DNA of 64,000 bases from an uncultured Flavobacteriaceae bacterium (GTDB lineage Bacteria > Bacteroidota > Bacteroidia > Flavobacteriales > Flavobacteriaceae), in the NCBI GenBank assembly GCA_905181825.1, contig CAJIZJ010000012.1, positions 1 through 64,000 on the forward strand, written 5' to 3'. Under the pieces are notes generated by a model, which was not told the origin of the DNA, ran no database searches, and saw nothing but the letters and a program-made list of their open reading frames with translations. The position numbers and the translations under genes are program-made. Shown in pieces: positions 1-64,000 of this stretch (within the stretch, counting starts at the first letter, position 1; each line of letters starts with the position of its first letter).

Positions 1-1
1 T

Positions 2-982
2 ATTGCCACAGATACAGCTGTTGTTTACAAAGGAGGCTTTACTTTTAAAGGTCAAATTGAAGGGACTGAAATGCGGTCCCTAACTATTGATGGAGTAAAT
101 GGTCAAACAACCATACTTTTAGAACCAGGAAACATTGAGGTTGTTGTTTATAAAGACAGTATTTACAAATCTACCGTAGAAGGTTCCTTTAATAATGCTG
201 TTTTTAATGACTACAAAAAAGAATATAAAGCCCAAATAGATGATTTAAGTTCTGTAAGTAAAGTACTTATGGCCTCACAAAATGATCCCACACTAACAAA
301 ATCGCTTAAAAAGCAAATGGATTCTTTAAGAATAGAACTTAAAAATTTTGGTTTTCAATTTATCAAAGCTAATACTGATGCTGACTTTTCATTGTTATTA
401 TTGAATAGCGTTATAGATCAAAAAGGATTTGACCTGAATTTAGCTTCAGAGGCTTATGATCAAATTGACAACTCCATAAAGATTAAAACCATAAATAATC
501 AAATCATTTCTAACCAAATAAAAACAAAAATAAAACTTGCTGAAAAATCTCAATTAGTTGCGATTGGACAAATAGCTCCTAACTTTTCAGCACCAAATCC
601 AGAAGGCGAATTTGTAGAACTAAATAAAATAAAAGGGAAAGTAACCATTATTGATTTTTGGGCCTCTTGGTGTAAACCATGCAGAATTGAAAATCCAAAC
701 CTTGTAAAACTCTATAATGAATACCACCCTAAAGGCTTAGAGATTATCAGTGTCTCTCTTGATCGTGAATCACAAAAAGACTTTTGGATTAAAGCGATTG
801 AAAAGGATCAATTAAACTGGTATAATATTTCAAATTTAAAATTCTGGCAAGAGCCTATTGCAAAACTTTATGGCGTAAACTCTATTCCAGCTACATTTAT
901 CATTGACAAAAACGGAATCCTTATTGCCAAAAAATTAAGAGGTTCACAGTTAGATCAAAAAATAAAGGAACTTTTGGATTAG
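2..982 (+). CDS. TlpA-like thioredoxin-domain protein with DUF4369-like N-terminus, 5'-truncated by window edge
   Basis: Frame is open from base 2 (IATDTAVVYKGGFTFKGQIEG..) into the listed ORF at 71; thioredoxin motif WASWCKPCR and TlpA-like AP.F..P.GE, IPATFIID. Confidence 0.85.
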   Translation: MATDTAVVYKGGFTFKGQIEGTEMRSLTIDGVNGQTTILLEPGNIEVVVYKDSIYKSTVEGSFNNAVFNDYKKEYKAQIDDLSSVSKVLMASQNDPTLTKSLKKQMDSLRIELKNFGFQFIKANTDADFSLLLLNSVIDQKGFDLNLASEAYDQIDNSIKIKTINNQIISNQIKTKIKLAEKSQLVAIGQIAPNFSAPNPEGEFVELNKIKGKVTIIDFWASWCKPCRIENPNLVKLYNEYHPKGLEIISVSLDRESQKDFWIKAIEKDQLNWYNISNLKFWQEPIAKLYGVNSIPATFIIDKNGILIAKKLRGSQLDQKIKELLD

Positions 983-1001
983 TAGCGTTTTGAGTTAGGT
1001 G

Positions 1002-1649
1002 CTAAATTTTGTTGTTTTTGTGCATTACAAACAAAATAATTATTGGAATTGCTAACAGTACAACCATCCATAGGTGCGTTTCTAAAACTTGAGGAACTAT
1101 TAATAATGTTAATATATAACCTCCTATAGCGCCTCCAAAATGCGCATCGTGGCCAATATTCCCCTGTCTAGACTTCATACCATATATAGAATACAACATA
1201 TAACCAACTCCAACAACATACGACGGAATTGGAATAGGAATGAAATATAAATACAGTTCCATTCCAGGGTATAACAATATAGCAGCATAAAGGATTCCCG
1301 TCACGGCACCACTGGCGCCAACTGCTGAATAATAGGATTCATTTTGATGAAAATAATAGGACAATAGATTTCCAGAAATTAAACTTCCAAAATAAATTAG
1401 AAAGAAATATAAAGGCCCCACACTTGCCACAACATTATTAGCAAAGAAATAGAGAGTAACCATATTAAACAACAAATGTTGTAGGTCTACATGTAAAAAA
1501 CCAGAGACTAATAAACGCAGTTTTTCTCCACGCTTGATCCCACCTACATTAAACTTATAGGTCTCGAAAAAAGAACGGTCTTTAAATCCTTTTAAGGAAC
1601 AAATAACGTTAATGGCAATAATAATAAGGAGATAAATACTAATGTTCAT
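1002..1649 (-). CDS. Rhomboid family intramembrane serine protease
   Basis: GASGAVTGI catalytic Ser motif, later HFGGAIGG His motif, multiple TM segments. Confidence 0.9.
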   Translation of the reverse strand: MNISIYLLIIIAINVICSLKGFKDRSFFETYKFNVGGIKRGEKLRLLVSGFLHVDLQHLLFNMVTLYFFANNVVASVGPLYFFLIYFGSLISGNLLSYYFHQNESYYSAVGASGAVTGILYAAILLYPGMELYLYFIPIPIPSYVVGVGYMLYSIYGMKSRQGNIGHDAHFGGAIGGYILTLLIVPQVLETHLWMVVLLAIPIIILFVMHKNNKI

Positions 1650-1705
1650 AAGGGATACATATTAAATAAACTATATATTTGCGAAAGTAAATTTAATTTT
1701 TTTAA

Positions 1706-2578
1706 ATGCAATTACTAGCGTACATTTTAATTTACCCTATTCTGTGGTTTATTTCCATCCTTCCATTTAGGCTACTTTATGCTGTTTCTGATATGTTATA
1801 TGTTTTAATGTATCATGTAATCGGGTATAGAAAAAAAGCTGTTTATGAAAATCTCAAACTAGTATTTCCAGAAAAATCAGAAATGGAACTTCTAACCATC
1901 ACCAAAAAATTCTACCACCATTTGTGTGATATGATTGTCGAATCGATTAAATCAATGACTATTTCGATTGACTCCATGAAAGCGCGTTATAAGTTTAATA
2001 ACCTAGATATTATTACCGACTTTGAAAAACAAAACAAAAGCATCATACTTATGTGTGCTCATTACGGAAGTTGGGAATGGATTTTTATTCTTCAAACCTA
2101 TACTACCCACCGAAGTTATGCGATCTATAAAAGGCTACAAAATAAATATTTTGATCGCTTAGTAAAATCAATTCGAGCCCGCTATAACAGTTATCTTATT
2201 ACCACTAAAGAAACGTTTTCTGTAATGGAGGACGCCAAGAAAAAAGGGATTTTATCCATGAGTGGATTTGCATCAGACCAGTCTCCGAAAAAGGACAAAG
2301 CACGCTACTGGGCAGATTTTATGGGAATCAATGTTCCAGTTCATACAGGCGCGGAAGCCCTCGCAAAAAAATTAGATATGCCGGTCGTTTTTTTTTCTGT
2401 TAAACGGATGAAAAGAGGGTATTATGAAGCTACGTTTCAAACCTTGGCTGAAGACCCTACATCATTTAAAGATTATGAAATAACAGACCGCTTCTTAGCA
2501 CTTGTTGAAGCGCAAATATACGAGGCTCCAGAATACTATTTGTGGACCCACAAACGCTGGAAACATCGAAAGGCTTAA
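1706..2578 (+). CDS. LpxL/HtrB-like lysophospholipid (lipid A) acyltransferase
   Basis: CAHYGSWEW (HxxxxE-type acyltransferase motif), SDQSPKK, C-terminal LWTHKRWK. Confidence 0.88.
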   Translation: MQLLAYILIYPILWFISILPFRLLYAVSDMLYVLMYHVIGYRKKAVYENLKLVFPEKSEMELLTITKKFYHHLCDMIVESIKSMTISIDSMKARYKFNNLDIITDFEKQNKSIILMCAHYGSWEWIFILQTYTTHRSYAIYKRLQNKYFDRLVKSIRARYNSYLITTKETFSVMEDAKKKGILSMSGFASDQSPKKDKARYWADFMGINVPVHTGAEALAKKLDMPVVFFSVKRMKRGYYEATFQTLAEDPTSFKDYEITDRFLALVEAQIYEAPEYYLWTHKRWKHRKA

Positions 2579-3963
2579 AGTCCTACTACTTCTTTTATTT
2601 CGTTAATAATTTTATCTGCTAATTCGTCTGCAGTATCTTGTGTTGGTGCTTCTGTATAGATGCGTATAATAGGCTCTGTATTACTTTTTCTAAGGTGAAC
2701 CCATTCGTTTGGGAAATCAATTTTCACCCCGTCAATAGTAGATATTTGTTCATGGGCATATTTAGATTCCATAGCCACTAAAATAGCGTCCACATCAATC
2801 GTTGGATTTAAATCGATTTTCTTTTTACTCATAAAATAAGATGGGTAGCTTGCTCTAAGTGTACTCACTGCTATTTTACGTTCAGCTAGTAAACTTAAAA
2901 ACAAGGCAACTCCAACTAAGGCATCACGACCATAATGAGATTCAGGATATATAATACCACCATTACCTTCACCTCCAATAATAGCATTGCTTGCTTTCAT
3001 AGCATTAACCACATTAACTTCACCAACAGCACTTGCCGTATACGTACCGCCATATTTTTCAGTCACATCTCTTAAGGCTCTAGTAGAGCTTAAATTACTG
3101 ACTGTATTTCCAGGTTTATGACTTAAAATATAATCAGCACAAGCAACCAAGGTGTATTCTTCACCAAACATCACTCCTTTTTCGTCCATAAAAGCCAACC
3201 TATCAACATCGGGGTCAACCGCAATTCCAAAGTCAGCACCAGTAGCAACTACTTTTTCAGACAAATCCGTTAAATGTTGCTTTAAAGGTTCTGGATTGTG
3301 AGGGAAATGACCATTAGGTTCACAATGTAATTTAACTGCCTCAACACCCAAACGCTCCAAAAGAAGAGGGATTGCAATTCCTCCCGTAGAATTCACCGCA
3401 TCGACAACCACCTTAAATTTACAGGCTGCAATTGCTTTTACATTTACATGTTCTAAATCTAATACGGCGTCTATATGAATATCAAAATACGCTTGGTTTT
3501 TGGTAATCACTCCCAAATCATCAACCCCAGTAAATTCCATAGAATCCGCCGCTGCTATGTCTAATACGCGTTGGCTGTGTTCTGAATTTAAAAACTCGCC
3601 GTTATGGTCTAATAACTTTAAAGCGTTCCATTGTTTTGGATTGTGGCTCGCCGTTAAAATGATTCCACCATCTGCATGTTCTAAAGGCACCGCAATTTCA
3701 ACAGTTGGTGTGGTTGATAAATCTAAATCAATCACGTCTATTCCCATTCCAATTAGTGTATTCATAACCAAGTTTTGAATCATCGCCCCTGAGATTCGGG
3801 CATCTCTACCAATCACCACACGGTAAGACTTCTTGGTTCGTTGTTCCTTGATCCAAGTACCGTAAGCAGCTGCAAACTTTACAGTGTCAATAGGCGTTAA
3901 ATTAGTGTCAACAAACCCTCCAATAGTGCCTCTGATTCCAGAAATAGATTTTATTAATGTCAT
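2575..3963 (-). CDS. glmM: Phosphoglucosamine mutase
   Basis: TASHNPKQWNALKLL active-site Ser motif, DPDVDRL metal loop, GEGNGG, RKSNTEPIIRIYTEA. Confidence 0.88.
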   Translation of the reverse strand: MTLIKSISGIRGTIGGFVDTNLTPIDTVKFAAAYGTWIKEQRTKKSYRVVIGRDARISGAMIQNLVMNTLIGMGIDVIDLDLSTTPTVEIAVPLEHADGGIILTASHNPKQWNALKLLDHNGEFLNSEHSQRVLDIAAADSMEFTGVDDLGVITKNQAYFDIHIDAVLDLEHVNVKAIAACKFKVVVDAVNSTGGIAIPLLLERLGVEAVKLHCEPNGHFPHNPEPLKQHLTDLSEKVVATGADFGIAVDPDVDRLAFMDEKGVMFGEEYTLVACADYILSHKPGNTVSNLSSTRALRDVTEKYGGTYTASAVGEVNVVNAMKASNAIIGGEGNGGIIYPESHYGRDALVGVALFLSLLAERKIAVSTLRASYPSYFMSKKKIDLNPTIDVDAILVAMESKYAHEQISTIDGVKIDFPNEWVHLRKSNTEPIIRIYTEAPTQDTADELADKIINEIKEVVGL

Positions 3964-4033
3964 TAATTTAAAATTTTAAACAAATATAAGACTTCAAATC
4001 AATTATATTAAAATGTATTCATATTATTGCGAT

Positions 4034-4618
4034 ATGAATTACTTAGCTCACATTTATCTTTCGGGAAATCAACCCGACATAATGATTGGCAACTTTGTAG
4101 CGGATAGTATAAAGGGTAAGAAATACCTCTCCTACCCTGCCGACATTCAGAAAGGAATCCTACTACACCGCCAAATTGACACAGCTACCGATTCACACCC
4201 TGCCTTTAGAAAAAGTACCAAACGACTTCATGAAAAATACGGTCATTATTCTGGAATTATAGTTGATATCTTTTATGATCATTTTCTAGCCAAAAATTGG
4301 ATAGATTATTCCAACACCCCCCTTGAGGATTATATTCAGTCTTTTTATCAACTATTGAGAGATAACTTTGAAGTACTTCCAGAAAATATTCAAAAAATGG
4401 CTCCTACCATGATTAAAGGTAATTGGCTTTTGATTTATTCAAATCTAGAAGGAATTGATCGAGTGTTGGCAGGTATGAATCGCCGAACCAAAAACAGGTC
4501 TGGTATGGATACCGCAGGAGAAGAATTAAGAGCCTCTTACGCCTTTTTTGAAGCAGACTTTAGACTTGTTTTTAAAGACCTTCAAACTCTCAGTCATAAC
4601 TTTCTCAAAAAATATTAA
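4034..4618 (+). CDS. ACP phosphodiesterase-like protein (AcpH family)
   Basis: MNYLAHIYLSG..IGNFVADSIKG start and HRQIDTATDSHP; internal ATG at 4034 preferred over ORF start 4013. Confidence 0.85.
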   Translation: MNYLAHIYLSGNQPDIMIGNFVADSIKGKKYLSYPADIQKGILLHRQIDTATDSHPAFRKSTKRLHEKYGHYSGIIVDIFYDHFLAKNWIDYSNTPLEDYIQSFYQLLRDNFEVLPENIQKMAPTMIKGNWLLIYSNLEGIDRVLAGMNRRTKNRSGMDTAGEELRASYAFFEADFRLVFKDLQTLSHNFLKKY

Positions 4619-4623
4619 TTTGG

Positions 4624-4830
4624 TTATGAGTCTCTGTATTCTAGAATGTCTTTTGGTTGACATTCCAAAGCTTTACAAATAGCCTCCAAAGTAGAAAATC
4701 GAATGGCCTTTGCCTTCCCTGATTTTAAAATAGACAAATTAGAAGTGGTAATTCCTATGCGTTCTGAAAGTTCCTTACTTCTTATTTTTCTCTTGGCAAG
4801 CATCACATCAAGATTGATTATTATAGGCAT
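4624..4830 (-). CDS. Small Cro/C1-type HTH regulator (YozG-like)
   Basis: 68 aa, MLAKRKIRSKELSERIGITTSNLSILKSGKAKAIRFSTLEAICKALECQPKDIL. Confidence 0.88.
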   Translation of the reverse strand: MPIIINLDVMLAKRKIRSKELSERIGITTSNLSILKSGKAKAIRFSTLEAICKALECQPKDILEYRDS

Positions 4831-4833
4831 CGT

Positions 4834-5352
4834 TTAAACTGTTAGTTCGTTTTCTTCTTTAAAATTTTTGGCCACTAATAGGGCTTCACTTTGAATCATG
4901 AAAAACAAACCAATGATCATTAAAAACAAAGGGACCATTAGATTAATATCATATACAAATTCAAAAAGACCTTCACGTAATTTACCAATCCATCCCAAAA
5001 TCATAATAACCACAAACATAACTCCCGCTAATAAAAAGTGGGTTCCTGATATTTTTAGGCATTTAATAATTTGTTTAGAAAAATACTTATGGGTCAATAA
5101 ATGTCGAGCCATTTTTCTTAAATAATACACCCCTCTTAAAAAGACAATACAAGTTAAAACACTAATGCAACTAATTGAAATTGCTAGTAATGACCAGTGT
5201 TCATCACCCCCTTTTATTACATTGATTTCAACAAAACCAAAAGAAATAGTAGTAAGCAGTAATAGAAAACCACCAACATTAAGAATGTATAAATAATCGA
5301 CGAGTGATTTGAAAAGGAAAGATTTTTTCATAGAACTATTAATTTGCATCAA
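4834..5352 (-). CDS. DUF2975-type four-TM membrane protein
   Basis: Four hydrophobic segments; immediately upstream of a small HTH gene, the usual DUF2975/HTH arrangement. Confidence 0.7.
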   Translation of the reverse strand: MMQINSSMKKSFLFKSLVDYLYILNVGGFLLLLTTISFGFVEINVIKGGDEHWSLLAISISCISVLTCIVFLRGVYYLRKMARHLLTHKYFSKQIIKCLKISGTHFLLAGVMFVVIMILGWIGKLREGLFEFVYDINLMVPLFLMIIGLFFMIQSEALLVAKNFKEENELTV

Positions 5353-5401
5353 ATTTAATAAAATTATTGATAAACAACAAAAATATTTTGTTTAACAATA
5401 A

Positions 5402-7510
5402 CTAACTAATATAGTTCCATATGTTTTTATACTTACCCATTTTAATATACGTTTGTGTAATGGGTTGATGTTTTGGGTCGCTAAGTTTAGGATCTGCTAC
5501 AAGCACCTTTTTAGCCCAATGTCGCGCTAAGGACAGGATATCTTTATCTTTAACAATATTAGCAATTTTCAATTCTAAAATCCCACTTTGTTGAGTCCCC
5601 ATCATATCCCCCGGACCCCTAAGTTTAAGGTCAACTTCTGCAATTTCAAAACCATCACTAGATTGAACCATTGTTTGCATGCGTGTTTTACTGTTTTCTC
5701 CTAACTTATGACTGGTCATTAAAATACAATAACTCTGCTCGCTTCCACGTCCTACACGTCCTCTTAACTGATGGAGTTGAGATAAGCCAAAACGTTCGGC
5801 ACTTTCTATAATCATGACGGATGCATTGGGCACGTTCACACCTACTTCAATCACTGTAGTAGCCACCATAATGTGTGTTTCGCCTTTTACAAAACGTTGC
5901 ATCTCAAATTCTTTGTCTGCAGGTTTCATTTGTCCATGTACCATAGACACCTGATAATTTGGCATTGGGAAATCACGAACAATGCCTTCATAACCATCCA
6001 TTAAGTCTTTAAAGTCTAAGGTTTCACTTTCGTTTATTAATGGGTATACGATGTAAATCTGTCTTCCTTTTGAAATTTCATCTCTTATAAATCCAATAAC
6101 TTTTAATCGTTTAGTATCATAACGATGAACGGTTTTAATTGGCTTTCTTCCGGCAGGCAACTCGTCAATAACAGAAATATCTAAATCGCCATAAACAGAC
6201 ATAGCCAAGGTGCGCGGAATGGGAGTTGCTGTCATGACTAAAATATGGGGCGGACACGCATTCTTTTTCCAAAGCTTACTTCGTTGAGCCACTCCAAACC
6301 GGTGTTGTTCGTCAATAATTGCCAAGCCAAGGTTTTTAAATTTCACCTTGTCTTCTAAAAGTGCGTGAGTTCCAATGATAATTTGTAATTCGCCAGATTC
6401 TAATTGTTCATGAATGATGCGTCGAGCAGCTATTTTACTCGACCCTGTTAATAATGCAATTTTCACCCCAATTAAATCACAAAAAGGTTTCAGTCCGTTA
6501 TAGTGCTGAAAAGCTAAAATTTCTGTGGGTGCCATCAAAGTCGATTGAAAATCGTTATCTATAGCAATAAACATAGACATCAATGCTACAATTGTTTTAC
6601 CAGAACCAACATCCCCTTGTAAAAGCCGATTCATTTGAGCATTACTGCCCATGTCAATACGGATCTCTTTCAAGACTCTTTTTTGAGCATTCGTAAGCTC
6701 AAACGGTAGATGCTTTCTATAAAATGTATTAAAGTAATCGCCGACCGTCTCAAAACGATAGCCTTTAATTTTAGACTTATGAATAATATTTTTAAGAATA
6801 AGTTGCAATTGTATATAAAAAAGTTCTTCGAATTTCAAACGAAACTGTGAGAGACTCAGCAGCTTTTGATTTTTTGGAAAATGTATATTTAAAAGCGCTT
6901 CACTTTTGGAAATGAGTTTTTGATGTTCAAGTATTTCTAAAGAAAGGGATTCCTCAAAACGACCATTTAACTGTAGGAAAAGCTGTTCCATAACTTTACA
7001 AATAACCCGGTTTGAGATGCCGCGGTTTGCCAGCTTTTCTGTAGAAGGATAAATGGGCTGTATAGCCTTTGAGAGACTTTTATCATAGTCTGTTTTCAGC
7101 TCAACATCTGGATGTGGCATACTAAACATGCCGTTGAATAGGTTTACTTTTCCAAAAATAACATAATCAGTATGTGTTTTTAAATGCTCTCGAATCCATT
7201 TATGACCTCTAAACCAAACAAGCTCAATATGCCCTGAATCGTCTTTAAAAGTGGCTACAAGCCGCTTGCCCCGCTTTTGAGCAATTTCTTTAAACCCTGT
7301 GAGTTGCCCAATGATTTGAACTTCTGCATTTGAAGGTTGAAGTTCTGTTGTTTTGTAAAATCGGGTACGGTCAATATAACGGTTTGGAAATAAGTTTAAC
7401 AGGTCTTGATAGGTATGTATTCCAAGTTCTTTGCGCAATACTTCGGCACGACTGGGCCCAACGCCTTTTAGATAATCTATAGGGGTTTGAAGAATGGACG
7501 CTGTCTGCAA
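5402..7510 (-). CDS. recG: ATP-dependent DNA helicase RecG
   Basis: N-terminal LKGVGPSRAEVLRKELGI, RLLQGDVGSGKTIVA, DEQHRFGVAQR, QLRGRVGRG. Confidence 0.96.
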   Translation of the reverse strand: MQTASILQTPIDYLKGVGPSRAEVLRKELGIHTYQDLLNLFPNRYIDRTRFYKTTELQPSNAEVQIIGQLTGFKEIAQKRGKRLVATFKDDSGHIELVWFRGHKWIREHLKTHTDYVIFGKVNLFNGMFSMPHPDVELKTDYDKSLSKAIQPIYPSTEKLANRGISNRVICKVMEQLFLQLNGRFEESLSLEILEHQKLISKSEALLNIHFPKNQKLLSLSQFRLKFEELFYIQLQLILKNIIHKSKIKGYRFETVGDYFNTFYRKHLPFELTNAQKRVLKEIRIDMGSNAQMNRLLQGDVGSGKTIVALMSMFIAIDNDFQSTLMAPTEILAFQHYNGLKPFCDLIGVKIALLTGSSKIAARRIIHEQLESGELQIIIGTHALLEDKVKFKNLGLAIIDEQHRFGVAQRSKLWKKNACPPHILVMTATPIPRTLAMSVYGDLDISVIDELPAGRKPIKTVHRYDTKRLKVIGFIRDEISKGRQIYIVYPLINESETLDFKDLMDGYEGIVRDFPMPNYQVSMVHGQMKPADKEFEMQRFVKGETHIMVATTVIEVGVNVPNASVMIIESAERFGLSQLHQLRGRVGRGSEQSYCILMTSHKLGENSKTRMQTMVQSSDGFEIAEVDLKLRGPGDMMGTQQSGILELKIANIVKDKDILSLARHWAKKVLVADPKLSDPKHQPITQTYIKMGKYKNIWNYIS

Positions 7511-7588
7511 TGTATTTTTAATAAATTACTTATTTAATTTTATGAATCTTAATACACGCAACTAAGTTAATAGTTTTACGTTGTTAAT

Positions 7589-8107
7589 TTATAAAGCAAT
7601 TAATTTATTAACTTCATTTTTTAAATACGCCAAAGCTATACTACTTGGTGAAGGATTGTCAATCGAATTAGTTAACACTAACTCTCTGAATTTATCTGCA
7701 GTCTGGGTCGTATTGCCAAGGTCACAGTTTCTAATAGTTTGAATAGTGGTATTTTTTGCTGTTAAAATCACGTTCCAACAGTCTTCAGAAAGATAAATTT
7801 GCTGAGATAAATTATGTTCAAATTCTTGTTCTATAGTTTGAATCAATAACTGTTCATAATCTTCCTTTTTTGATGAAATAGGATGAATTCTAATGAGTAA
7901 ATTTGTTGGCGTCATACGTTCTAAAAACAACGTCAAACGCTCGTAAGCTTGTAACTTGATAGGAAGGATATCACTTTTTATAGCGCTATTACGTGAAAAA
8001 TAATGTTTCTTATTTTGATTGCTTAAATAGTCTCTGGAGAACTTGTAGACGATGATTAAGGCTAAAAGCGCAAAAAACCATTTGAAATTAGTTTCTAAAA
8101 ATTCCAT
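7589..8107 (-). CDS. Conserved hypothetical protein with single N-terminal TM segment
   Basis: 172 aa ORF in a tight slot; N-terminal WFFALLALIIVYKF anchor; family not recognised with confidence. Confidence 0.65.
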   Translation of the reverse strand: MEFLETNFKWFFALLALIIVYKFSRDYLSNQNKKHYFSRNSAIKSDILPIKLQAYERLTLFLERMTPTNLLIRIHPISSKKEDYEQLLIQTIEQEFEHNLSQQIYLSEDCWNVILTAKNTTIQTIRNCDLGNTTQTADKFRELVLTNSIDNPSPSSIALAYLKNEVNKLIAL

Positions 8108-8302
8108 TTCTAATAAAATTAGTTAATTGTTAATTAATAAATGCCAAGTTACTAATTTCATTCAATATAGAAGCCTGCTAGCGTGTATACAAATTAAAAA
8201 TTCGCTTCTTTTAATGATTCATAAATTGTTTATAATTTATAAGGGATCCTTTAAAAATTACGAATAACATTACTTAATTTCACATCTTATAAAAAATAGA
8301 AT

Positions 8303-10624
8303 TTGAAACAGTATTTAAGTCAACTTAACGAAGCTCAATTAGCACCAACTTTACAAAAAGAGGGTCCTATGATTGTGATTGCAGGTGCAGGCTCTGGAAA
8401 AACTAGAGTACTCACCTATCGCATCGCTTATTTAATGAGTGAGGGTGTAGACCCCTTTAATATTTTATCTCTTACTTTTACAAATAAGGCCGCACGAGAA
8501 ATGAAAATCCGTATTGCTTCTATTGTAGGAGATAGTGAAGCTAAAAACTTGTGGATGGGAACCTTTCACTCTGTGTTTGCTAAAATTTTACGTTTTGAAG
8601 CGGACAAGCTTGGGTATCCTTCAAATTTTACAATTTATGATACACAGGATTCTCAACGTTTGATTTCATCTATCATCAAAGAAAAAAAGTTAGATAAAGA
8701 CATTTACAAATACAAGCAAGTACAGTCCAGAATATCCTCTTACAAAAATAGTTTAATTACCGTAAAAGCTTACTTTCAGAACCCTGATCTTAAGGAAGCC
8801 GATGTCATGTCCAAACGTCCAGAAATGGGAGAGATTTATAAAGAATATGTCTCTAGGTGCTTTAAGGCAGGCGCCATGGATTTTGACGACTTACTGCTTA
8901 AAACTAATGAATTACTAACGCGTTTTCCTGAAGTATTGGCAAAATATCAAGATCGATTCCGTTACATTCTAGTGGATGAGTATCAAGATACAAACCACTC
9001 GCAGTACTTAATCGTTAGAGCACTTTCAGATCGTTTTCAAAATATTTGTGTTGTGGGTGATGATGCACAAAGTATTTACGCCTTCCGTGGCGCAAATATT
9101 AACAATATTCTAAACTTTCAAAAAGATTACGAGGATGTGAAAATGTTTAGGCTGGAACAAAATTACCGCTCTACTAAAAACATTGTGAATGCTGCTAACT
9201 CAATTATTGAAAAAAACCAAACTAAACTAGATAAAGTGGTTTGGACTGCTAATGAGGTTGGAGAAAAAATCACCGTTAATCGTTCTTTAACTGATGGTGA
9301 TGAAGGGCGTTATGTAGCAAGCTCCATTTTTGAAAACAAAATGCAAAACCAGGCTAAAAATGGTGATTTTGCAGTTTTATATCGTACCAATGCACAATCA
9401 AGATCTATTGAAGACGCTTTGCGAAAAAGAGGTCTTGAATACAGAATATATGGAGGTTTGTCATTCTATCAACGAAAAGAGATAAAGGATGTTCTCTCCT
9501 ACTTGCGAATTATTATTAATCCTTCAGATGAAGAGGCTTTAAAGCGAATTATTAATTTTCCTGGGCGAGGCATTGGGCAAACAACAATTGAACGATTGAT
9601 TGTCTCTGCAAACGAGTATGATAAATCTATTTTTGAGGTCCTTAAACATCTTCATGAGTTGCCTATTAACATAAACGGTGGGACTAAAACAAAACTCCAG
9701 AATTTTACAACCATGATTGAAAGTTTTCAAGTCATGAGTAAGACTGTTAATGCATTTGATTTGGCAGAACATGTATGCAAAGCGAGTGGATTGATACAAG
9801 AATTTAAGAAAGATGGTACTCCAGAAGGTATTACTCGATTAGAAAATATTGAGGAACTCCTTAATGGTATAAAAGATTTTGTAGAGGGACAACAGGAATT
9901 GGCAGACTCAACAGGCTCATTAGCTGAATTTTTAGAAGATGTAGCCCTGGCTACTGACTTAGACAATGAAGAAGGTGAAGACAGTGACAAAGTAGCACTA
10001 ATGACCATTCACTTGGCAAAAGGACTTGAATTTGAATATGTTTATATCGTTGGCTTGGAAGAAAATTTATTTCCAAGTGCTATGAGTATGAATACGCGAA
10101 GTGAACTAGAGGAAGAAAGAAGATTATTTTATGTAGCACTAACGCGCGCAGAAAAACAAGCCTACCTCACCTATGCACTTTCTAGGTACCGTTGGGGAAA
10201 ATTAGTGGATGCTGAACCCAGTCGTTTTATTGAAGAGATCGATGAGCAATATTTAGAAATTGTCACACCAAAAGAAGAACGGCGATTTAACCCAATGTTA
10301 AGTGCAGACATTTTTGGAGATGTGGAGCCCAATACGGTACGATATAAGAAACCAGCTTATCTAAAAGCAAAACCTAAAGTAAAAGAGCCTTTTAAAATCA
10401 CAGCACCAAAAAACTTAAAGAAGGTAAGTGACACTAAAAACACCACAAACTTATTTGACAACAAGTTAATCGTTGGAGACGTGGTTAATCATCAAAGATT
10501 TGGAAAAGGAAATGTACTAAACATTGAAGGAAAAGGGGCGGATTTAAAAGCCGAAATTAAATTTGAAAATGGCGGATCTAAAAAGTTGTTACTGCGATTT
10601 GCCAAGCTTGAAATCATTTCGTAA
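8303..10624 (+). CDS. UvrD/PcrA-type superfamily 1A helicase
   Basis: GAGSGKTRVLTYR, VDEYQDTNHSQY, EQNYRST, MTIHLAKGLEFEYV, FYVALTRAE; start codon TTG. Confidence 0.95.
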   Translation: MKQYLSQLNEAQLAPTLQKEGPMIVIAGAGSGKTRVLTYRIAYLMSEGVDPFNILSLTFTNKAAREMKIRIASIVGDSEAKNLWMGTFHSVFAKILRFEADKLGYPSNFTIYDTQDSQRLISSIIKEKKLDKDIYKYKQVQSRISSYKNSLITVKAYFQNPDLKEADVMSKRPEMGEIYKEYVSRCFKAGAMDFDDLLLKTNELLTRFPEVLAKYQDRFRYILVDEYQDTNHSQYLIVRALSDRFQNICVVGDDAQSIYAFRGANINNILNFQKDYEDVKMFRLEQNYRSTKNIVNAANSIIEKNQTKLDKVVWTANEVGEKITVNRSLTDGDEGRYVASSIFENKMQNQAKNGDFAVLYRTNAQSRSIEDALRKRGLEYRIYGGLSFYQRKEIKDVLSYLRIIINPSDEEALKRIINFPGRGIGQTTIERLIVSANEYDKSIFEVLKHLHELPININGGTKTKLQNFTTMIESFQVMSKTVNAFDLAEHVCKASGLIQEFKKDGTPEGITRLENIEELLNGIKDFVEGQQELADSTGSLAEFLEDVALATDLDNEEGEDSDKVALMTIHLAKGLEFEYVYIVGLEENLFPSAMSMNTRSELEEERRLFYVALTRAEKQAYLTYALSRYRWGKLVDAEPSRFIEEIDEQYLEIVTPKEERRFNPMLSADIFGDVEPNTVRYKKPAYLKAKPKVKEPFKITAPKNLKKVSDTKNTTNLFDNKLIVGDVVNHQRFGKGNVLNIEGKGADLKAEIKFENGGSKKLLLRFAKLEIIS

Positions 10625-10638
10625 ACAAAATAAAGACA

Positions 10639-11259
10639 ATGGCCGAACTGCTCAAAATATTTCCTGAAAATCCAAACCCAAAAGCAATAAAAAAAGTAAT
10701 TGAGGTGCTTAAAAAAGGGGGGGTTATCATTTATCCTACTGATACTGTTTATGGACTAGGATGTGATATCACAAATTTAAAAGCACTTGAAAGAATAGCA
10801 AAAATAAAAGGGATAAAACTAGAGCGTTCTAACTTTTCATTCATCTGTCAGGATTTAAGTAATTTAAGTGATTATGTCACTCAAATAGACAACTCTACAT
10901 TTAAACTTCTTAAACGAACTCTTCCTGGCCCCTATACTTTTATATTGCCGGGTGCAAGTACACTACCCCATCCATTCAAAAAAAAGAAGACTGTAGGAAT
11001 TCGCATTCCTGATAACACGATAGCTTTAGAAATTGTTAAAAGTTTGGGAAACCCAATTGTATCCACATCAATACATGATGAAGATGAGTTATTAGAATAT
11101 ACCACAGACCCAGAACTGATATTTGAAAAATGGAGTTCTAAAGTTGATTTGGTAATTGACGGCGGTTATGGCGATAACACTCCGTCAACAGTCGTAGAAG
11201 TTAAAGATTCTGAAATCACTATTTTGAGAGAAGGCAAAGGAACTATTGATATATTTTAA
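10639..11259 (+). CDS. Sua5/YciO/YrdC family protein (threonylcarbamoyl-AMP synthase-like)
   Basis: GGVIIYPTDTVYGLGCD, PGPYTFIL, VGIRIPDN, STSIH, PSTVVEV. Confidence 0.9.
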   Translation: MAELLKIFPENPNPKAIKKVIEVLKKGGVIIYPTDTVYGLGCDITNLKALERIAKIKGIKLERSNFSFICQDLSNLSDYVTQIDNSTFKLLKRTLPGPYTFILPGASTLPHPFKKKKTVGIRIPDNTIALEIVKSLGNPIVSTSIHDEDELLEYTTDPELIFEKWSSKVDLVIDGGYGDNTPSTVVEVKDSEITILREGKGTIDIF

Positions 11260-11289
11260 ATAGATAAAAAGAGATTATAGAACTGATTT

Positions 11290-14121
11290 ATGAGCAAGTT
11301 TGATGAATTTATAGAAGTAAAAGGAGCACGTGTACATAATCTAAAAGATATAGACGTAAAGATCCCCAGAGATAAGTTGGTAGTCATCACTGGAATGTCT
11401 GGAAGCGGAAAATCCTCCTTAGCATTTGATACTATTTATGCAGAAGGTCAGCGCCGCTATATTGAGACATTTTCAGCTTATGCACGTCAGTTTTTAGGGA
11501 GTTTAGAGCGTCCGGATGTCGATAAAATTGATGGGCTTTCTCCAGTAATTGCTATTGAACAAAAAACAACTAGCAAATCTCCAAGATCCACAGTCGGAAC
11601 AATTACCGAAATTTATGATTTCTTAAGATTGTTATATGCGCGTGCTGCAGATGCTTATAGCTATAACACCAGTGAAAAAATGGTGAGCTATAACGATCTT
11701 CAAATAAAAGATCTGATTCTTGAATCTTTTAACGGGAAACGCCTTTCAATATTATCTCCTGTAATTCGTTCTAGAAAAGGACACTACAGAGAATTATTCG
11801 AACAAATTGCTAAGCAAGGATTTGTAAAGGTCAGAACAGATGGTGTTATAGTTGACATTTCAAAAGGAATGAAGCTTGATCGCTATAAAATGCATGATAT
11901 CGAGATTGTTATTGACAGACTTAAAATTGATGAAACCAGCGCCTCTACAAGCAGACTAAACGAAAGTATTAATACAGCCATGTACCACGGAGAAAATGTA
12001 CTTATGGTAATTGAAGAAGAGAGTAAAGAAGTGCGCTATTTTAGTCGAAACTTAATGTGTCCAACTTCTGGAATATCCTACCCAAACCCAGAACCAAATA
12101 ATTTCTCATTTAATTCTCCAAAAGGCGCCTGTTTGGACTGTAGCGGTATTGGAACCTTATACAAGGTAAATGCGTATAAAATAATTCCTGACCCCTCTTT
12201 ATCTATTAAAAATGGAGGGCTAGCTCCACAAGGCACCCAAAAAGACTCTTGGATTTTTAAGCAATTAGAGCTCATTGCTCAACGCTATAACTTTAAACTA
12301 ACAGACCCCATTTCAAAAATATCAAAAGAAGCTTTAGATATTATATTATATGGCGGAAAAGATAAATTTTCAGTAGATAGTAAAACCTTAGGAGTCTCTA
12401 GAAACTATAATATAGATTTTGAGGGAATTGCTAATTTCATCGAAAGTCAGTATAAGAATTCAGACTCTACTTCAATTAAACGATGGGCAAAAGCATACAT
12501 GGATAAAATTAAATGTCCTAGCTGTAAAGGCTCTCGATTAAAAAAAGAATCCTTATTCTTTAAAATTAACGACAAGAATATTTCAGAACTTTCTGATATG
12601 GATATTGTAGATCTTGTGGAATGGTTTAAGAAACTCCCTAAGTATTTATCTAAAAGCCAGACTATAATTTCAAAAGAAATACTAAAAGAAATTTCTACGC
12701 GATTACAATTTCTTTTAGACGTTGGGCTTGATTATTTGTCTATAAGTAGAAGCTCAAAGTCACTTTCGGGTGGAGAAGCGCAGCGCATACGTTTAGCCAC
12801 ACAAATTGGTTCTCAGTTGGTGGGTGTATTGTATATCCTAGATGAACCAAGTATAGGCTTACACCAAAGAGATAATGAAAAACTAATAAAATCTCTAATA
12901 GCATTGAGAGATGTTGGTAACTCTGTAATTGTTGTAGAACATGACAAAGATATGATTGAACAAGCAGATCATGTAATTGATATTGGCCCTATGGCTGGAA
13001 AACATGGAGGTGAGATTATCAGTCAAGGAACCCCAAAAGATATATTAAATAGTGGTACCATGACTGCAGACTATTTGAGTGGAATTAGAGAAATTGAAGT
13101 CCCAAAAAATCGAAGAACTGGAAACGGGAAGTTCTTAGAGCTAAAAGGATGTACAGGAAATAATTTAAAAAATGTTTCTATAAAACTTCCATTGGCACAA
13201 ATGATTGGAGTCACCGGAGTTTCAGGAAGTGGGAAATCTACTTTAATAAATGAAACACTGTATCCAATCCTAAACAACTATTATTTTCATGGGGTCATGG
13301 AGCCAATGCCTTATAAATCAATTAAAGGGTTAGACAACTTAGACAAGGTTATTGACATCAACCAATCCCCAATTGGACGTACCCCGAGAAGTAATCCAGC
13401 AACTTACACCGGAGTTTTTGGGGAAATAAGAGCTTTATATGCTAAAATACCTGAAGCAATGATACGGGGCTATAAATTAGGTCGGTTTAGTTTTAATGTA
13501 GTTGGTGGGCGTTGTGAAACCTGTAGAGGGGGCGGTATGAGAGTGATAGAAATGAACTTCCTTCCTGATGTGTATGTGGAATGCGAGACCTGTCAAGGAA
13601 AACGCTTTAATAGAGAAACTCTTGAAATTCGTTACAAAGGAAAATCTATTAGTGATGTTCTAAACATGACGATTGAAGAATCCGTTGATTTCTTTGAGCA
13701 TATTCCTAAAATTTACAGAAAATTAAAAACCATAAAAGAAGTTGGATTAGGCTATATTACTTTGGGGCAGCAAAGCACCACTTTATCAGGTGGAGAAGCA
13801 CAACGGATCAAATTAGCTTCAGAGCTAAGTAAGCGTGATACTGGAAATACCATATATATTTTGGATGAGCCAACAACTGGACTTCATTTTGAAGACATTA
13901 GGGTTTTAATGGATGTATTAAATAAGTTAGTTGATAAGGGAAATACTGTGCTTATAATTGAACATAACCTAGATGTAATTAAAACAGTTGATTACATCTT
14001 AGATATAGGTCCTGAAGGAGGGAATGGAGGTGGCAAGGTAATTGCACAAGGAACTCCAGAAGTAATAATAAAAAACAAGTTAAGCCATACAGCACGGTTT
14101 TTAAAAAAAGAACTAACTTAG
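11290..14121 (+). CDS. uvrA: Excinuclease ABC subunit A
   Basis: Two ABC ATPase halves (GMSGSGKSSLAFDT; GVSGSGKSTLINE), SLSGGEAQRIRLATQIGS, CxxC zinc motifs. Confidence 0.97.
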   Translation: MSKFDEFIEVKGARVHNLKDIDVKIPRDKLVVITGMSGSGKSSLAFDTIYAEGQRRYIETFSAYARQFLGSLERPDVDKIDGLSPVIAIEQKTTSKSPRSTVGTITEIYDFLRLLYARAADAYSYNTSEKMVSYNDLQIKDLILESFNGKRLSILSPVIRSRKGHYRELFEQIAKQGFVKVRTDGVIVDISKGMKLDRYKMHDIEIVIDRLKIDETSASTSRLNESINTAMYHGENVLMVIEEESKEVRYFSRNLMCPTSGISYPNPEPNNFSFNSPKGACLDCSGIGTLYKVNAYKIIPDPSLSIKNGGLAPQGTQKDSWIFKQLELIAQRYNFKLTDPISKISKEALDIILYGGKDKFSVDSKTLGVSRNYNIDFEGIANFIESQYKNSDSTSIKRWAKAYMDKIKCPSCKGSRLKKESLFFKINDKNISELSDMDIVDLVEWFKKLPKYLSKSQTIISKEILKEISTRLQFLLDVGLDYLSISRSSKSLSGGEAQRIRLATQIGSQLVGVLYILDEPSIGLHQRDNEKLIKSLIALRDVGNSVIVVEHDKDMIEQADHVIDIGPMAGKHGGEIISQGTPKDILNSGTMTADYLSGIREIEVPKNRRTGNGKFLELKGCTGNNLKNVSIKLPLAQMIGVTGVSGSGKSTLINETLYPILNNYYFHGVMEPMPYKSIKGLDNLDKVIDINQSPIGRTPRSNPATYTGVFGEIRALYAKIPEAMIRGYKLGRFSFNVVGGRCETCRGGGMRVIEMNFLPDVYVECETCQGKRFNRETLEIRYKGKSISDVLNMTIEESVDFFEHIPKIYRKLKTIKEVGLGYITLGQQSTTLSGGEAQRIKLASELSKRDTGNTIYILDEPTTGLHFEDIRVLMDVLNKLVDKGNTVLIIEHNLDVIKTVDYILDIGPEGGNGGGKVIAQGTPEVIIKNKLSHTARFLKKELT

Positions 14122-14142
14122 TAATAACTTAAATCTAAAATT

Positions 14143-14832
14143 ATGGGACCAGAAAAGAAACACAAAGGGTGGAATGAGATAAAAACGAATGATTCTTGGG
14201 CGATTTTCAAAATCATGGGAGAGTTTGTGAATGGATTTGAGAAAATGAGTAAAATTGGACCATGTGTCTCTATTTTTGGATCTGCAAGGACCAAACCAGA
14301 AGATGATTATTACAAACTATCTACTGAAGTTGCGACGTCCATTGTAAAAGCTGGATACGGCGTTATTACAGGGGGTGGACCCGGAATAATGGAAGCAGGA
14401 AATAAAGGGGCTCATTTGGCTGGTGGAACTTCCGTAGGATTGAATATTGAATTGCCTTTTGAACAGCACAACAATCCGTACATTGATTCCGATAAGAGTT
14501 TAGATTTTGATTATTTCTTTGTTAGAAAAGTGATGTTTTTAAAATACTCTCAAGGAATTGTTGTAATGCCTGGTGGTTTTGGAACCTTAGACGAACTGTT
14601 TGAAGCGATTACATTAATACAAACTCACAAAATTGAAAAATTCCCTGTTATATTGGTTGGGAAAACATTTTGGAGTGGTTTAATGGAATGGATAAAATCT
14701 ACCTTGTTAGAGCGATTTGAAACAATAAGTGCTAAAGATCTAGACCTAATTCATTTGGTAGATTCATCTGATGAAGTAATCGAAATACTAGACACTTTCT
14801 ATAAAGAATACCAATTGAGCCCTAATTTTTAA
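14143..14832 (+). CDS. LOG family / TIGR00730 Rossmann-fold protein
   Basis: FGSARTKPED, VITGGGPGIMEAGNKGA, VVMPGGFGTLDELFE (PGGxGTxxE). Confidence 0.92.
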   Translation: MGPEKKHKGWNEIKTNDSWAIFKIMGEFVNGFEKMSKIGPCVSIFGSARTKPEDDYYKLSTEVATSIVKAGYGVITGGGPGIMEAGNKGAHLAGGTSVGLNIELPFEQHNNPYIDSDKSLDFDYFFVRKVMFLKYSQGIVVMPGGFGTLDELFEAITLIQTHKIEKFPVILVGKTFWSGLMEWIKSTLLERFETISAKDLDLIHLVDSSDEVIEILDTFYKEYQLSPNF

Positions 14833-14894
14833 TTCCTAACTAATATTTTCTAGATTAATAACTACTGAATATTTTAAAGCCTTTAAGCCTCAAA

Positions 14895-17729
14895 TTGTTG
14901 AAAAAACTCTCCTTAAATCTTATGATTATATTTTGTTTTATGACTGTCAGCAGTCAAAATGAAATACAAATTCAGGGATTCTTAAATATAGAAAGTAATA
15001 CGATCTTAATTAAACAAAAGATAACGTATTATAATAATTCTAACTCCTCATTAAGTCAATTATACTTTAATGATTGGGGGTCTAGTTTTAGCAACCCAGA
15101 TTCCCCACTTTCTAAAAGATTTGTTGAAGAGTATGATGGGTCTTTACTAAATCCTAGAAAAAAAAATAGAGGCTTTACAACAATTCATTCTGTAGAAAAT
15201 GAGAAACAAAAAGCCCTATCCTATTCTTACATTGAAAATCAATGTGATTTATTTAAAATTGAGCTTACAACTGATTTATTACCTTTTACATCTACTACCA
15301 TTTTTATTGAATACACGCTACAAATTCAAAGCGATCGATTTACTAAGTACGGAGTTACAAAAAAGGGAGACTATTTTTTAAATTACTGGTATATAACCCC
15401 AGCTGTTTTTGAGGATTCTGAATGGAAACTATTTAGCAATAAAAATCTTGATGATTATTACACCCCTAAATCTAAGTTGAAGCTAACCCTAGAAATCCCA
15501 CATAATTACAGTGCTTCTTCCGAGTTAAATTTAAATAATGTTGTTAATAAATCAAACACACATGTATTTACGTTTGAAGGAAGTGATAGAGTAGATACTA
15601 GACTTAATATTTCCACAGCTCCTTTTTTTAAATTTAAAATTGGGGACTTAAATATAATAAGTAATAATATAGATGCAGATGAATCATTAAATCAGCAAAT
15701 TAATTCATTTAAAAAAATAGTAGGTTTTTTAAATGACCGACTAGGTGTTTATCCACATGAAAACTTAATGATTTCGAAAGTGGATTTAAAAAAACATCCT
15801 ATATATGGTTTAAATTTACTTCCAGGTTTTCTTAGTCCATTTTCAAAAGAGTTTGAATATGAGTTAACCGTCGCCAAAAACTTAATTAGACTTTACTTAG
15901 ACCAGTATTTAAGAATGAATCCCAGAGAGGACTATTGGCTTAAATCAGGACTTGAAACAGTGTTATTAATGGATTTTGTTGATGTCTTTTACAAGGACCA
16001 GATGATGCTTGGGAAGCTTGCTAATATGTGGGGGATAAAGACTTATAATTTAGCAAAGTTAAAATATAATGAACAATACCAACTAACCTACTTATACATG
16101 GTTAGGACAGGAAGAGACCAAGCCTTAAACTTACACAAAGATGAATTATTAAAATTCAATGCTAACTTATCAACTAAATATAAAGCTGCTAAAGGATTGA
16201 TTTTCCTAGAAGATTTTATGGAAGGTTCGAGAATTGAAGATTGGATAAAAGAATTTGTAGTTGAAACTAAAAATGAATTCAAAACAACTAATGATTTTGA
16301 ATCGTACATTAAGACAAAAACTAATAAAGATCTCAGTTGGTTTTTTGAGTCATTTATAACAAATACGCAACAAATAGATTACAAAATAACAAAACTTAAA
16401 AGCACCAAAGATTCTGTTTATTTTACAATTAAAAACAACAAAAAGGGACAAACTCCTGTGTCATTATTCACACTTAAAAACGGCAAGGTACTCACAAAAA
16501 CATGGTTAACAGGAATCGGAAAAAAGAAAGATTTTGTAGTTGCTAATAATTTGGCGGATAAATATGTTTTAAACTATGATCAAAAAGTTCCAGAGTTTAA
16601 TGTGAAAAATAACTGGAAATCAGTCAAAGGAAGTGCATTGTTTAATAGACCTTTTAAGCTGAGGCTTATTAAGGATTATGTATCTCCCTATAATAACCAA
16701 CTTTACTTTTTGCCAACTCTTGAATATCGTAACATTTATGATGGTCTTAATTTGGGATTAAATATTAATAATAGTGGTATTTTGAAAAAACCATTTACTT
16801 TTGGAGTTGCCCCTAACTACAGTGTTAACTCTAAAACACTAACAGGATTTACTAAATTTGAATATAACACCTATTTTCAAGATCAAAATCTTTACAATAT
16901 TGAATTTGGCTTATTTATGTCACGCTCAAGTTTTGCTGAGGATTTATTTGTAAGAAGAACCCTACCTTACTTATCTTTTAATTTTAAAGATGCTACAAAC
17001 TTAAGATCAAATAAGTTTGAAAGTCTAAATTTGAGATATGTTGGTATAGACAAGGATTATGTAGAGACTTTTGGAAATGAAATGGCGCTCCCTTCCTACG
17101 GAGTATTCAATATAAGATATCTAAATTCTAACATAGGATATAAAAAACATTACAGCTGGTTTTTAGATACACAATTTTCAAATGAATTTGGTAAGGTAGC
17201 CTTTAACTATGAAATCAGAAAACGAACGAATAAAAATAGCTTTTATAATCTAAGGCTTTTTGCTGGTTCTTTTTTGTATTCAAAAATTGATACCAATCAA
17301 ACATACTTTGATTTTGCTTTAGATAGACCAACAGATTATTTGTTCGAATATAATTATCTTGGACAATTTGAATCATCAGGAATATTTAGTCAACAAATTA
17401 TAATTGCAGATGGTGGATTCAAATCCCGTCTAGAGACTTATTATGCTAACCAATGGATAACCACATTAAATGCCAGCGCTTCTATTTGGAAATACGTCCA
17501 AACCTACGGCGATGTTGGATTTATAAAAAACAAAGGCAAAGGCGCTGAATTTGTTTATGATTCAGGAATACGCCTAAATCTAATTACAAACTATTTTGAA
17601 ATTTTCTTTCCTGTTTACTCCAACTTAGGATGGGAAATAGCTGCTCCTGAGTACAGTCAAAAAATCAGATTTATATTTACAGCTGACCCAACAGCTCTTT
17701 TTGGCTTATTTAGAAGGGAATGGTATTGA
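14895..17729 (+). CDS. Exported M1-peptidase-like (zinc ligands apparently lost) protein with C-terminal outer-membrane beta-barrel-like domain
   Basis: N-terminal signal peptide (KKLSLNLMIIFCFMTVSSQ), M1-like N-domain and WLKSGLET region without HExxH, C-terminal alternating amphipathic strands ending ..FGLFRREWY; TTG start, alternative TTG at 14898. Confidence 0.75.
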   Translation: MLKKLSLNLMIIFCFMTVSSQNEIQIQGFLNIESNTILIKQKITYYNNSNSSLSQLYFNDWGSSFSNPDSPLSKRFVEEYDGSLLNPRKKNRGFTTIHSVENEKQKALSYSYIENQCDLFKIELTTDLLPFTSTTIFIEYTLQIQSDRFTKYGVTKKGDYFLNYWYITPAVFEDSEWKLFSNKNLDDYYTPKSKLKLTLEIPHNYSASSELNLNNVVNKSNTHVFTFEGSDRVDTRLNISTAPFFKFKIGDLNIISNNIDADESLNQQINSFKKIVGFLNDRLGVYPHENLMISKVDLKKHPIYGLNLLPGFLSPFSKEFEYELTVAKNLIRLYLDQYLRMNPREDYWLKSGLETVLLMDFVDVFYKDQMMLGKLANMWGIKTYNLAKLKYNEQYQLTYLYMVRTGRDQALNLHKDELLKFNANLSTKYKAAKGLIFLEDFMEGSRIEDWIKEFVVETKNEFKTTNDFESYIKTKTNKDLSWFFESFITNTQQIDYKITKLKSTKDSVYFTIKNNKKGQTPVSLFTLKNGKVLTKTWLTGIGKKKDFVVANNLADKYVLNYDQKVPEFNVKNNWKSVKGSALFNRPFKLRLIKDYVSPYNNQLYFLPTLEYRNIYDGLNLGLNINNSGILKKPFTFGVAPNYSVNSKTLTGFTKFEYNTYFQDQNLYNIEFGLFMSRSSFAEDLFVRRTLPYLSFNFKDATNLRSNKFESLNLRYVGIDKDYVETFGNEMALPSYGVFNIRYLNSNIGYKKHYSWFLDTQFSNEFGKVAFNYEIRKRTNKNSFYNLRLFAGSFLYSKIDTNQTYFDFALDRPTDYLFEYNYLGQFESSGIFSQQIIIADGGFKSRLETYYANQWITTLNASASIWKYVQTYGDVGFIKNKGKGAEFVYDSGIRLNLITNYFEIFFPVYSNLGWEIAAPEYSQKIRFIFTADPTALFGLFRREWY

Positions 17730-17892
17730 ATATTGATTTAAATTTACTTAAATCAATTAATAAATACACATTCAGCAATATTTAAGCTTTTGTACATGCT
17801 TATTTTATTAATATCTCAATTAATTATCAATCCAAAGGATAGGTCAAAAGCTTGAAATATTTTATATTTGTAGCTTATTAGAATTTTCCGAA

Positions 17893-20304
17893 ATGCTTAT
17901 CAAAAACGACCCAACCAAAGATATAACTTTTGAAGACTTCAAAGCTGATGTCTTAAACGATTACAAGATTGCCTATACTAGTAGAGAATGTAGTCTTCTA
18001 GGTCGGCGTGAAGTATTGACTGGAAAAGCGAAGTTTGGGATTTTTGGAGATGGTAAAGAACTGCCTCAAATTGCTTGGGCAAAAGCATTTCATAAAGGAG
18101 ATTTCAGATCTGGTTATTACAGAGATCAAACCTTTATGATGGCCATCGGAAAACTAACTATAGAACAGTTTTTTGCGGGCTTGTACGCACATACTGATAT
18201 TGCTCATGACCCCATGAGTGCAGGTAGGCAAATGGGGGGTCATTTTACAACTCACTCATTAGACGAGAATTTTAACTGGAAAAACCTGACCGAACAATAT
18301 AATTCAAGTTCAGATATTTCTCCAACAGGAGCACAAATGCCTAGGCTGCTTGGTCTGGCGCAAGCTTCAAAAATATACCGTAAATTAGAGGGGTTCAACG
18401 CTAAAAAATTCTCAAAATCTGGAAATGAAGTTGCTTGGGGAACCATTGGAAATGCGAGTACTAGTGAAGGGGTTTTCTTTGAAACAATAAATGCGGCTGG
18501 AGTTCTACAAGTTCCCATGGTGATTAGTATTTGGGATGATGAATATGGGATTTCTGTACACGCAAAACATCAGACTACAAAAGAAAATATCTCAGAAATA
18601 TTAAAAGGGTTTCAAAGAGACTCTGATAGTGATGGCTACGAGATATTAAAGGTTCACGGATGGGATTATGTTGAACTAATTAATGCTTATCAAAAAGCAA
18701 GTGAAATTGCAAGAAATGAACATGTTCCAGTAATGATACATGTCAATGAATTAACTCAACCTCAAGGGCATTCAACTTCGGGGTCTCATGAAAGATATAA
18801 AACTCCCGAGAGATTAAAATGGGAACAATCTAATGATTGTAACACGAAATTTAGAGAATGGATTATATCCAATGAAGTCGCTACAGATGAAAATATTACA
18901 TCTATAGAACGTGACATAAAGAAACGTGTTAAGGAAGGAAAGATAAAAGCATGGAAAGATTTTTGTGCCCCTATTAAGTCCGAAAAACAAGAAGTTATTC
19001 AATTAATGAAGTCTGCTGCAGATACTTCTTCTCAAAGCGTTTTTATTCAAAAGATAATAAAACAACTGGAAAGTATCAATGAGCCCTTACGGAATGATAT
19101 TCTTAGTAGATCTCGTAATATATTAAAATATTTAATTCACGAAGATAGTTCTGCTAAAAGCCAGCTTATCAATTGGGTTAATTCTTATTTCAAAGAAATT
19201 CAACCTAAATACAGTACTTTATTGTACAGCGAATCAGAATCCAGAGCAACTAACATAGCGGAAGTACTTCCAGTATTTGACTCAAAGTCTAAACTTGTTG
19301 ATGGTCGAGTCATTTTAAGAGATAACTTCGATAAAATATTAAGTAATAAACCCGAAGTTTTAATTTTTGGTGAAGATACCGGAACTATTGGAGATGTCAA
19401 TCAAGGATTGGAAGGTCTTCAGGAAAAATTTGGAGAATCAAGAGTTTCTGATACAGGAATACGAGAAACTACTATAATTGGTCAAGGGATTGGTTTGGCT
19501 TTGCGAGGACTAAGACCTATCGCGGAAATTCAATATCTTGATTACATGGTATATGCACTTCAAATCATTAGTGATGATTTGTCAACACTGCATTATAGAA
19601 CTTTTGGAAAACAAAAAGCACCAATGATTATTAGAACTCGTGGGCACCGCTTAGAAGGTATTTGGCATTCCGGTTCACAATTAGGTGGTATATTAAACTT
19701 AATTAGAGGTGTTTATGTATTAGTACCTAGAAACATGACAAAAGCAGCTGGTTTTTATAATACACTGTTAGAAAGTGATCAGCCTGCAATGGTCGTAGAA
19801 TGCTTAAACGGCTACAGATTAAAAGAAAAAGAGCCTTCAAATTTAGGGGAATTTAGAACACCAGTTGGAATTGTAGAAACTATTAAGCAGGGAGCTGACC
19901 TAACAATTGTATCCTATGGCTCAACTCTTCGGATTATAGAAAAAGCAGCTAAAGAGTTGCAAGAAGTAGATATTGATGTTGAGATTATTGATATTCAATC
20001 TCTGATACCATTTGATCTTAATAAGGATATTTCTAAAAGTGTTGAGAAAACAAATAGACTTCTTATTATTGACGAAGATATTCCAGGTGCTGCTTCGGCT
20101 TATATACTAAATGAGATTCTACAAAATCAGAACGTATATGAACACTTAGATAGCAAACCACAACTATTAACCGCTAAAGAACACCGCCCTGCTTATGGGA
20201 GTGATGGAGACTACTTTAGTAAACCGTCATCAGAGGATGTTTTTGAAACTGTTTACAACATGTTTCATGAAGTGGACCCTACCTCCTATCCAAAATTAAG
20301 ATAA
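17893..20304 (+). CDS. Fused alpha/beta E1 subunit of branched-chain 2-oxoacid (or related) dehydrogenase
   Basis: E1-alpha-like N half (GNASTSEGVFFETINAAGVLQVPMV) and E1-beta-like C half (VLIFGEDTGTIGDVNQGLEGLQEKFGESRVSDTGIRE) in one 803-aa ORF. Confidence 0.88.
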   Translation: MLIKNDPTKDITFEDFKADVLNDYKIAYTSRECSLLGRREVLTGKAKFGIFGDGKELPQIAWAKAFHKGDFRSGYYRDQTFMMAIGKLTIEQFFAGLYAHTDIAHDPMSAGRQMGGHFTTHSLDENFNWKNLTEQYNSSSDISPTGAQMPRLLGLAQASKIYRKLEGFNAKKFSKSGNEVAWGTIGNASTSEGVFFETINAAGVLQVPMVISIWDDEYGISVHAKHQTTKENISEILKGFQRDSDSDGYEILKVHGWDYVELINAYQKASEIARNEHVPVMIHVNELTQPQGHSTSGSHERYKTPERLKWEQSNDCNTKFREWIISNEVATDENITSIERDIKKRVKEGKIKAWKDFCAPIKSEKQEVIQLMKSAADTSSQSVFIQKIIKQLESINEPLRNDILSRSRNILKYLIHEDSSAKSQLINWVNSYFKEIQPKYSTLLYSESESRATNIAEVLPVFDSKSKLVDGRVILRDNFDKILSNKPEVLIFGEDTGTIGDVNQGLEGLQEKFGESRVSDTGIRETTIIGQGIGLALRGLRPIAEIQYLDYMVYALQIISDDLSTLHYRTFGKQKAPMIIRTRGHRLEGIWHSGSQLGGILNLIRGVYVLVPRNMTKAAGFYNTLLESDQPAMVVECLNGYRLKEKEPSNLGEFRTPVGIVETIKQGADLTIVSYGSTLRIIEKAAKELQEVDIDVEIIDIQSLIPFDLNKDISKSVEKTNRLLIIDEDIPGAASAYILNEILQNQNVYEHLDSKPQLLTAKEHRPAYGSDGDYFSKPSSEDVFETVYNMFHEVDPTSYPKLR

Positions 20305-20387
20305 CAACTTAGCAAGTAGCAAAACAACTTGCAAAATTTTATTTAAAATCGTAACATTACCTACTCAAATAACTGATACTCTTTTCT

Positions 20388-21866
20388 ATGCAAAGTCACG
20401 ATACTACTTCAAAAAAAAACAGCCCAGTTAAAAACATTATAGAGCTGACTATCTGGGAAGCTCTTATTCCTGTATTTGCACTGGTAGCTATGTTATTTTA
20501 CAATGTGTTTTATGTCTTTGGAGATGATGCCTTAAGTGGCAGTAACCAGTTTTTATTACTTTTAGGAGCAGCGGTAGCAGCAGTTTTAGGATATTTTAAG
20601 AAAGTGAGCTATAAACACATGCTAGAAATGGTTGCTGAAAATGTGAAGTCTACTACCGGGGCACTTCTTATATTACTTTTAGTTGGCGCCTTGGCAGGCA
20701 CTTGGCTAATTAGTGGCATTATTCCGTCCATGATATATTATGGGTTACAAATTTTAAATCCAACTTTTTTCTTAGTTGCTTCTGTTATTATTTGCTCGAT
20801 TATATCTATTGCAACTGGCAGTAGCTGGACAACATCAGCTACCGTAGGAATAGCGTTAATTGGCATTGGAAATACTTTAGGGATCCCTGCAGGAATGACT
20901 GCGGGTGCCGTTTTATCTGGGGCCTACTTTGGAGATAAAATGTCACCTCTAAGCGATACAACCAATTTGGCTCCGGCCATGGCTGGAGCTGATCTCTTTG
21001 ACCATATCAAGTACATGGCTTACACTACAGTTCCAACGATTATAATCACTTTAATTATTTTTTTAATTATTGGATTGAATATTGACACCAACGGAAGTCC
21101 AGATATTACAGATAAATTAGAAGCAATAAACGGAGCCTTTAATATCTCACCATGGTTATTTTGCATTCCCTTATTAGTTGTTGTTTTAATAATAAGAAAA
21201 ACACCGCCATTAGTAGCTCTTTTACTTGGAACTATTTTTGGAGCAATCGCTGCTATTATTGCACAACCTCAAATTGTAATGACTATTGCTCAAGCAGATA
21301 CTCTAAATTTTGAATCTGCCTATAAAGGCGTGATGAAAGCTATAACCGTTAATACAGCTGTAGAAACATCAAGCAGCGAACTTAATGATTTATTTACTGC
21401 AGGTGGCATGAATGGAATGTTAGGAACCATATGGTTAATTATTTGTGCGATGGTATTTGGAGGGGTTATGGAAGCTATTGGTGCGCTCTCAATAATTAGC
21501 AAGTCACTACTAAGTATTGCAACAACAACTTTTGGTTTATTTGCCAGTACTGTAACAAGTTGCTTGGCGTTAAACGTAACCGCATCTGATCAATATTTAG
21601 CCTTAGTAGTCCCAGGAAAAATGTTTAAAAAAGCATATGAAGAAAAAGGACTCGCTCCAGAAAATTTAAGTAGAACTCTAGAAGACTCAGGAACGGTAAC
21701 ATCAGTTTTAGTTCCATGGAATACATGTGGTGCTTATCAAAGTGGCGTTTTGGGTGTGTCTGTAGCTGATTATTTTGTATTCGCTTTTTTTAATTGGATC
21801 AGTCCATTTATGACACTATTGTTTGCTGCATTTTCTATTAAAATAAAAAAATTAGTAAAGTCCTAA
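20388..21866 (+). CDS. nhaC: NhaC-type Na+/H+ antiporter
   Basis: Polytopic; ATGSSWTTSATVGIALIGIG, GAYFGDKMSPLSDTTNLAPAMAG, VPWNTCGAYQSGVLGV. Confidence 0.9.
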   Translation: MQSHDTTSKKNSPVKNIIELTIWEALIPVFALVAMLFYNVFYVFGDDALSGSNQFLLLLGAAVAAVLGYFKKVSYKHMLEMVAENVKSTTGALLILLLVGALAGTWLISGIIPSMIYYGLQILNPTFFLVASVIICSIISIATGSSWTTSATVGIALIGIGNTLGIPAGMTAGAVLSGAYFGDKMSPLSDTTNLAPAMAGADLFDHIKYMAYTTVPTIIITLIIFLIIGLNIDTNGSPDITDKLEAINGAFNISPWLFCIPLLVVVLIIRKTPPLVALLLGTIFGAIAAIIAQPQIVMTIAQADTLNFESAYKGVMKAITVNTAVETSSSELNDLFTAGGMNGMLGTIWLIICAMVFGGVMEAIGALSIISKSLLSIATTTFGLFASTVTSCLALNVTASDQYLALVVPGKMFKKAYEEKGLAPENLSRTLEDSGTVTSVLVPWNTCGAYQSGVLGVSVADYFVFAFFNWISPFMTLLFAAFSIKIKKLVKS

Positions 21867-21992
21867 TTTAGGCTAGTTTCAACAGATAACTATAACTTAT
21901 AGTTGTATAAGAAATTATAATTTTCAACTAAACTAAAAAGAGATATCAAACAGTATCTTTACTTAAAATAAATCATTTAAAAAATTAATACT

Positions 21993-22631
21993 ATGGCTAT
22001 TGTAGGGAAAAAATTTCCAAATTTAAATGTTGACGCGATGAATGAAATGGGCGATACTTTTAAAGTAAACGTTCTTGAAGAAGCAATCAACAATAAGAAA
22101 AAAGTACTTTTATTTTGGTACCCAAAAGATTTCACTTTTGTATGCCCGACAGAACTACATGCTTTTGAAGCGGCGAAAGCAGAATTTGAAAAAAGAAATA
22201 CGATTGTTATCGGTGCGTCATGTGATACTCCAGAAGTTCATTTCGCATGGTTATCAACAGCAAAAGATAATGGCGGCATTGAAGGGGTTACCTACCCAAT
22301 ATTAGCAGATTCTAACAGAAACCTAGCATCTACTTTAGGGATATTAGACATCTCCGATGAAACGTATAACGAAGAAACTGGTGTTGTACTTGTAGAAGGT
22401 GACAACGTAACTTACAGAGCTACTTACATTATTGACGAAGAAGGAACAGTTGTTCATGAAAGTGTAAATCACATGCCACTTGGAAGAAATGTAGCAGAGT
22501 TTTTAAGACTTGTAGATGCTTACACGCACGTTCAAGAAAAAGGTGAAGTTTGTCCTGCAAACTGGGAAGAAGGCAAAGACGCAATGGCACCTAATGCAAA
22601 AGGAACTGCAAGCTATTTAGCATCACACTAA
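21993..22631 (+). CDS. 2-Cys peroxiredoxin (AhpC/Prx family)
   Basis: YPKDFTFVCPTELHAF peroxidatic Cys, GEVCPANWEEG resolving Cys. Confidence 0.95.
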   Translation: MAIVGKKFPNLNVDAMNEMGDTFKVNVLEEAINNKKKVLLFWYPKDFTFVCPTELHAFEAAKAEFEKRNTIVIGASCDTPEVHFAWLSTAKDNGGIEGVTYPILADSNRNLASTLGILDISDETYNEETGVVLVEGDNVTYRATYIIDEEGTVVHESVNHMPLGRNVAEFLRLVDAYTHVQEKGEVCPANWEEGKDAMAPNAKGTASYLASH

Positions 22632-22643
22632 ACTATATTCATC

Positions 22644-22955
22644 ATGCAAGAACTTTCTGAAGACAATTTACAAACTATTATTTCTGAAAATTCATTTGTT
22701 GTGGTTCAATACTCCGCAACATGGTGTGGGAATTGTAGAATCATGAAACCAAAATTCAAAAAATTAGCCTCTGAAATGCCAGATGCTAGTTTTGTAATTG
22801 TGGATGCGGAAAAATTCCCTGAAAGTAGAAAACTAGCAACCGTGGATAATTTACCAACGTTTGCAGTTTTTAAATCAGGACAATTTATAAACCAAACCCA
22901 AACGAATAAGTTTGACGTTTTAAAAGAACTTATAGATGAAGCTTCCAGTAATTAA
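22644..22955 (+). CDS. Thioredoxin family protein
   Basis: SATWCGNCRIMKPKFKKLA, NLPTFAVFKSG. Confidence 0.92.
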   Translation: MQELSEDNLQTIISENSFVVVQYSATWCGNCRIMKPKFKKLASEMPDASFVIVDAEKFPESRKLATVDNLPTFAVFKSGQFINQTQTNKFDVLKELIDEASSN

Positions 22956-23193
22956 ACATTTAACACAATTTATTGAGGACAACGATGAAGATTATATCGT
23001 AGAAACGCTTGAAACTCTAGAAGCACTCACAGAAGTTCCTAGTCTGAAAGACGAAGAACTAGATGTCATAGGAGAACTTATATCAAATATGTACGGAGCG
23101 CTTGAAGTACATAAAATGATTAAAGACGGAACTAGCCAAAAAGAAGCTTTAAACAGTTTTATGAAACGGGTCTTAGGTTCTATAGATAATTAG
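22936..23193 (+). CDS. Small conserved hypothetical (DUF6952-like) overlapping the thioredoxin gene
   Basis: 85 aa ORF, 20-nt overlap with upstream CDS, same strand, followed by terminator; family name from memory. Confidence 0.7.
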   Translation: MKLPVIKHLTQFIEDNDEDYIVETLETLEALTEVPSLKDEELDVIGELISNMYGALEVHKMIKDGTSQKEALNSFMKRVLGSIDN

Positions 23194-23216
23194 TTTATTA
23201 CAAATAAAGCATAAAA

Positions 23217-23247
23217 AAACCCTTCTCAAATGAGAAGGGTTTTTTTG
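23217..23247. terminator. Bidirectional rho-independent terminator
   Basis: AAACCCTTCTC-AAAT-GAGAAGGGTTTTTTT between convergent genes. Confidence 0.9.
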
Positions 23248-23264
23248 TACAATAGATTTATGGC

Positions 23265-25097
23265 TTACTTACCATCCATCTTATCTTTAAGCGCTTGTAA
23301 AGCATCATTCGCATCTCCTAATGTAGGTTTTGCTTCAGCTGCACTACTCGCTGCCTTTTTAACGGCTGCTTTCACATGCTTAACTTCTTCCGCTTTGAAA
23401 AGAGCTGTATGAGACGCTACTACACGTTTGAATTCTTTATTGAATTCAATAATAACGAATTCAGCTTCATCTCCTTTCTTAAGCTTATTTCCATCCTCTT
23501 TTTCAAGATGACGAGAAGGAATAAAAGCAACTACATCTTCATTGAACTTAACTGTTGCTCCTTTGTCAACGATCTCATCGATTGAAGCTGTATGCTTAGA
23601 ATTTAATCCAAATTCAGTTTCGTATTTATCCCAGGGGTTGTCAGTTGTTTGTTTATGACCTAAGCTTAATTTTCTAGCTTCTACGTCTAACTCAAGTACT
23701 ACAACTTCAAGGTTATCTCCTACTGCACAGAATTCACTTGGATGTTTAACTTTCTTAGTCCAAGATAAATCAGAGATGTAAATTAATCCATCAATACCTT
23801 CTTCTAATTCAACAAAAACACCAAAGTTTGTGAAGTTTCTTACAATTCCGGTATGCTTAGAAGCAACTGGGAATTTAGAAGTAATATCTGTCCAAGGGTC
23901 AGCAGATAATTGCTTGATACCTAATGACATTTTACGATCTTCTCTATCTAAAGTTAAGATCTGAGCTTTAATTTTATCTCCTACTTTAACGAAATCTTGA
24001 GCAGAACGTAAATGAGTAGACCAAGACATTTCAGAAACGTGAATTAATCCTTCAACTCCTTCAACAACTTCAATAAATGCACCATAATCAGCGATTACAA
24101 CTACTTTTCCTTCAATTTCGTCTCCAATTTTAACCTCTTCTCCAAGGGCATCCCATGGGTGTTTGCTTAATTGTTTGAGACCTAATTGAATTCTTGATTT
24201 ATTTTCATCAAAGTCAAGTATTACAACATTGATTTTCTCATCTAATTCAACAATCTCACTTGGATGGTTGATTCTAGACCAAGAAAGATCTGTAATGTGT
24301 ACTAATCCATCAACTCCACCAAGATCCATAAAGACTCCGTAAGAAGTAATGTTTTTAACAATACCTTCAAGAACTTGACCTTTTTCTAATTGACTAATGA
24401 TTTCCTTTTTCTGGATTTCGATATCTGCTTCAATAAGCGCTTTATGAGAAACCACAACGTTTTTGAATTCGTGGTTGATTTTCACTACCTTGAATTCCAT
24501 TGTTTTGTTAACATACTGATCGTAATCTCTAATTGGCTTCACATCGATTTGTGAACCTGGTAAAAATGCTTCAATACCAAATACGTCGACAATCATACCC
24601 CCTTTAGTACGACATTTAACAAAACCGTTTACGATTTCTCCAGTCTCATTAGCAGCGATCACACGATCCCATGCTTTGATAACTCTTGCTTTACGGTGAG
24701 ATAATATTAATTGTCCTGTAGCGTCTTCACGTACATCAATTAATACTTCTACTTTATCACCAACAGCTAAGTTGGGATTATAACGAAATTCGTTTAGTGA
24801 AATAACACCTTCAGATTTTGCATTGATATCAATAATCGCATCACGATCAGAAATATGAATAACTACACCATCTACAACTTGATCATCAAGAGTGTCAACA
24901 AAATTGCTAGCCACTAATTTCTCAAATTCTACAAGTTTCTCGTCATCAACAGGGTCGATACCTTCTTCGTAGTTATGCCAGTTAAAATCTTTAAGGAATT
25001 GCTCAGGATTTGCTTGAGCTTCGTTTGGTTGTGGCACTTCAACTGCTGTAGTTTCTGCAATTACTTCTTCCACATTTGTGTTTTTTTCTTCAGCCAT
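23265..25097 (-). CDS. rpsA: 30S ribosomal protein S1
   Basis: Repeated S1 domains (GIVKNITSYGVFMDLGGVDGLVHITDLSW etc.). Confidence 0.96.
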   Translation of the reverse strand: MAEEKNTNVEEVIAETTAVEVPQPNEAQANPEQFLKDFNWHNYEEGIDPVDDEKLVEFEKLVASNFVDTLDDQVVDGVVIHISDRDAIIDINAKSEGVISLNEFRYNPNLAVGDKVEVLIDVREDATGQLILSHRKARVIKAWDRVIAANETGEIVNGFVKCRTKGGMIVDVFGIEAFLPGSQIDVKPIRDYDQYVNKTMEFKVVKINHEFKNVVVSHKALIEADIEIQKKEIISQLEKGQVLEGIVKNITSYGVFMDLGGVDGLVHITDLSWSRINHPSEIVELDEKINVVILDFDENKSRIQLGLKQLSKHPWDALGEEVKIGDEIEGKVVVIADYGAFIEVVEGVEGLIHVSEMSWSTHLRSAQDFVKVGDKIKAQILTLDREDRKMSLGIKQLSADPWTDITSKFPVASKHTGIVRNFTNFGVFVELEEGIDGLIYISDLSWTKKVKHPSEFCAVGDNLEVVVLELDVEARKLSLGHKQTTDNPWDKYETEFGLNSKHTASIDEIVDKGATVKFNEDVVAFIPSRHLEKEDGNKLKKGDEAEFVIIEFNKEFKRVVASHTALFKAEEVKHVKAAVKKAASSAAEAKPTLGDANDALQALKDKMDGK

Positions 25098-25330
25098 GGC
25101 TGTTTTAAAATTTGTATTTTATAGACGTTAGATTCGATTAAGCACGACTATAAAAGCGTTATTAAATGATTATGATTTCCTTTACTGAATCTATTGAATG
25201 CTAAAGGAGTGCAATTTTACGATTTATTTACAATTATACCTAATGTTTTTTATGCTGTTTTTACGAGAGAAAATTATTAAGCAATAATTAGCTTATTAAA
25301 TAGAATGCTAAAATAAAAACAATAATATAA

Positions 25331-26020
25331 TTACGCCAATAATTTAGTGTTTACCAATGACATAACTTGATCAAATTGCTGTTCCTTTGATAAATTTGAA
25401 TTATCAATTTCTACTGCGTCTTTGGCTTTATAAAGTGGAGAGTCTTCTCTAGTTGAATCGAGATGATCTCTAGAGTTAATATTATCTAATACAGCTTGAA
25501 AAGAAACTTTAGATTCCGTAACAGCTAGTTCATCAAAGCGTCTTTTTGCACGTGTTTCAGAAGAGGCCGTCATGAATAGCTTTAATTCAGCATCTGGGAA
25601 AACTACCGTTCCTATATCTCTCCCATCCATAACAATCCCTTTTTTACTACCCATTTGCTGTTGCAGATCAACTAATTGTTGGCGAACTTCTGCAACGGTA
25701 GCCACTATGCTCACGGCGTTAGAGACTGCCATAGTACGAACATCTTTATTTACATTTACATCATTTAAATAAACTTCAGATGTTTTTAAATTTTCATTAT
25801 AAATAAAAGTGACATTGATAGCAGAAAGCGCATTGATTAATTGTGAGGTTTTTAATCCCGCACCATCTATTAGTTTGTTTTGTAAAGCATACAAGGCAAC
25901 GGCACGGTACATAGCGCCAGAATCTACATAAATATATTTTAAGTGCTGTGCTAATTGTTTAGCAAGTGTACTTTTTCCGGTTGATGAAAACCCATCGATT
26001 GCTATTGTAATTTTTTTCAC
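25331..26020 (-). CDS. cmk: Cytidylate kinase
   Basis: IAIDGFSSTGKSTLAKQLA, YVDSGAMYRA, MDGRDIGTVVFPDAELK. Confidence 0.95.
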   Translation of the reverse strand: MKKITIAIDGFSSTGKSTLAKQLAQHLKYIYVDSGAMYRAVALYALQNKLIDGAGLKTSQLINALSAINVTFIYNENLKTSEVYLNDVNVNKDVRTMAVSNAVSIVATVAEVRQQLVDLQQQMGSKKGIVMDGRDIGTVVFPDAELKLFMTASSETRAKRRFDELAVTESKVSFQAVLDNINSRDHLDSTREDSPLYKAKDAVEIDNSNLSKEQQFDQVMSLVNTKLLA

Positions 26021-27063
26021 TGTTGTAAATTTATTTGAAGTCCTAGAAAACTAGTATTTGCTGCTGATGAATAGCGAGCATGTGTGTAACTAAATCTTAT
26101 ATTATTAAATTTTAAACCTAGGCCAAAAGAAAAACCAGAAAAATTTCTTTGTTCTAATATTTTAAGCTCTTGTGCCCTTCTAAAACTATACCCTAATCGA
26201 ATATTAAAGCCTTTGTTTGGAAACAGCTCTACCCCTAAAATTGTATGTCTAAATAGATTGCTAACAAAGTTTATGTCTTCTTCTGTTTGTGTTCCATCCA
26301 AATCGGTTGTAGCTCGTGCTGGGTTGGGAGATGCAATAGGCCACTTTTGTAAATTTTCTAAAGTGAGATGCCAACGAATAGGAACATTTTCAAGAGTTTG
26401 AGAGAAACCGAGGTCAATTTCAAATGGCAAGGGCTCTTTAATTCCTGCGTAAGTAGTCAACTGAGTTCCGAAATTGCGAATTACTAAAGCAGCATTAAAA
26501 TCTAAATACTCATTTATATAAATAACTCCTATATCTGTTGCAATACCAAATGAGTTATACTGCTCTAGTTTAGAAGTAATAAATTTTAAGTTTGCACCAA
26601 TATAAAAATCTGAGTACCCTATCTGAGCGGCGTACCCAACAGAAAGAGCTGCTTCATTGCCGGTAAAAGTTCCTGTGCTGATTCCATTTTCATCGTAGCC
26701 ATCAAAACTACCATAATTAACATAGGTCATTCCTACATGAAAGGTTTGAGTTCTTCGATCGACAGTGTATGCATAGGCTGCAGTTCCGTAACTAATATCT
26801 CCTAAATAATTAGAATAATTAATAGCCAACTGGTTATCCATGTCTACATTTATAGTAGCAGGGTTAAATAGTGCTTGCGTGACGTCATAATCTACATTAG
26901 TGAGAACTTTCCCCCCTAGAGCAGCTTGTCTAGGAGAAGACATGAGATTTAAAAACTGATAAGTAGATTCACCACCAAGCTGAGCTTGAACCTTAGCAAT
27001 GCTAAAAAAAAATATAATAACTGCGACAGCTAACCTCATTTGAATACAAAAGTAATAAATCAA
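26017..27063 (-). CDS. porQ: Type IX secretion system protein PorQ (PorV-like barrel)
   Basis: LGGESTYQFLNLMSSPRQAALGGKVLT.., barrel-like strands, 4-nt overlap with cmk. Confidence 0.85.
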   Translation of the reverse strand: MIYYFCIQMRLAVAVIIFFFSIAKVQAQLGGESTYQFLNLMSSPRQAALGGKVLTNVDYDVTQALFNPATINVDMDNQLAINYSNYLGDISYGTAAYAYTVDRRTQTFHVGMTYVNYGSFDGYDENGISTGTFTGNEAALSVGYAAQIGYSDFYIGANLKFITSKLEQYNSFGIATDIGVIYINEYLDFNAALVIRNFGTQLTTYAGIKEPLPFEIDLGFSQTLENVPIRWHLTLENLQKWPIASPNPARATTDLDGTQTEEDINFVSNLFRHTILGVELFPNKGFNIRLGYSFRRAQELKILEQRNFSGFSFGLGLKFNNIRFSYTHARYSSAANTSFLGLQINLQQ

Positions 27064-27116
27064 TACTAAAACGAATATAACAGATGTTTATTTCATTCTA
27101 GCTCAAAGTGCATTAA

Positions 27117-29564
27117 TTACAAAGATTTGGCGTTTTTAACTTTTTGATTAGTAATTGCTAACTCTATAACCTCACTCATCTCTGAAACAAAATGAAACGT
27201 TAAACCTTTTAAGTAAGAAGCATTTATTTCATCAATATCACTTTTATTGTCTTTGGAAAGTATGATTTCCTTTATTCTAGCACGTTTTGCCGCTAAAATC
27301 TTTTCTTTAATTCCTCCAACAGGTAAAACTTTTCCTCGCAACGTAATCTCTCCTGTCATTGCTATACTCTTCTTTATTTTTTTCTGAGTAAACAAAGAGA
27401 CTAAAGAAGTAAGCATTGTAACCCCTGCACTTGGACCATCTTTTGGAGTTGCTCCTTCAGGTACATGAATATGTACATTATACTTTTCAAACATAGAAAC
27501 ATCTAAGTTATATAGGTCTGCATTAGCCTTTATGTACTCCATGGCTATTGTAGCAGACTCTTTCATCACTTTTCCTAAATTTCCAGTGATGTTTAAGCTT
27601 CCTTTTCCTTTAGATAAGATAGATTCTATGAATAAGATATCTCCACCAACACGAGTCCAAGCTAAACCGGTAACAACACCCGCCACATCATTGTTTTCAT
27701 ACTTGTCTCTTTCTAGCTTGGGACTTCCCAAAACGTCAATTATAACATCATTACTAACTTTTATATCGTAAGTATCTTCCATGGCAATATTCTTTGCTGC
27801 AAACCTTACCATTTTTGCAATTTGCTTTTCAAGGCCTCTAACTCCTGATTCTCTAGTATACCCTTCCACAATTTTTTCTAACTGAGGTTGTGCGATTTTT
27901 AAGTCCGAAGGCTTCATTCCATGTTCTTTAATTTGTTTAGGTAGTAAATATTTTTTACCTATTTGAACTTTTTCTTCGATAGTGTAACCTGTTACATTTA
28001 TGATTTCCATGCGATCTAAAAGTGCTGGTTGAATCGTGTTTAAACTATTTGAAGTCGCAACAAACATCACTTTAGAGAGGTCATATCCCATTTCCAAAAA
28101 GTTATCGTAAAACTCCGAGTTCTGTTCAGGATCTAAAACTTCTAACATGGCAGATGATGGATCTCCTTGGTTAGAACTAGATAATTTATCAATCTCATCT
28201 AACACAAAAACTGGATTAGATGTGCCAGCTTTTTTTAAGCTTTGTAAAATACGCCCTGGCATGGCACCAATATAGGTTTTTCTGTGACCTCTAATTTCTG
28301 CTTCATCTCTGAGTCCTCCTAAAGAAATTCGAACATACTCTCTTCCTAAAGCTTCAGCTATAGATTTTCCAAGAGAAGTTTTACCAACTCCAGGAGGTCC
28401 ATATAAACACAGAATAGGAGATTTCATATCATTTCTAAGCTTTAAAACTGCTAGATATTCTATAATTCGTCGTTTAACTTCTTCTAAACCAAAATGATCA
28501 CGGTCTAATATTTTTTGTGCACGTTTTAAATCAAAATTATCCTTACTAAAAGAATTCCATGGTAGATCTAAAAACAAATCTAAATAATTCCTTTGGATTG
28601 AATATTCGGCTACTTGAGGATTCATTCGTTGTAGTTTCCCTATTTCTTTGTTAAAATGAGCTTTTACTTTATCGTCCCATTTCTTAAAAGAAGCTCGCCC
28701 TTTCATAGCTTCAATTTCTTCTTCATAACTAACCCCACCTAGTTCTTCTTGAATTGTTTTGATTTGTTGTTGTAAGAAATATTCTCTTTGCTGTTGGCTC
28801 ATATCGTTCTGAACCTTAGACTGGATGTCATTTTTTAGCTCTAAACGTTGAAGTTCAACATTCATGTGCTTTAAGGTCAATAAAGCGCGCTCTTGTAAGT
28901 CGTTAACTTCTAATAGTTTTTGTTTTTCTACAACAGAAAGGTTCATGTTGGAAGATACAAAATTGATTAAAAAGGAGTTACTTTCAATGTTTTTAATGGC
29001 AAACGAAGCTTCACTTGGAATAGTTGGACTTTGCTTAATTATTTGAAGTGCTAATTCCTTAATAGATTCGATAATAGCTGGAAACTCAGTGGTGTTTAAA
29101 GGACTAATTTCTGGAACATCCTCAATGTTAGCTACCATATATGGATTTTCAGAAGTGATCTCAGAGATTTTAAATCGTTTCTTACCTTGAATAATAACAG
29201 TAGTGTTTCCATCTGGCATTTTAAGTACTTTTAAAATCCTAGCAACGGTCCCTGTAGTGTGTATATCATTAATTGAAGGGTCTTCAACAGTTTCGTCTTT
29301 TTGTGAAACCACACCAATAATTTTTGACCCAGAATTGGCATCATTAATTAGTTGAATAGACTTATCTCGTCCCGCAGTAATAGGAATCACTACTCCAGGA
29401 AATAACACGGTATTTCTAAGAGATAGTATGGAAAGAGATTCGGGAAGAGATTCATTTTTTATAGCCTCTTCATCTTCAGTTGTCATCAATGGAATTAGCT
29501 CTGAATTTTCGTCAAAGTCTTGTAATGACAAACTGTCAAGCATTGTAAATTTTGAGTTACTCAT
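27117..29564 (-). CDS. lon: Lon protease
   Basis: [49 protein letters not shown] catalytic Ser, Lys region [13 protein letters not shown]. Confidence 0.97.
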
Positions 29565-29724
29565 AAGTATATTAGGTCATTCTGTCATAAAACAGAAATA
29601 GTTTCATATTAATAATTGATGTTGTAATTATCATATTTCTGTGTTTACAGAGTAAATAATATAATCACAAAGTGTAAAGTTCAATTGTTATGCCATTTTA
29701 ATGGATAGAGTAGATAATATCAAA

Positions 29725-31041
29725 CTAGGTTACAAATTCTGTACTCTTGACACGATTTAAAACCAAATAGGCTAAAGCAAAAAACAAAGCTAGTGATAAC
29801 ACTGAATACTGCATAGAACCTGTCAATGAAATAAGTAATCCAAAAACAAACATTCCTAAGACAATCGCAATTTTTTCGGTGACATCATAAAAACTAAAAT
29901 AGGTAGCATGATCATGAGTTTCAGGAAGCAACTTAGAATAGGTTGACCGACCTATTGATTGAGTAGCTCCTAAAACGAATCCTAACAAAATACCTAAACC
30001 ATAGAAATAATAATCAACATTGGGCTGATTAATATCTAAAGAAAAGGCTGTTAAACAAACGCCTCCCCAAATAATTAAAGTTATCTTCAATGTTTTAATG
30101 TTTCCAATTTTATTAGATAATCTCGAAAACAAGTGAGCTCCAAAAATAGCTACTACTTGTACAAATATAATAGTGATTATTAAATTAGAAGTAGGCAATC
30201 CAAGTTCTTGACTCCCAAAAATACCTGCCATAAGTACCATCGTTTGTACCCCGACACTAAAACAGAAAAAAGACATTAAGAAATATTTTAGTTGTGGTAA
30301 ATTTGAAAGCTCTTTGAGAACAATCCTTAATTCTCGAAGTCCTTTCCATATGTAATCCTTTTCAGGCTTATGATTAAAAACATTATTTGGTAAGCGACGG
30401 TATGTGATTTGAGCAAAACCAAACCACCACAGGCCAACTAAAAGAAAGGTGAGTCGTGGTGCCAAACCAGGGTCCGAAATCCCGAACCATTCGGGCTTTT
30501 GAACCATCATAAGGCTAAAAACTAATAACAATGTAGAACCTGCATATCCGTATATAAATCCCAAAGCACTGACTTGATCTTGTTGTTCTGGGAACGCAAC
30601 TTCAGGCAAATAGGCATTATAAAAAACGATACTCCCCCAAAAACCTATGCTTGCTAGAACCGTAAAAGTAAGAGCAACCCATAAAGTTTCAGCTCCCTGA
30701 AAAAAGAATAAGCACATGACAGACAAAGACCCTAACAAACAAAAGAATTTCATGAACTTGAGTTTATTACCCATATAATCTGCAATGGCAGACAGTACTG
30801 GAGAACAAAAAGCAACAATCAAAAATGATAGTGCCAATGTATAGTCATACAAAGTTGTTGGATTCCACATGGCTCCTAAAAAGGGAACATCTCCAACTTC
30901 ATTTGCAAATGAGCTGGTAATGCTACTGTAATAAATTGGAAATACTGCGGTACTAATTACTAGTGGATAAACAGAATTAGCCCAATCGTAAAACGCCCAT
31001 GCTTTGGTTAGTTTTTTGCTTCCTTTTTCAAATATCTTCAT
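29725..31041 (-). CDS. MFS transporter (UMF1/Atg22-like)
   Basis: KAWAFYDWANSVYPLVI start, 12-TM-like profile, GATQSIGRSTYSKLLPE. Confidence 0.88.
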   Translation of the reverse strand: MKIFEKGSKKLTKAWAFYDWANSVYPLVISTAVFPIYYSSITSSFANEVGDVPFLGAMWNPTTLYDYTLALSFLIVAFCSPVLSAIADYMGNKLKFMKFFCLLGSLSVMCLFFFQGAETLWVALTFTVLASIGFWGSIVFYNAYLPEVAFPEQQDQVSALGFIYGYAGSTLLLVFSLMMVQKPEWFGISDPGLAPRLTFLLVGLWWFGFAQITYRRLPNNVFNHKPEKDYIWKGLRELRIVLKELSNLPQLKYFLMSFFCFSVGVQTMVLMAGIFGSQELGLPTSNLIITIIFVQVVAIFGAHLFSRLSNKIGNIKTLKITLIIWGGVCLTAFSLDINQPNVDYYFYGLGILLGFVLGATQSIGRSTYSKLLPETHDHATYFSFYDVTEKIAIVLGMFVFGLLISLTGSMQYSVLSLALFFALAYLVLNRVKSTEFVT

Positions 31042-31103
31042 AAATAGCTAGTCTTGGTTTAAAGCAGCCCTAAAGTAAGACTTTAATTCAAAACAGGCTG
31101 TGA

Positions 31104-31913
31104 TTATCTAAAAGATGTCACACCAAACTTACGTGCTTCAGATTTAGCTCTTAAGGCTAATGATTTCAAATTTGAAATTCTTGAATCATTTGAAGGGTGT
31201 GTACTTAAAAACTCTGGAGGCCCCTTTTTACCACTATTAGCTTTCATTCGTTCCCACAGCTGAGAAGCTTCATCAGGATTGTAACCTGCTATGGCCATAA
31301 GATATAAACCTATTTGATCCGCTTCAGTTTCATGGCTTCTACTAAAAGGCAACATTCCAGCAACTGAACTGCCAACTCCGTAAGCTTGCATCCAAATACT
31401 TTGCTCTTTACTACTTTTTTCGTTTGTAACTGCAGCAACCCCAATGGCACCAGCTTGTTGAATCATTCCCGCACTCATACGCTGTTGTCCGTGGTTTGCT
31501 AATGCATGAGCAACTTCATGTCCCATAATTGCAGCAACTCCGGTTTCTCCGGCAGCTATCGGAAGTATTCCGGTATAAAACACAATTTTACCGCCTGGCA
31601 TACACCAAGCATTAACCGCTTCGTCTTCCACTAGCTTATATTCCCAAACATAATCCTTTAAATACCCTTGATAATTATTGGCATCTAACCAACGTTCGGC
31701 AGCAACAGAAATACGTACTCCAACCCTAGTAATCATCTCAGCATCAGAAGTCCCTTTAACAACCTTATTATCAATCAGAAATTGATCATATTGAGCAAAA
31801 GCCATAGGAAGTAATTGAGAATTTGGCATAAAGGCCATCGTCTTTTTTCCTGTAAATGGATTCGTAGCGCAGGAAGCGCACAAAATCAGAACAATATAAA
31901 AGATATTTTTCAT
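31104..31913 (-). CDS. M48 family metallopeptidase (lipoprotein)
   Basis: Lipobox-like LILCASC, MGHEVAHALANHGQQR (HExxH), ETEADQIGL; internal ATG at 31913 preferred over ORF start 31982. Confidence 0.92.
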   Translation of the reverse strand: MKNIFYIVLILCASCATNPFTGKKTMAFMPNSQLLPMAFAQYDQFLIDNKVVKGTSDAEMITRVGVRISVAAERWLDANNYQGYLKDYVWEYKLVEDEAVNAWCMPGGKIVFYTGILPIAAGETGVAAIMGHEVAHALANHGQQRMSAGMIQQAGAIGVAAVTNEKSSKEQSIWMQAYGVGSSVAGMLPFSRSHETEADQIGLYLMAIAGYNPDEASQLWERMKANSGKKGPPEFLSTHPSNDSRISNLKSLALRAKSEARKFGVTSFR

Positions 31914-32050
31914 GTAGCTGTATTTAAACATATGAAGCAAACAACATACCAAAATTAGATCTGTAGCTAAATTAGCTGTCACAAAGTTATGTGAAAATTA
32001 AATTTACTCGTAGGAAAATTACTTAATTTTATTCAAAATTACTAATTACT

Positions 32051-32530
32051 ATGAAAATTTGCCAAGTTATATCATATTTTGCCATTTGTCTTTTACTTTC
32101 CTGTCAAACAAATGCACAAAAAAAAGAAACTTTTGAGATCGTAAAAACAGATCAAGAATGGAGAATTCAGCTTAACGATATTCAGTACAAGGTTTTGAGA
32201 CAGTCTGGAACAGAACGTGCATTCTCGAGCACACTTAATAAAATTTATAAACCAGGCATTTATAGTTGTGCCGCTTGCAACACCCCACTTTTTGAGGGGA
32301 AATATAAATTTGATTCCGGGTCTGGATGGCCCAGTTTTGACAGAGAAATTGAAGGTAATGTAGCTTTTTCAGTAGATTATAATATAGGATCAGCAAGAAA
32401 AGAAGAGCATTGTGCTGTTTGTGGCGGACACCTGGGACATGTATTTAAAGATGGTCCTAAAAAAACCACTGGAGAACGTCACTGTATAAATGGAGCCGCA
32501 CTTACTTTTACACCTACTAAAAATGACTAA
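32051..32530 (+). CDS. msrB: Peptide-methionine (R)-S-oxide reductase, exported/lipoprotein form
   Basis: LLLSCQTNA lipobox-like signal, CAACNTPLF/CAVCGGHLGH zinc motifs, GERHCINGAALTF catalytic Cys. Confidence 0.93.
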   Translation: MKICQVISYFAICLLLSCQTNAQKKETFEIVKTDQEWRIQLNDIQYKVLRQSGTERAFSSTLNKIYKPGIYSCAACNTPLFEGKYKFDSGSGWPSFDREIEGNVAFSVDYNIGSARKEEHCAVCGGHLGHVFKDGPKKTTGERHCINGAALTFTPTKND

Positions 32531-32918
32531 TAAAAAAGCACCGCTTACAGAATCAGATTGGAAAAAAGACCTTACTGACGAAGAATATAGAATTCTAAGA
32601 AAAAAAGGAACAGAAATGCCTCATTCGGGTAAATATAATTTACACTTTGACAACGGAACTTACTGTTGTTCTGGATGTAATGAGCCACTATTTGAAAGTA
32701 ACACGAAATTTGATGCCCATTGTGGCTGGCCTAGTTTTGACGAATCTTTAAAAGGAAAAGTAGACTATGTATTAGATAAAACCCACGGAATGATGCGTAC
32801 AGAAATTATCTGTAACTCCTGCAAAGGTCACCTTGGTCACGTCTTTAATGATGGCCCCACAAAAACAGGCACGCGATACTGTGTAAATTCAGTTAGTTTG
32901 AAGTTTAAAAAATCATAA
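32523..32918 (+). CDS. msrB: Peptide-methionine (R)-S-oxide reductase, cytosolic form
   Basis: CSGCNEPLF/CNSCKGHLGH, GTRYCVNSVSLKF; ATG at 32523 preferred (ATGACTAA overlap with upstream stop). Confidence 0.93.
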   Translation: MTNKKAPLTESDWKKDLTDEEYRILRKKGTEMPHSGKYNLHFDNGTYCCSGCNEPLFESNTKFDAHCGWPSFDESLKGKVDYVLDKTHGMMRTEIICNSCKGHLGHVFNDGPTKTGTRYCVNSVSLKFKKS

Positions 32919-32988
32919 TTAAAATTTAAATATTTACATATAGGTTTTGTAAATTTGCATTTTAAAACTAATTCAAAAAACTGATTTT

Positions 32989-34365
32989 ATGAGTAAATAC
33001 GATGTTATCGTTTTAGGAAGTGGTCCTGGAGGCTATGTAACTGCGATTAGAGCTTCACAATTAGGTCTAAGAACGGCTGTTATTGAGAAAGAAAGTTTGG
33101 GAGGCGTATGTCTTAACTGGGGGTGTATACCTACCAAAGCACTTTTAAAATCTGCACAAGTTTTTGAATATTTAAAACATGCTGATGATTACGGTTTAAC
33201 AGTAAAAGAATTTGATAAGGATTTTGATGCTGTAGTAAATCGAAGTAGAAATATTGCGGATGGCATGAGTAAAGGCGTGCAGTTTTTAATGAAAAAAAAT
33301 AAAATTGATATCATTTCAGGTTACGGTACTTTAAAAACAGGAAAAAAAGTAGATGTCGATGGAACTATATACAGTGCAGACCATATTATAATTGCTACAG
33401 GTGCACGCTCACGTGAACTACCTAACTTGCCACAAGATGGCAAAAAAGTTATTGGATATAGAAAGGCAATGACTCTAGAAAAACAGCCTAAGAAAATTGT
33501 AATCGTTGGCTCTGGAGCTATAGGAGTAGAATTTGCTTATTTTTATAACTCTATGGGTACCGATGTAACCATTGTAGAGTATATGCCTCGTATTGTTCCT
33601 GTTGAAGATGAAGATGTTTCAAAACAACTCGAACGCTCTTTTAAAAAGAGTGGTATCAAAATATTAACCTCTACAGAGGTCACCGCAGTGGATACTTCCG
33701 GAGAGGGTGTTAAAGCAATGATTAAGACTAAAAAAGGAGAAGATATACTAGAAGCTGATATGGTTTTATCAGCTGTAGGAATTAAAACTAATATTGAAAA
33801 CATTGGATTAGAAGACGTAGGAATTGTTACGGATAAAGATAAAATATTAGTGAATGACTTTTACCAAACAAATATACCAGGTTATTATGCGATTGGTGAT
33901 GTCACTCCTGGTCCTGCCCTAGCCCATGTGGCATCCGCAGAAGGAATATTATGTGTAGAAAAAATTGCAGGTCAACATGTGGAATCATTGGATTATGGAA
34001 ACATTCCAGGATGTACTTATTGTACGCCAGAGATAGCCAGTGTTGGACTTACAGAAGCACAAGCAAAAGATAAAGGCATTGACATTAAAGTTGGTAAATT
34101 TCCGTTTTCAGCTTCAGGAAAAGCAAGTGCTGGTGGTCATAAAGACGGATTTGTTAAAGTTATTTTTGATGCGAAGTACGGTGAATGGTTAGGCTGTCAT
34201 ATGATTGGAACCGGAGTTACGGATATGATAGCAGAAGCTGTATTAGGGCGAAAGCTTGAGACTACAGGTCATGAAGTTCTCAAAACAATTCACCCACATC
34301 CAACAATGAGTGAAGCAGTCATGGAAGCAGTAGCAGATGCATACGATGAAGTGATACATATTTAA
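32989..34365 (+). CDS. lpdA: Dihydrolipoyl dehydrogenase (copy 1)
   Basis: VLGSGPGGYVTAIRASQLG, GGVCLNWGCIPTKALLKS, HPHPTMSEAVMEA. Confidence 0.93.
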   Translation: MSKYDVIVLGSGPGGYVTAIRASQLGLRTAVIEKESLGGVCLNWGCIPTKALLKSAQVFEYLKHADDYGLTVKEFDKDFDAVVNRSRNIADGMSKGVQFLMKKNKIDIISGYGTLKTGKKVDVDGTIYSADHIIIATGARSRELPNLPQDGKKVIGYRKAMTLEKQPKKIVIVGSGAIGVEFAYFYNSMGTDVTIVEYMPRIVPVEDEDVSKQLERSFKKSGIKILTSTEVTAVDTSGEGVKAMIKTKKGEDILEADMVLSAVGIKTNIENIGLEDVGIVTDKDKILVNDFYQTNIPGYYAIGDVTPGPALAHVASAEGILCVEKIAGQHVESLDYGNIPGCTYCTPEIASVGLTEAQAKDKGIDIKVGKFPFSASGKASAGGHKDGFVKVIFDAKYGEWLGCHMIGTGVTDMIAEAVLGRKLETTGHEVLKTIHPHPTMSEAVMEAVADAYDEVIHI

Positions 34366-34384
34366 AAAATAAAATAGATAAATG

Positions 34385-34414
34385 AAAAGACGGTCAGAAA
34401 TGACCGTCTTTTTT
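34385..34414. terminator. Rho-independent terminator between lpdA and aroQ
   Basis: AAGACGGTCA-GAAA-TGACCGTCTTTTTTG. Confidence 0.9.
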
Positions 34415-34415
34415 G

Positions 34416-34832
34416 TTACAAGAAACTTTGCAAAGCTAACTCGTAGCTTTGCAAACCAAACCCAAGTATAACCCCTTTTGCATTTGGTGATATATAGGAT
34501 TGATGTCTAAACTCTTCGCGGGCAAACGTATTAGATATATGTACTTCAATCACGGGTGTTTCAATTGCCTTGATGGCATCTCCTATGCCAACAGAAGTAT
34601 GTGTATAGGCCGCAGCATTTAAAATAATTCCATCAAAAGAAAAGCCAACTTCTTGGATTTTATCAATCAATTCCCCTTCAATATTAGATTGAAAATAAGA
34701 TAATTCAAAAGAATCATATCTATCGTTTAAAGCCGTGAAAAAATCTTCAAAAGATTGAGCGCCATAAATGCCGGGTTCCCGTTTTCCTAAAAGGTTTAAA
34801 TTTGGTCCATTTATAATAATAATCTTTTTCAT
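34416..34832 (-). CDS. aroQ: Type II 3-dehydroquinate dehydratase
   Basis: IINGPNLNLLGKREPGIYG, ILNAAAYTHTSVGIGDAI, EVHISNTFAREEFRH. Confidence 0.96.
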   Translation of the reverse strand: MKKIIIINGPNLNLLGKREPGIYGAQSFEDFFTALNDRYDSFELSYFQSNIEGELIDKIQEVGFSFDGIILNAAAYTHTSVGIGDAIKAIETPVIEVHISNTFAREEFRHQSYISPNAKGVILGFGLQSYELALQSFL

Positions 34833-34863
34833 TTAACAAAAATACAAAAGTCTAAGTTAAAAA

Positions 34864-34889
34864 AAAAGGAGCCAAATGGCTCCTTTTGA
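34864..34889. terminator. Hairpin terminator
   Basis: AAAAGGAGCC-AAAT-GGCTCCTTTT. Confidence 0.75.
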
Positions 34890-34928
34890 ATATAACAATG
34901 ATTTAAAATTAAGCCTTATATAATTAAT

Positions 34929-35435
34929 TTACAGTTGAAATTCAACTCCAAAACAAATAGCTCCAAAATCATTAGCACTGACATTAATTGATTTGTAGCT
35001 AATAAAAGTATCAAAAGTACTATTTAGATTATAGTATAATTTGGGTGCAAAAAAAACACCCCCACTACGTCCGTTAGAAAAACCAATAGCATATCCAAAA
35101 TCTAAAGCGAGTGTTGATTTGTTAGAAGCTTTGAAACGAGTGGTCATACCCATTGGTAAAAATCCTGCATCAACTTTAGATGAATCGCCAGCGAAATGCG
35201 TGTAGCCTGAAATAGCTCCCATTTTAACTTTATTGGTAACGGTCCAAATGTATGCAAAGTCTAAATTGAAATTAATTGAATAATTTTTAGACACCTCTCC
35301 AACTGGGAGCCCCAGACTAATGTTTGATTTAAATTCTTGTGCATTAGATGTGAAAAAAGTGAACATGGTAATAATGCAAATTGTGAGTCTTTTCATTCTT
35401 AAATTGATTAAATAATATATTATAAAATTAAACAA
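34929..35435 (-). CDS. Small outer-membrane beta-barrel-like protein
   Basis: Signal peptide ending SNAQ, alternating strands, C-terminal FGVEFQL. Confidence 0.7.
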   Translation of the reverse strand: MFNFIIYYLINLRMKRLTICIITMFTFFTSNAQEFKSNISLGLPVGEVSKNYSINFNLDFAYIWTVTNKVKMGAISGYTHFAGDSSKVDAGFLPMGMTTRFKASNKSTLALDFGYAIGFSNGRSGGVFFAPKLYYNLNSTFDTFISYKSINVSANDFGAICFGVEFQL

Positions 35436-35464
35436 AAAAAAGGAGCCAATCGGCTCCTTTTTTA
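35434..35464. terminator. Hairpin terminator
   Basis: AAAAAAAGGAGCC-AATC-GGCTCCTTTTTT. Confidence 0.85.
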
Positions 35465-35483
35465 ATATTAAATTGTTTTTTTA

Positions 35484-36518
35484 CTAAAACTGGTAAATAG
35501 CAGCCATAGTAAAAGAAGTCATTGAACCAGTAACGTCATCCATGTCACGATTAGCAAAAATATCTTCACTTGAAGAATCTAATCTTAATTCAGGTCTGAT
35601 AGTTAAAGCTCCAACAGAATAGTTAGCTGTCAAAGTTGGAGTAAATACACTTAGGTCATCACCTCCTTTAAAAGTAATGTGCTCTAAACGCAATCCCCAT
35701 GATAAAGATTCAGAAGACTTGATTTGTGGGTAAGCAGATATTGAAGTGAAACCTTCATTTCCTGGAGCTAAAGCTCTGTTTCCAGTTAGTGCAGCATCAT
35801 CATCCCAAGATGCTACGTGAGCATTTAATCCTAAATTAAATTTTTCCGTAACTTTAAATTGAAGTTTAGCATCCACAAAAGTTTCATCTTCACTACTTAG
35901 AACTGAAATACCTGAATCCCCTTTGCTGATCCCTGCTCCAATAGAGTAATTCCCAGATCGGTTGTTAAGAGTAGTATCAGCTGCATTCATAACACCAACA
36001 CCAAATCCAAGGTCGTTTCCGAGATCAAATTGAGCTGCTATACCATTGAAGTTTCTAGGAGCAAAAGTGTACATGTGAGAGTAACTGTAATGAAAGTTAT
36101 TAGCGGCAGAGAAATTTTCCATTCCCATCCATGAATTAAAACGTCCCATTATTAAAGTTACTTTTTCAGAAGCATTCCAATACATGTAAGCTTCATTTAC
36201 AACATCATAGTCAAAAAACTGAGCATCAGCTCTAGGACCAAAAGCCATATCTGCAATAAAACCAACCTTTTCTCCTTCATAAGAAAAAGTAATGTTAGCC
36301 ATACCTAATGAAAAACCACGCTGATCAGTTCCCATTATAGAACTTGGTGGTGCTGTCCAGCCGTTATCATCAGTTAGATTAGCTTGATCGTTAGGCCCCG
36401 TTAAACTAGTTGAAAAATAAGCATCAATAGAACCTGACACATTAAATGTAGGTGCCTCTTCTTGAGCAAAAGTGAATCCTACAACTGCAAGAGACATAAT
36501 AGTAATTAATTTTTTCAT
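35484..36518 (-). CDS. Porin-like outer-membrane beta-barrel protein
   Basis: Signal peptide, NVSGSIDAYFSTSLTG.., C-terminal MAAIYQF; Bacteroidetes OMP style. Confidence 0.82.
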   Translation of the reverse strand: MKKLITIMSLAVVGFTFAQEEAPTFNVSGSIDAYFSTSLTGPNDQANLTDDNGWTAPPSSIMGTDQRGFSLGMANITFSYEGEKVGFIADMAFGPRADAQFFDYDVVNEAYMYWNASEKVTLIMGRFNSWMGMENFSAANNFHYSYSHMYTFAPRNFNGIAAQFDLGNDLGFGVGVMNAADTTLNNRSGNYSIGAGISKGDSGISVLSSEDETFVDAKLQFKVTEKFNLGLNAHVASWDDDAALTGNRALAPGNEGFTSISAYPQIKSSESLSWGLRLEHITFKGGDDLSVFTPTLTANYSVGALTIRPELRLDSSSEDIFANRDMDDVTGSMTSFTMAAIYQF

Positions 36519-36732
36519 AATAATTGTTTTAGTTTATGATTAATTGATGCAAAAATAATCAAAAAAATGAGATATACTTAGATTTTTTACACTTTAACGT
36601 AAAAAAAATACACTTTATAGATTAAAAAGTTTATTTCAAATACATATTAAATCCACACAATACATCAAAAATGAGTTCATTTTGTATATTTTTTATAATA
36701 TATTTGAAAGTTATTAATACTACAAAACAACT

Positions 36733-38241
36733 ATGAAACATCCTATATTATTTTTATTCTTTACTATTGTGTCCTTCCAAGTTTTCGGACAGTCAAATAA
36801 ACAAGAATTTTATTCGGAAACCATTACATCCCAAGAACTAAAAGAAAAGCTATACACCTATGCTTCTGATGAGTTTGAAGGCCGAGAGACAGGAACTAAT
36901 GGCTTAACAATCGCTATTAACTACTTAAAAGAGCACTATGTTAATTTAGAAGTAAACGCGGCAAAAGTTGATGGAAACTATTTCCAAAATGTTCCGTTGA
37001 AACTAGTTAAAACTCCTGATGTTTCTATGGGCATAGACAATGAGTCTTTTGGTTATTACACAGACTTTATAAGTCTAGTTGGTGGAGAATCAGTCCAAAT
37101 AGAAACCAAAAACATTATTCTTGTTGGTCATGGAATTAGCGATGACAATTACAATGACTACGACGGCATTGACGTTACTGGTAAAATAGTAGTTGCTATT
37201 GGAGGTGAACCAAAAGGCAAAGATGACAATTATCTAGTAAGTGGAACTACCGAGATTTCTAAATGGTCTAATAACCGCCAAGAAATAAGATCAAAATCAA
37301 ACACAGCTAAAGAGCGAGGCGCAAAAGCATTTTTTTTAATTAATGATTCATTGTTTCAAATTTATGCTCCTTATTATAAAGCAAGAGATGAAAGTGGCGG
37401 TGAAAGTAGCCTAGTATTAGATGTAAACGAAGAAGGCGCTATGTACACCTTTTTGGTGGGGCAATCTATGGAAGCACCACTATTAGCTGGGAAACAAATT
37501 AAAATCGATTATAATCAAAATAACGAGTCTATTACTTCAGACAATGTTGCTGCAATGATCAAAGGATCAGAAAAGCCAGACGAATATATCGTTCTTTCAG
37601 CGCATTTAGACCATGTAGGCATGCATGATGGGGAAGTTTTTAATGGAGCAGATGATGACGGTTCAGGAACCGTTGCCATTCTAGAAATTGCAGAAGCTTT
37701 TAAAGCGGCTGTAGAAGAGGGTAATGGTCCAAAGCGTTCTATTATATTTCTGCACGTTACAGGCGAAGAAAAAGGGCTTTTAGGTTCTCAGTACTATACA
37801 GACTACGACCCAATTGTGCCTTTAGCACAAACCGTAGCTAATTTAAATATAGATATGATTGGTCGTACTGACCCTAAACGACTAGAAGGCAAACGTAATT
37901 ACATCTACCTGATTGGAAGTGATAAGCTGAGTACTGACTTACATAATATTTCTGAAGAGGTGAATTCAAAGTATACCAATATTGAATTAGACTACACGTA
38001 TAATGATGAAAACGACCCGAACCGATACTACTACCGATCAGATCATTATAACTTTGCGAAAAACAATATCCCTGTTATATTCTATTTTAATGGGACCCAT
38101 GATGATTATCACCAAGCTTCTGATACGCCTGACAAAATTCAGTATGATTTATTAGAAAACAGAACGCGATTGGTATTTCATACGGCTTGGGAACTAGCTA
38201 ATAGAGATGAAGCTGTGAGAGTAGACAAGATAGCAGAATAA
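36733..38241 (+). CDS. M28 family zinc peptidase with PA-like insert
   Basis: LSAHLDHVGM, NGADDDGSGTVAILEIAEA, HVTGEEKGLLGSQYY, signal peptide. Confidence 0.92.
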   Translation: MKHPILFLFFTIVSFQVFGQSNKQEFYSETITSQELKEKLYTYASDEFEGRETGTNGLTIAINYLKEHYVNLEVNAAKVDGNYFQNVPLKLVKTPDVSMGIDNESFGYYTDFISLVGGESVQIETKNIILVGHGISDDNYNDYDGIDVTGKIVVAIGGEPKGKDDNYLVSGTTEISKWSNNRQEIRSKSNTAKERGAKAFFLINDSLFQIYAPYYKARDESGGESSLVLDVNEEGAMYTFLVGQSMEAPLLAGKQIKIDYNQNNESITSDNVAAMIKGSEKPDEYIVLSAHLDHVGMHDGEVFNGADDDGSGTVAILEIAEAFKAAVEEGNGPKRSIIFLHVTGEEKGLLGSQYYTDYDPIVPLAQTVANLNIDMIGRTDPKRLEGKRNYIYLIGSDKLSTDLHNISEEVNSKYTNIELDYTYNDENDPNRYYYRSDHYNFAKNNIPVIFYFNGTHDDYHQASDTPDKIQYDLLENRTRLVFHTAWELANRDEAVRVDKIAE

Positions 38242-38263
38242 TAAACAATACTATACAAACAAA

Positions 38264-38293
38264 AAAAGCTTCTCTTAAATAAGAGAAGCTTTT
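38264..38293. terminator. Rho-independent terminator
   Basis: AAAGCTTCTCTTAAATAAGAGAAGCTTTT. Confidence 0.85.
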
Positions 38294-38301
38294 GCTTTTT
38301 G

Positions 38302-38376
38302 GGTGGAAGACCGGGTTCGAACCGGCGACCCTTGGTACCACAAACCAATGCTCTAACCAACTGAGCTACAACCACC
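38302..38376 (-). tRNA. tRNA-His (GTG)
   Basis: Reverse complement folds as cloverleaf: encoded G-1, GTGGTTG acceptor, GCTC/GAGC D stem, TTGGT-TTGTGGT-ACCAA anticodon arm, GCCGG-TTCGAAC-CCGGT T arm, C73; CCA not encoded. Confidence 0.95.
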
Positions 38377-38444
38377 GTTTGGCATTCATATAATGCGATT
38401 GCAAATGTATAGTATTTATGATTTTATACAAACATTTTTTAATT

Positions 38445-39167
38445 TTATTTCAGGTCAAATAACGAATCAATTGCAGGAAATCGTTCAACATTAAATCCTT
38501 CAGCATAGCTAACACCTGTTAATCGTCCTAAATCTGCAGCCCTATAACGTACGCTATCCACAAAATTCTTTGAAGAAATTGGAGTTTCAGGAGCTTGACT
38601 GTTAGGGTTATAGAACTGAGTTGAGTAAGCTAATACAGATTCCATTTTTTGATCTATATGCTCAGATATATCAACTACAAAATCAGGATTAAGCGGCTTC
38701 CATTGTATGTAATGGTATATAGATTTGGGACGCCAAGGCGACTGAACAACTTCAAAATCTATAGATTTGGTCTCTATTTTAACCAATCCGCTTAAAAAAC
38801 AAGCATCACTTACCAACTTGCTAGCTGCTCCGTGATCAATATGACGGTCATCAACTGCATTACACAATACAATTTCTGGTTGGTATTGTCTTATCAATTT
38901 AACGACTTCTAATTTATGTGCTTTATCGTTTACAATAAATCCATCTAAAAAATTAATGTTCTTTCTAAATGAAACGCCTAAAATAGAAGCTGCATTATTA
39001 GCCTCAACAGCTCTTGTTTGAGCAGTACCACGAGTTCCTAGTTCTCCTTTTGTTAGATCAATAATACCAACCGTTTTACCGTTGTTTATTTCTTTAATAA
39101 GTGTACCACCACAACTCAATTCTACGTCGTCTGGATGTGCACCAAAAGCTAGGATATCTATTTTCAT
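38445..39167 (-). CDS. bshB1: Bacillithiol biosynthesis deacetylase BshB1
   Basis: ILAFGAHPDDVELSCGGTL, DLTKGELGTRGT, DDRHIDHGAASKLV. Confidence 0.93.
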   Translation of the reverse strand: MKIDILAFGAHPDDVELSCGGTLIKEINNGKTVGIIDLTKGELGTRGTAQTRAVEANNAASILGVSFRKNINFLDGFIVNDKAHKLEVVKLIRQYQPEIVLCNAVDDRHIDHGAASKLVSDACFLSGLVKIETKSIDFEVVQSPWRPKSIYHYIQWKPLNPDFVVDISEHIDQKMESVLAYSTQFYNPNSQAPETPISSKNFVDSVRYRAADLGRLTGVSYAEGFNVERFPAIDSLFDLK

Positions 39168-39170
39168 TTT

Positions 39171-40331
39171 TTAACGTTTAGTATGACTTGCAGAAATAGC
39201 CTGTTCAATGTCATTAATTAAATCTGATTTGTTTTCAATACCTACCGAAAAACGGATTAATTGATCTGTAATCCCTTGTGAGAGCCGGTCAGACTCGGTA
39301 AGTAGAGCGTGTGAAGTTTTTGATGGTAATAACATGGTGCTCTCTACCCCTGCCAAACTCATTGAGGGTTTGATAAGTTGAAGCGCTTTTAAAAAAGCTT
39401 CAACATTATGATCTTTTGTCAACTCAAAAGACATCATAGCTCCATAGCCTTTCATTTGAATTTTTGCTAAACTATGGTACTCATTTGTTTTTAAACCTGG
39501 ATAATATACCGAGTTAACGGCGTTATGTTTGTATAAAAATTTAGCCAATCGTTTTGCATTACGTTGTTGTGCCTTCACTCTAATACCTAATGTCTTCATG
39601 CTTCTTTCAAGCAACCATACTGTGTAATCGCTAAGATTACCTCCAAAATCTTTAGATAAATTCCATATTTTATCCATTATTTCTTGACTAGATGCAACAG
39701 CACCTGCGCTGATATCACTGTGACCTCCAAAATACTTAGTAGCACTATGCATTACTATATCAATTCCCAAATCTAAAGGATTTTGAACAATAGGTGATGC
39801 AAAAGTATTATCGGCAGCTGTTATTATTTCATGGCTTTTAGCCAATTTAGCAACAGCAAATATATCAACCAATTTTAGTAATGGATTGGAAGGTGTTTCA
39901 ATGTATATTAATTTAGTGTTAGTTTGAATACAGTCTTCAAAAGACTCAGGCAATAAATCTTTAGTAAAGCTATACTCAATTCCGTAACTATTGAAATGAG
40001 ACTCTATAAAATTACGAGTCCCTCCATAAATATCATTTTGGATTACGGCATGATCTCCAGATTTTAAAAAAGTTAGCAAAGTGGACGATATCGCAGCCAT
40101 TCCAGATCCAAAAATCATGGCGGCTTCGGCATGTTCCAGAGCTGCAATTTTCTTAGAAAGACTTTCCTGGTTTGGGGTATTGAAATAACGCGGATAACGC
40201 TTCGTATCAACATCCATAAAATCATAAGAGGTCGACATATACAATGGGGAGACAGCTCCTTTAAAGGTGGTGTCTTCTAAAGCGCCTTCGTGGGTGCAAA
40301 TGGTGTTTACCCCTTTAGTTGTTGAATTCAT
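39171..40331 (-). CDS. Cystathionine gamma-synthase/lyase family PLP enzyme
   Basis: CTHEGALEDTTFKGAVSPLYMSTSY, DNTFASP, HSATKYFGGHSDI, RFSVGIE. Confidence 0.92.
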   Translation of the reverse strand: MNSTTKGVNTICTHEGALEDTTFKGAVSPLYMSTSYDFMDVDTKRYPRYFNTPNQESLSKKIAALEHAEAAMIFGSGMAAISSTLLTFLKSGDHAVIQNDIYGGTRNFIESHFNSYGIEYSFTKDLLPESFEDCIQTNTKLIYIETPSNPLLKLVDIFAVAKLAKSHEIITAADNTFASPIVQNPLDLGIDIVMHSATKYFGGHSDISAGAVASSQEIMDKIWNLSKDFGGNLSDYTVWLLERSMKTLGIRVKAQQRNAKRLAKFLYKHNAVNSVYYPGLKTNEYHSLAKIQMKGYGAMMSFELTKDHNVEAFLKALQLIKPSMSLAGVESTMLLPSKTSHALLTESDRLSQGITDQLIRFSVGIENKSDLINDIEQAISASHTKR

Positions 40332-40449
40332 TTTGTTTTATTAAAAGATCTGTTAGCTTTTGCCTATGTCGTTGAACTGCTTTATCAAAACAATAGCCCA
40401 TATGACAACGCAGACAGAAACAAACACAGAAAAAGATACTACTATAGTA

Positions 40450-40635
40450 TTAGCGGTCAAGACGAAAAAGTTTAAAAAATATCATTAGACCTAAAAGCAT
40501 TGGTGCCCAGATCCCTACAAAAATGCCGTGTAACTTATCTCCAGAAAAAAACAAATATTCAGAGACACAAATAATGGCGGCGCACAATCCTAAGAGCAAA
40601 ACATTGGTGACTCCCAGTTTTTTAATAAAATTCAT
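40450..40635 (-). CDS. Small two-TM membrane protein, hypothetical
   Basis: 61 aa with two hydrophobic segments, non-overlapping with other genes. Confidence 0.6.
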   Translation of the reverse strand: MNFIKKLGVTNVLLLGLCAAIICVSEYLFFSGDKLHGIFVGIWAPMLLGLMIFFKLFRLDR

Positions 40636-40739
40636 GTTAGTTATATTTAACTCGAAAGTATAAAAAAAATATTATTTAATCTTAGTTTATTTCTGAAATC
40701 TACCCCCTGATATTTATTATCTTCGTAAAAAAAAAAACG

Positions 40740-41399
40740 ATGTTAAAAGCAGTACTTTTTGATATGGATGGCGTCATTGTAGACACCGAACCCCTACACC
40801 ACAAAGCCTACCAAATGATGTTTAATGATTTTGAAATAAAGGTGTCAGAATCAATGTATCATGGCTTTACGGGCCAATCCACACGGAGTATCTGTGAGTT
40901 TCTATGTGAACATTATATCCTAAAGGCTAAACCAATTGATTTAGAAAAAACGAAGCGAGCCCATTTTACTAAATTATTTTTTGAAGACCCAGATCTTCAC
41001 CTTATTAATGGCGTTGAAGACCTTATTAAAAATTACCATACCAATGGACTGACATTGGTTGTTGCCTCTTCTGCATCCATGTTTACCATCAATAATGTGA
41101 TGAAACGTTTTAAATTAGATCCTTATTTTAAAGACAAATTAAGCGGTGCAGATTTAAAAGCTTCCAAACCACATCCAGAAATATTCATAAACGCCGCAAA
41201 AGCAGCCAGGGTCTCCCCTACTGAATGTTTTGTCATTGAAGATTCTACCAATGGAATTATAGCAGCAAAAGAAGCAAACATATTTTGTATTGCCTACAAG
41301 AGTGAGAATTCAAAAGATCAAGATTATTCAAGGGCAGACCTGCTAATTTCAGATTATAACGTTATTAAATACGATACAGTCAAAGACCTATTTAATTAA
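40740..41399 (+). CDS. HAD hydrolase, beta-phosphoglucomutase-like
   Basis: LFDMDGVIVDTEPLHHKAY, VVASSAS, KPHPEIF, VIEDSTNGIIAAK. Confidence 0.92.
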   Translation: MLKAVLFDMDGVIVDTEPLHHKAYQMMFNDFEIKVSESMYHGFTGQSTRSICEFLCEHYILKAKPIDLEKTKRAHFTKLFFEDPDLHLINGVEDLIKNYHTNGLTLVVASSASMFTINNVMKRFKLDPYFKDKLSGADLKASKPHPEIFINAAKAARVSPTECFVIEDSTNGIIAAKEANIFCIAYKSENSKDQDYSRADLLISDYNVIKYDTVKDLFN

Positions 41400-41404
41400 A
41401 CTAT

Positions 41405-44400
41405 TTATTTCAAAAAATACTTCTTATGCTTTCTATAGGCTAATATAGAAATAACAGTCAATGATATTAGAGCAGCTGCTATATAAGTGATGCTAATTTG
41501 TTGGTCATCTTTTGCATATGAGTGTAAGCCCGCTAAGTAAAAGTTAACACCAAAATAAGTCATCATTATACTCCCAAATGCCACCACAGAAGCCACACTA
41601 AAGCCAAATCGGCTTCTCAATCCGGGGATCAAACGCATGTGAATCACAAATGCATAAATCATAATACTTATTAGAGCCCATGTTTCTTTAGGATCCCAAC
41701 CCCAATAGCGTCCCCAGCTTTCGTTGGCCCACATGCCGCCTAGGAAATTTCCTATGGTTAACATTACTAAACCAACAGTCAACGCCATTTCGTTAATAAT
41801 CGTAAGCTCTTTAATATTAAGCGCCATCTTTTCTTTATTCTTTGCATTGGTTAATATCATTAACAACAATGTAATAAGTCCTAATATCATTCCTAGCGTA
41901 AATGGCCCATAGCTGCCCACGATAATAGCCACGTGAATCATTAACCAGTAACTATTTAAAACTGGCTGCAGGTTTCCAATTGAGGGATCCATCCAATTCC
42001 AATGAGCAATCATCAATATCATAGCGGTTACAAAAGCAGTTGAAGCAAAGGTTAAATCACTTTTCTTACCTAACATCACACCAAAAGCCATGGTAGCCCA
42101 AGCCACATAAATCATCGATTCGTAAGCATCACTCCAAGGGGCATGACCAGAAATGTACCAACGTGCTATGAGTCCAAGCGTGTGAAGACCAAAACAAACC
42201 CAAATTAAATACTTGAAGGTTTGAACTGAATAACGCAAGGCTTTGCTACGGTCTTTAAAAATTTGAACAATGAGTAACAAGAACATTAAGCTACTTGCAT
42301 ACATATAGTACTCAAATAGCTTCTTGAAAATATCATATCGGTTGTATAAAATCTCAGTCTTAATTTTATCTTCACTAATAGTAGTATCGCCCCCATACTT
42401 TGTTTGAGTTGCTTTTATTGCGGCTAATAATTGCTGACTTTTAGAAAAATCTGTTTTTGAAACTTTATCATTTTGAAGGGTCGCCATATAGGCAATAAAA
42501 CCTGTTTTAATAAAGTTTCCATACAAGGAATCTTTTAAAACATACCCACCTTCTCTAAAGCCTTTAGATGATACCCATGTATTGTTTTCATCATCAGGAA
42601 TAGGGTATAAACGCAACGCGCTCCCTTCTAAGGTATTGAACAACAAACTCACGCGTTGATCGGTTTCTTTAAATATCTTTTGAATGGCTGTTGGTACTTG
42701 TGCGCCGTAAGCATCCTCTAGATAAGGCCCAAGTTTATAATCTAAATTTGGGGATAAAAAATCTACTAAGGCGGCATATTTAGCGGTTTTATTTAAGCCT
42801 AGTAATGTTCTGATTGTATCCGCTTTTTTTGCTTTTAGATAGATCAAGGGAACGTTGTACCACAGTTGTGGACTTTCCTGCATTGACAGAAACACTTGGT
42901 TGGCGTCAAAGGTTTGATACACATCTTTTTTACTCAGTTTCCGAAGGAGTTCAGACGCATAGGTATTTATGGGTTTCATCCGTCCATCCGTATCCTGGAT
43001 AACCAAATGACCAAAGCGATCTGCTTCAATTGCTGGGGTAATATTAAGTTTTAAAATAGAATCTAACTGCGTTTGAGTTGGTCGTACATTAACATGATCA
43101 GAGCCATGAGGTGTTTGTGTATATCCATTAAAAGAAATGAGAAATAATATAAGCGTTACTAATTTCGATTTCTTTATTTTTATTTTGTCTAGTTGTCGTC
43201 TCAAAGATTCCATACGAGCATGTTTTGATAATAAAACGGCCATGAGCCCAAAATACAGCAAATAATAGCCTAGGTAGGTAAACCAAGTACCCCAGTAGTC
43301 GTGATTTACAGATAAAATAGTTCCCTTTTCATCGGGGTCAAAAGAAGATTGGAAAAATTTATACCCGCGGTGGTTTAAGATATTATTCATATAAATATGA
43401 AAATCAAAATCCTCATTTTCAGCATCTAAAACACTGACTTTACTTTCAAATGAAGCATAACTCTTCTCTGTTCCAGGATAGCGCTCCGCAATAAAATCGT
43501 TTAGTTTAATTTCAAAGGGAAGCTCTAGAAGCTTTGATCCATATTTAAAGGCAAAATCTAACCCACCTACTTCAATTTGCTTAAAGGGGTTGTTAGCTCC
43601 CTTACCCCCTAATAACTTAACTATTTTTGTATCTCCGTTAGCGGTAACTTTTAAGGCAATTCCGTCTTCATCACCTTTTAATAATTTAGACTTTTTAACG
43701 ACATCAAACACCCCTTTGATGACAGGTTTTGGAAACACAATAGCTTGATTTCCAATAATATAGCGCGATCTTAATACTAAGGTTTGGATACTATCTTTGA
43801 CCAGCCGTCCTTGAAAACGAGTGGCCATAGTCATATATTCACCCTCGTATGGCGATTGAATTGTTAAATCGTTTTCTGAATAAGTAATATTAATAGCCCC
43901 ATCAGTCGGTTTATTAAGCGCATACAGCACATTATGTATGCTACTAACCTGCCCTAGTTTGAGGAAGTGGTTGTGTGGAGCTCCGTCAGCAGCTTCTACA
44001 ATTTTTAAATAGTACTCTCCATCTTCTGATGGAATGATATCTTCTTCTGCGCCTTCGATAAAATCAACCAACTTAACGCTTACTTCTGAAGTATTATAAG
44101 ACGTATTGAACGTGTGTTTGTTTGTAAGTCGTGGCGAAAAATCAACCTCTTGTTCTTCAACGCGTCGCACAAGTTGTCCATTAATTTCAAAATCCCCGTC
44201 AATATAGGTGGTCAGGTATGTTTTCTGAGATAAAAATGTATTTTCAGTGGCACCTTCCCGAATAGACATCATGCCTTCAAACCCATGATATCGAGTGATA
44301 AATGCCCCTAAAAGAATAAATATAAAAGAAAGATGAAGTGTTAAGGTGGCCCATTTTTCTTTTCTCAAAAGTCGATATCTAAAAATATTTCCTGCAAAAT

Positions 44401-44590
44401 TAATAATGAATACGCCCATAATAGCTTCAAACCATCGCGCATTGTAAATAAGGGTGCGCGAATACGGCGTTGGTGAGGTACTTTGACCTTGATCCATAAA
44501 GGTACCCACCGCCATGGCAACTGCAAAAACAATGAAAAGCGTTCCTGTTAAACGGGTTGAAAAAAGCAGATTGGATAATTTTTTTAGCAT
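41405..44590 (-). CDS. ccsA: CcsBA-type cytochrome c biogenesis fusion (ResB + CcsA)
   Basis: N-terminal ResB-like region; C-terminal WANESWGRYWGWDPKETWALISIMIYAFVIHMR heme-handling WWD motif of CcsA. Confidence 0.92.
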   Translation of the reverse strand: MLKKLSNLLFSTRLTGTLFIVFAVAMAVGTFMDQGQSTSPTPYSRTLIYNARWFEAIMGVFIINFAGNIFRYRLLRKEKWATLTLHLSFIFILLGAFITRYHGFEGMMSIREGATENTFLSQKTYLTTYIDGDFEINGQLVRRVEEQEVDFSPRLTNKHTFNTSYNTSEVSVKLVDFIEGAEEDIIPSEDGEYYLKIVEAADGAPHNHFLKLGQVSSIHNVLYALNKPTDGAINITYSENDLTIQSPYEGEYMTMATRFQGRLVKDSIQTLVLRSRYIIGNQAIVFPKPVIKGVFDVVKKSKLLKGDEDGIALKVTANGDTKIVKLLGGKGANNPFKQIEVGGLDFAFKYGSKLLELPFEIKLNDFIAERYPGTEKSYASFESKVSVLDAENEDFDFHIYMNNILNHRGYKFFQSSFDPDEKGTILSVNHDYWGTWFTYLGYYLLYFGLMAVLLSKHARMESLRRQLDKIKIKKSKLVTLILFLISFNGYTQTPHGSDHVNVRPTQTQLDSILKLNITPAIEADRFGHLVIQDTDGRMKPINTYASELLRKLSKKDVYQTFDANQVFLSMQESPQLWYNVPLIYLKAKKADTIRTLLGLNKTAKYAALVDFLSPNLDYKLGPYLEDAYGAQVPTAIQKIFKETDQRVSLLFNTLEGSALRLYPIPDDENNTWVSSKGFREGGYVLKDSLYGNFIKTGFIAYMATLQNDKVSKTDFSKSQQLLAAIKATQTKYGGDTTISEDKIKTEILYNRYDIFKKLFEYYMYASSLMFLLLIVQIFKDRSKALRYSVQTFKYLIWVCFGLHTLGLIARWYISGHAPWSDAYESMIYVAWATMAFGVMLGKKSDLTFASTAFVTAMILMIAHWNWMDPSIGNLQPVLNSYWLMIHVAIIVGSYGPFTLGMILGLITLLLMILTNAKNKEKMALNIKELTIINEMALTVGLVMLTIGNFLGGMWANESWGRYWGWDPKETWALISIMIYAFVIHMRLIPGLRSRFGFSVASVVAFGSIMMTYFGVNFYLAGLHSYAKDDQQISITYIAAALISLTVISILAYRKHKKYFLK

Positions 44591-44743
44591 GCCAAAATAG
44601 TCTCAATTAAATGAAATGCAAATGTACTTATTATAATAAGAAAAGTCATTTATGTTAATCGGTTTTAACAGTTATTTAAATAAAATAAAGGCATTGCTTA
44701 GGTTAAACTTTCAAAAGACAGATTACTTGTTTATTTTAGCTGA

Positions 44744-45514
44744 ATGATATCAGTCGTTGTTATAGGAGCTGGAAATGTTGGGTCTCATTTAGTGAAGGCC
44801 TTTCAATCTGCTGAAAATATAAATTTAGTACAGTGGTACAGTCGAGATAAAAAATCGATTGAGGCACCAACAAAAGAAATTGAACTCTGTCATGACTTAA
44901 ATAATTTAAAAAGTGCAGATGTATATATCATCGCTGTAAGTGATAAAGCAATTGAAGCCTTATCTAAACAATTACCTTTTAAAAACCGTTTGGTAGTCCA
45001 TACATCTGGCAGTGAAGCCCTTAAAAAGCTTGACATGAAACATAAAAGAGGTGTTTTTTACCCCCTTCAAACATTTTCAAAGACCTCAGAACTAGATTTT
45101 TCACAAGTTCCTTTTTGCATCGAAACTATGGATAAGTTAGATTCAGATCGTCTTAAAGCTCTTGCAACATATATGGGTAGCCCCTCGTACATGATTAACA
45201 CAGAGCAACGCCAAGCCTTACATTTATCTGCAGTATTCATTAACAATTTCACCAATCAATTGTACCGTATTGCTCATGAACTTACTGATTATAAAAGTGT
45301 TAACTTTGATGTATTAAAACCCTTAATTCTAGAAACTGCTAAAAAAGTACAACTTACGTCTCCATACAATGCTCAAACAGGACCTGCTAAACGAAATGAC
45401 CAGGTAACCATTAATCACCATTTAAGAACCTTAGAGACCCACCCTGATTATCAGGCACTATACAAACAACTTACAAATTCAATAAAAACAACACATGGAC
45501 TCAAAAAGCTATAA
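44744..45514 (+). CDS. Rossmann-like/DUF2520 protein
   Basis: VVIGAGNVGSHLVKAF, VHTSGSEAL, GVFYPLQTFSK, FINNFTNQLYRIAHE. Confidence 0.88.
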   Translation: MISVVVIGAGNVGSHLVKAFQSAENINLVQWYSRDKKSIEAPTKEIELCHDLNNLKSADVYIIAVSDKAIEALSKQLPFKNRLVVHTSGSEALKKLDMKHKRGVFYPLQTFSKTSELDFSQVPFCIETMDKLDSDRLKALATYMGSPSYMINTEQRQALHLSAVFINNFTNQLYRIAHELTDYKSVNFDVLKPLILETAKKVQLTSPYNAQTGPAKRNDQVTINHHLRTLETHPDYQALYKQLTNSIKTTHGLKKL

Positions 45515-46025
45515 AGAATATCTAAAAGACATTAAAGCATTTATTTTTGATGTTGACGGCGTATTAACTGACAGCTCGGTTTTAGTCACAAGCGAAGGAG
45601 AAATGCTACGAAAAATGAGTACTAGAGATGGATTTGCCTTAAAAACAGCCGTGGATGCTGGTTATCTAATCTGTATAATATCAGGGGGTAAAAATGAAGG
45701 CGTTAGAAAACGACTTAAAGGATTAGGTGTTCAAGAAATTAGCTTAGGCGCACATGATAAAGTGGATAATTTAAATACTTTATTTGAAAAACATAAGCTT
45801 AAATCTGAAAATGTAGTTTATATGGGTGATGATATTCCTGACATCCCTCCAATGAAACTTGTAGGGCTTCCTACTTGCCCTCAGGATGCTGTTCCAGAAG
45901 TTAAAGCTGTTTCTAAATATATTTCTCACAAAAATGGTGGTGAGGGATCTGTACGTGATATTATAGAACAAGTATTAAAAGTACAAGGACATTGGATGAA
46001 AGTATTCGATGCTCAATATGATTAA
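45495..46025 (+). CDS. KdsC-like HAD phosphatase (KDO-8-phosphate phosphatase)
   Basis: FIFDVDGVLTDSSV, ISGGKNEGVRKRLKGLGV, YMGDDIPDIPPMKLVGLPTCPQDA. Confidence 0.92.
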   Translation: MDSKSYKEYLKDIKAFIFDVDGVLTDSSVLVTSEGEMLRKMSTRDGFALKTAVDAGYLICIISGGKNEGVRKRLKGLGVQEISLGAHDKVDNLNTLFEKHKLKSENVVYMGDDIPDIPPMKLVGLPTCPQDAVPEVKAVSKYISHKNGGEGSVRDIIEQVLKVQGHWMKVFDAQYD

Positions 46026-46034
46026 ATTAAATAT

Positions 46035-46616
46035 ATGCTGTCAGATTTATTAAAAGACAAACACCTCATTTTGGGGTCTTCCTCTCCTAGAAGGCAAGAA
46101 CTCATAAAAGGTTTGGGATTAGAAGTTGAGATTCGCATTATATCGGTTAAAGAAGAATATCCTGATAGATTACGACATTTTGAAATCTCAGATTATCTGG
46201 CACAGTTAAAATCTATTCCTTTCCAAGAGACACTTGCTGCTAATGACATCTTAATTACTAGCGACACAATTGTGTGGTTTGAAAACAAAGCTTTAGGTAA
46301 GCCAAAAGACAATAATGATGCTTTTCAAATGCTAAAATCTTTGAGTGGTCACACTCATGAAGTCATCACATCCGTATGTTTCAAATCCATAGGAAAAGAG
46401 AAAACAATTAATTCTATTACAAAAGTAACTTTTAAAGCTCTAAGCGATTCAGAAATAAATTATTACATCAATAATTTCACGGTGCTTGATAAGGCTGGTT
46501 CTTATGGAATTCAAGATTGGATTGGACAAATAGCTGTGACTAAAATTGAAGGCTCATACTTTAATGTCATGGGATTTCCGATAGACAAGATTTACGAAAC
46601 TTTACTTACATTCTAA
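46035..46616 (+). CDS. Maf-like nucleotide pyrophosphatase
   Basis: LILGSSSPRRQELIKGLG, ITSDTIVWFENKALGKPKD, DKAGSYGIQ. Confidence 0.94.
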   Translation: MLSDLLKDKHLILGSSSPRRQELIKGLGLEVEIRIISVKEEYPDRLRHFEISDYLAQLKSIPFQETLAANDILITSDTIVWFENKALGKPKDNNDAFQMLKSLSGHTHEVITSVCFKSIGKEKTINSITKVTFKALSDSEINYYINNFTVLDKAGSYGIQDWIGQIAVTKIEGSYFNVMGFPIDKIYETLLTF

Positions 46617-47558
46617 GAAAAAATCAAGGGCCCTTTTTTCGTTATAATAGTAATCATTCCAAGAAATAAATCCAACATGTCCTCCCTTTGCGGGTGTCTC
46701 TAAATATAAAAATGGATTTTGTTCAGCTTCTTTATAAGGATAACAATTTTTAGATAAAAAAGAATCATTGAGTGCATTTAAAACAAGTACAGGGGTTTTT
46801 ATGGATTTCAAAAACTGAAGACTACTTGCTTTCTCATAATAATCTTGTGCATTTTTGAATCCGTGAGCACGGGAAGTATATACTTCGTCAAAATCATTTA
46901 ATGTAAAAATTGATCTTACTTGAGATTTAGAAATTAAATCAGGAAACTGTTTTTGTTTTAACTTTAAACGCTTAACTAAGCCCCATAAAAAATTTATTTG
47001 ATAAGGCAGATTTATAATTTTATGAAGTGCTTTTGCGGAACCCGATAAGTCACAAGGGGCAGAAACAGCCATTCCTCCCTTTACTTGAGGCGGGATACTG
47101 TTCCCTTCTCCTAAGTATTTTAAAAGCATATTTGCCCCAAGACTTATGCCTTTAATAAAGATTGAATCGTATTTTTTAAGAGACACAACATGCTTAACAA
47201 CATCATCCAAGTCTTCTGACTTTCCAGAATGATATGATGAATATTTAAGGTTTAATTCTCCACTACAACAACGAAAGTTTACGCAAATGGCGTCGATGTC
47301 ATTTTCATTAAATAACAATGCAGGACCTGTTATATAAGGACGCTGACCATGCCCTTCCATTCCATGTAATAATATTACAACAGACTTTGAAGGATTTCTC
47401 CCATAACTCCAATCTAAATCAATGAAATCATCATCTCTAAGTGTGATGCGTTCTCTAAATTGATTAATTTTTAAACGCCTTATGAGCCCTGAATAAACCG
47501 TAGCTATGAAGCCGTTTTCAAACACCAAAGAAGACTTAAAGTGACTTTTAACTATAGG
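46602..47558 (-). CDS. YheT family alpha/beta hydrolase
   Basis: VILLHGMEGHGQRPYITG, NFRCCSGELN, FIKGISLGANMLLKYLGE; ATG at 47558 preferred over 47570. Confidence 0.9.
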   Translation of the reverse strand, partial: PIVKSHFKSSLVFENGFIATVYSGLIRRLKINQFRERITLRDDDFIDLDWSYGRNPSKSVVILLHGMEGHGQRPYITGPALLFNENDIDAICVNFRCCSGELNLKYSSYHSGKSEDLDDVVKHVVSLKKYDSIFIKGISLGANMLLKYLGEGNSIPPQVKGGMAVSAPCDLSGSAKALHKIINLPYQINFLWGLVKRLKLKQKQFPDLISKSQVRSIFTLNDFDEVYTSRAHGFKNAQDYYEKASSLQFLKSIKTPVLVLNALNDSFLSKNCYPYKEAEQNPFLYLETPAKGGHVGFISWNDYYYNEKRALDFFLECK

Positions 47559-48879
47559 CATAGTCCTCAATTGAAATTTTAATAAATTTACTTGTTTGGT
47601 CGGTAACTATAAATCGATTATCCGTACGTTTACCAACAACCCAAACAACTTGGTCATCACTGCAAAGGATTAATGCTTTCTCTTTATCAATTAAAGATAA
47701 TTTTTCGTCTTTAAAAAACTTACTCAATTTTTTCTTGCCTTGCATCCCAGTTGGGTAAAAATAATCTCCATCCTTCCATTGTCGCAGAGTTAAAGGAAAT
47801 TTTAGAGATGCAAAATCTAACTGTATTATATCAGATGATGTAGATACTTTAGAATTAGTTAATTCAATTTTTAAACCTATAGAATGACCTGGAATTTTAA
47901 CTAGTGTTTGTGACCTATCAATAGAGATGAAAACCGTTTGTGGAGGTCGTGTTTTTGATAAAATTAAATGACCTCTATTTTTTATAAGTCGGTGTGATAG
48001 AGATGAAATTTGTTTTCCTGTTTGTGCTTCTAAAAGTAGCGTAATCTCATTCCAATCCGTAAAACCATAAGGTTTTAGTAAATGATATAAATAAGCCTTT
48101 GGGTTATTTAAGGATTGTATTTTATTTATATTGTACAAAATCTGATCTCCATTAATAGATTCAATAACTCGATCTTGAACCTCTAAAATATAATCATCTA
48201 ACAGTGAATTTGTTTCTTTTAAATAATTATGAGTTTTCTTAAAACTATCGATAAATGATGGATTAATTTCTTTTAGTAAGGGAATTATTGAATGGCGTAA
48301 ATTATTACGTAAATATGTTGTATTATTATTAGAACTATCCTCTCGCCATCTTAACTTTTCTATGGTTGCATACTCTAAAATTTCAACTCTTGAGAAATCC
48401 AAAATTGGTCGAACGATAGTTCCGTTAATTTCGGGAATTCCGATCAGTCCTTCAATCCCTGTTCCTCTTGATAAATTGATTAAAAATGTCTCTAAATTAT
48501 CATCTGAATGGTGAGCTGTTAATACATACTCAAATCCATGCTCATTTTGTAAAGACCGAAACCACTCATATCTGAGTTGACGTGCTGCCATTTGGATTGA
48601 CTGTCTAGTTGATTCAGCATAAGCCTTTGTTTCAAATGAAGTTGTAAAAGCCTTTATGTTTTGAGCTTTAGCATACGATTTAATGAAGTTAGCATCGGCA
48701 TCACTTTCATCCCCCCTTAACTTAAAGTTACAATGCGCTAAAGAACTATTTAAGCCTGACTGATTACATAAGTCAACCAACACCATGCTATCCAATCCGC
48801 CAGAAACAGCCACTAAAACAGGGGCTTCTTTTAAAAAAGAGAATTTTGTTTGTAAAAGGGATTGAAACAATTTAAGCAT
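47548..48879 (-). CDS. tilS: tRNA(Ile)-lysidine synthase
   Basis: VAVSGGLDSMVLVDL PP-loop, TAHHSDDNLETFLINLSRGTGIEGL. Confidence 0.95.
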   Translation of the reverse strand: MLKLFQSLLQTKFSFLKEAPVLVAVSGGLDSMVLVDLCNQSGLNSSLAHCNFKLRGDESDADANFIKSYAKAQNIKAFTTSFETKAYAESTRQSIQMAARQLRYEWFRSLQNEHGFEYVLTAHHSDDNLETFLINLSRGTGIEGLIGIPEINGTIVRPILDFSRVEILEYATIEKLRWREDSSNNNTTYLRNNLRHSIIPLLKEINPSFIDSFKKTHNYLKETNSLLDDYILEVQDRVIESINGDQILYNINKIQSLNNPKAYLYHLLKPYGFTDWNEITLLLEAQTGKQISSLSHRLIKNRGHLILSKTRPPQTVFISIDRSQTLVKIPGHSIGLKIELTNSKVSTSSDIIQLDFASLKFPLTLRQWKDGDYFYPTGMQGKKKLSKFFKDEKLSLIDKEKALILCSDDQVVWVVGKRTDNRFIVTDQTSKFIKISIEDYAYS

Positions 48880-48895
48880 ATAACAAAATTACAAA

Positions 48896-50206
48896 TTAAT
48901 TTTCCAAAACACTACGCATCGCTTTAGCTTTCACAAGACATTCTTCATACTCTTTTTCAGGTATACTTTTAGATGTGATAGCGCTACCAACAGAAAATGA
49001 AACATATGAATTATACGCATTATATAAAATACTCCTAATGACAACGTTAAAATCAAAATCACCCTCAGGTGAGAAGTAGCCAACAGCCCCCGAATAGACC
49101 CCTCTTTTAGACTCTTCAAGTGCTTCAATAATTTTCATAGCTGATATTTTAGGTGCACCAGTCATACTTCCCATTGGAAAAGTTGCAGCAATAATGTCTA
49201 CAGGATTCAAAGTTGATAACGCTTCAGCTTCTACTGTTGATATCATATGGTGGACTTGTCTAAAACTATGAACTTCACATAGTTCTGTGACATTAACAGA
49301 TCCTTTCTTAGCAATTTTAGATAGGTCATTACGAACCAAATCTACAATCATAATATTTTCACTTCGCTCTTTCTGATCGCTTTTTAAAACCGATTTTAGG
49401 TCATCATCTTCAATTGTATTTTCAGAACGCCTGGCTGTACCTTTAATGGGTTGAGATGTAATTGTACTCCCTTCTTTTTTTAAATACCGCTCTGGAGAAG
49501 ACGATAATAAAAAATGATTTCCATTTTTAAAGAAAGTAGCAAAAGGAGTTAATGCAATTGAATTAAGCTTAAAATAAGTATGTAAAGGGTCCAGTTTTGA
49601 AGTCGCATAAAATTCCTGACAAAAGTTAGCCTCATAAATATCACCTCTTTGTATGTGAGATAACATGTCTTTTACCTTTTCAAGGTAAGAGGCTTTAGAA
49701 ATTCGAGATTCAATTTTAATATCATTAGTTGATGACGTTTGAGTACTACCAGAGAATGACTCTATAGCAATTAAATCGGGTGAAATCTCATCAGAAACAC
49801 AATTTAAATACATAATTGTTACCGTACTTTCCTTAAAAAAAAAGAGTTTCTTAGGTTGAAAAAAACAAAGATCCGGAAAGCCAAGACCATCAAAATTCTG
49901 AGAACTAAGTGGCTCAATATCATTTTTTAAGTCATACGAAAGGTATCCAAAAATCCAATCTTTTGTTGCTGCTTGATATTCTTTTAGTTTATCAAACCCA
50001 TTGTTTAAGTCTGTTTGAATTCCTGTAAAAGCATCAACAGCCAATACTGCGTCATATGATGCATGAGATTGAATACATTGGTTAGAGTCTAGCCATACAA
50101 TTTCTTCAAACTGTTGAGACCAAGACAATAACTGATTTTTAAACCCTGTAACAGATTTAAGTTTGATTTCTTTTTGTTGACGCACTAAATATTCTTTAAA
50201 AAACAA
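48896..50206 (-). CDS. pabB: Aminodeoxychorismate/anthranilate synthase component I-like
   Basis: QRGDIYEANFCQEF, PIKGTARR, MIVDLVRNDLSKIA, FPMGSMTGAPKISAMKIIE. Confidence 0.9.
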   Translation of the reverse strand: MFFKEYLVRQQKEIKLKSVTGFKNQLLSWSQQFEEIVWLDSNQCIQSHASYDAVLAVDAFTGIQTDLNNGFDKLKEYQAATKDWIFGYLSYDLKNDIEPLSSQNFDGLGFPDLCFFQPKKLFFFKESTVTIMYLNCVSDEISPDLIAIESFSGSTQTSSTNDIKIESRISKASYLEKVKDMLSHIQRGDIYEANFCQEFYATSKLDPLHTYFKLNSIALTPFATFFKNGNHFLLSSSPERYLKKEGSTITSQPIKGTARRSENTIEDDDLKSVLKSDQKERSENIMIVDLVRNDLSKIAKKGSVNVTELCEVHSFRQVHHMISTVEAEALSTLNPVDIIAATFPMGSMTGAPKISAMKIIEALEESKRGVYSGAVGYFSPEGDFDFNVVIRSILYNAYNSYVSFSVGSAITSKSIPEKEYEECLVKAKAMRSVLEN

Positions 50207-50276
50207 AGTTAATCAGTTCTAAATAATAAATCGTCACTTTATAAGAATACCTTACCTTTGTGCCAAATTATTATGC

Positions 50277-51629
50277 ATGTTATCTTTCGAAGACTTTAAA
50301 TTGACAACTCCTTTAAGCAATGCGCTTGAAGATTTAGGATTTACCGAACCCACTCCTATACAGGAAGCAGCCTTTAATGTGCTTTGTGCTGGAAAAGATG
50401 TGGTTGGGATTGCACAAACAGGAACAGGAAAAACATTAGCTTACTCCTTACCCATTCTTAGAAATTTAACATATACAAACCAAGAAAACCCACGAATTTT
50501 AATATTGGTTCCCACTAGAGAACTTGTTGTTCAAGTGGTGGATTCATTGGAAGCACTAAATGTTTATACTAATAACAGAGTATTAGGCGTTTATGGGGGT
50601 ACAAATATTAACACCCAGAAACAACAGATTTCTGAAGGTATTGATATCCTTGTAGCAACCCCTGGACGACTGTATGATTTAGCTTTGAGTCGTGTTCTTC
50701 AACTTAAAAACATTCAAAAACTAGTTATTGATGAAGTTGATGTAATGCTTGATTTAGGATTTAGACATCAATTAATAAATATTTTTGATCTTCTTCCTTC
50801 ACGTCGCCAAAACATCATGTTTTCGGCAACTATGACTTTAGATGTAGACGCATTAATAACAGACTTTTTCACAAACCCAGAACGAATTTCTGTGGCTCTT
50901 TCCGGAACCCCTCTCGAAAACATAATGCAATTTTGTTATGAAGTTCCAAATTATTACACTAAAGTAAATTTAATTAGGGCCATAATGAGCGATCGTGAAA
51001 TATACTCTCGCGTGCTTATATTTGTATCGAATAAACGAATGGCAGATAGATTATTTGAGTCTTTAGAAGAAATTTTTATCGAAGAGTGTTGTGTTATCCA
51101 TTCAAATAAGACACAAAATTATCGACTGAGAAGCATAGAACAGTTTAGAAATGGTTTCAATAGAATCTTGGTCTCAACTGATGTAATGGCAAGAGGACTA
51201 GATATTGACGACGTCTCACACGTGATCAATTTTGATACTCCCGAATATCCTGAAAATTACATGCACAGGATTGGCCGTACTGGGAGAGCAAAAAGAAAAG
51301 GAACAAGCTTACTTCTAACAAAAGCAGATGAAAAAGATTCTAAAGACGCTATTGAGGCGTTAATGAAAATGAAAATTGATACTTTAGAGATTCCTGAGGA
51401 GGTAGAAATTTCCAAAGAGCTCATCGAAGATGAGCGACCGCAATTAAAAGAACATTATAATCCTCATAAAAGAAGAGATGAAGATGCTCCAGGTCCTGCA
51501 TTTCATGAAAAGAGTGAGAAAAATCAAAAAGAAAACTTAGGAGGCTCTTACCAGCGTATCATTGCTAAAAAATATAAAAAACCTCAAACTAGAGGAGACA
51601 AAAACTATAATAGACGTAACAAGAAATAA
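50277..51629 (+). CDS. DEAD-box RNA helicase
   Basis: Q motif FTEPTPIQEAAF, AQTGTGKT, PTRELVVQV, VIDEVDVML (DEVD in place of DEAD), HRIGRTGRA. Confidence 0.93.
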   Translation: MLSFEDFKLTTPLSNALEDLGFTEPTPIQEAAFNVLCAGKDVVGIAQTGTGKTLAYSLPILRNLTYTNQENPRILILVPTRELVVQVVDSLEALNVYTNNRVLGVYGGTNINTQKQQISEGIDILVATPGRLYDLALSRVLQLKNIQKLVIDEVDVMLDLGFRHQLINIFDLLPSRRQNIMFSATMTLDVDALITDFFTNPERISVALSGTPLENIMQFCYEVPNYYTKVNLIRAIMSDREIYSRVLIFVSNKRMADRLFESLEEIFIEECCVIHSNKTQNYRLRSIEQFRNGFNRILVSTDVMARGLDIDDVSHVINFDTPEYPENYMHRIGRTGRAKRKGTSLLLTKADEKDSKDAIEALMKMKIDTLEIPEEVEISKELIEDERPQLKEHYNPHKRRDEDAPGPAFHEKSEKNQKENLGGSYQRIIAKKYKKPQTRGDKNYNRRNKK

Positions 51630-51635
51630 ATTATA

Positions 51636-52226
51636 TTAGCTTGTCCCTGTACAATTACTTTTATAAGCCGACACAAGCTTATCCTTTGCTCGTTTTATCC
51701 TCATTTTCACAGCACTATCCCTAAGGTTGTAAATCACTCCTAGTTCTTTAATACTTTTAAAATTAAGATATTTATTAATTAGTAGATCCTGTTCTATTCT
51801 AGATATTTGATTCATAGCTACTTTGAGTTTTTCTAACTTGTTAGACAAAATAACTTCCTCCTCTTTACTAAAGAAAGAGTCTTTATCTATAAGTTGATCA
51901 ATACTATCCAAATTTGATTTAAAATTATTATACTTATTTCGTTTGTGATGATTAACACAATGATTAAAAGTCAAAGCATACAGCCAAGTAGAAAATTTTG
52001 AATTTCCGTTAAAAGATGAAATCTTTAGTAATAATTTAAGAAAGATATCTTGACATAAATCTTGTGCTTCTATATTATTTTTAGAAAAGCTCAGACATTT
52101 ATTATAAATAAAAGCGTTGTACCTATCATAAATAATCGTAAATAGTGAAGCGTCTAAAGTGGCTACATAAGAACCTATGATCGCTTCATCCGACAGGGTG
52201 TTTATTTTTTTAGGTAGGTTTTTCAA
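51636..52226 (-). CDS. ECF-type sigma-70 family RNA polymerase sigma factor
   Basis: Region 2 AQDLCQDIFLKLLLKISSFNGNSKFSTWLYALTFNHC and region 4 HTH. Confidence 0.92.
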   Translation of the reverse strand: MKNLPKKINTLSDEAIIGSYVATLDASLFTIIYDRYNAFIYNKCLSFSKNNIEAQDLCQDIFLKLLLKISSFNGNSKFSTWLYALTFNHCVNHHKRNKYNNFKSNLDSIDQLIDKDSFFSKEEEVILSNKLEKLKVAMNQISRIEQDLLINKYLNFKSIKELGVIYNLRDSAVKMRIKRAKDKLVSAYKSNCTGTS

Positions 52227-52400
52227 AGCTAGACTTGGCTATTATCATTGGGGCATTTCAAAATGTCTCAAATCTATTATTATAATTTTTGTTTAATATT
52301 TACATAAAATAAGTACACAAAACACTATTAATCAATTAGTTAAATGTATTAAAAAATAAACTAATTATTATATTATAAAAGTAAAAAATATTAAAAACAA

Positions 52401-52428
52401 AAAAAAACCTCTGTAAGGAGGTTTTTTT
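52401..52428. terminator. Terminator downstream of lpdA copy 2
   Basis: AAAAAAACCTC-TGTAAG-GAGGTTTTTTT. Confidence 0.85.
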
Positions 52429-52446
52429 ATAGTATATAATTAAATT

Positions 52447-53847
52447 TTATATGTGCAAAGCACGGTCTTCAGTTGCTGCTAAAGCGGCTTCTTTAATAGC
52501 TTCAGAAAATGTGGGATGTGCGTGTGACATTCTTGAAATATCTTCTGCTGATGCCCTAAACTCCATAGCCACTACAGCTTCAGAAATTAAATCCGCACAT
52601 CGAGCCCCAATCATATGAACACCCAAAACTTCATCTGTAGACTTATCAGCTAAAATTTTAACAAATCCGTCTAAATCCATACTAGCACGACTTCGTCCCA
52701 ATGCACGCATAGGAAATTGACCTACCTTATATTCAACCCCTAGTTCTTTAAGTTGTTCTTCTGTTTTTCCTACAGAAGCAACTTCAGGCCAAGTGTAAAC
52801 AACACCTGGAATTAAATTATAATCAATATGGGGTTTTTGACCAGCAATAGTTTCAGCAACAAAAACGCCTTCTTCTTCCGCTTTGTGGGCTAACATGGCC
52901 CCTTTAACAACATCTCCAATCGCATAAATATTAGAAGCAGAAGTTTGAAGTTTCCCATTCACTTCAACCTGTCCACGATCAGATAAATTGACTCCTGCGG
53001 ACTCGGCGTTTAGCCCAGCTGTGAAAGGACTTCGACCTACTGAAACCAAACAATAGTCTCCATTAAATTTAACTAATTCTCCTTTTTTATTTTCTGCAGT
53101 AACCGTTACTTCATCTCCGTTACGTACAACAGAAGTTACCTTATGAGAAACATTAATATTAAATTTCTGTTTTCTAAATACTTTATTTAATTCTTTTGAT
53201 AGACCAGAATCCATTGTCGGTATAATTCTATCCATGTATTCTATTACCGTAACATCAGAACCAAGACGCTTATAAACTTGACCTAATTCCAAACCTATCA
53301 CACCACCACCAATGATCATTAAATGCTTAGGAATTTCCTTTAGCTTCAAAGCTTCTGTAGAGGAGATAATACGTTCTTTATCAATCGCTGCAAAAGGCAA
53401 TGTTGTTGGCTTACTTCCAGTCGCTATAATAGTGTGCTTAGCTTCAATTACATCTTTTTTATCTCCAGTAATTGTTATGTGAGTAGCGTCTTTAAAAGCA
53501 CCTATCCCGTGATAAACATCAATTTTATTTTTACTCATTAGGAAGTCAATACCTCCTGTAGTTTGGTCGACTACAGCTTGTTTACGACCAATCATTTTTT
53601 CAAGATTGACTTTTATTTCTCCAGGTATTTCAATTCCATGGGTCTCAAAATGCTTTACAGCATCTTCGTAATGATGTGAAGAATCAAGTAGCGCTTTACT
53701 AGGAATGCATCCAACATTTAAACAAGTACCACCAAGTGTTGAATACTTTTCTATAATAGCTGTTTTCATTCCTAACTGTGCACATCTTATGGCAGCTACA
53801 TAACCACCTGGACCAGATCCTATGATAGCAACATCATATGATTTCAT
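52447..53847 (-). CDS. lpdA: Dihydrolipoyl dehydrogenase (copy 2)
   Basis: IGSGPGGYVAAIRCAQLG, GGTCLNVGCIPSKALLDSSH, HAHPTFSEAIKEAALA. Confidence 0.95.
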   Translation of the reverse strand: MKSYDVAIIGSGPGGYVAAIRCAQLGMKTAIIEKYSTLGGTCLNVGCIPSKALLDSSHHYEDAVKHFETHGIEIPGEIKVNLEKMIGRKQAVVDQTTGGIDFLMSKNKIDVYHGIGAFKDATHITITGDKKDVIEAKHTIIATGSKPTTLPFAAIDKERIISSTEALKLKEIPKHLMIIGGGVIGLELGQVYKRLGSDVTVIEYMDRIIPTMDSGLSKELNKVFRKQKFNINVSHKVTSVVRNGDEVTVTAENKKGELVKFNGDYCLVSVGRSPFTAGLNAESAGVNLSDRGQVEVNGKLQTSASNIYAIGDVVKGAMLAHKAEEEGVFVAETIAGQKPHIDYNLIPGVVYTWPEVASVGKTEEQLKELGVEYKVGQFPMRALGRSRASMDLDGFVKILADKSTDEVLGVHMIGARCADLISEAVVAMEFRASAEDISRMSHAHPTFSEAIKEAALAATEDRALHI

Positions 53848-53914
53848 ATTAATTTATTTTTTGATTGAGTAACAAAAATACAAACATAAATTCAATGGAA
53901 GAATAATTTTGTAT

Positions 53915-54373
53915 CTAAATATTGACTGCAGTGGTATGTTTAACTTCAGAAATTACAAACATACTGTGCGTGCTGCCTATATGGTCAATATTTGTGAGTT
54001 TAGAGACCATGAATTTTCGAAACGACTCCATATCTTCAACATGGACCTTAAGTAAATAATCGTAATCTCCGCTAAGGTGATAGGCTTCTAACACTTCATC
54101 AATTGTAACCACTTCTTTTTCAAATTGACTTACAAGTTCTTGAGAATGTTTTACAAGTTTGATATGACAAAAAGCCACAAAATCTCTCCCAATACGCTGC
54201 TTATTAACTAAGGCAACATATTTGTCTATAACACCTGCTTTTTCAAGTTTTTTTATACGTTCATATACAGCCGTTACAGACATATCTAGTTTAGATGATA
54301 ATTCTTTATTAGTTTGTTTTGAATCTTCTTGTAAAAGATTTAATAGCTTAGTATCAATGGCATCAAGTTTCAT
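53915..54373 (-). CDS. Lrp/AsnC family transcriptional regulator
   Basis: LDAIDTKLLNLLQEDSKQTNKELSSKLDMSVTAVYERIKKLEKAGVI plus RAM-like C domain. Confidence 0.95.
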   Translation of the reverse strand: MKLDAIDTKLLNLLQEDSKQTNKELSSKLDMSVTAVYERIKKLEKAGVIDKYVALVNKQRIGRDFVAFCHIKLVKHSQELVSQFEKEVVTIDEVLEAYHLSGDYDYLLKVHVEDMESFRKFMVSKLTNIDHIGSTHSMFVISEVKHTTAVNI

Positions 54374-54530
54374 TTTGAAAAAATTTCTGATTATTATTAT
54401 ATATAGTAAAAATATAAATTAATTATCTACATATCAATTATTATTTAGTTTTATTTATTAAAAACCAACATAGTTGTTGTTTATAATTCTAAAATTAATG
54501 ATTTTTGGCTGAATTATAAAACTTACCATT

Positions 54531-55733
54531 ATGGCTATTAAACCGGCAAACAAGATACAAGACTTACAATACTTTGGAGAATTTGGAGGAGTTAATCCAT
54601 CAATATCAGATGCTTCAACCTTTACTTTTCTTTCTGCAAAAACAATGTTTGATACTTTTGAGGGTAATGCTGATGGTTGTTACTTATATGCTAGACACAC
54701 CACACCATCCAGTATGTATTTAGGAGAAGCTCTTGCGGCCATGGAAGGAACCGAAACAGCTAATGTCTCAGCTTCTGGAATGGGCTCAATTACTTCAGTT
54801 CTCATGCAATTGTGTGCTGCTGACGACCACGTTGTTTCAAGCCGTACGATATATGGGGGTACCTACGCCTTTCTAAAAAACTTTGCTCCTAAACTTAATA
54901 TAAATACAAGTTTTGTTGATATTACAGACCTAAAGGTTGTTGAGTCTGCCATTAATTCTAAAACAAAAGTCCTCTACTGTGAATCTGTTAGCAATCCATT
55001 GCTTGAAGTAGCAGATATTGATGGCTTGGCTATGCTTGCAAAAAAATACAATTTGAAATTAGTGGTGGATAATACTTTTTCACCCTTGTCAATATCTCCA
55101 AAAGAACTTGGGGCAGATATAGTGATTCATAGTTTGACTAAATTTATTAATGGATCTAGTGATACTGTTGGAGGAGTCGTTTGTGGGACTCAAGAAATGA
55201 TAGACAGCTTAAAGAGTGTAAATGACGGGGCAGCTATGTTATTTGGCGCTACTATGGACAGTCTACGAGCAGCATCTATATTAAAAAACCTTAGAACTCT
55301 TCATATTCGAATTAAACAACATAGTTACAATGCTCTATACTTAGCTAAGAAGTTTGAAAACGATGGTTTAAAAACAGTATATCCTGGGTTGAAGTCTCAT
55401 CCCTCTCATACCATTTTTAAAAGCATGATGAACTCTGAGTATGGATATGGTGGTATGATGACTATTGACGCGGGGAGTCTAGAAAAAGCCAATGCTTTGA
55501 TGGAATTGATGCAAAAAGAAAACTTAGGTTATCTGGCAGTAAGTTTAGGATTTTATAAAACACTATTTAGTGCGCCTGGAAGCTCTACCTCTTCAGAAAT
55601 CCCTGAAGATGAACAAAAGGAAATGGGCCTTAACGATGGACTAATTCGATTTTCAATTGGATTGGACAACGATATTGAACGTACATACCAACAAATGAAA
55701 GCGTGTATGAAAAAAATTGGTGTGATTTCTTAA
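54531..55733 (+). CDS. Cys/Met metabolism PLP enzyme (methionine gamma-lyase-like)
   Basis: YARHTTPSSMYLGEALAAMEGTE, VVDNTFSPLSISP, HSLTKFINGSSDTVGG, LIRFSIGLD. Confidence 0.9.
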   Translation: MAIKPANKIQDLQYFGEFGGVNPSISDASTFTFLSAKTMFDTFEGNADGCYLYARHTTPSSMYLGEALAAMEGTETANVSASGMGSITSVLMQLCAADDHVVSSRTIYGGTYAFLKNFAPKLNINTSFVDITDLKVVESAINSKTKVLYCESVSNPLLEVADIDGLAMLAKKYNLKLVVDNTFSPLSISPKELGADIVIHSLTKFINGSSDTVGGVVCGTQEMIDSLKSVNDGAAMLFGATMDSLRAASILKNLRTLHIRIKQHSYNALYLAKKFENDGLKTVYPGLKSHPSHTIFKSMMNSEYGYGGMMTIDAGSLEKANALMELMQKENLGYLAVSLGFYKTLFSAPGSSTSSEIPEDEQKEMGLNDGLIRFSIGLDNDIERTYQQMKACMKKIGVIS

Positions 55734-56773
55734 ATCCCTTTAAGTCGAGTCCAGAAAGAATCTAAAGACCCCCGATTTACATCAGGGGCACTAAAAGGGG
55801 CCGCTTCCCAACGGTCCTCTTTTTTGGTTATAGTGAACTTGAAAATCGTGGAATTTGGATCATTTTCATCCATCATTGGATATCTTAAATCCTTGTATAA
55901 AAATGTATTAGGATCAGATGTTTCACTTAAGCTATAATAGCCACCACTAAACCAAGAAAGGGTTTCTAAATCCTTAGGCATATAGCCTATTAAATCATGG
56001 TTTTTGGAGAGTTTATGCCACTTACTAACTGTTGGTGAAGCATCTAAAATCGAATAAAAACCTACAAAATAGTAATCCGCAGTTTCTGCAATTCCATACC
56101 ATAGAAAGTTGTTTAGAATTGTTGGCTGTGTTTGAAACCGTAAATAATCAATTTGCTCTTCAGCTAAGGCTCTTTTGTAAACACCATTTACATGATATTT
56201 GTTGACTATTGTTAACATCATATATAGAGAGCTAACTCCTAAACCTAGCTGTAGAAATAAACGACGTTTAGATGAGTGTCGCTTTAAAAACATAACAACA
56301 ATTAATAGCACTAAAAAAGGAAACGTATACAAAGGGTCAGCAACAGAAATATTATTAAATGCAACTCTATAATTTGAAAATGGAGCAAACAACTGAGTCC
56401 CATAAGCAGTAAAAGAATCTAAAATTGGATGGGTAAAAATGGAAGCGAAAAACAACCACATCCACTCTTTTTGAGTTGTCATTCCATAACGCTTGCCTCT
56501 ATTATACAACCAAAACACCAGTGCGCCAAAGGCTATAGACCCTAGGATAGCAAATAGAAAAGAATGCATAAACCCACGGTGGAATGCCATCGAATCTATT
56601 TCGTTATTGAATAATAATTTACCAATAAATACATCTAAATCCGGGATAGTACCGCCAATGGCTCCAAAAAGCAATGCACGGTTACCAATTTTTTTTCCAA
56701 GGATAGCTTCTCCGCAAGCTGCCCCTAACACTATTTGAGTAATTGAGTCCATAATAAGGGTGTAAAAATACAA
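55730..56773 (-). CDS. Membrane-bound metal-dependent hydrolase (YdjM family)
   Basis: MDSITQIVLGAACGEAILGKKIGNRALLFGAIGGTIPDLDVF, HRGFMHS, THPILDSFTAYG; ATG at internal MDSITQ likely. Confidence 0.9.
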   Translation of the reverse strand: MYFYTLIMDSITQIVLGAACGEAILGKKIGNRALLFGAIGGTIPDLDVFIGKLLFNNEIDSMAFHRGFMHSFLFAILGSIAFGALVFWLYNRGKRYGMTTQKEWMWLFFASIFTHPILDSFTAYGTQLFAPFSNYRVAFNNISVADPLYTFPFLVLLIVVMFLKRHSSKRRLFLQLGLGVSSLYMMLTIVNKYHVNGVYKRALAEEQIDYLRFQTQPTILNNFLWYGIAETADYYFVGFYSILDASPTVSKWHKLSKNHDLIGYMPKDLETLSWFSGGYYSLSETSDPNTFLYKDLRYPMMDENDPNSTIFKFTITKKEDRWEAAPFSAPDVNRGSLDSFWTRLKGI

Positions 56774-56938
56774 TTATTGAACGTATTAAAACAATTAAAG
56801 TTAAATCGAATTAATGAATTTTAATTAAGAATATAGTTCAATATAGTTCAATATAATATGTTTAAGCATTTAAACCATAAACGCTGCTACTGTTCTTATT
56901 TGCGTTGTTTCTTTAAAAATTGTATTATTACATGCTAT

Positions 56939-57415
56939 ATGAAAGCGGCTACCGTTATACAACTCAAAAAAGAATTAGAAACTTTAAATGAAGAACATTT
57001 AAGGCAATTGTGTTTACGCTTAGCTCGATTTAAAATTGAAAATAAAGAGTTACTCACCTATTTGTTATTTGAATCTGAAGATGAAGCCTATTACATTGAA
57101 GGTATAAAAGAACAAGTCGATCAATTATTTGAAGAGATTAATACTAAAAGCTATTTTTACATCAAAAAAAGTGTTCGTAAAATATTGCGTTTACTTAAAA
57201 AATATGCGCGCTATTCAAATAGTAAAGAAACAGAAATTGAATTACTTCTTTATTATTGTCATAAACTCAAAAATCTCAAACCTTCGATAAGCAACAATGT
57301 GACACTCACAAATATTTACTTAAAGCAAATTGAGAGCATCGAGAAGAAAATCATTAAATTACATGAAGACCTACAGTACGATTTCCGTGAACGACTTAAC
57401 GATCTCAATGAATAA
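56939..57415 (+). CDS. Hypothetical protein, possibly DUF6155-like
   Basis: Helical, basic 158 aa from internal [34 protein letters not shown]; family suggestion is from memory. Confidence 0.6.
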
Positions 57416-57431
57416 TATTAAAATCATATAA

Positions 57432-58178
57432 ATGGAAATTTTAGGAATAGATATTGGAGGAACTGGAATAAAAGGAGCTATTGTTGATAGCCTTACAGGT
57501 GAGATAATTAGTGACCGTTTCCGTATCCCCACCCCACAGCCAGCAACTCCTAACAATGTGTCTCAGACTTTGAAATCATTCATAAAAGAATTTCAATGGA
57601 AGGGTCCAGTGGGAATATCATTTCCAACAATTATTAAGAACGGAAAAGCCATGCACTTTGGCAATTTAGACCCTTTATGGCAGTTTATTCAGGTAGACAC
57701 TCTTTTTAAATCAATTACTGGAAACGATTATTATGTTGTTAATGATGCTGATGCCGCTGCTATGGGGGTGATGGAGTTTGGGGTTGGGAAAAACATCAAG
57801 GGACTCGTTATAACCATCACCTTAGGAACTGGGATTGGTTCAGGAGTGTTTTTTAATGGAGAATTAATCTCTAACTTTGAGCTTGGAAGAATGTATGGGC
57901 GTAAAGGAGACATTATGGAACATTTTGCTGCAGACTCCGCCAGGAAGAGAGAAGAATGGAGCTTTAAATCATGGGGCAAACGGGTTAATTTTTTCTTACA
58001 ACATGTTGAATCCACATTCAATCCAGATCTTATAATAATTGGAGGTGGCGTTAGTAAAAAAATGGATAAATTTGAATCATTTATTACAATAAACACCCCA
58101 ATCAAAGCAGCTGAATTAAAAAACAATGCTGGTATTATTGGAGCTGTTATTTTTGCAAAAAAATCAATTACATCTTAA
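57432..58178 (+). CDS. ROK-family polyphosphate glucokinase-like protein
   Basis: [53 protein letters not shown]. Confidence 0.9.
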
Positions 58179-58204
58179 ATTTAAAAAAAAATCATATATT
58201 TATA

Positions 58205-58591
58205 GTGCAATCCCAAATTGCTGTAATTATGAACACACCTGCAAAAACCCGCTACATGTTAGTCCATGGGCGAAATTTAGTAAAAATTAACGAGATGATA
58301 ATCTCTGAAATTTCAATCGTTAAAAGCTCTCCTAGAGTCTTGTATCAGGTTCCTTTTAAACTTTCAAAAAACCCAAATAGAAACTGGAAAGAACTCCTTT
58401 TAAACTATTGGCCACTTTTATGTAAACAAGTTGAAAATGCTTCTAACACAACCCTATGGGCTTGTCACAATCGGATCATTATAAATAACGTTCCTATTGA
58501 GCTAGATAAATACGTGTTAAACGATTTATTATCAAAGGCCATAGATACAATTAATGAATGGGTTGTTTTAAATAAACAAAAACTTACTTAA
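58205..58591 (+). CDS. Hypothetical protein
   Basis: 128 aa ORF (GTG start or ATG at 58229), no recognisable motif. Confidence 0.55.
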   Translation: MQSQIAVIMNTPAKTRYMLVHGRNLVKINEMIISEISIVKSSPRVLYQVPFKLSKNPNRNWKELLLNYWPLLCKQVENASNTTLWACHNRIIINNVPIELDKYVLNDLLSKAIDTINEWVVLNKQKLT

Positions 58592-59585
58592 GAATATTAT
58601 AGATCAGCTCGTTGTATAAGTCTTTTGGACTTAAGTTAGCGCCCACCCCTTTACTCTTGGCATCGTAAATACGTAAAGTTTCTAAAACTCCGCTGATACG
58701 CTTCATTGGAAAGTTTTTGGAAACGGCTATATAATCATTAACAAAATAAGGATTAACTCCTAGTGCCTTAGAAACTGATGTAGGGTTTTTATCTCTAACT
58801 GTATGTAACGTCATTAATTTTGTAAAATACATATACAAAATGGAAATGGTGAGAACAAAAGGATGTTGTTTTTGGTTTTGAGCAAAATAATTGACAATTT
58901 GATAAGCCTTCTTATGATCTAAATTACCAATCGCTTTTTGAAGTTCAAAATTATTAAAGTCCTTAGAAATACCTATATTTTCTTCAATAATTTCAGGTGT
59001 AACCTGTTTATCAGCTCCCACAACAATCTCTAATTTATTTAGTTCATTGGCTATTTTACTTAAATCATTTCCTAGAAACTCTGACAACATCAATGCGGCT
59101 TTCGGTGTAATAGTAATTTGTTTAGATTGTAAATAATTCTGAATCCACGCCGGAACCTTGTCTTCATATATTTTTTTACTGTCGAAAACTACAGCGGATT
59201 TAGACAATGATTTGTAAAGTGCTTTTCGTTTATCTAATGTTTTGTATTTATAATTGAAAACTAAAACGGTAGATGGTTGAGGATTCTTGACATAATCAAC
59301 CATTTGCTCGATTGTCTTAATAAGATTTTGCGCCTCTTTAATTATTACAACTTGCCGCTCAGCCATCATAGGATAACGCTTAGCGTTAGATATAATATCT
59401 TGTACTGACACTTCTTTTCCATACAATACAACCTGGTTAAACCCTTTTTCTTCTTCTTGTAACACATTAGATTCTATATAATCAGAAATCAAATCTATAT
59501 AATAGGACTCCTCACCCATTAAAAAATAAATAGGTGAAATATTACCACTTTTAATGTTAGATATAAGCTGGTTAATAGTATTCAT
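58584..59585 (-). CDS. holA: DNA polymerase III subunit delta
   Basis: PIYFLMGEESYYIDLISDYIE, NDLSKIANELNKLEIV, HPFVLTISILYMYFTKLM. Confidence 0.93.
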   Translation of the reverse strand: MNTINQLISNIKSGNISPIYFLMGEESYYIDLISDYIESNVLQEEEKGFNQVVLYGKEVSVQDIISNAKRYPMMAERQVVIIKEAQNLIKTIEQMVDYVKNPQPSTVLVFNYKYKTLDKRKALYKSLSKSAVVFDSKKIYEDKVPAWIQNYLQSKQITITPKAALMLSEFLGNDLSKIANELNKLEIVVGADKQVTPEIIEENIGISKDFNNFELQKAIGNLDHKKAYQIVNYFAQNQKQHPFVLTISILYMYFTKLMTLHTVRDKNPTSVSKALGVNPYFVNDYIAVSKNFPMKRISGVLETLRIYDAKSKGVGANLSPKDLYNELIYNILK

Positions 59586-59611
59586 TCAAAAAAAATTACC
59601 AAATTTGTAGT

Positions 59612-60067
59612 GTGCAAGATTTAAATTTTCCGACATACACGTTCAGGCTCAAAAATAGCGAAAATAATACTCATATTTTTGATGTAATACGTAAAAAATT
59701 TGTGGTTCTTCAACCGGAAGAATGGGTACGACAACATTGTGTTAATTTTCTAATCAAAGAAAAAAAATACCCCATCAGTTTAATTAATGTTGAGAAAGTA
59801 GTCCGAATCAATGGACTTAACAAACGTTATGACATAGTCGTTTATAACTCCAACGGAAGTATTCATCTTATAATTGAGTGCAAGGCCCCCAAAATTAAAA
59901 TATCTCAATCAGTATTTGATCAAATTGCAAGATATAATTTAGCTTTAAAAGCCTCTTTTTTGATGGTAACCAACGGATTAAATCATTATTTTTGTACAAT
60001 GGATCATGATTTGGGAATCTATAATTTTCTTGAAGACCTTCCAATTTATAACAACACCGAGATTTGA
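59612..60067 (+). CDS. HsdR_N-like PD-(D/E)XK nuclease-fold protein, standalone
   Basis: RYDIVVYNSNGSIHLIIECKAPK and FDQIARYNLALKASFLMVTNG; GTG start. Confidence 0.85.
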   Translation: MQDLNFPTYTFRLKNSENNTHIFDVIRKKFVVLQPEEWVRQHCVNFLIKEKKYPISLINVEKVVRINGLNKRYDIVVYNSNGSIHLIIECKAPKIKISQSVFDQIARYNLALKASFLMVTNGLNHYFCTMDHDLGIYNFLEDLPIYNNTEI

Positions 60068-61047
60068 AATTAGCTATTGTCATACTTAACTGGAATGGGA
60101 AAACTCTTTTAGAGAAATTTTTACCTTCAGTTATTGAACACTCTTCAGGTCATGACATATACGTTGTTGACAATGCCTCTACTGATAATTCAATACTGTT
60201 TTTAGAATCAGAACACCCAACAATTAATTGCATCAAACTCAGTCAAAACCTGGGCTATGCTGGAGGGTATAACGAAAGCCTAAAGCAAATAAATGCGGAT
60301 GTTTATTGTTTGTTAAACTCTGATATTGAAGTAACCAAAAATTGGTTATCTCCCATTTTAAAAATATTTAAATCCGATCCAAACACTCACATAATACAGC
60401 CTAAAATATTAGACTACAACCAAAAAAACAAGTTTGAATATGCCGGAGCTGGCGGCGGCTTTATCGATCAACTTGGATACCCCTACTGCAGAGGACGGAT
60501 TTTCGACTACATTGAAGAAGATTTAGGACAGTATGATGACAGAATAGAAATCTTTTGGGCTTCTGGAGCATGCCTATTTATAAGAACTGAAAGCTTTCAC
60601 TCCCTAAAAGGATTTGATGGTGAGTACTTTGCGCATATGGAAGAAATTGATTTGTGTTGGCGTGCCAAAAACAAAGGATATAAAATAGAATATACTGGTG
60701 CATCAACAGTATATCACATTGGAGGCGCTAGTTTGAATGCTATAAATCCAAAAAAAACCTATTTTAACTTTCGAAATAGCTTGTACACACTGGTTAAAAA
60801 CACACACCACCAATTGTTTATTGTTATATTTTTACGTCTAGTATTAGATGGCTTTGCTGGATTACGATTTTTATCACAAGGGAGGTTTAGCCATTTAACA
60901 GCCATCTTAAAAGCACATGGAAGCTTTTACCTAGAACTTCCTAGACTCCTTAAGTTCAGAAAAGAACAAGAAATAAACAAACAAGGGGAGCGATTGCCTT
61001 CTATTGTATGGTCTTATTTTGTAAGACAAATGAAAGACTTTAAGTAA
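60064..61047 (+). CDS. Family 2 glycosyltransferase
   Basis: AIVILNWNGKTLLEKFLPSV, VDNASTDNS, LLNSDIEV, EEIDLCWRAKNKGYK; TTG start. Confidence 0.93.
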   Translation: MKLAIVILNWNGKTLLEKFLPSVIEHSSGHDIYVVDNASTDNSILFLESEHPTINCIKLSQNLGYAGGYNESLKQINADVYCLLNSDIEVTKNWLSPILKIFKSDPNTHIIQPKILDYNQKNKFEYAGAGGGFIDQLGYPYCRGRIFDYIEEDLGQYDDRIEIFWASGACLFIRTESFHSLKGFDGEYFAHMEEIDLCWRAKNKGYKIEYTGASTVYHIGGASLNAINPKKTYFNFRNSLYTLVKNTHHQLFIVIFLRLVLDGFAGLRFLSQGRFSHLTAILKAHGSFYLELPRLLKFRKEQEINKQGERLPSIVWSYFVRQMKDFK

Positions 61048-61127
61048 TTAGATAAATAGTTATACAAAAAACTGTATTACAAACAATAATTTTATAATTT
61101 TACGTTATCATTTAAAATCAGAAAAAA

Positions 61128-61982
61128 ATGAATAAAATTTATGCATTCGGAATTACAGCATTACTAATGTTGGTTTCATGTGGACCAAACAAAGAGTTAG
61201 TAGCTGCGCAAGAGAAGTTGAAAAACACTCAAGATTTATTAAATACATCAACTGTAAAATTAAATAGTTGTTTATCAGATAAAGCAGTAGCAGACGCAAG
61301 TCTAGATGCTTTGAAAGATCAAGTAATTGATTTAAGGAAAACTAATGATGCGCTTATTAGTAGTACTAAAGAAATAACACTTTTAACTTCAAAAGGAGCT
61401 GATAACTTAGAAAAAACTCTTGAAAGTCTTCAAGAAAGAGATTTAAAAATTAACCGGTTACAAGATGCAATCACCAAAAAAGACAGTGTTACTTTAGCTA
61501 TTGTATCTAGTTTAAAGAAATCTGTAGGTATTGATGATCCAGACATTGAAATTAATGTTGAAAAAGGAGTTGTATTCATATCTATTGCAGATAAATTACT
61601 ATTTAAAAGCGGTAGTTTCATCGTTACCGAAAAAGCAAAATCTGTCCTTGAAAAAGTGGCTAAGGTAATTTCTGATAAGCCAAATTTTGAAGCTATGATT
61701 GAAGGACATACAGACAGCCAATCTTACTCAAATGGAATCTTAGTTGATAATTGGGATTTAAGTGTTAAACGATCTACTTCTATAATTAGAGAACTGCAAA
61801 CTATGGGAGTAAATCCTGCGCAATTAATTGCTGCTGGACGTAGTAGCTATGTTCCTCTAACAGATAACGACACTGCTGAAAACAGAGCTAAAAATAGAAG
61901 GACACGTGTTGTTGTACTTCCTAAAATTGATCAGTTTTATGAAATGATAGAAAGTGAAATGAAAGCTCTCTCTGGTCAATAA
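61128..61982 (+). CDS. OmpA-family lipoprotein with coiled-coil
   Basis: LMLVSCGPNKE lipobox, coiled-coil, IEGHTDSQSYSNG..NWDLSVKRSTSIIRELQTMGVNPAQLIAAGRS, NRRTRVVVLP. Confidence 0.93.
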   Translation: MNKIYAFGITALLMLVSCGPNKELVAAQEKLKNTQDLLNTSTVKLNSCLSDKAVADASLDALKDQVIDLRKTNDALISSTKEITLLTSKGADNLEKTLESLQERDLKINRLQDAITKKDSVTLAIVSSLKKSVGIDDPDIEINVEKGVVFISIADKLLFKSGSFIVTEKAKSVLEKVAKVISDKPNFEAMIEGHTDSQSYSNGILVDNWDLSVKRSTSIIRELQTMGVNPAQLIAAGRSSYVPLTDNDTAENRAKNRRTRVVVLPKIDQFYEMIESEMKALSGQ

Positions 61983-62006
61983 AATACACAAATAATAGAT
62001 AAATTA

Positions 62007-62037
62007 TAAAAGCCCACCGTTTTGGTTGGGCTTTTTA
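62007..62037 (+). terminator. Hairpin terminator after OmpA-like gene
   Basis: AAAAGCCCACC-GTTTT-GGTTGGGCTTTTT with one bulge. Confidence 0.8.
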
Positions 62038-62068
62038 TTTGATAGCTAATAGCTTTATTTTATATTTG
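62038..62068 (+). promoter_or_regulatory. Putative Bacteroidetes-type promoter of pheT
   Basis: TTTG - 19 nt - TATATTTG, matching -33 TTG / -7 TANNTTTG, 24 nt before ATG. Confidence 0.55.
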
Positions 62069-62091
62069 CTCAAAAGCTATAACACCCTACA

Positions 62092-64000
62092 ATGAAGATA
62101 TCATATAACTGGTTAAAACAATTTATAAAAATTGATTGGAGTGCTGAGAAAACCTCAGAACTACTGACAGATCTAGGACTAGAGGTTGAAGGGCTAGAGA
62201 CCTTTCAATCGATTAAAGGAGGTCTAAAAGGAATTAAAGTAGGACATGTACTAACATGTGAACAACACCCAAATGCTGATCGATTAAAAATTACAACGAT
62301 TGATATTGGAGATAAGTTGCCATTAAATATTGTTTGTGGGGCACTAAATGTGGATAAAGGTCAGAAAGTAGCTGTTGCCACTGTTGGAACAACTTTATAC
62401 ACTGCTGAAGGTGAAGCATGGACTATAAAAAAAGGTAAAATAAGAGGCGAAGAAAGTCACGGAATGTTATGTGCTGAAGATGAATTAGGGTTAGGGAAAT
62501 CACATGACGGAATTATGATTTTAGATTCCTCTTTAGAAATTGGAGCTTTCCTAGCTGACCATTACAATGTTGAAGAAGACTTGGTTTTTGAAATTGGGCT
62601 TACCCCTAATCGGGCAGACGCCATGAGTCACTATGGAACTGCTCGTGATCTAATGGCTGGCATGTCACAACATGGAATAAACACAAAGTTAATTAGCCCT
62701 TCTGTTTCTGGGTTTCATATCGACAACAGAGGACTTAAAATTGATATTAATATTGATAACAAAATAAAGGCACCTCGATATTGTGGTTTAACAATTTCAA
62801 ATATTGTTGTTAAAGAATCTCCTATATGGCTACAAAACCGACTAAAATCTATTGGACTAAGCCCAATAAATAATATTGTAGATGCAACTAATTATGTGTT
62901 ACATGATTTAGGACAGCCTTTGCATGCATTTGATGCAGAAAAAATTTCTGGTAAGAAAATTAATGTTCAAACCGTAAAGACAGGAACAAAGTTCGTGACA
63001 TTAGATGGTGTTGAACGCATCTTACATGAAGAGGATTTAATGATTTGTGATGCTGATAAACCTTTGTGTATCGCTGGAGTATTTGGAGGTGAAAACTCAG
63101 GTATTTCTGAAAATACATCCTCGATATTTTTAGAAAGTGCTTATTTTAATCCTGTGAGTATTAGAAAAACTGCAAAACGACATGCTCTAAACACTGATGC
63201 TTCATTTAGATTTGAACGAGGTATAGATCCAAATATTACCAAATACGCACTCAAAAGAGCAGCTTTGTTAATCACTGAAATTGCGGGTGGAAAAATATCT
63301 AGTGATTTAATTGATGAATATCCTAAAAAAATTAATGATTCTCAAGTGTTTTTGAGTTTTGACAAGACAAATAAGTTAATTGGTCAGGAAATCCCAAAAG
63401 AAACAATTAAAAGCATTCTTAGCGCTTTAGAAATAAAAGTTAATAACATCACAGAAACGGGTCTTGGACTTACAATACCAGCTTACAGAAATGATGTACA
63501 ACGAGAAGTAGATGTAATTGAAGAGATATTAAGAGTCTATGGATACAATAATATTGGTATTACAAATAAATTAAATGCATCCATTTCAAACACTTCTAAA
63601 TTTGAAAATCATAAAATTGAAACTATTGTTGCCAATCAATTAGTTGGACAAGGGTTTTTTGAAATCATGACAAACTCCTTAACTACAGACAAGTATGATT
63701 CTATCAGTACGCAACTAGACGCTGCTAATAATGTGAAAATATTGAACCCATTAAGTACCGACTTGTCTGTAATGCGCCAATCTCTAATTTTTTCTGGACT
63801 AGAAACTTTAGCGTTTAACATTAACCGCCAGCAAAGTGACTTAAAACTATTTGAGTTTGGTAAAACTTACCACAATGTAGATGGACGTAACGACGAATTC
63901 AATCAACTATCAGTCCTTATAACCGGTAATAAATCGGAAAAGCGATGGAACAGTGAAGAAACAGAGGTTAGTTATTTTTATCTAAAAGGACTAATTACTG
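62092..64000 (+). CDS. pheT: Phenylalanine--tRNA ligase beta subunit, 3'-truncated by window edge
   Basis: Starts MKISYNWLKQFIKIDWSAEKTSELLTDLGLEVEG; VGHVLTCEQHPNADRLKITTIDIG; no stop before window end, so absent from ORF track. Confidence 0.94.
   Translation, partial: MKISYNWLKQFIKIDWSAEKTSELLTDLGLEVEGLETFQSIKGGLKGIKVGHVLTCEQHPNADRLKITTIDIGDKLPLNIVCGALNVDKGQKVAVATVGTTLYTAEGEAWTIKKGKIRGEESHGMLCAEDELGLGKSHDGIMILDSSLEIGAFLADHYNVEEDLVFEIGLTPNRADAMSHYGTARDLMAGMSQHGINTKLISPSVSGFHIDNRGLKIDINIDNKIKAPRYCGLTISNIVVKESPIWLQNRLKSIGLSPINNIVDATNYVLHDLGQPLHAFDAEKISGKKINVQTVKTGTKFVTLDGVERILHEEDLMICDADKPLCIAGVFGGENSGISENTSSIFLESAYFNPVSIRKTAKRHALNTDASFRFERGIDPNITKYALKRAALLITEIAGGKISSDLIDEYPKKINDSQVFLSFDKTNKLIGQEIPKETIKSILSALEIKVNNITETGLGLTIPAYRNDVQREVDVIEEILRVYGYNNIGITNKLNASISNTSKFENHKIETIVANQLVGQGFFEIMTNSLTTDKYDSISTQLDAANNVKILNPLSTDLSVMRQSLIFSGLETLAFNINRQQSDLKLFEFGKTYHNVDGRNDEFNQLSVLITGNKSEKRWNSEETEVSYFYLKGLIT

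Follow-up and report, generated by a model that had tools for sequence, protein, structure and literature searches.

The question raised by this locus is what a peptidase-like protein that seemed to have lost its zinc ligands, and that continues into an outer-membrane barrel, is doing in a bacterium. The locus lies in a 64,000-nucleotide stretch of DNA (the window; GenBank GCA_905181825.1, contig CAJIZJ010000012.1) from the draft genome (1.66 Mb, 76.65% complete) of an uncultured Flavobacteriaceae bacterium, and is an open frame on the forward strand (14895..17729) encoding a protein of 944 aa. The start codon is TTG at 14895; a second TTG follows directly (14895-14900), and the true start may be one codon on, at 14898. 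The gene order, all on the forward strand, is uvrA (11290..14121), a TIGR00730/LOG-like gene (14143..14832; named from reading its sequence), the pseudo-M1-barrel gene and a 2-oxoacid dehydrogenase E1-like gene (17893..20304); uvrA is a conserved neighbour in gene-order comparison, and the other two are the usual upstream and downstream neighbours in Flavobacteriaceae. A contig scan returned only one close relative (71% identity), from a Flavobacteriaceae bacterium with the same gene order, and no copy was found on plasmids. No Pfam or NCBIfam model matched the 944-aa protein, and neither a PHROGs scan nor PDB sequence searches, made with the protein and with its profile, yielded anything of use. 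The signal peptide of the original prediction was recovered as a Sec signal at residues 1-20 (14895..14954; LKKLSLNLMIIFCFMTVSS|Q; helix 2-18 in the model), followed by the near-invariant mature N-terminus Q21, which is kept in at least 95% of 45 orthologues. In Bacteroidetes, Gln is expected directly after the signal peptide (the Q-rule), and Q21 fits this expectation.

The N-terminal half had been read as M1-like, and structure prediction bore this out: when the AlphaFold2 (AF2) model of the full protein (built from 18 orthologues; pLDDT 71.8) was compared with the PDB using Foldseek, the best 50 matches were all M1 aminopeptidases, among them IRAP (4pj6; E 2.3e-18), ERAP1/2 and tricorn factor F3. 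Using the model and Foldseek, together with hhalign to intact family members, we delimited an M1 N-terminal beta domain (residues 21-255; 14955..15659), which is followed by a catalytic-fold domain devoid of zinc ligands (residues 256-490; 15660..16364; also supported by alignment) and, from DSSP of the model, by the beta-sandwich of domain III (residues 491-574; 16365..16616). At the level of BLAST, residues ~395-600 also match other M1 peptidases from the same genomes (lowest E, 5e-12). Neither the helical domain IV of M1 enzymes nor a POTRA domain follows in the model, and domain III joins the barrel directly.

We then read the ligand columns from an alignment of 53 Flavobacteriaceae copies with 50 intact homologues, which runs without gaps over the ligand site between the anchors F320, E323, L339, N342, R344 and W348. 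K328 occupies the column of the first His, N329 that of the catalytic Glu, R332 that of the second His and S351 that of the distal Glu, so that every ligand of the HExxH(x18)E zinc site and the catalytic Glu are gone, as had been claimed for both His residues and the distal Glu. The Lys at position 328 is shared by 51 of the 53 Flavobacteriaceae copies. The exopeptidase motif GxMEN is likewise absent, with YGLNLLP (aligned as YGLN-LP) in place of the GGMEYP of intact relatives, while P310, R344 and W348 are retained and R344 is invariant in both dead and intact groups. Taking model and alignment together, we regard it as highly probable that the 944-aa protein is an M1 pseudopeptidase joined to an outer-membrane barrel.

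The barrel, which the original prediction had placed in the C-terminal ~380 aa, was predicted with confidence (residues 575-944; 16617..17726; barrel-only AF2 model from 62 sequences, pLDDT 89.5) and begins at about residue 585-600, with 15 clear strands and a short terminal sixteenth. Foldseek of the barrel model against the PDB returned Omp85-superfamily proteins (Sam50, TamA, BamA, FhaC) as all of the best 50 matches, with a best E of 1.3e-6 and a moderate query-normalised TM of 0.36-0.52. Members of this superfamily share a long loop L6, a (V/I)RG(Y/F) motif at the L6 tip and (F/G)xDxG on strand 13 (PMC4490367). In the model, an ordered loop of 57 residues connects strands 11 and 12 at the L6 position (residues 797-853; model residues 223-279; 17283..17453), and YGDVG (residues 871-875; 17505..17519) falls on strand 13 at the position of the (F/G)xDxG motif; the Asp of this [YF]xDxG is found in 65 of 66 dead members, and its first residue is more often Y than F. 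The (V/I)RG(Y/F) motif is absent from the L6 tip of the window's protein; conserved in this region are DY (814-815), Q834 and GGFK (840-843; 17412..17423), the Lys of the latter being present in 65/66 dead and 39/50 active members. It is possible that GGFK replaces (V/I)RG(Y/F). The POTRA domains typical of Omp85 proteins are missing from the window's protein. Barrel-only hhalign against BamA and TamL gave probabilities of just 0.4-2.6%, but this comparison is insensitive, as BamA against TamL, the positive control, reached only 43%; for this reason the Omp85 assignment rests on structure, on motif position and on a second protein family described below. As modelled, the barrel is Omp85-like by its fold, its loop and one motif, and does not have all Omp85 features.

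Homologues of full length (~950-1060 aa, spanning M1 and barrel) occur across the class Bacteroidia, and beyond Flavobacteriaceae and allied families most of them retain HE[VIL]GHNWFYG and W[ML]DEG with the distal Glu; the motifs GGMEYP and HEVGHNWFYG are typical of these intact relatives, one of which scores against Pfam Peptidase_M1 with E 7.3e-18. Dead and intact forms align by hhalign over 932 columns that include both M1 and barrel (E 6e-134). Judged by this full-length sequence homology, the protein is a member of an M1-barrel family of Bacteroidia, which we call type A. A second M1-barrel family came from a search with PF01103 (Omp85), which matched a 1067-aa ORF that also has an M1 domain (L209, genome G275; E 1.5e-8) and whose relatives (44-63% identity) are common in Bacteroidia. 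HE[IV][GAS]H is present in its members, almost all of which also show FxDxG and an LRGY-type L6; hmmscan of this family did not list Omp85 despite the PF01103 match of the genome search. Intact type A members match the second family with E 3e-92 from the M1 domain into the first barrel strands, and NxYDG is common to both, and these sequence similarities support an M1-Omp85 architecture. The second, catalytically intact family (L209, L211, L213, L214-L243; ~1070-1140 aa) is found in other Bacteroidia genomes, and we found no paper describing it. Two further proteins were observed. One is a 1087-aa protein (L210, G276:C29) with WD40-like (PD40) repeats, a barrel region matched by PF01103 and an N-terminal part that resembles a peptidase-type domain without HExxH; the other is a metallophosphoesterase-Omp85 fusion (L212, G272:C1) of a kind listed by Heinz and Lithgow.

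In a tree built without the active-site columns, the dead sequences made up one side of a branch, apart from one stray (L135). Rooting on the second M1-barrel family made the intact members paraphyletic and the dead members a single clade (SH-aLRT 97), with the intact L111 as its sister (99); within it, the clade of Flavobacteriaceae with families f4, f6 and f12 had a support of 100, and long branches among the dead sequences call for caution in reading the deepest part of the dead clade (family f8). Immediately downstream of the intact L111 gene comes the E1 gene that also follows the dead gene in Flavobacteriaceae, and the E1-like gene has this position next to the intact homologue in L176 as well. 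Since the sister of the dead clade is intact and has the same chromosomal location, the most likely history is a single loss of catalysis, in situ. The stray L135 (G582, family f43), from another Bacteroidia family, has lost the HExxH ligands separately and apparently independently (TMRMVANSWFSG...WLNEG). In three f8 genomes an intact M1-barrel copy is accompanied by a second one (L122, L123 and L127, with G436:C1, G359:C158 and G427:C4), and the related f8 copies L113-L116 and L128 are dead. One dead copy binned in f15 (L107; G318:C33) groups inside Flavobacteriaceae, and its short contig (7.1 kb) may be misbinned.

A gene whose zinc ligands are missing could be a decaying pseudogene or an assembly error, and the original prediction had held that intact orthologues would mean just that. 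Intact homologues do exist in other families, yet the ligand loss is fixed in all 53 aligned Flavobacteriaceae homologues and the gene is under purifying selection, so this reading fails. The gene is present in 244 of the 251 Flavobacteriaceae genomes surveyed (E no worse than ~1e-55; of the remaining seven, six gave only weak matches and one gave none), genomes as small as 1.2-1.7 Mb retain it, and DNA for the active motif of the relatives was found in none of the 251. At the genus level it is found in 19/19 genomes, in 16 of them, besides the window's, as a single full-length open frame, and single-contig genomes show the same ligand-less state. In ten genus pairs (NG86), dN/dS was 0.022-0.124 in the pseudo-active-site strip (residues 302-352; 15798..15950), similar to the barrel (0.036-0.128), and 0.080-0.151 in the whole catalytic domain, with the strip lower in 9 of the 10 pairs; all of these values are far below 1. 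The pseudo-site is thus under strong purifying selection, and the gene is near-universal in Flavobacteriaceae. The open genus copies and the dN/dS rule out sequence error or decay, to which we give practically no credence.

Comparison of the two groups revealed a change in where constraint lies. The ratio of catalytic-domain to barrel identity is 1.82 in active members and 0.87 in the dead members of Flavobacteriaceae, and the difference persists once pairs of similar barrel divergence are compared: among pairs whose barrels share 40-50% identity, catalytic-domain identity is 58% for intact and 38% for dead members. The most constrained parts of the dead members are the barrel, the L6-like loop and strand 13, and the pseudo-site strip is the best-conserved part of their catalytic domain. 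The target of selection has moved from the peptidase towards the barrel.

The original prediction had described the protein as tethered at the cell surface. In the Omp85 superfamily, N-terminal domains are periplasmic. In PlpD, the best-studied enzyme-Omp85 fusion, the enzyme domain stays in the periplasm (PMC11116518). Since the M1 domain takes the position usual for POTRA domains, it should by analogy face the periplasm and not the surface, which speaks against the tethering claim. We think it reasonably probable, as a whole, that the window's protein belongs to the catalytically dead branch of a Bacteroidia family in which an M1 peptidase is fused to an Omp85-like barrel. The protein would be exported by Sec and inserted as an Omp85-like barrel of ~16 strands, with the M1 fold replacing POTRA domains on the periplasmic side. 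The active site would have been lost once, in situ, in an ancestor of Flavobacteriaceae and some allied families, after which the gene would have become near-universal and single-copy in Flavobacteriaceae. The dead M1 domain may then serve as a non-catalytic module whose old substrate cleft binds unfolded chains, N-termini or partners, and which feeds, gates or positions clients at the barrel, so that the whole protein would be an accessory factor in outer-membrane assembly or translocation. For the client-binding or gating role itself we put the likelihood at somewhat under even. A precedent for binding in the peptide pocket is Tma108, an M1 protein that holds nascent chains there (PMC11266112). 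More tentatively, the protein could be an unrecognised Omp85-type insertase or translocase in which a dead peptidase fold has replaced POTRA as client-binding or gating module.

Pseudopeptidases often serve as scaffolds (PMC11266112), and the barrel could accordingly be a mere anchor or passive pore, with the dead M1 domain acting in the periplasm as a plug or a scaffold for partners such as a lipoprotein or a peptidoglycan-linked protein, and handling no clients; we consider this unlikely, if the most serious of the competing explanations, as the barrel, the L6-like loop and strand 13 are constrained beyond the needs of a mere anchor. The receptor option of the original prediction, a surface-exposed pseudopeptidase that binds peptides or polymers, draws on a barrel that is real and on the many surface proteins displayed by Bacteroidota, but an M1 domain that precedes an Omp85-like barrel is expected in the periplasm, where PlpD has its enzyme domain (PMC11116518), and the sequence of the 944-aa protein has no lipoprotein Cys after the signal-peptide cleavage site; we find this reading improbable, whereas the assembly factor that had been named beside it is now favoured by the evidence. 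Equally improbable, in our estimation, is that zinc-independent or other catalysis has evolved in the old cleft around K328, R332, R344 and their neighbours. The strip does top conservation within the catalytic domain of dead members, and K328 replaces His in nearly all Flavobacteriaceae copies, but there is no recognisable new catalytic set, and several other families have dead homologues that do not retain K328.

Returning to the favoured reading of a dead M1-Omp85-like fusion, one of its closest known counterparts is PlpD (patatin-Omp85), another outer-membrane protein in which an enzyme fold precedes an Omp85 barrel (PMC11116518); the window's protein differs in having an M1 instead of a patatin fold, in that the enzyme is dead, in that no POTRA is seen between the domains and in belonging to Bacteroidota. 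Some Omp85 subfamilies, such as the metallophosphoesterase type (PF00149), likewise carry N-terminal domains other than POTRA on an Omp85 barrel (PMC4104836). Heinz and Lithgow (2014) surveyed ten Omp85 subfamilies, with no M1 subfamily among them and the word 'peptidase' absent from the text (PMC4104836). We found no description of an M1-Omp85 fusion in open-licence papers, and one may exist elsewhere. With MEROPS M1 enzymes (IRAP, ERAP1, LTA4H, tricorn factor F3) the protein shares the fold of domains I-III, but it is without the zinc ligands and catalytic Glu and has a barrel in place of helical domain IV. The eukaryotic M1 pseudo-aminopeptidase TAF2 also has an M1 fold and a probably non-catalytic role, but is not a membrane protein. 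Nor is Tma108, another eukaryotic one with an M1 fold and probably a non-catalytic role, in which all active-site residues but one are kept (PMC11266112). TamL/TamA and BamA of Flavobacterium johnsoniae are Omp85 barrels of the same bacteria but carry POTRA domains, and the papers on them do not list the window's protein among BAM or TAM subunits (PMC12045153, PMC12611786). A place in the BAM complex was suspected, both being outer-membrane proteins of Bacteroidota, and was rejected: the subunits named for F. johnsoniae and B. thetaiotaomicron (PMC12611786, PMC12578637) are different proteins.

These observations extend the few known enzyme-Omp85 fusions by a peptidase fold, and they trace how an active enzyme turned into a dead but conserved domain within an outer-membrane protein that nearly all members of a large bacterial family carry. 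This suggests that the dead enzyme, rather than decaying, came to function as part of the barrel. Because active and dead versions share a chromosomal position, they would permit a direct test of the former against the remaining role of the peptidase. Should the barrel work in the manner of other Omp85 proteins, outer-membrane assembly or translocation in Flavobacteriaceae would involve one more factor, which the BAM and TAM studies have not named.
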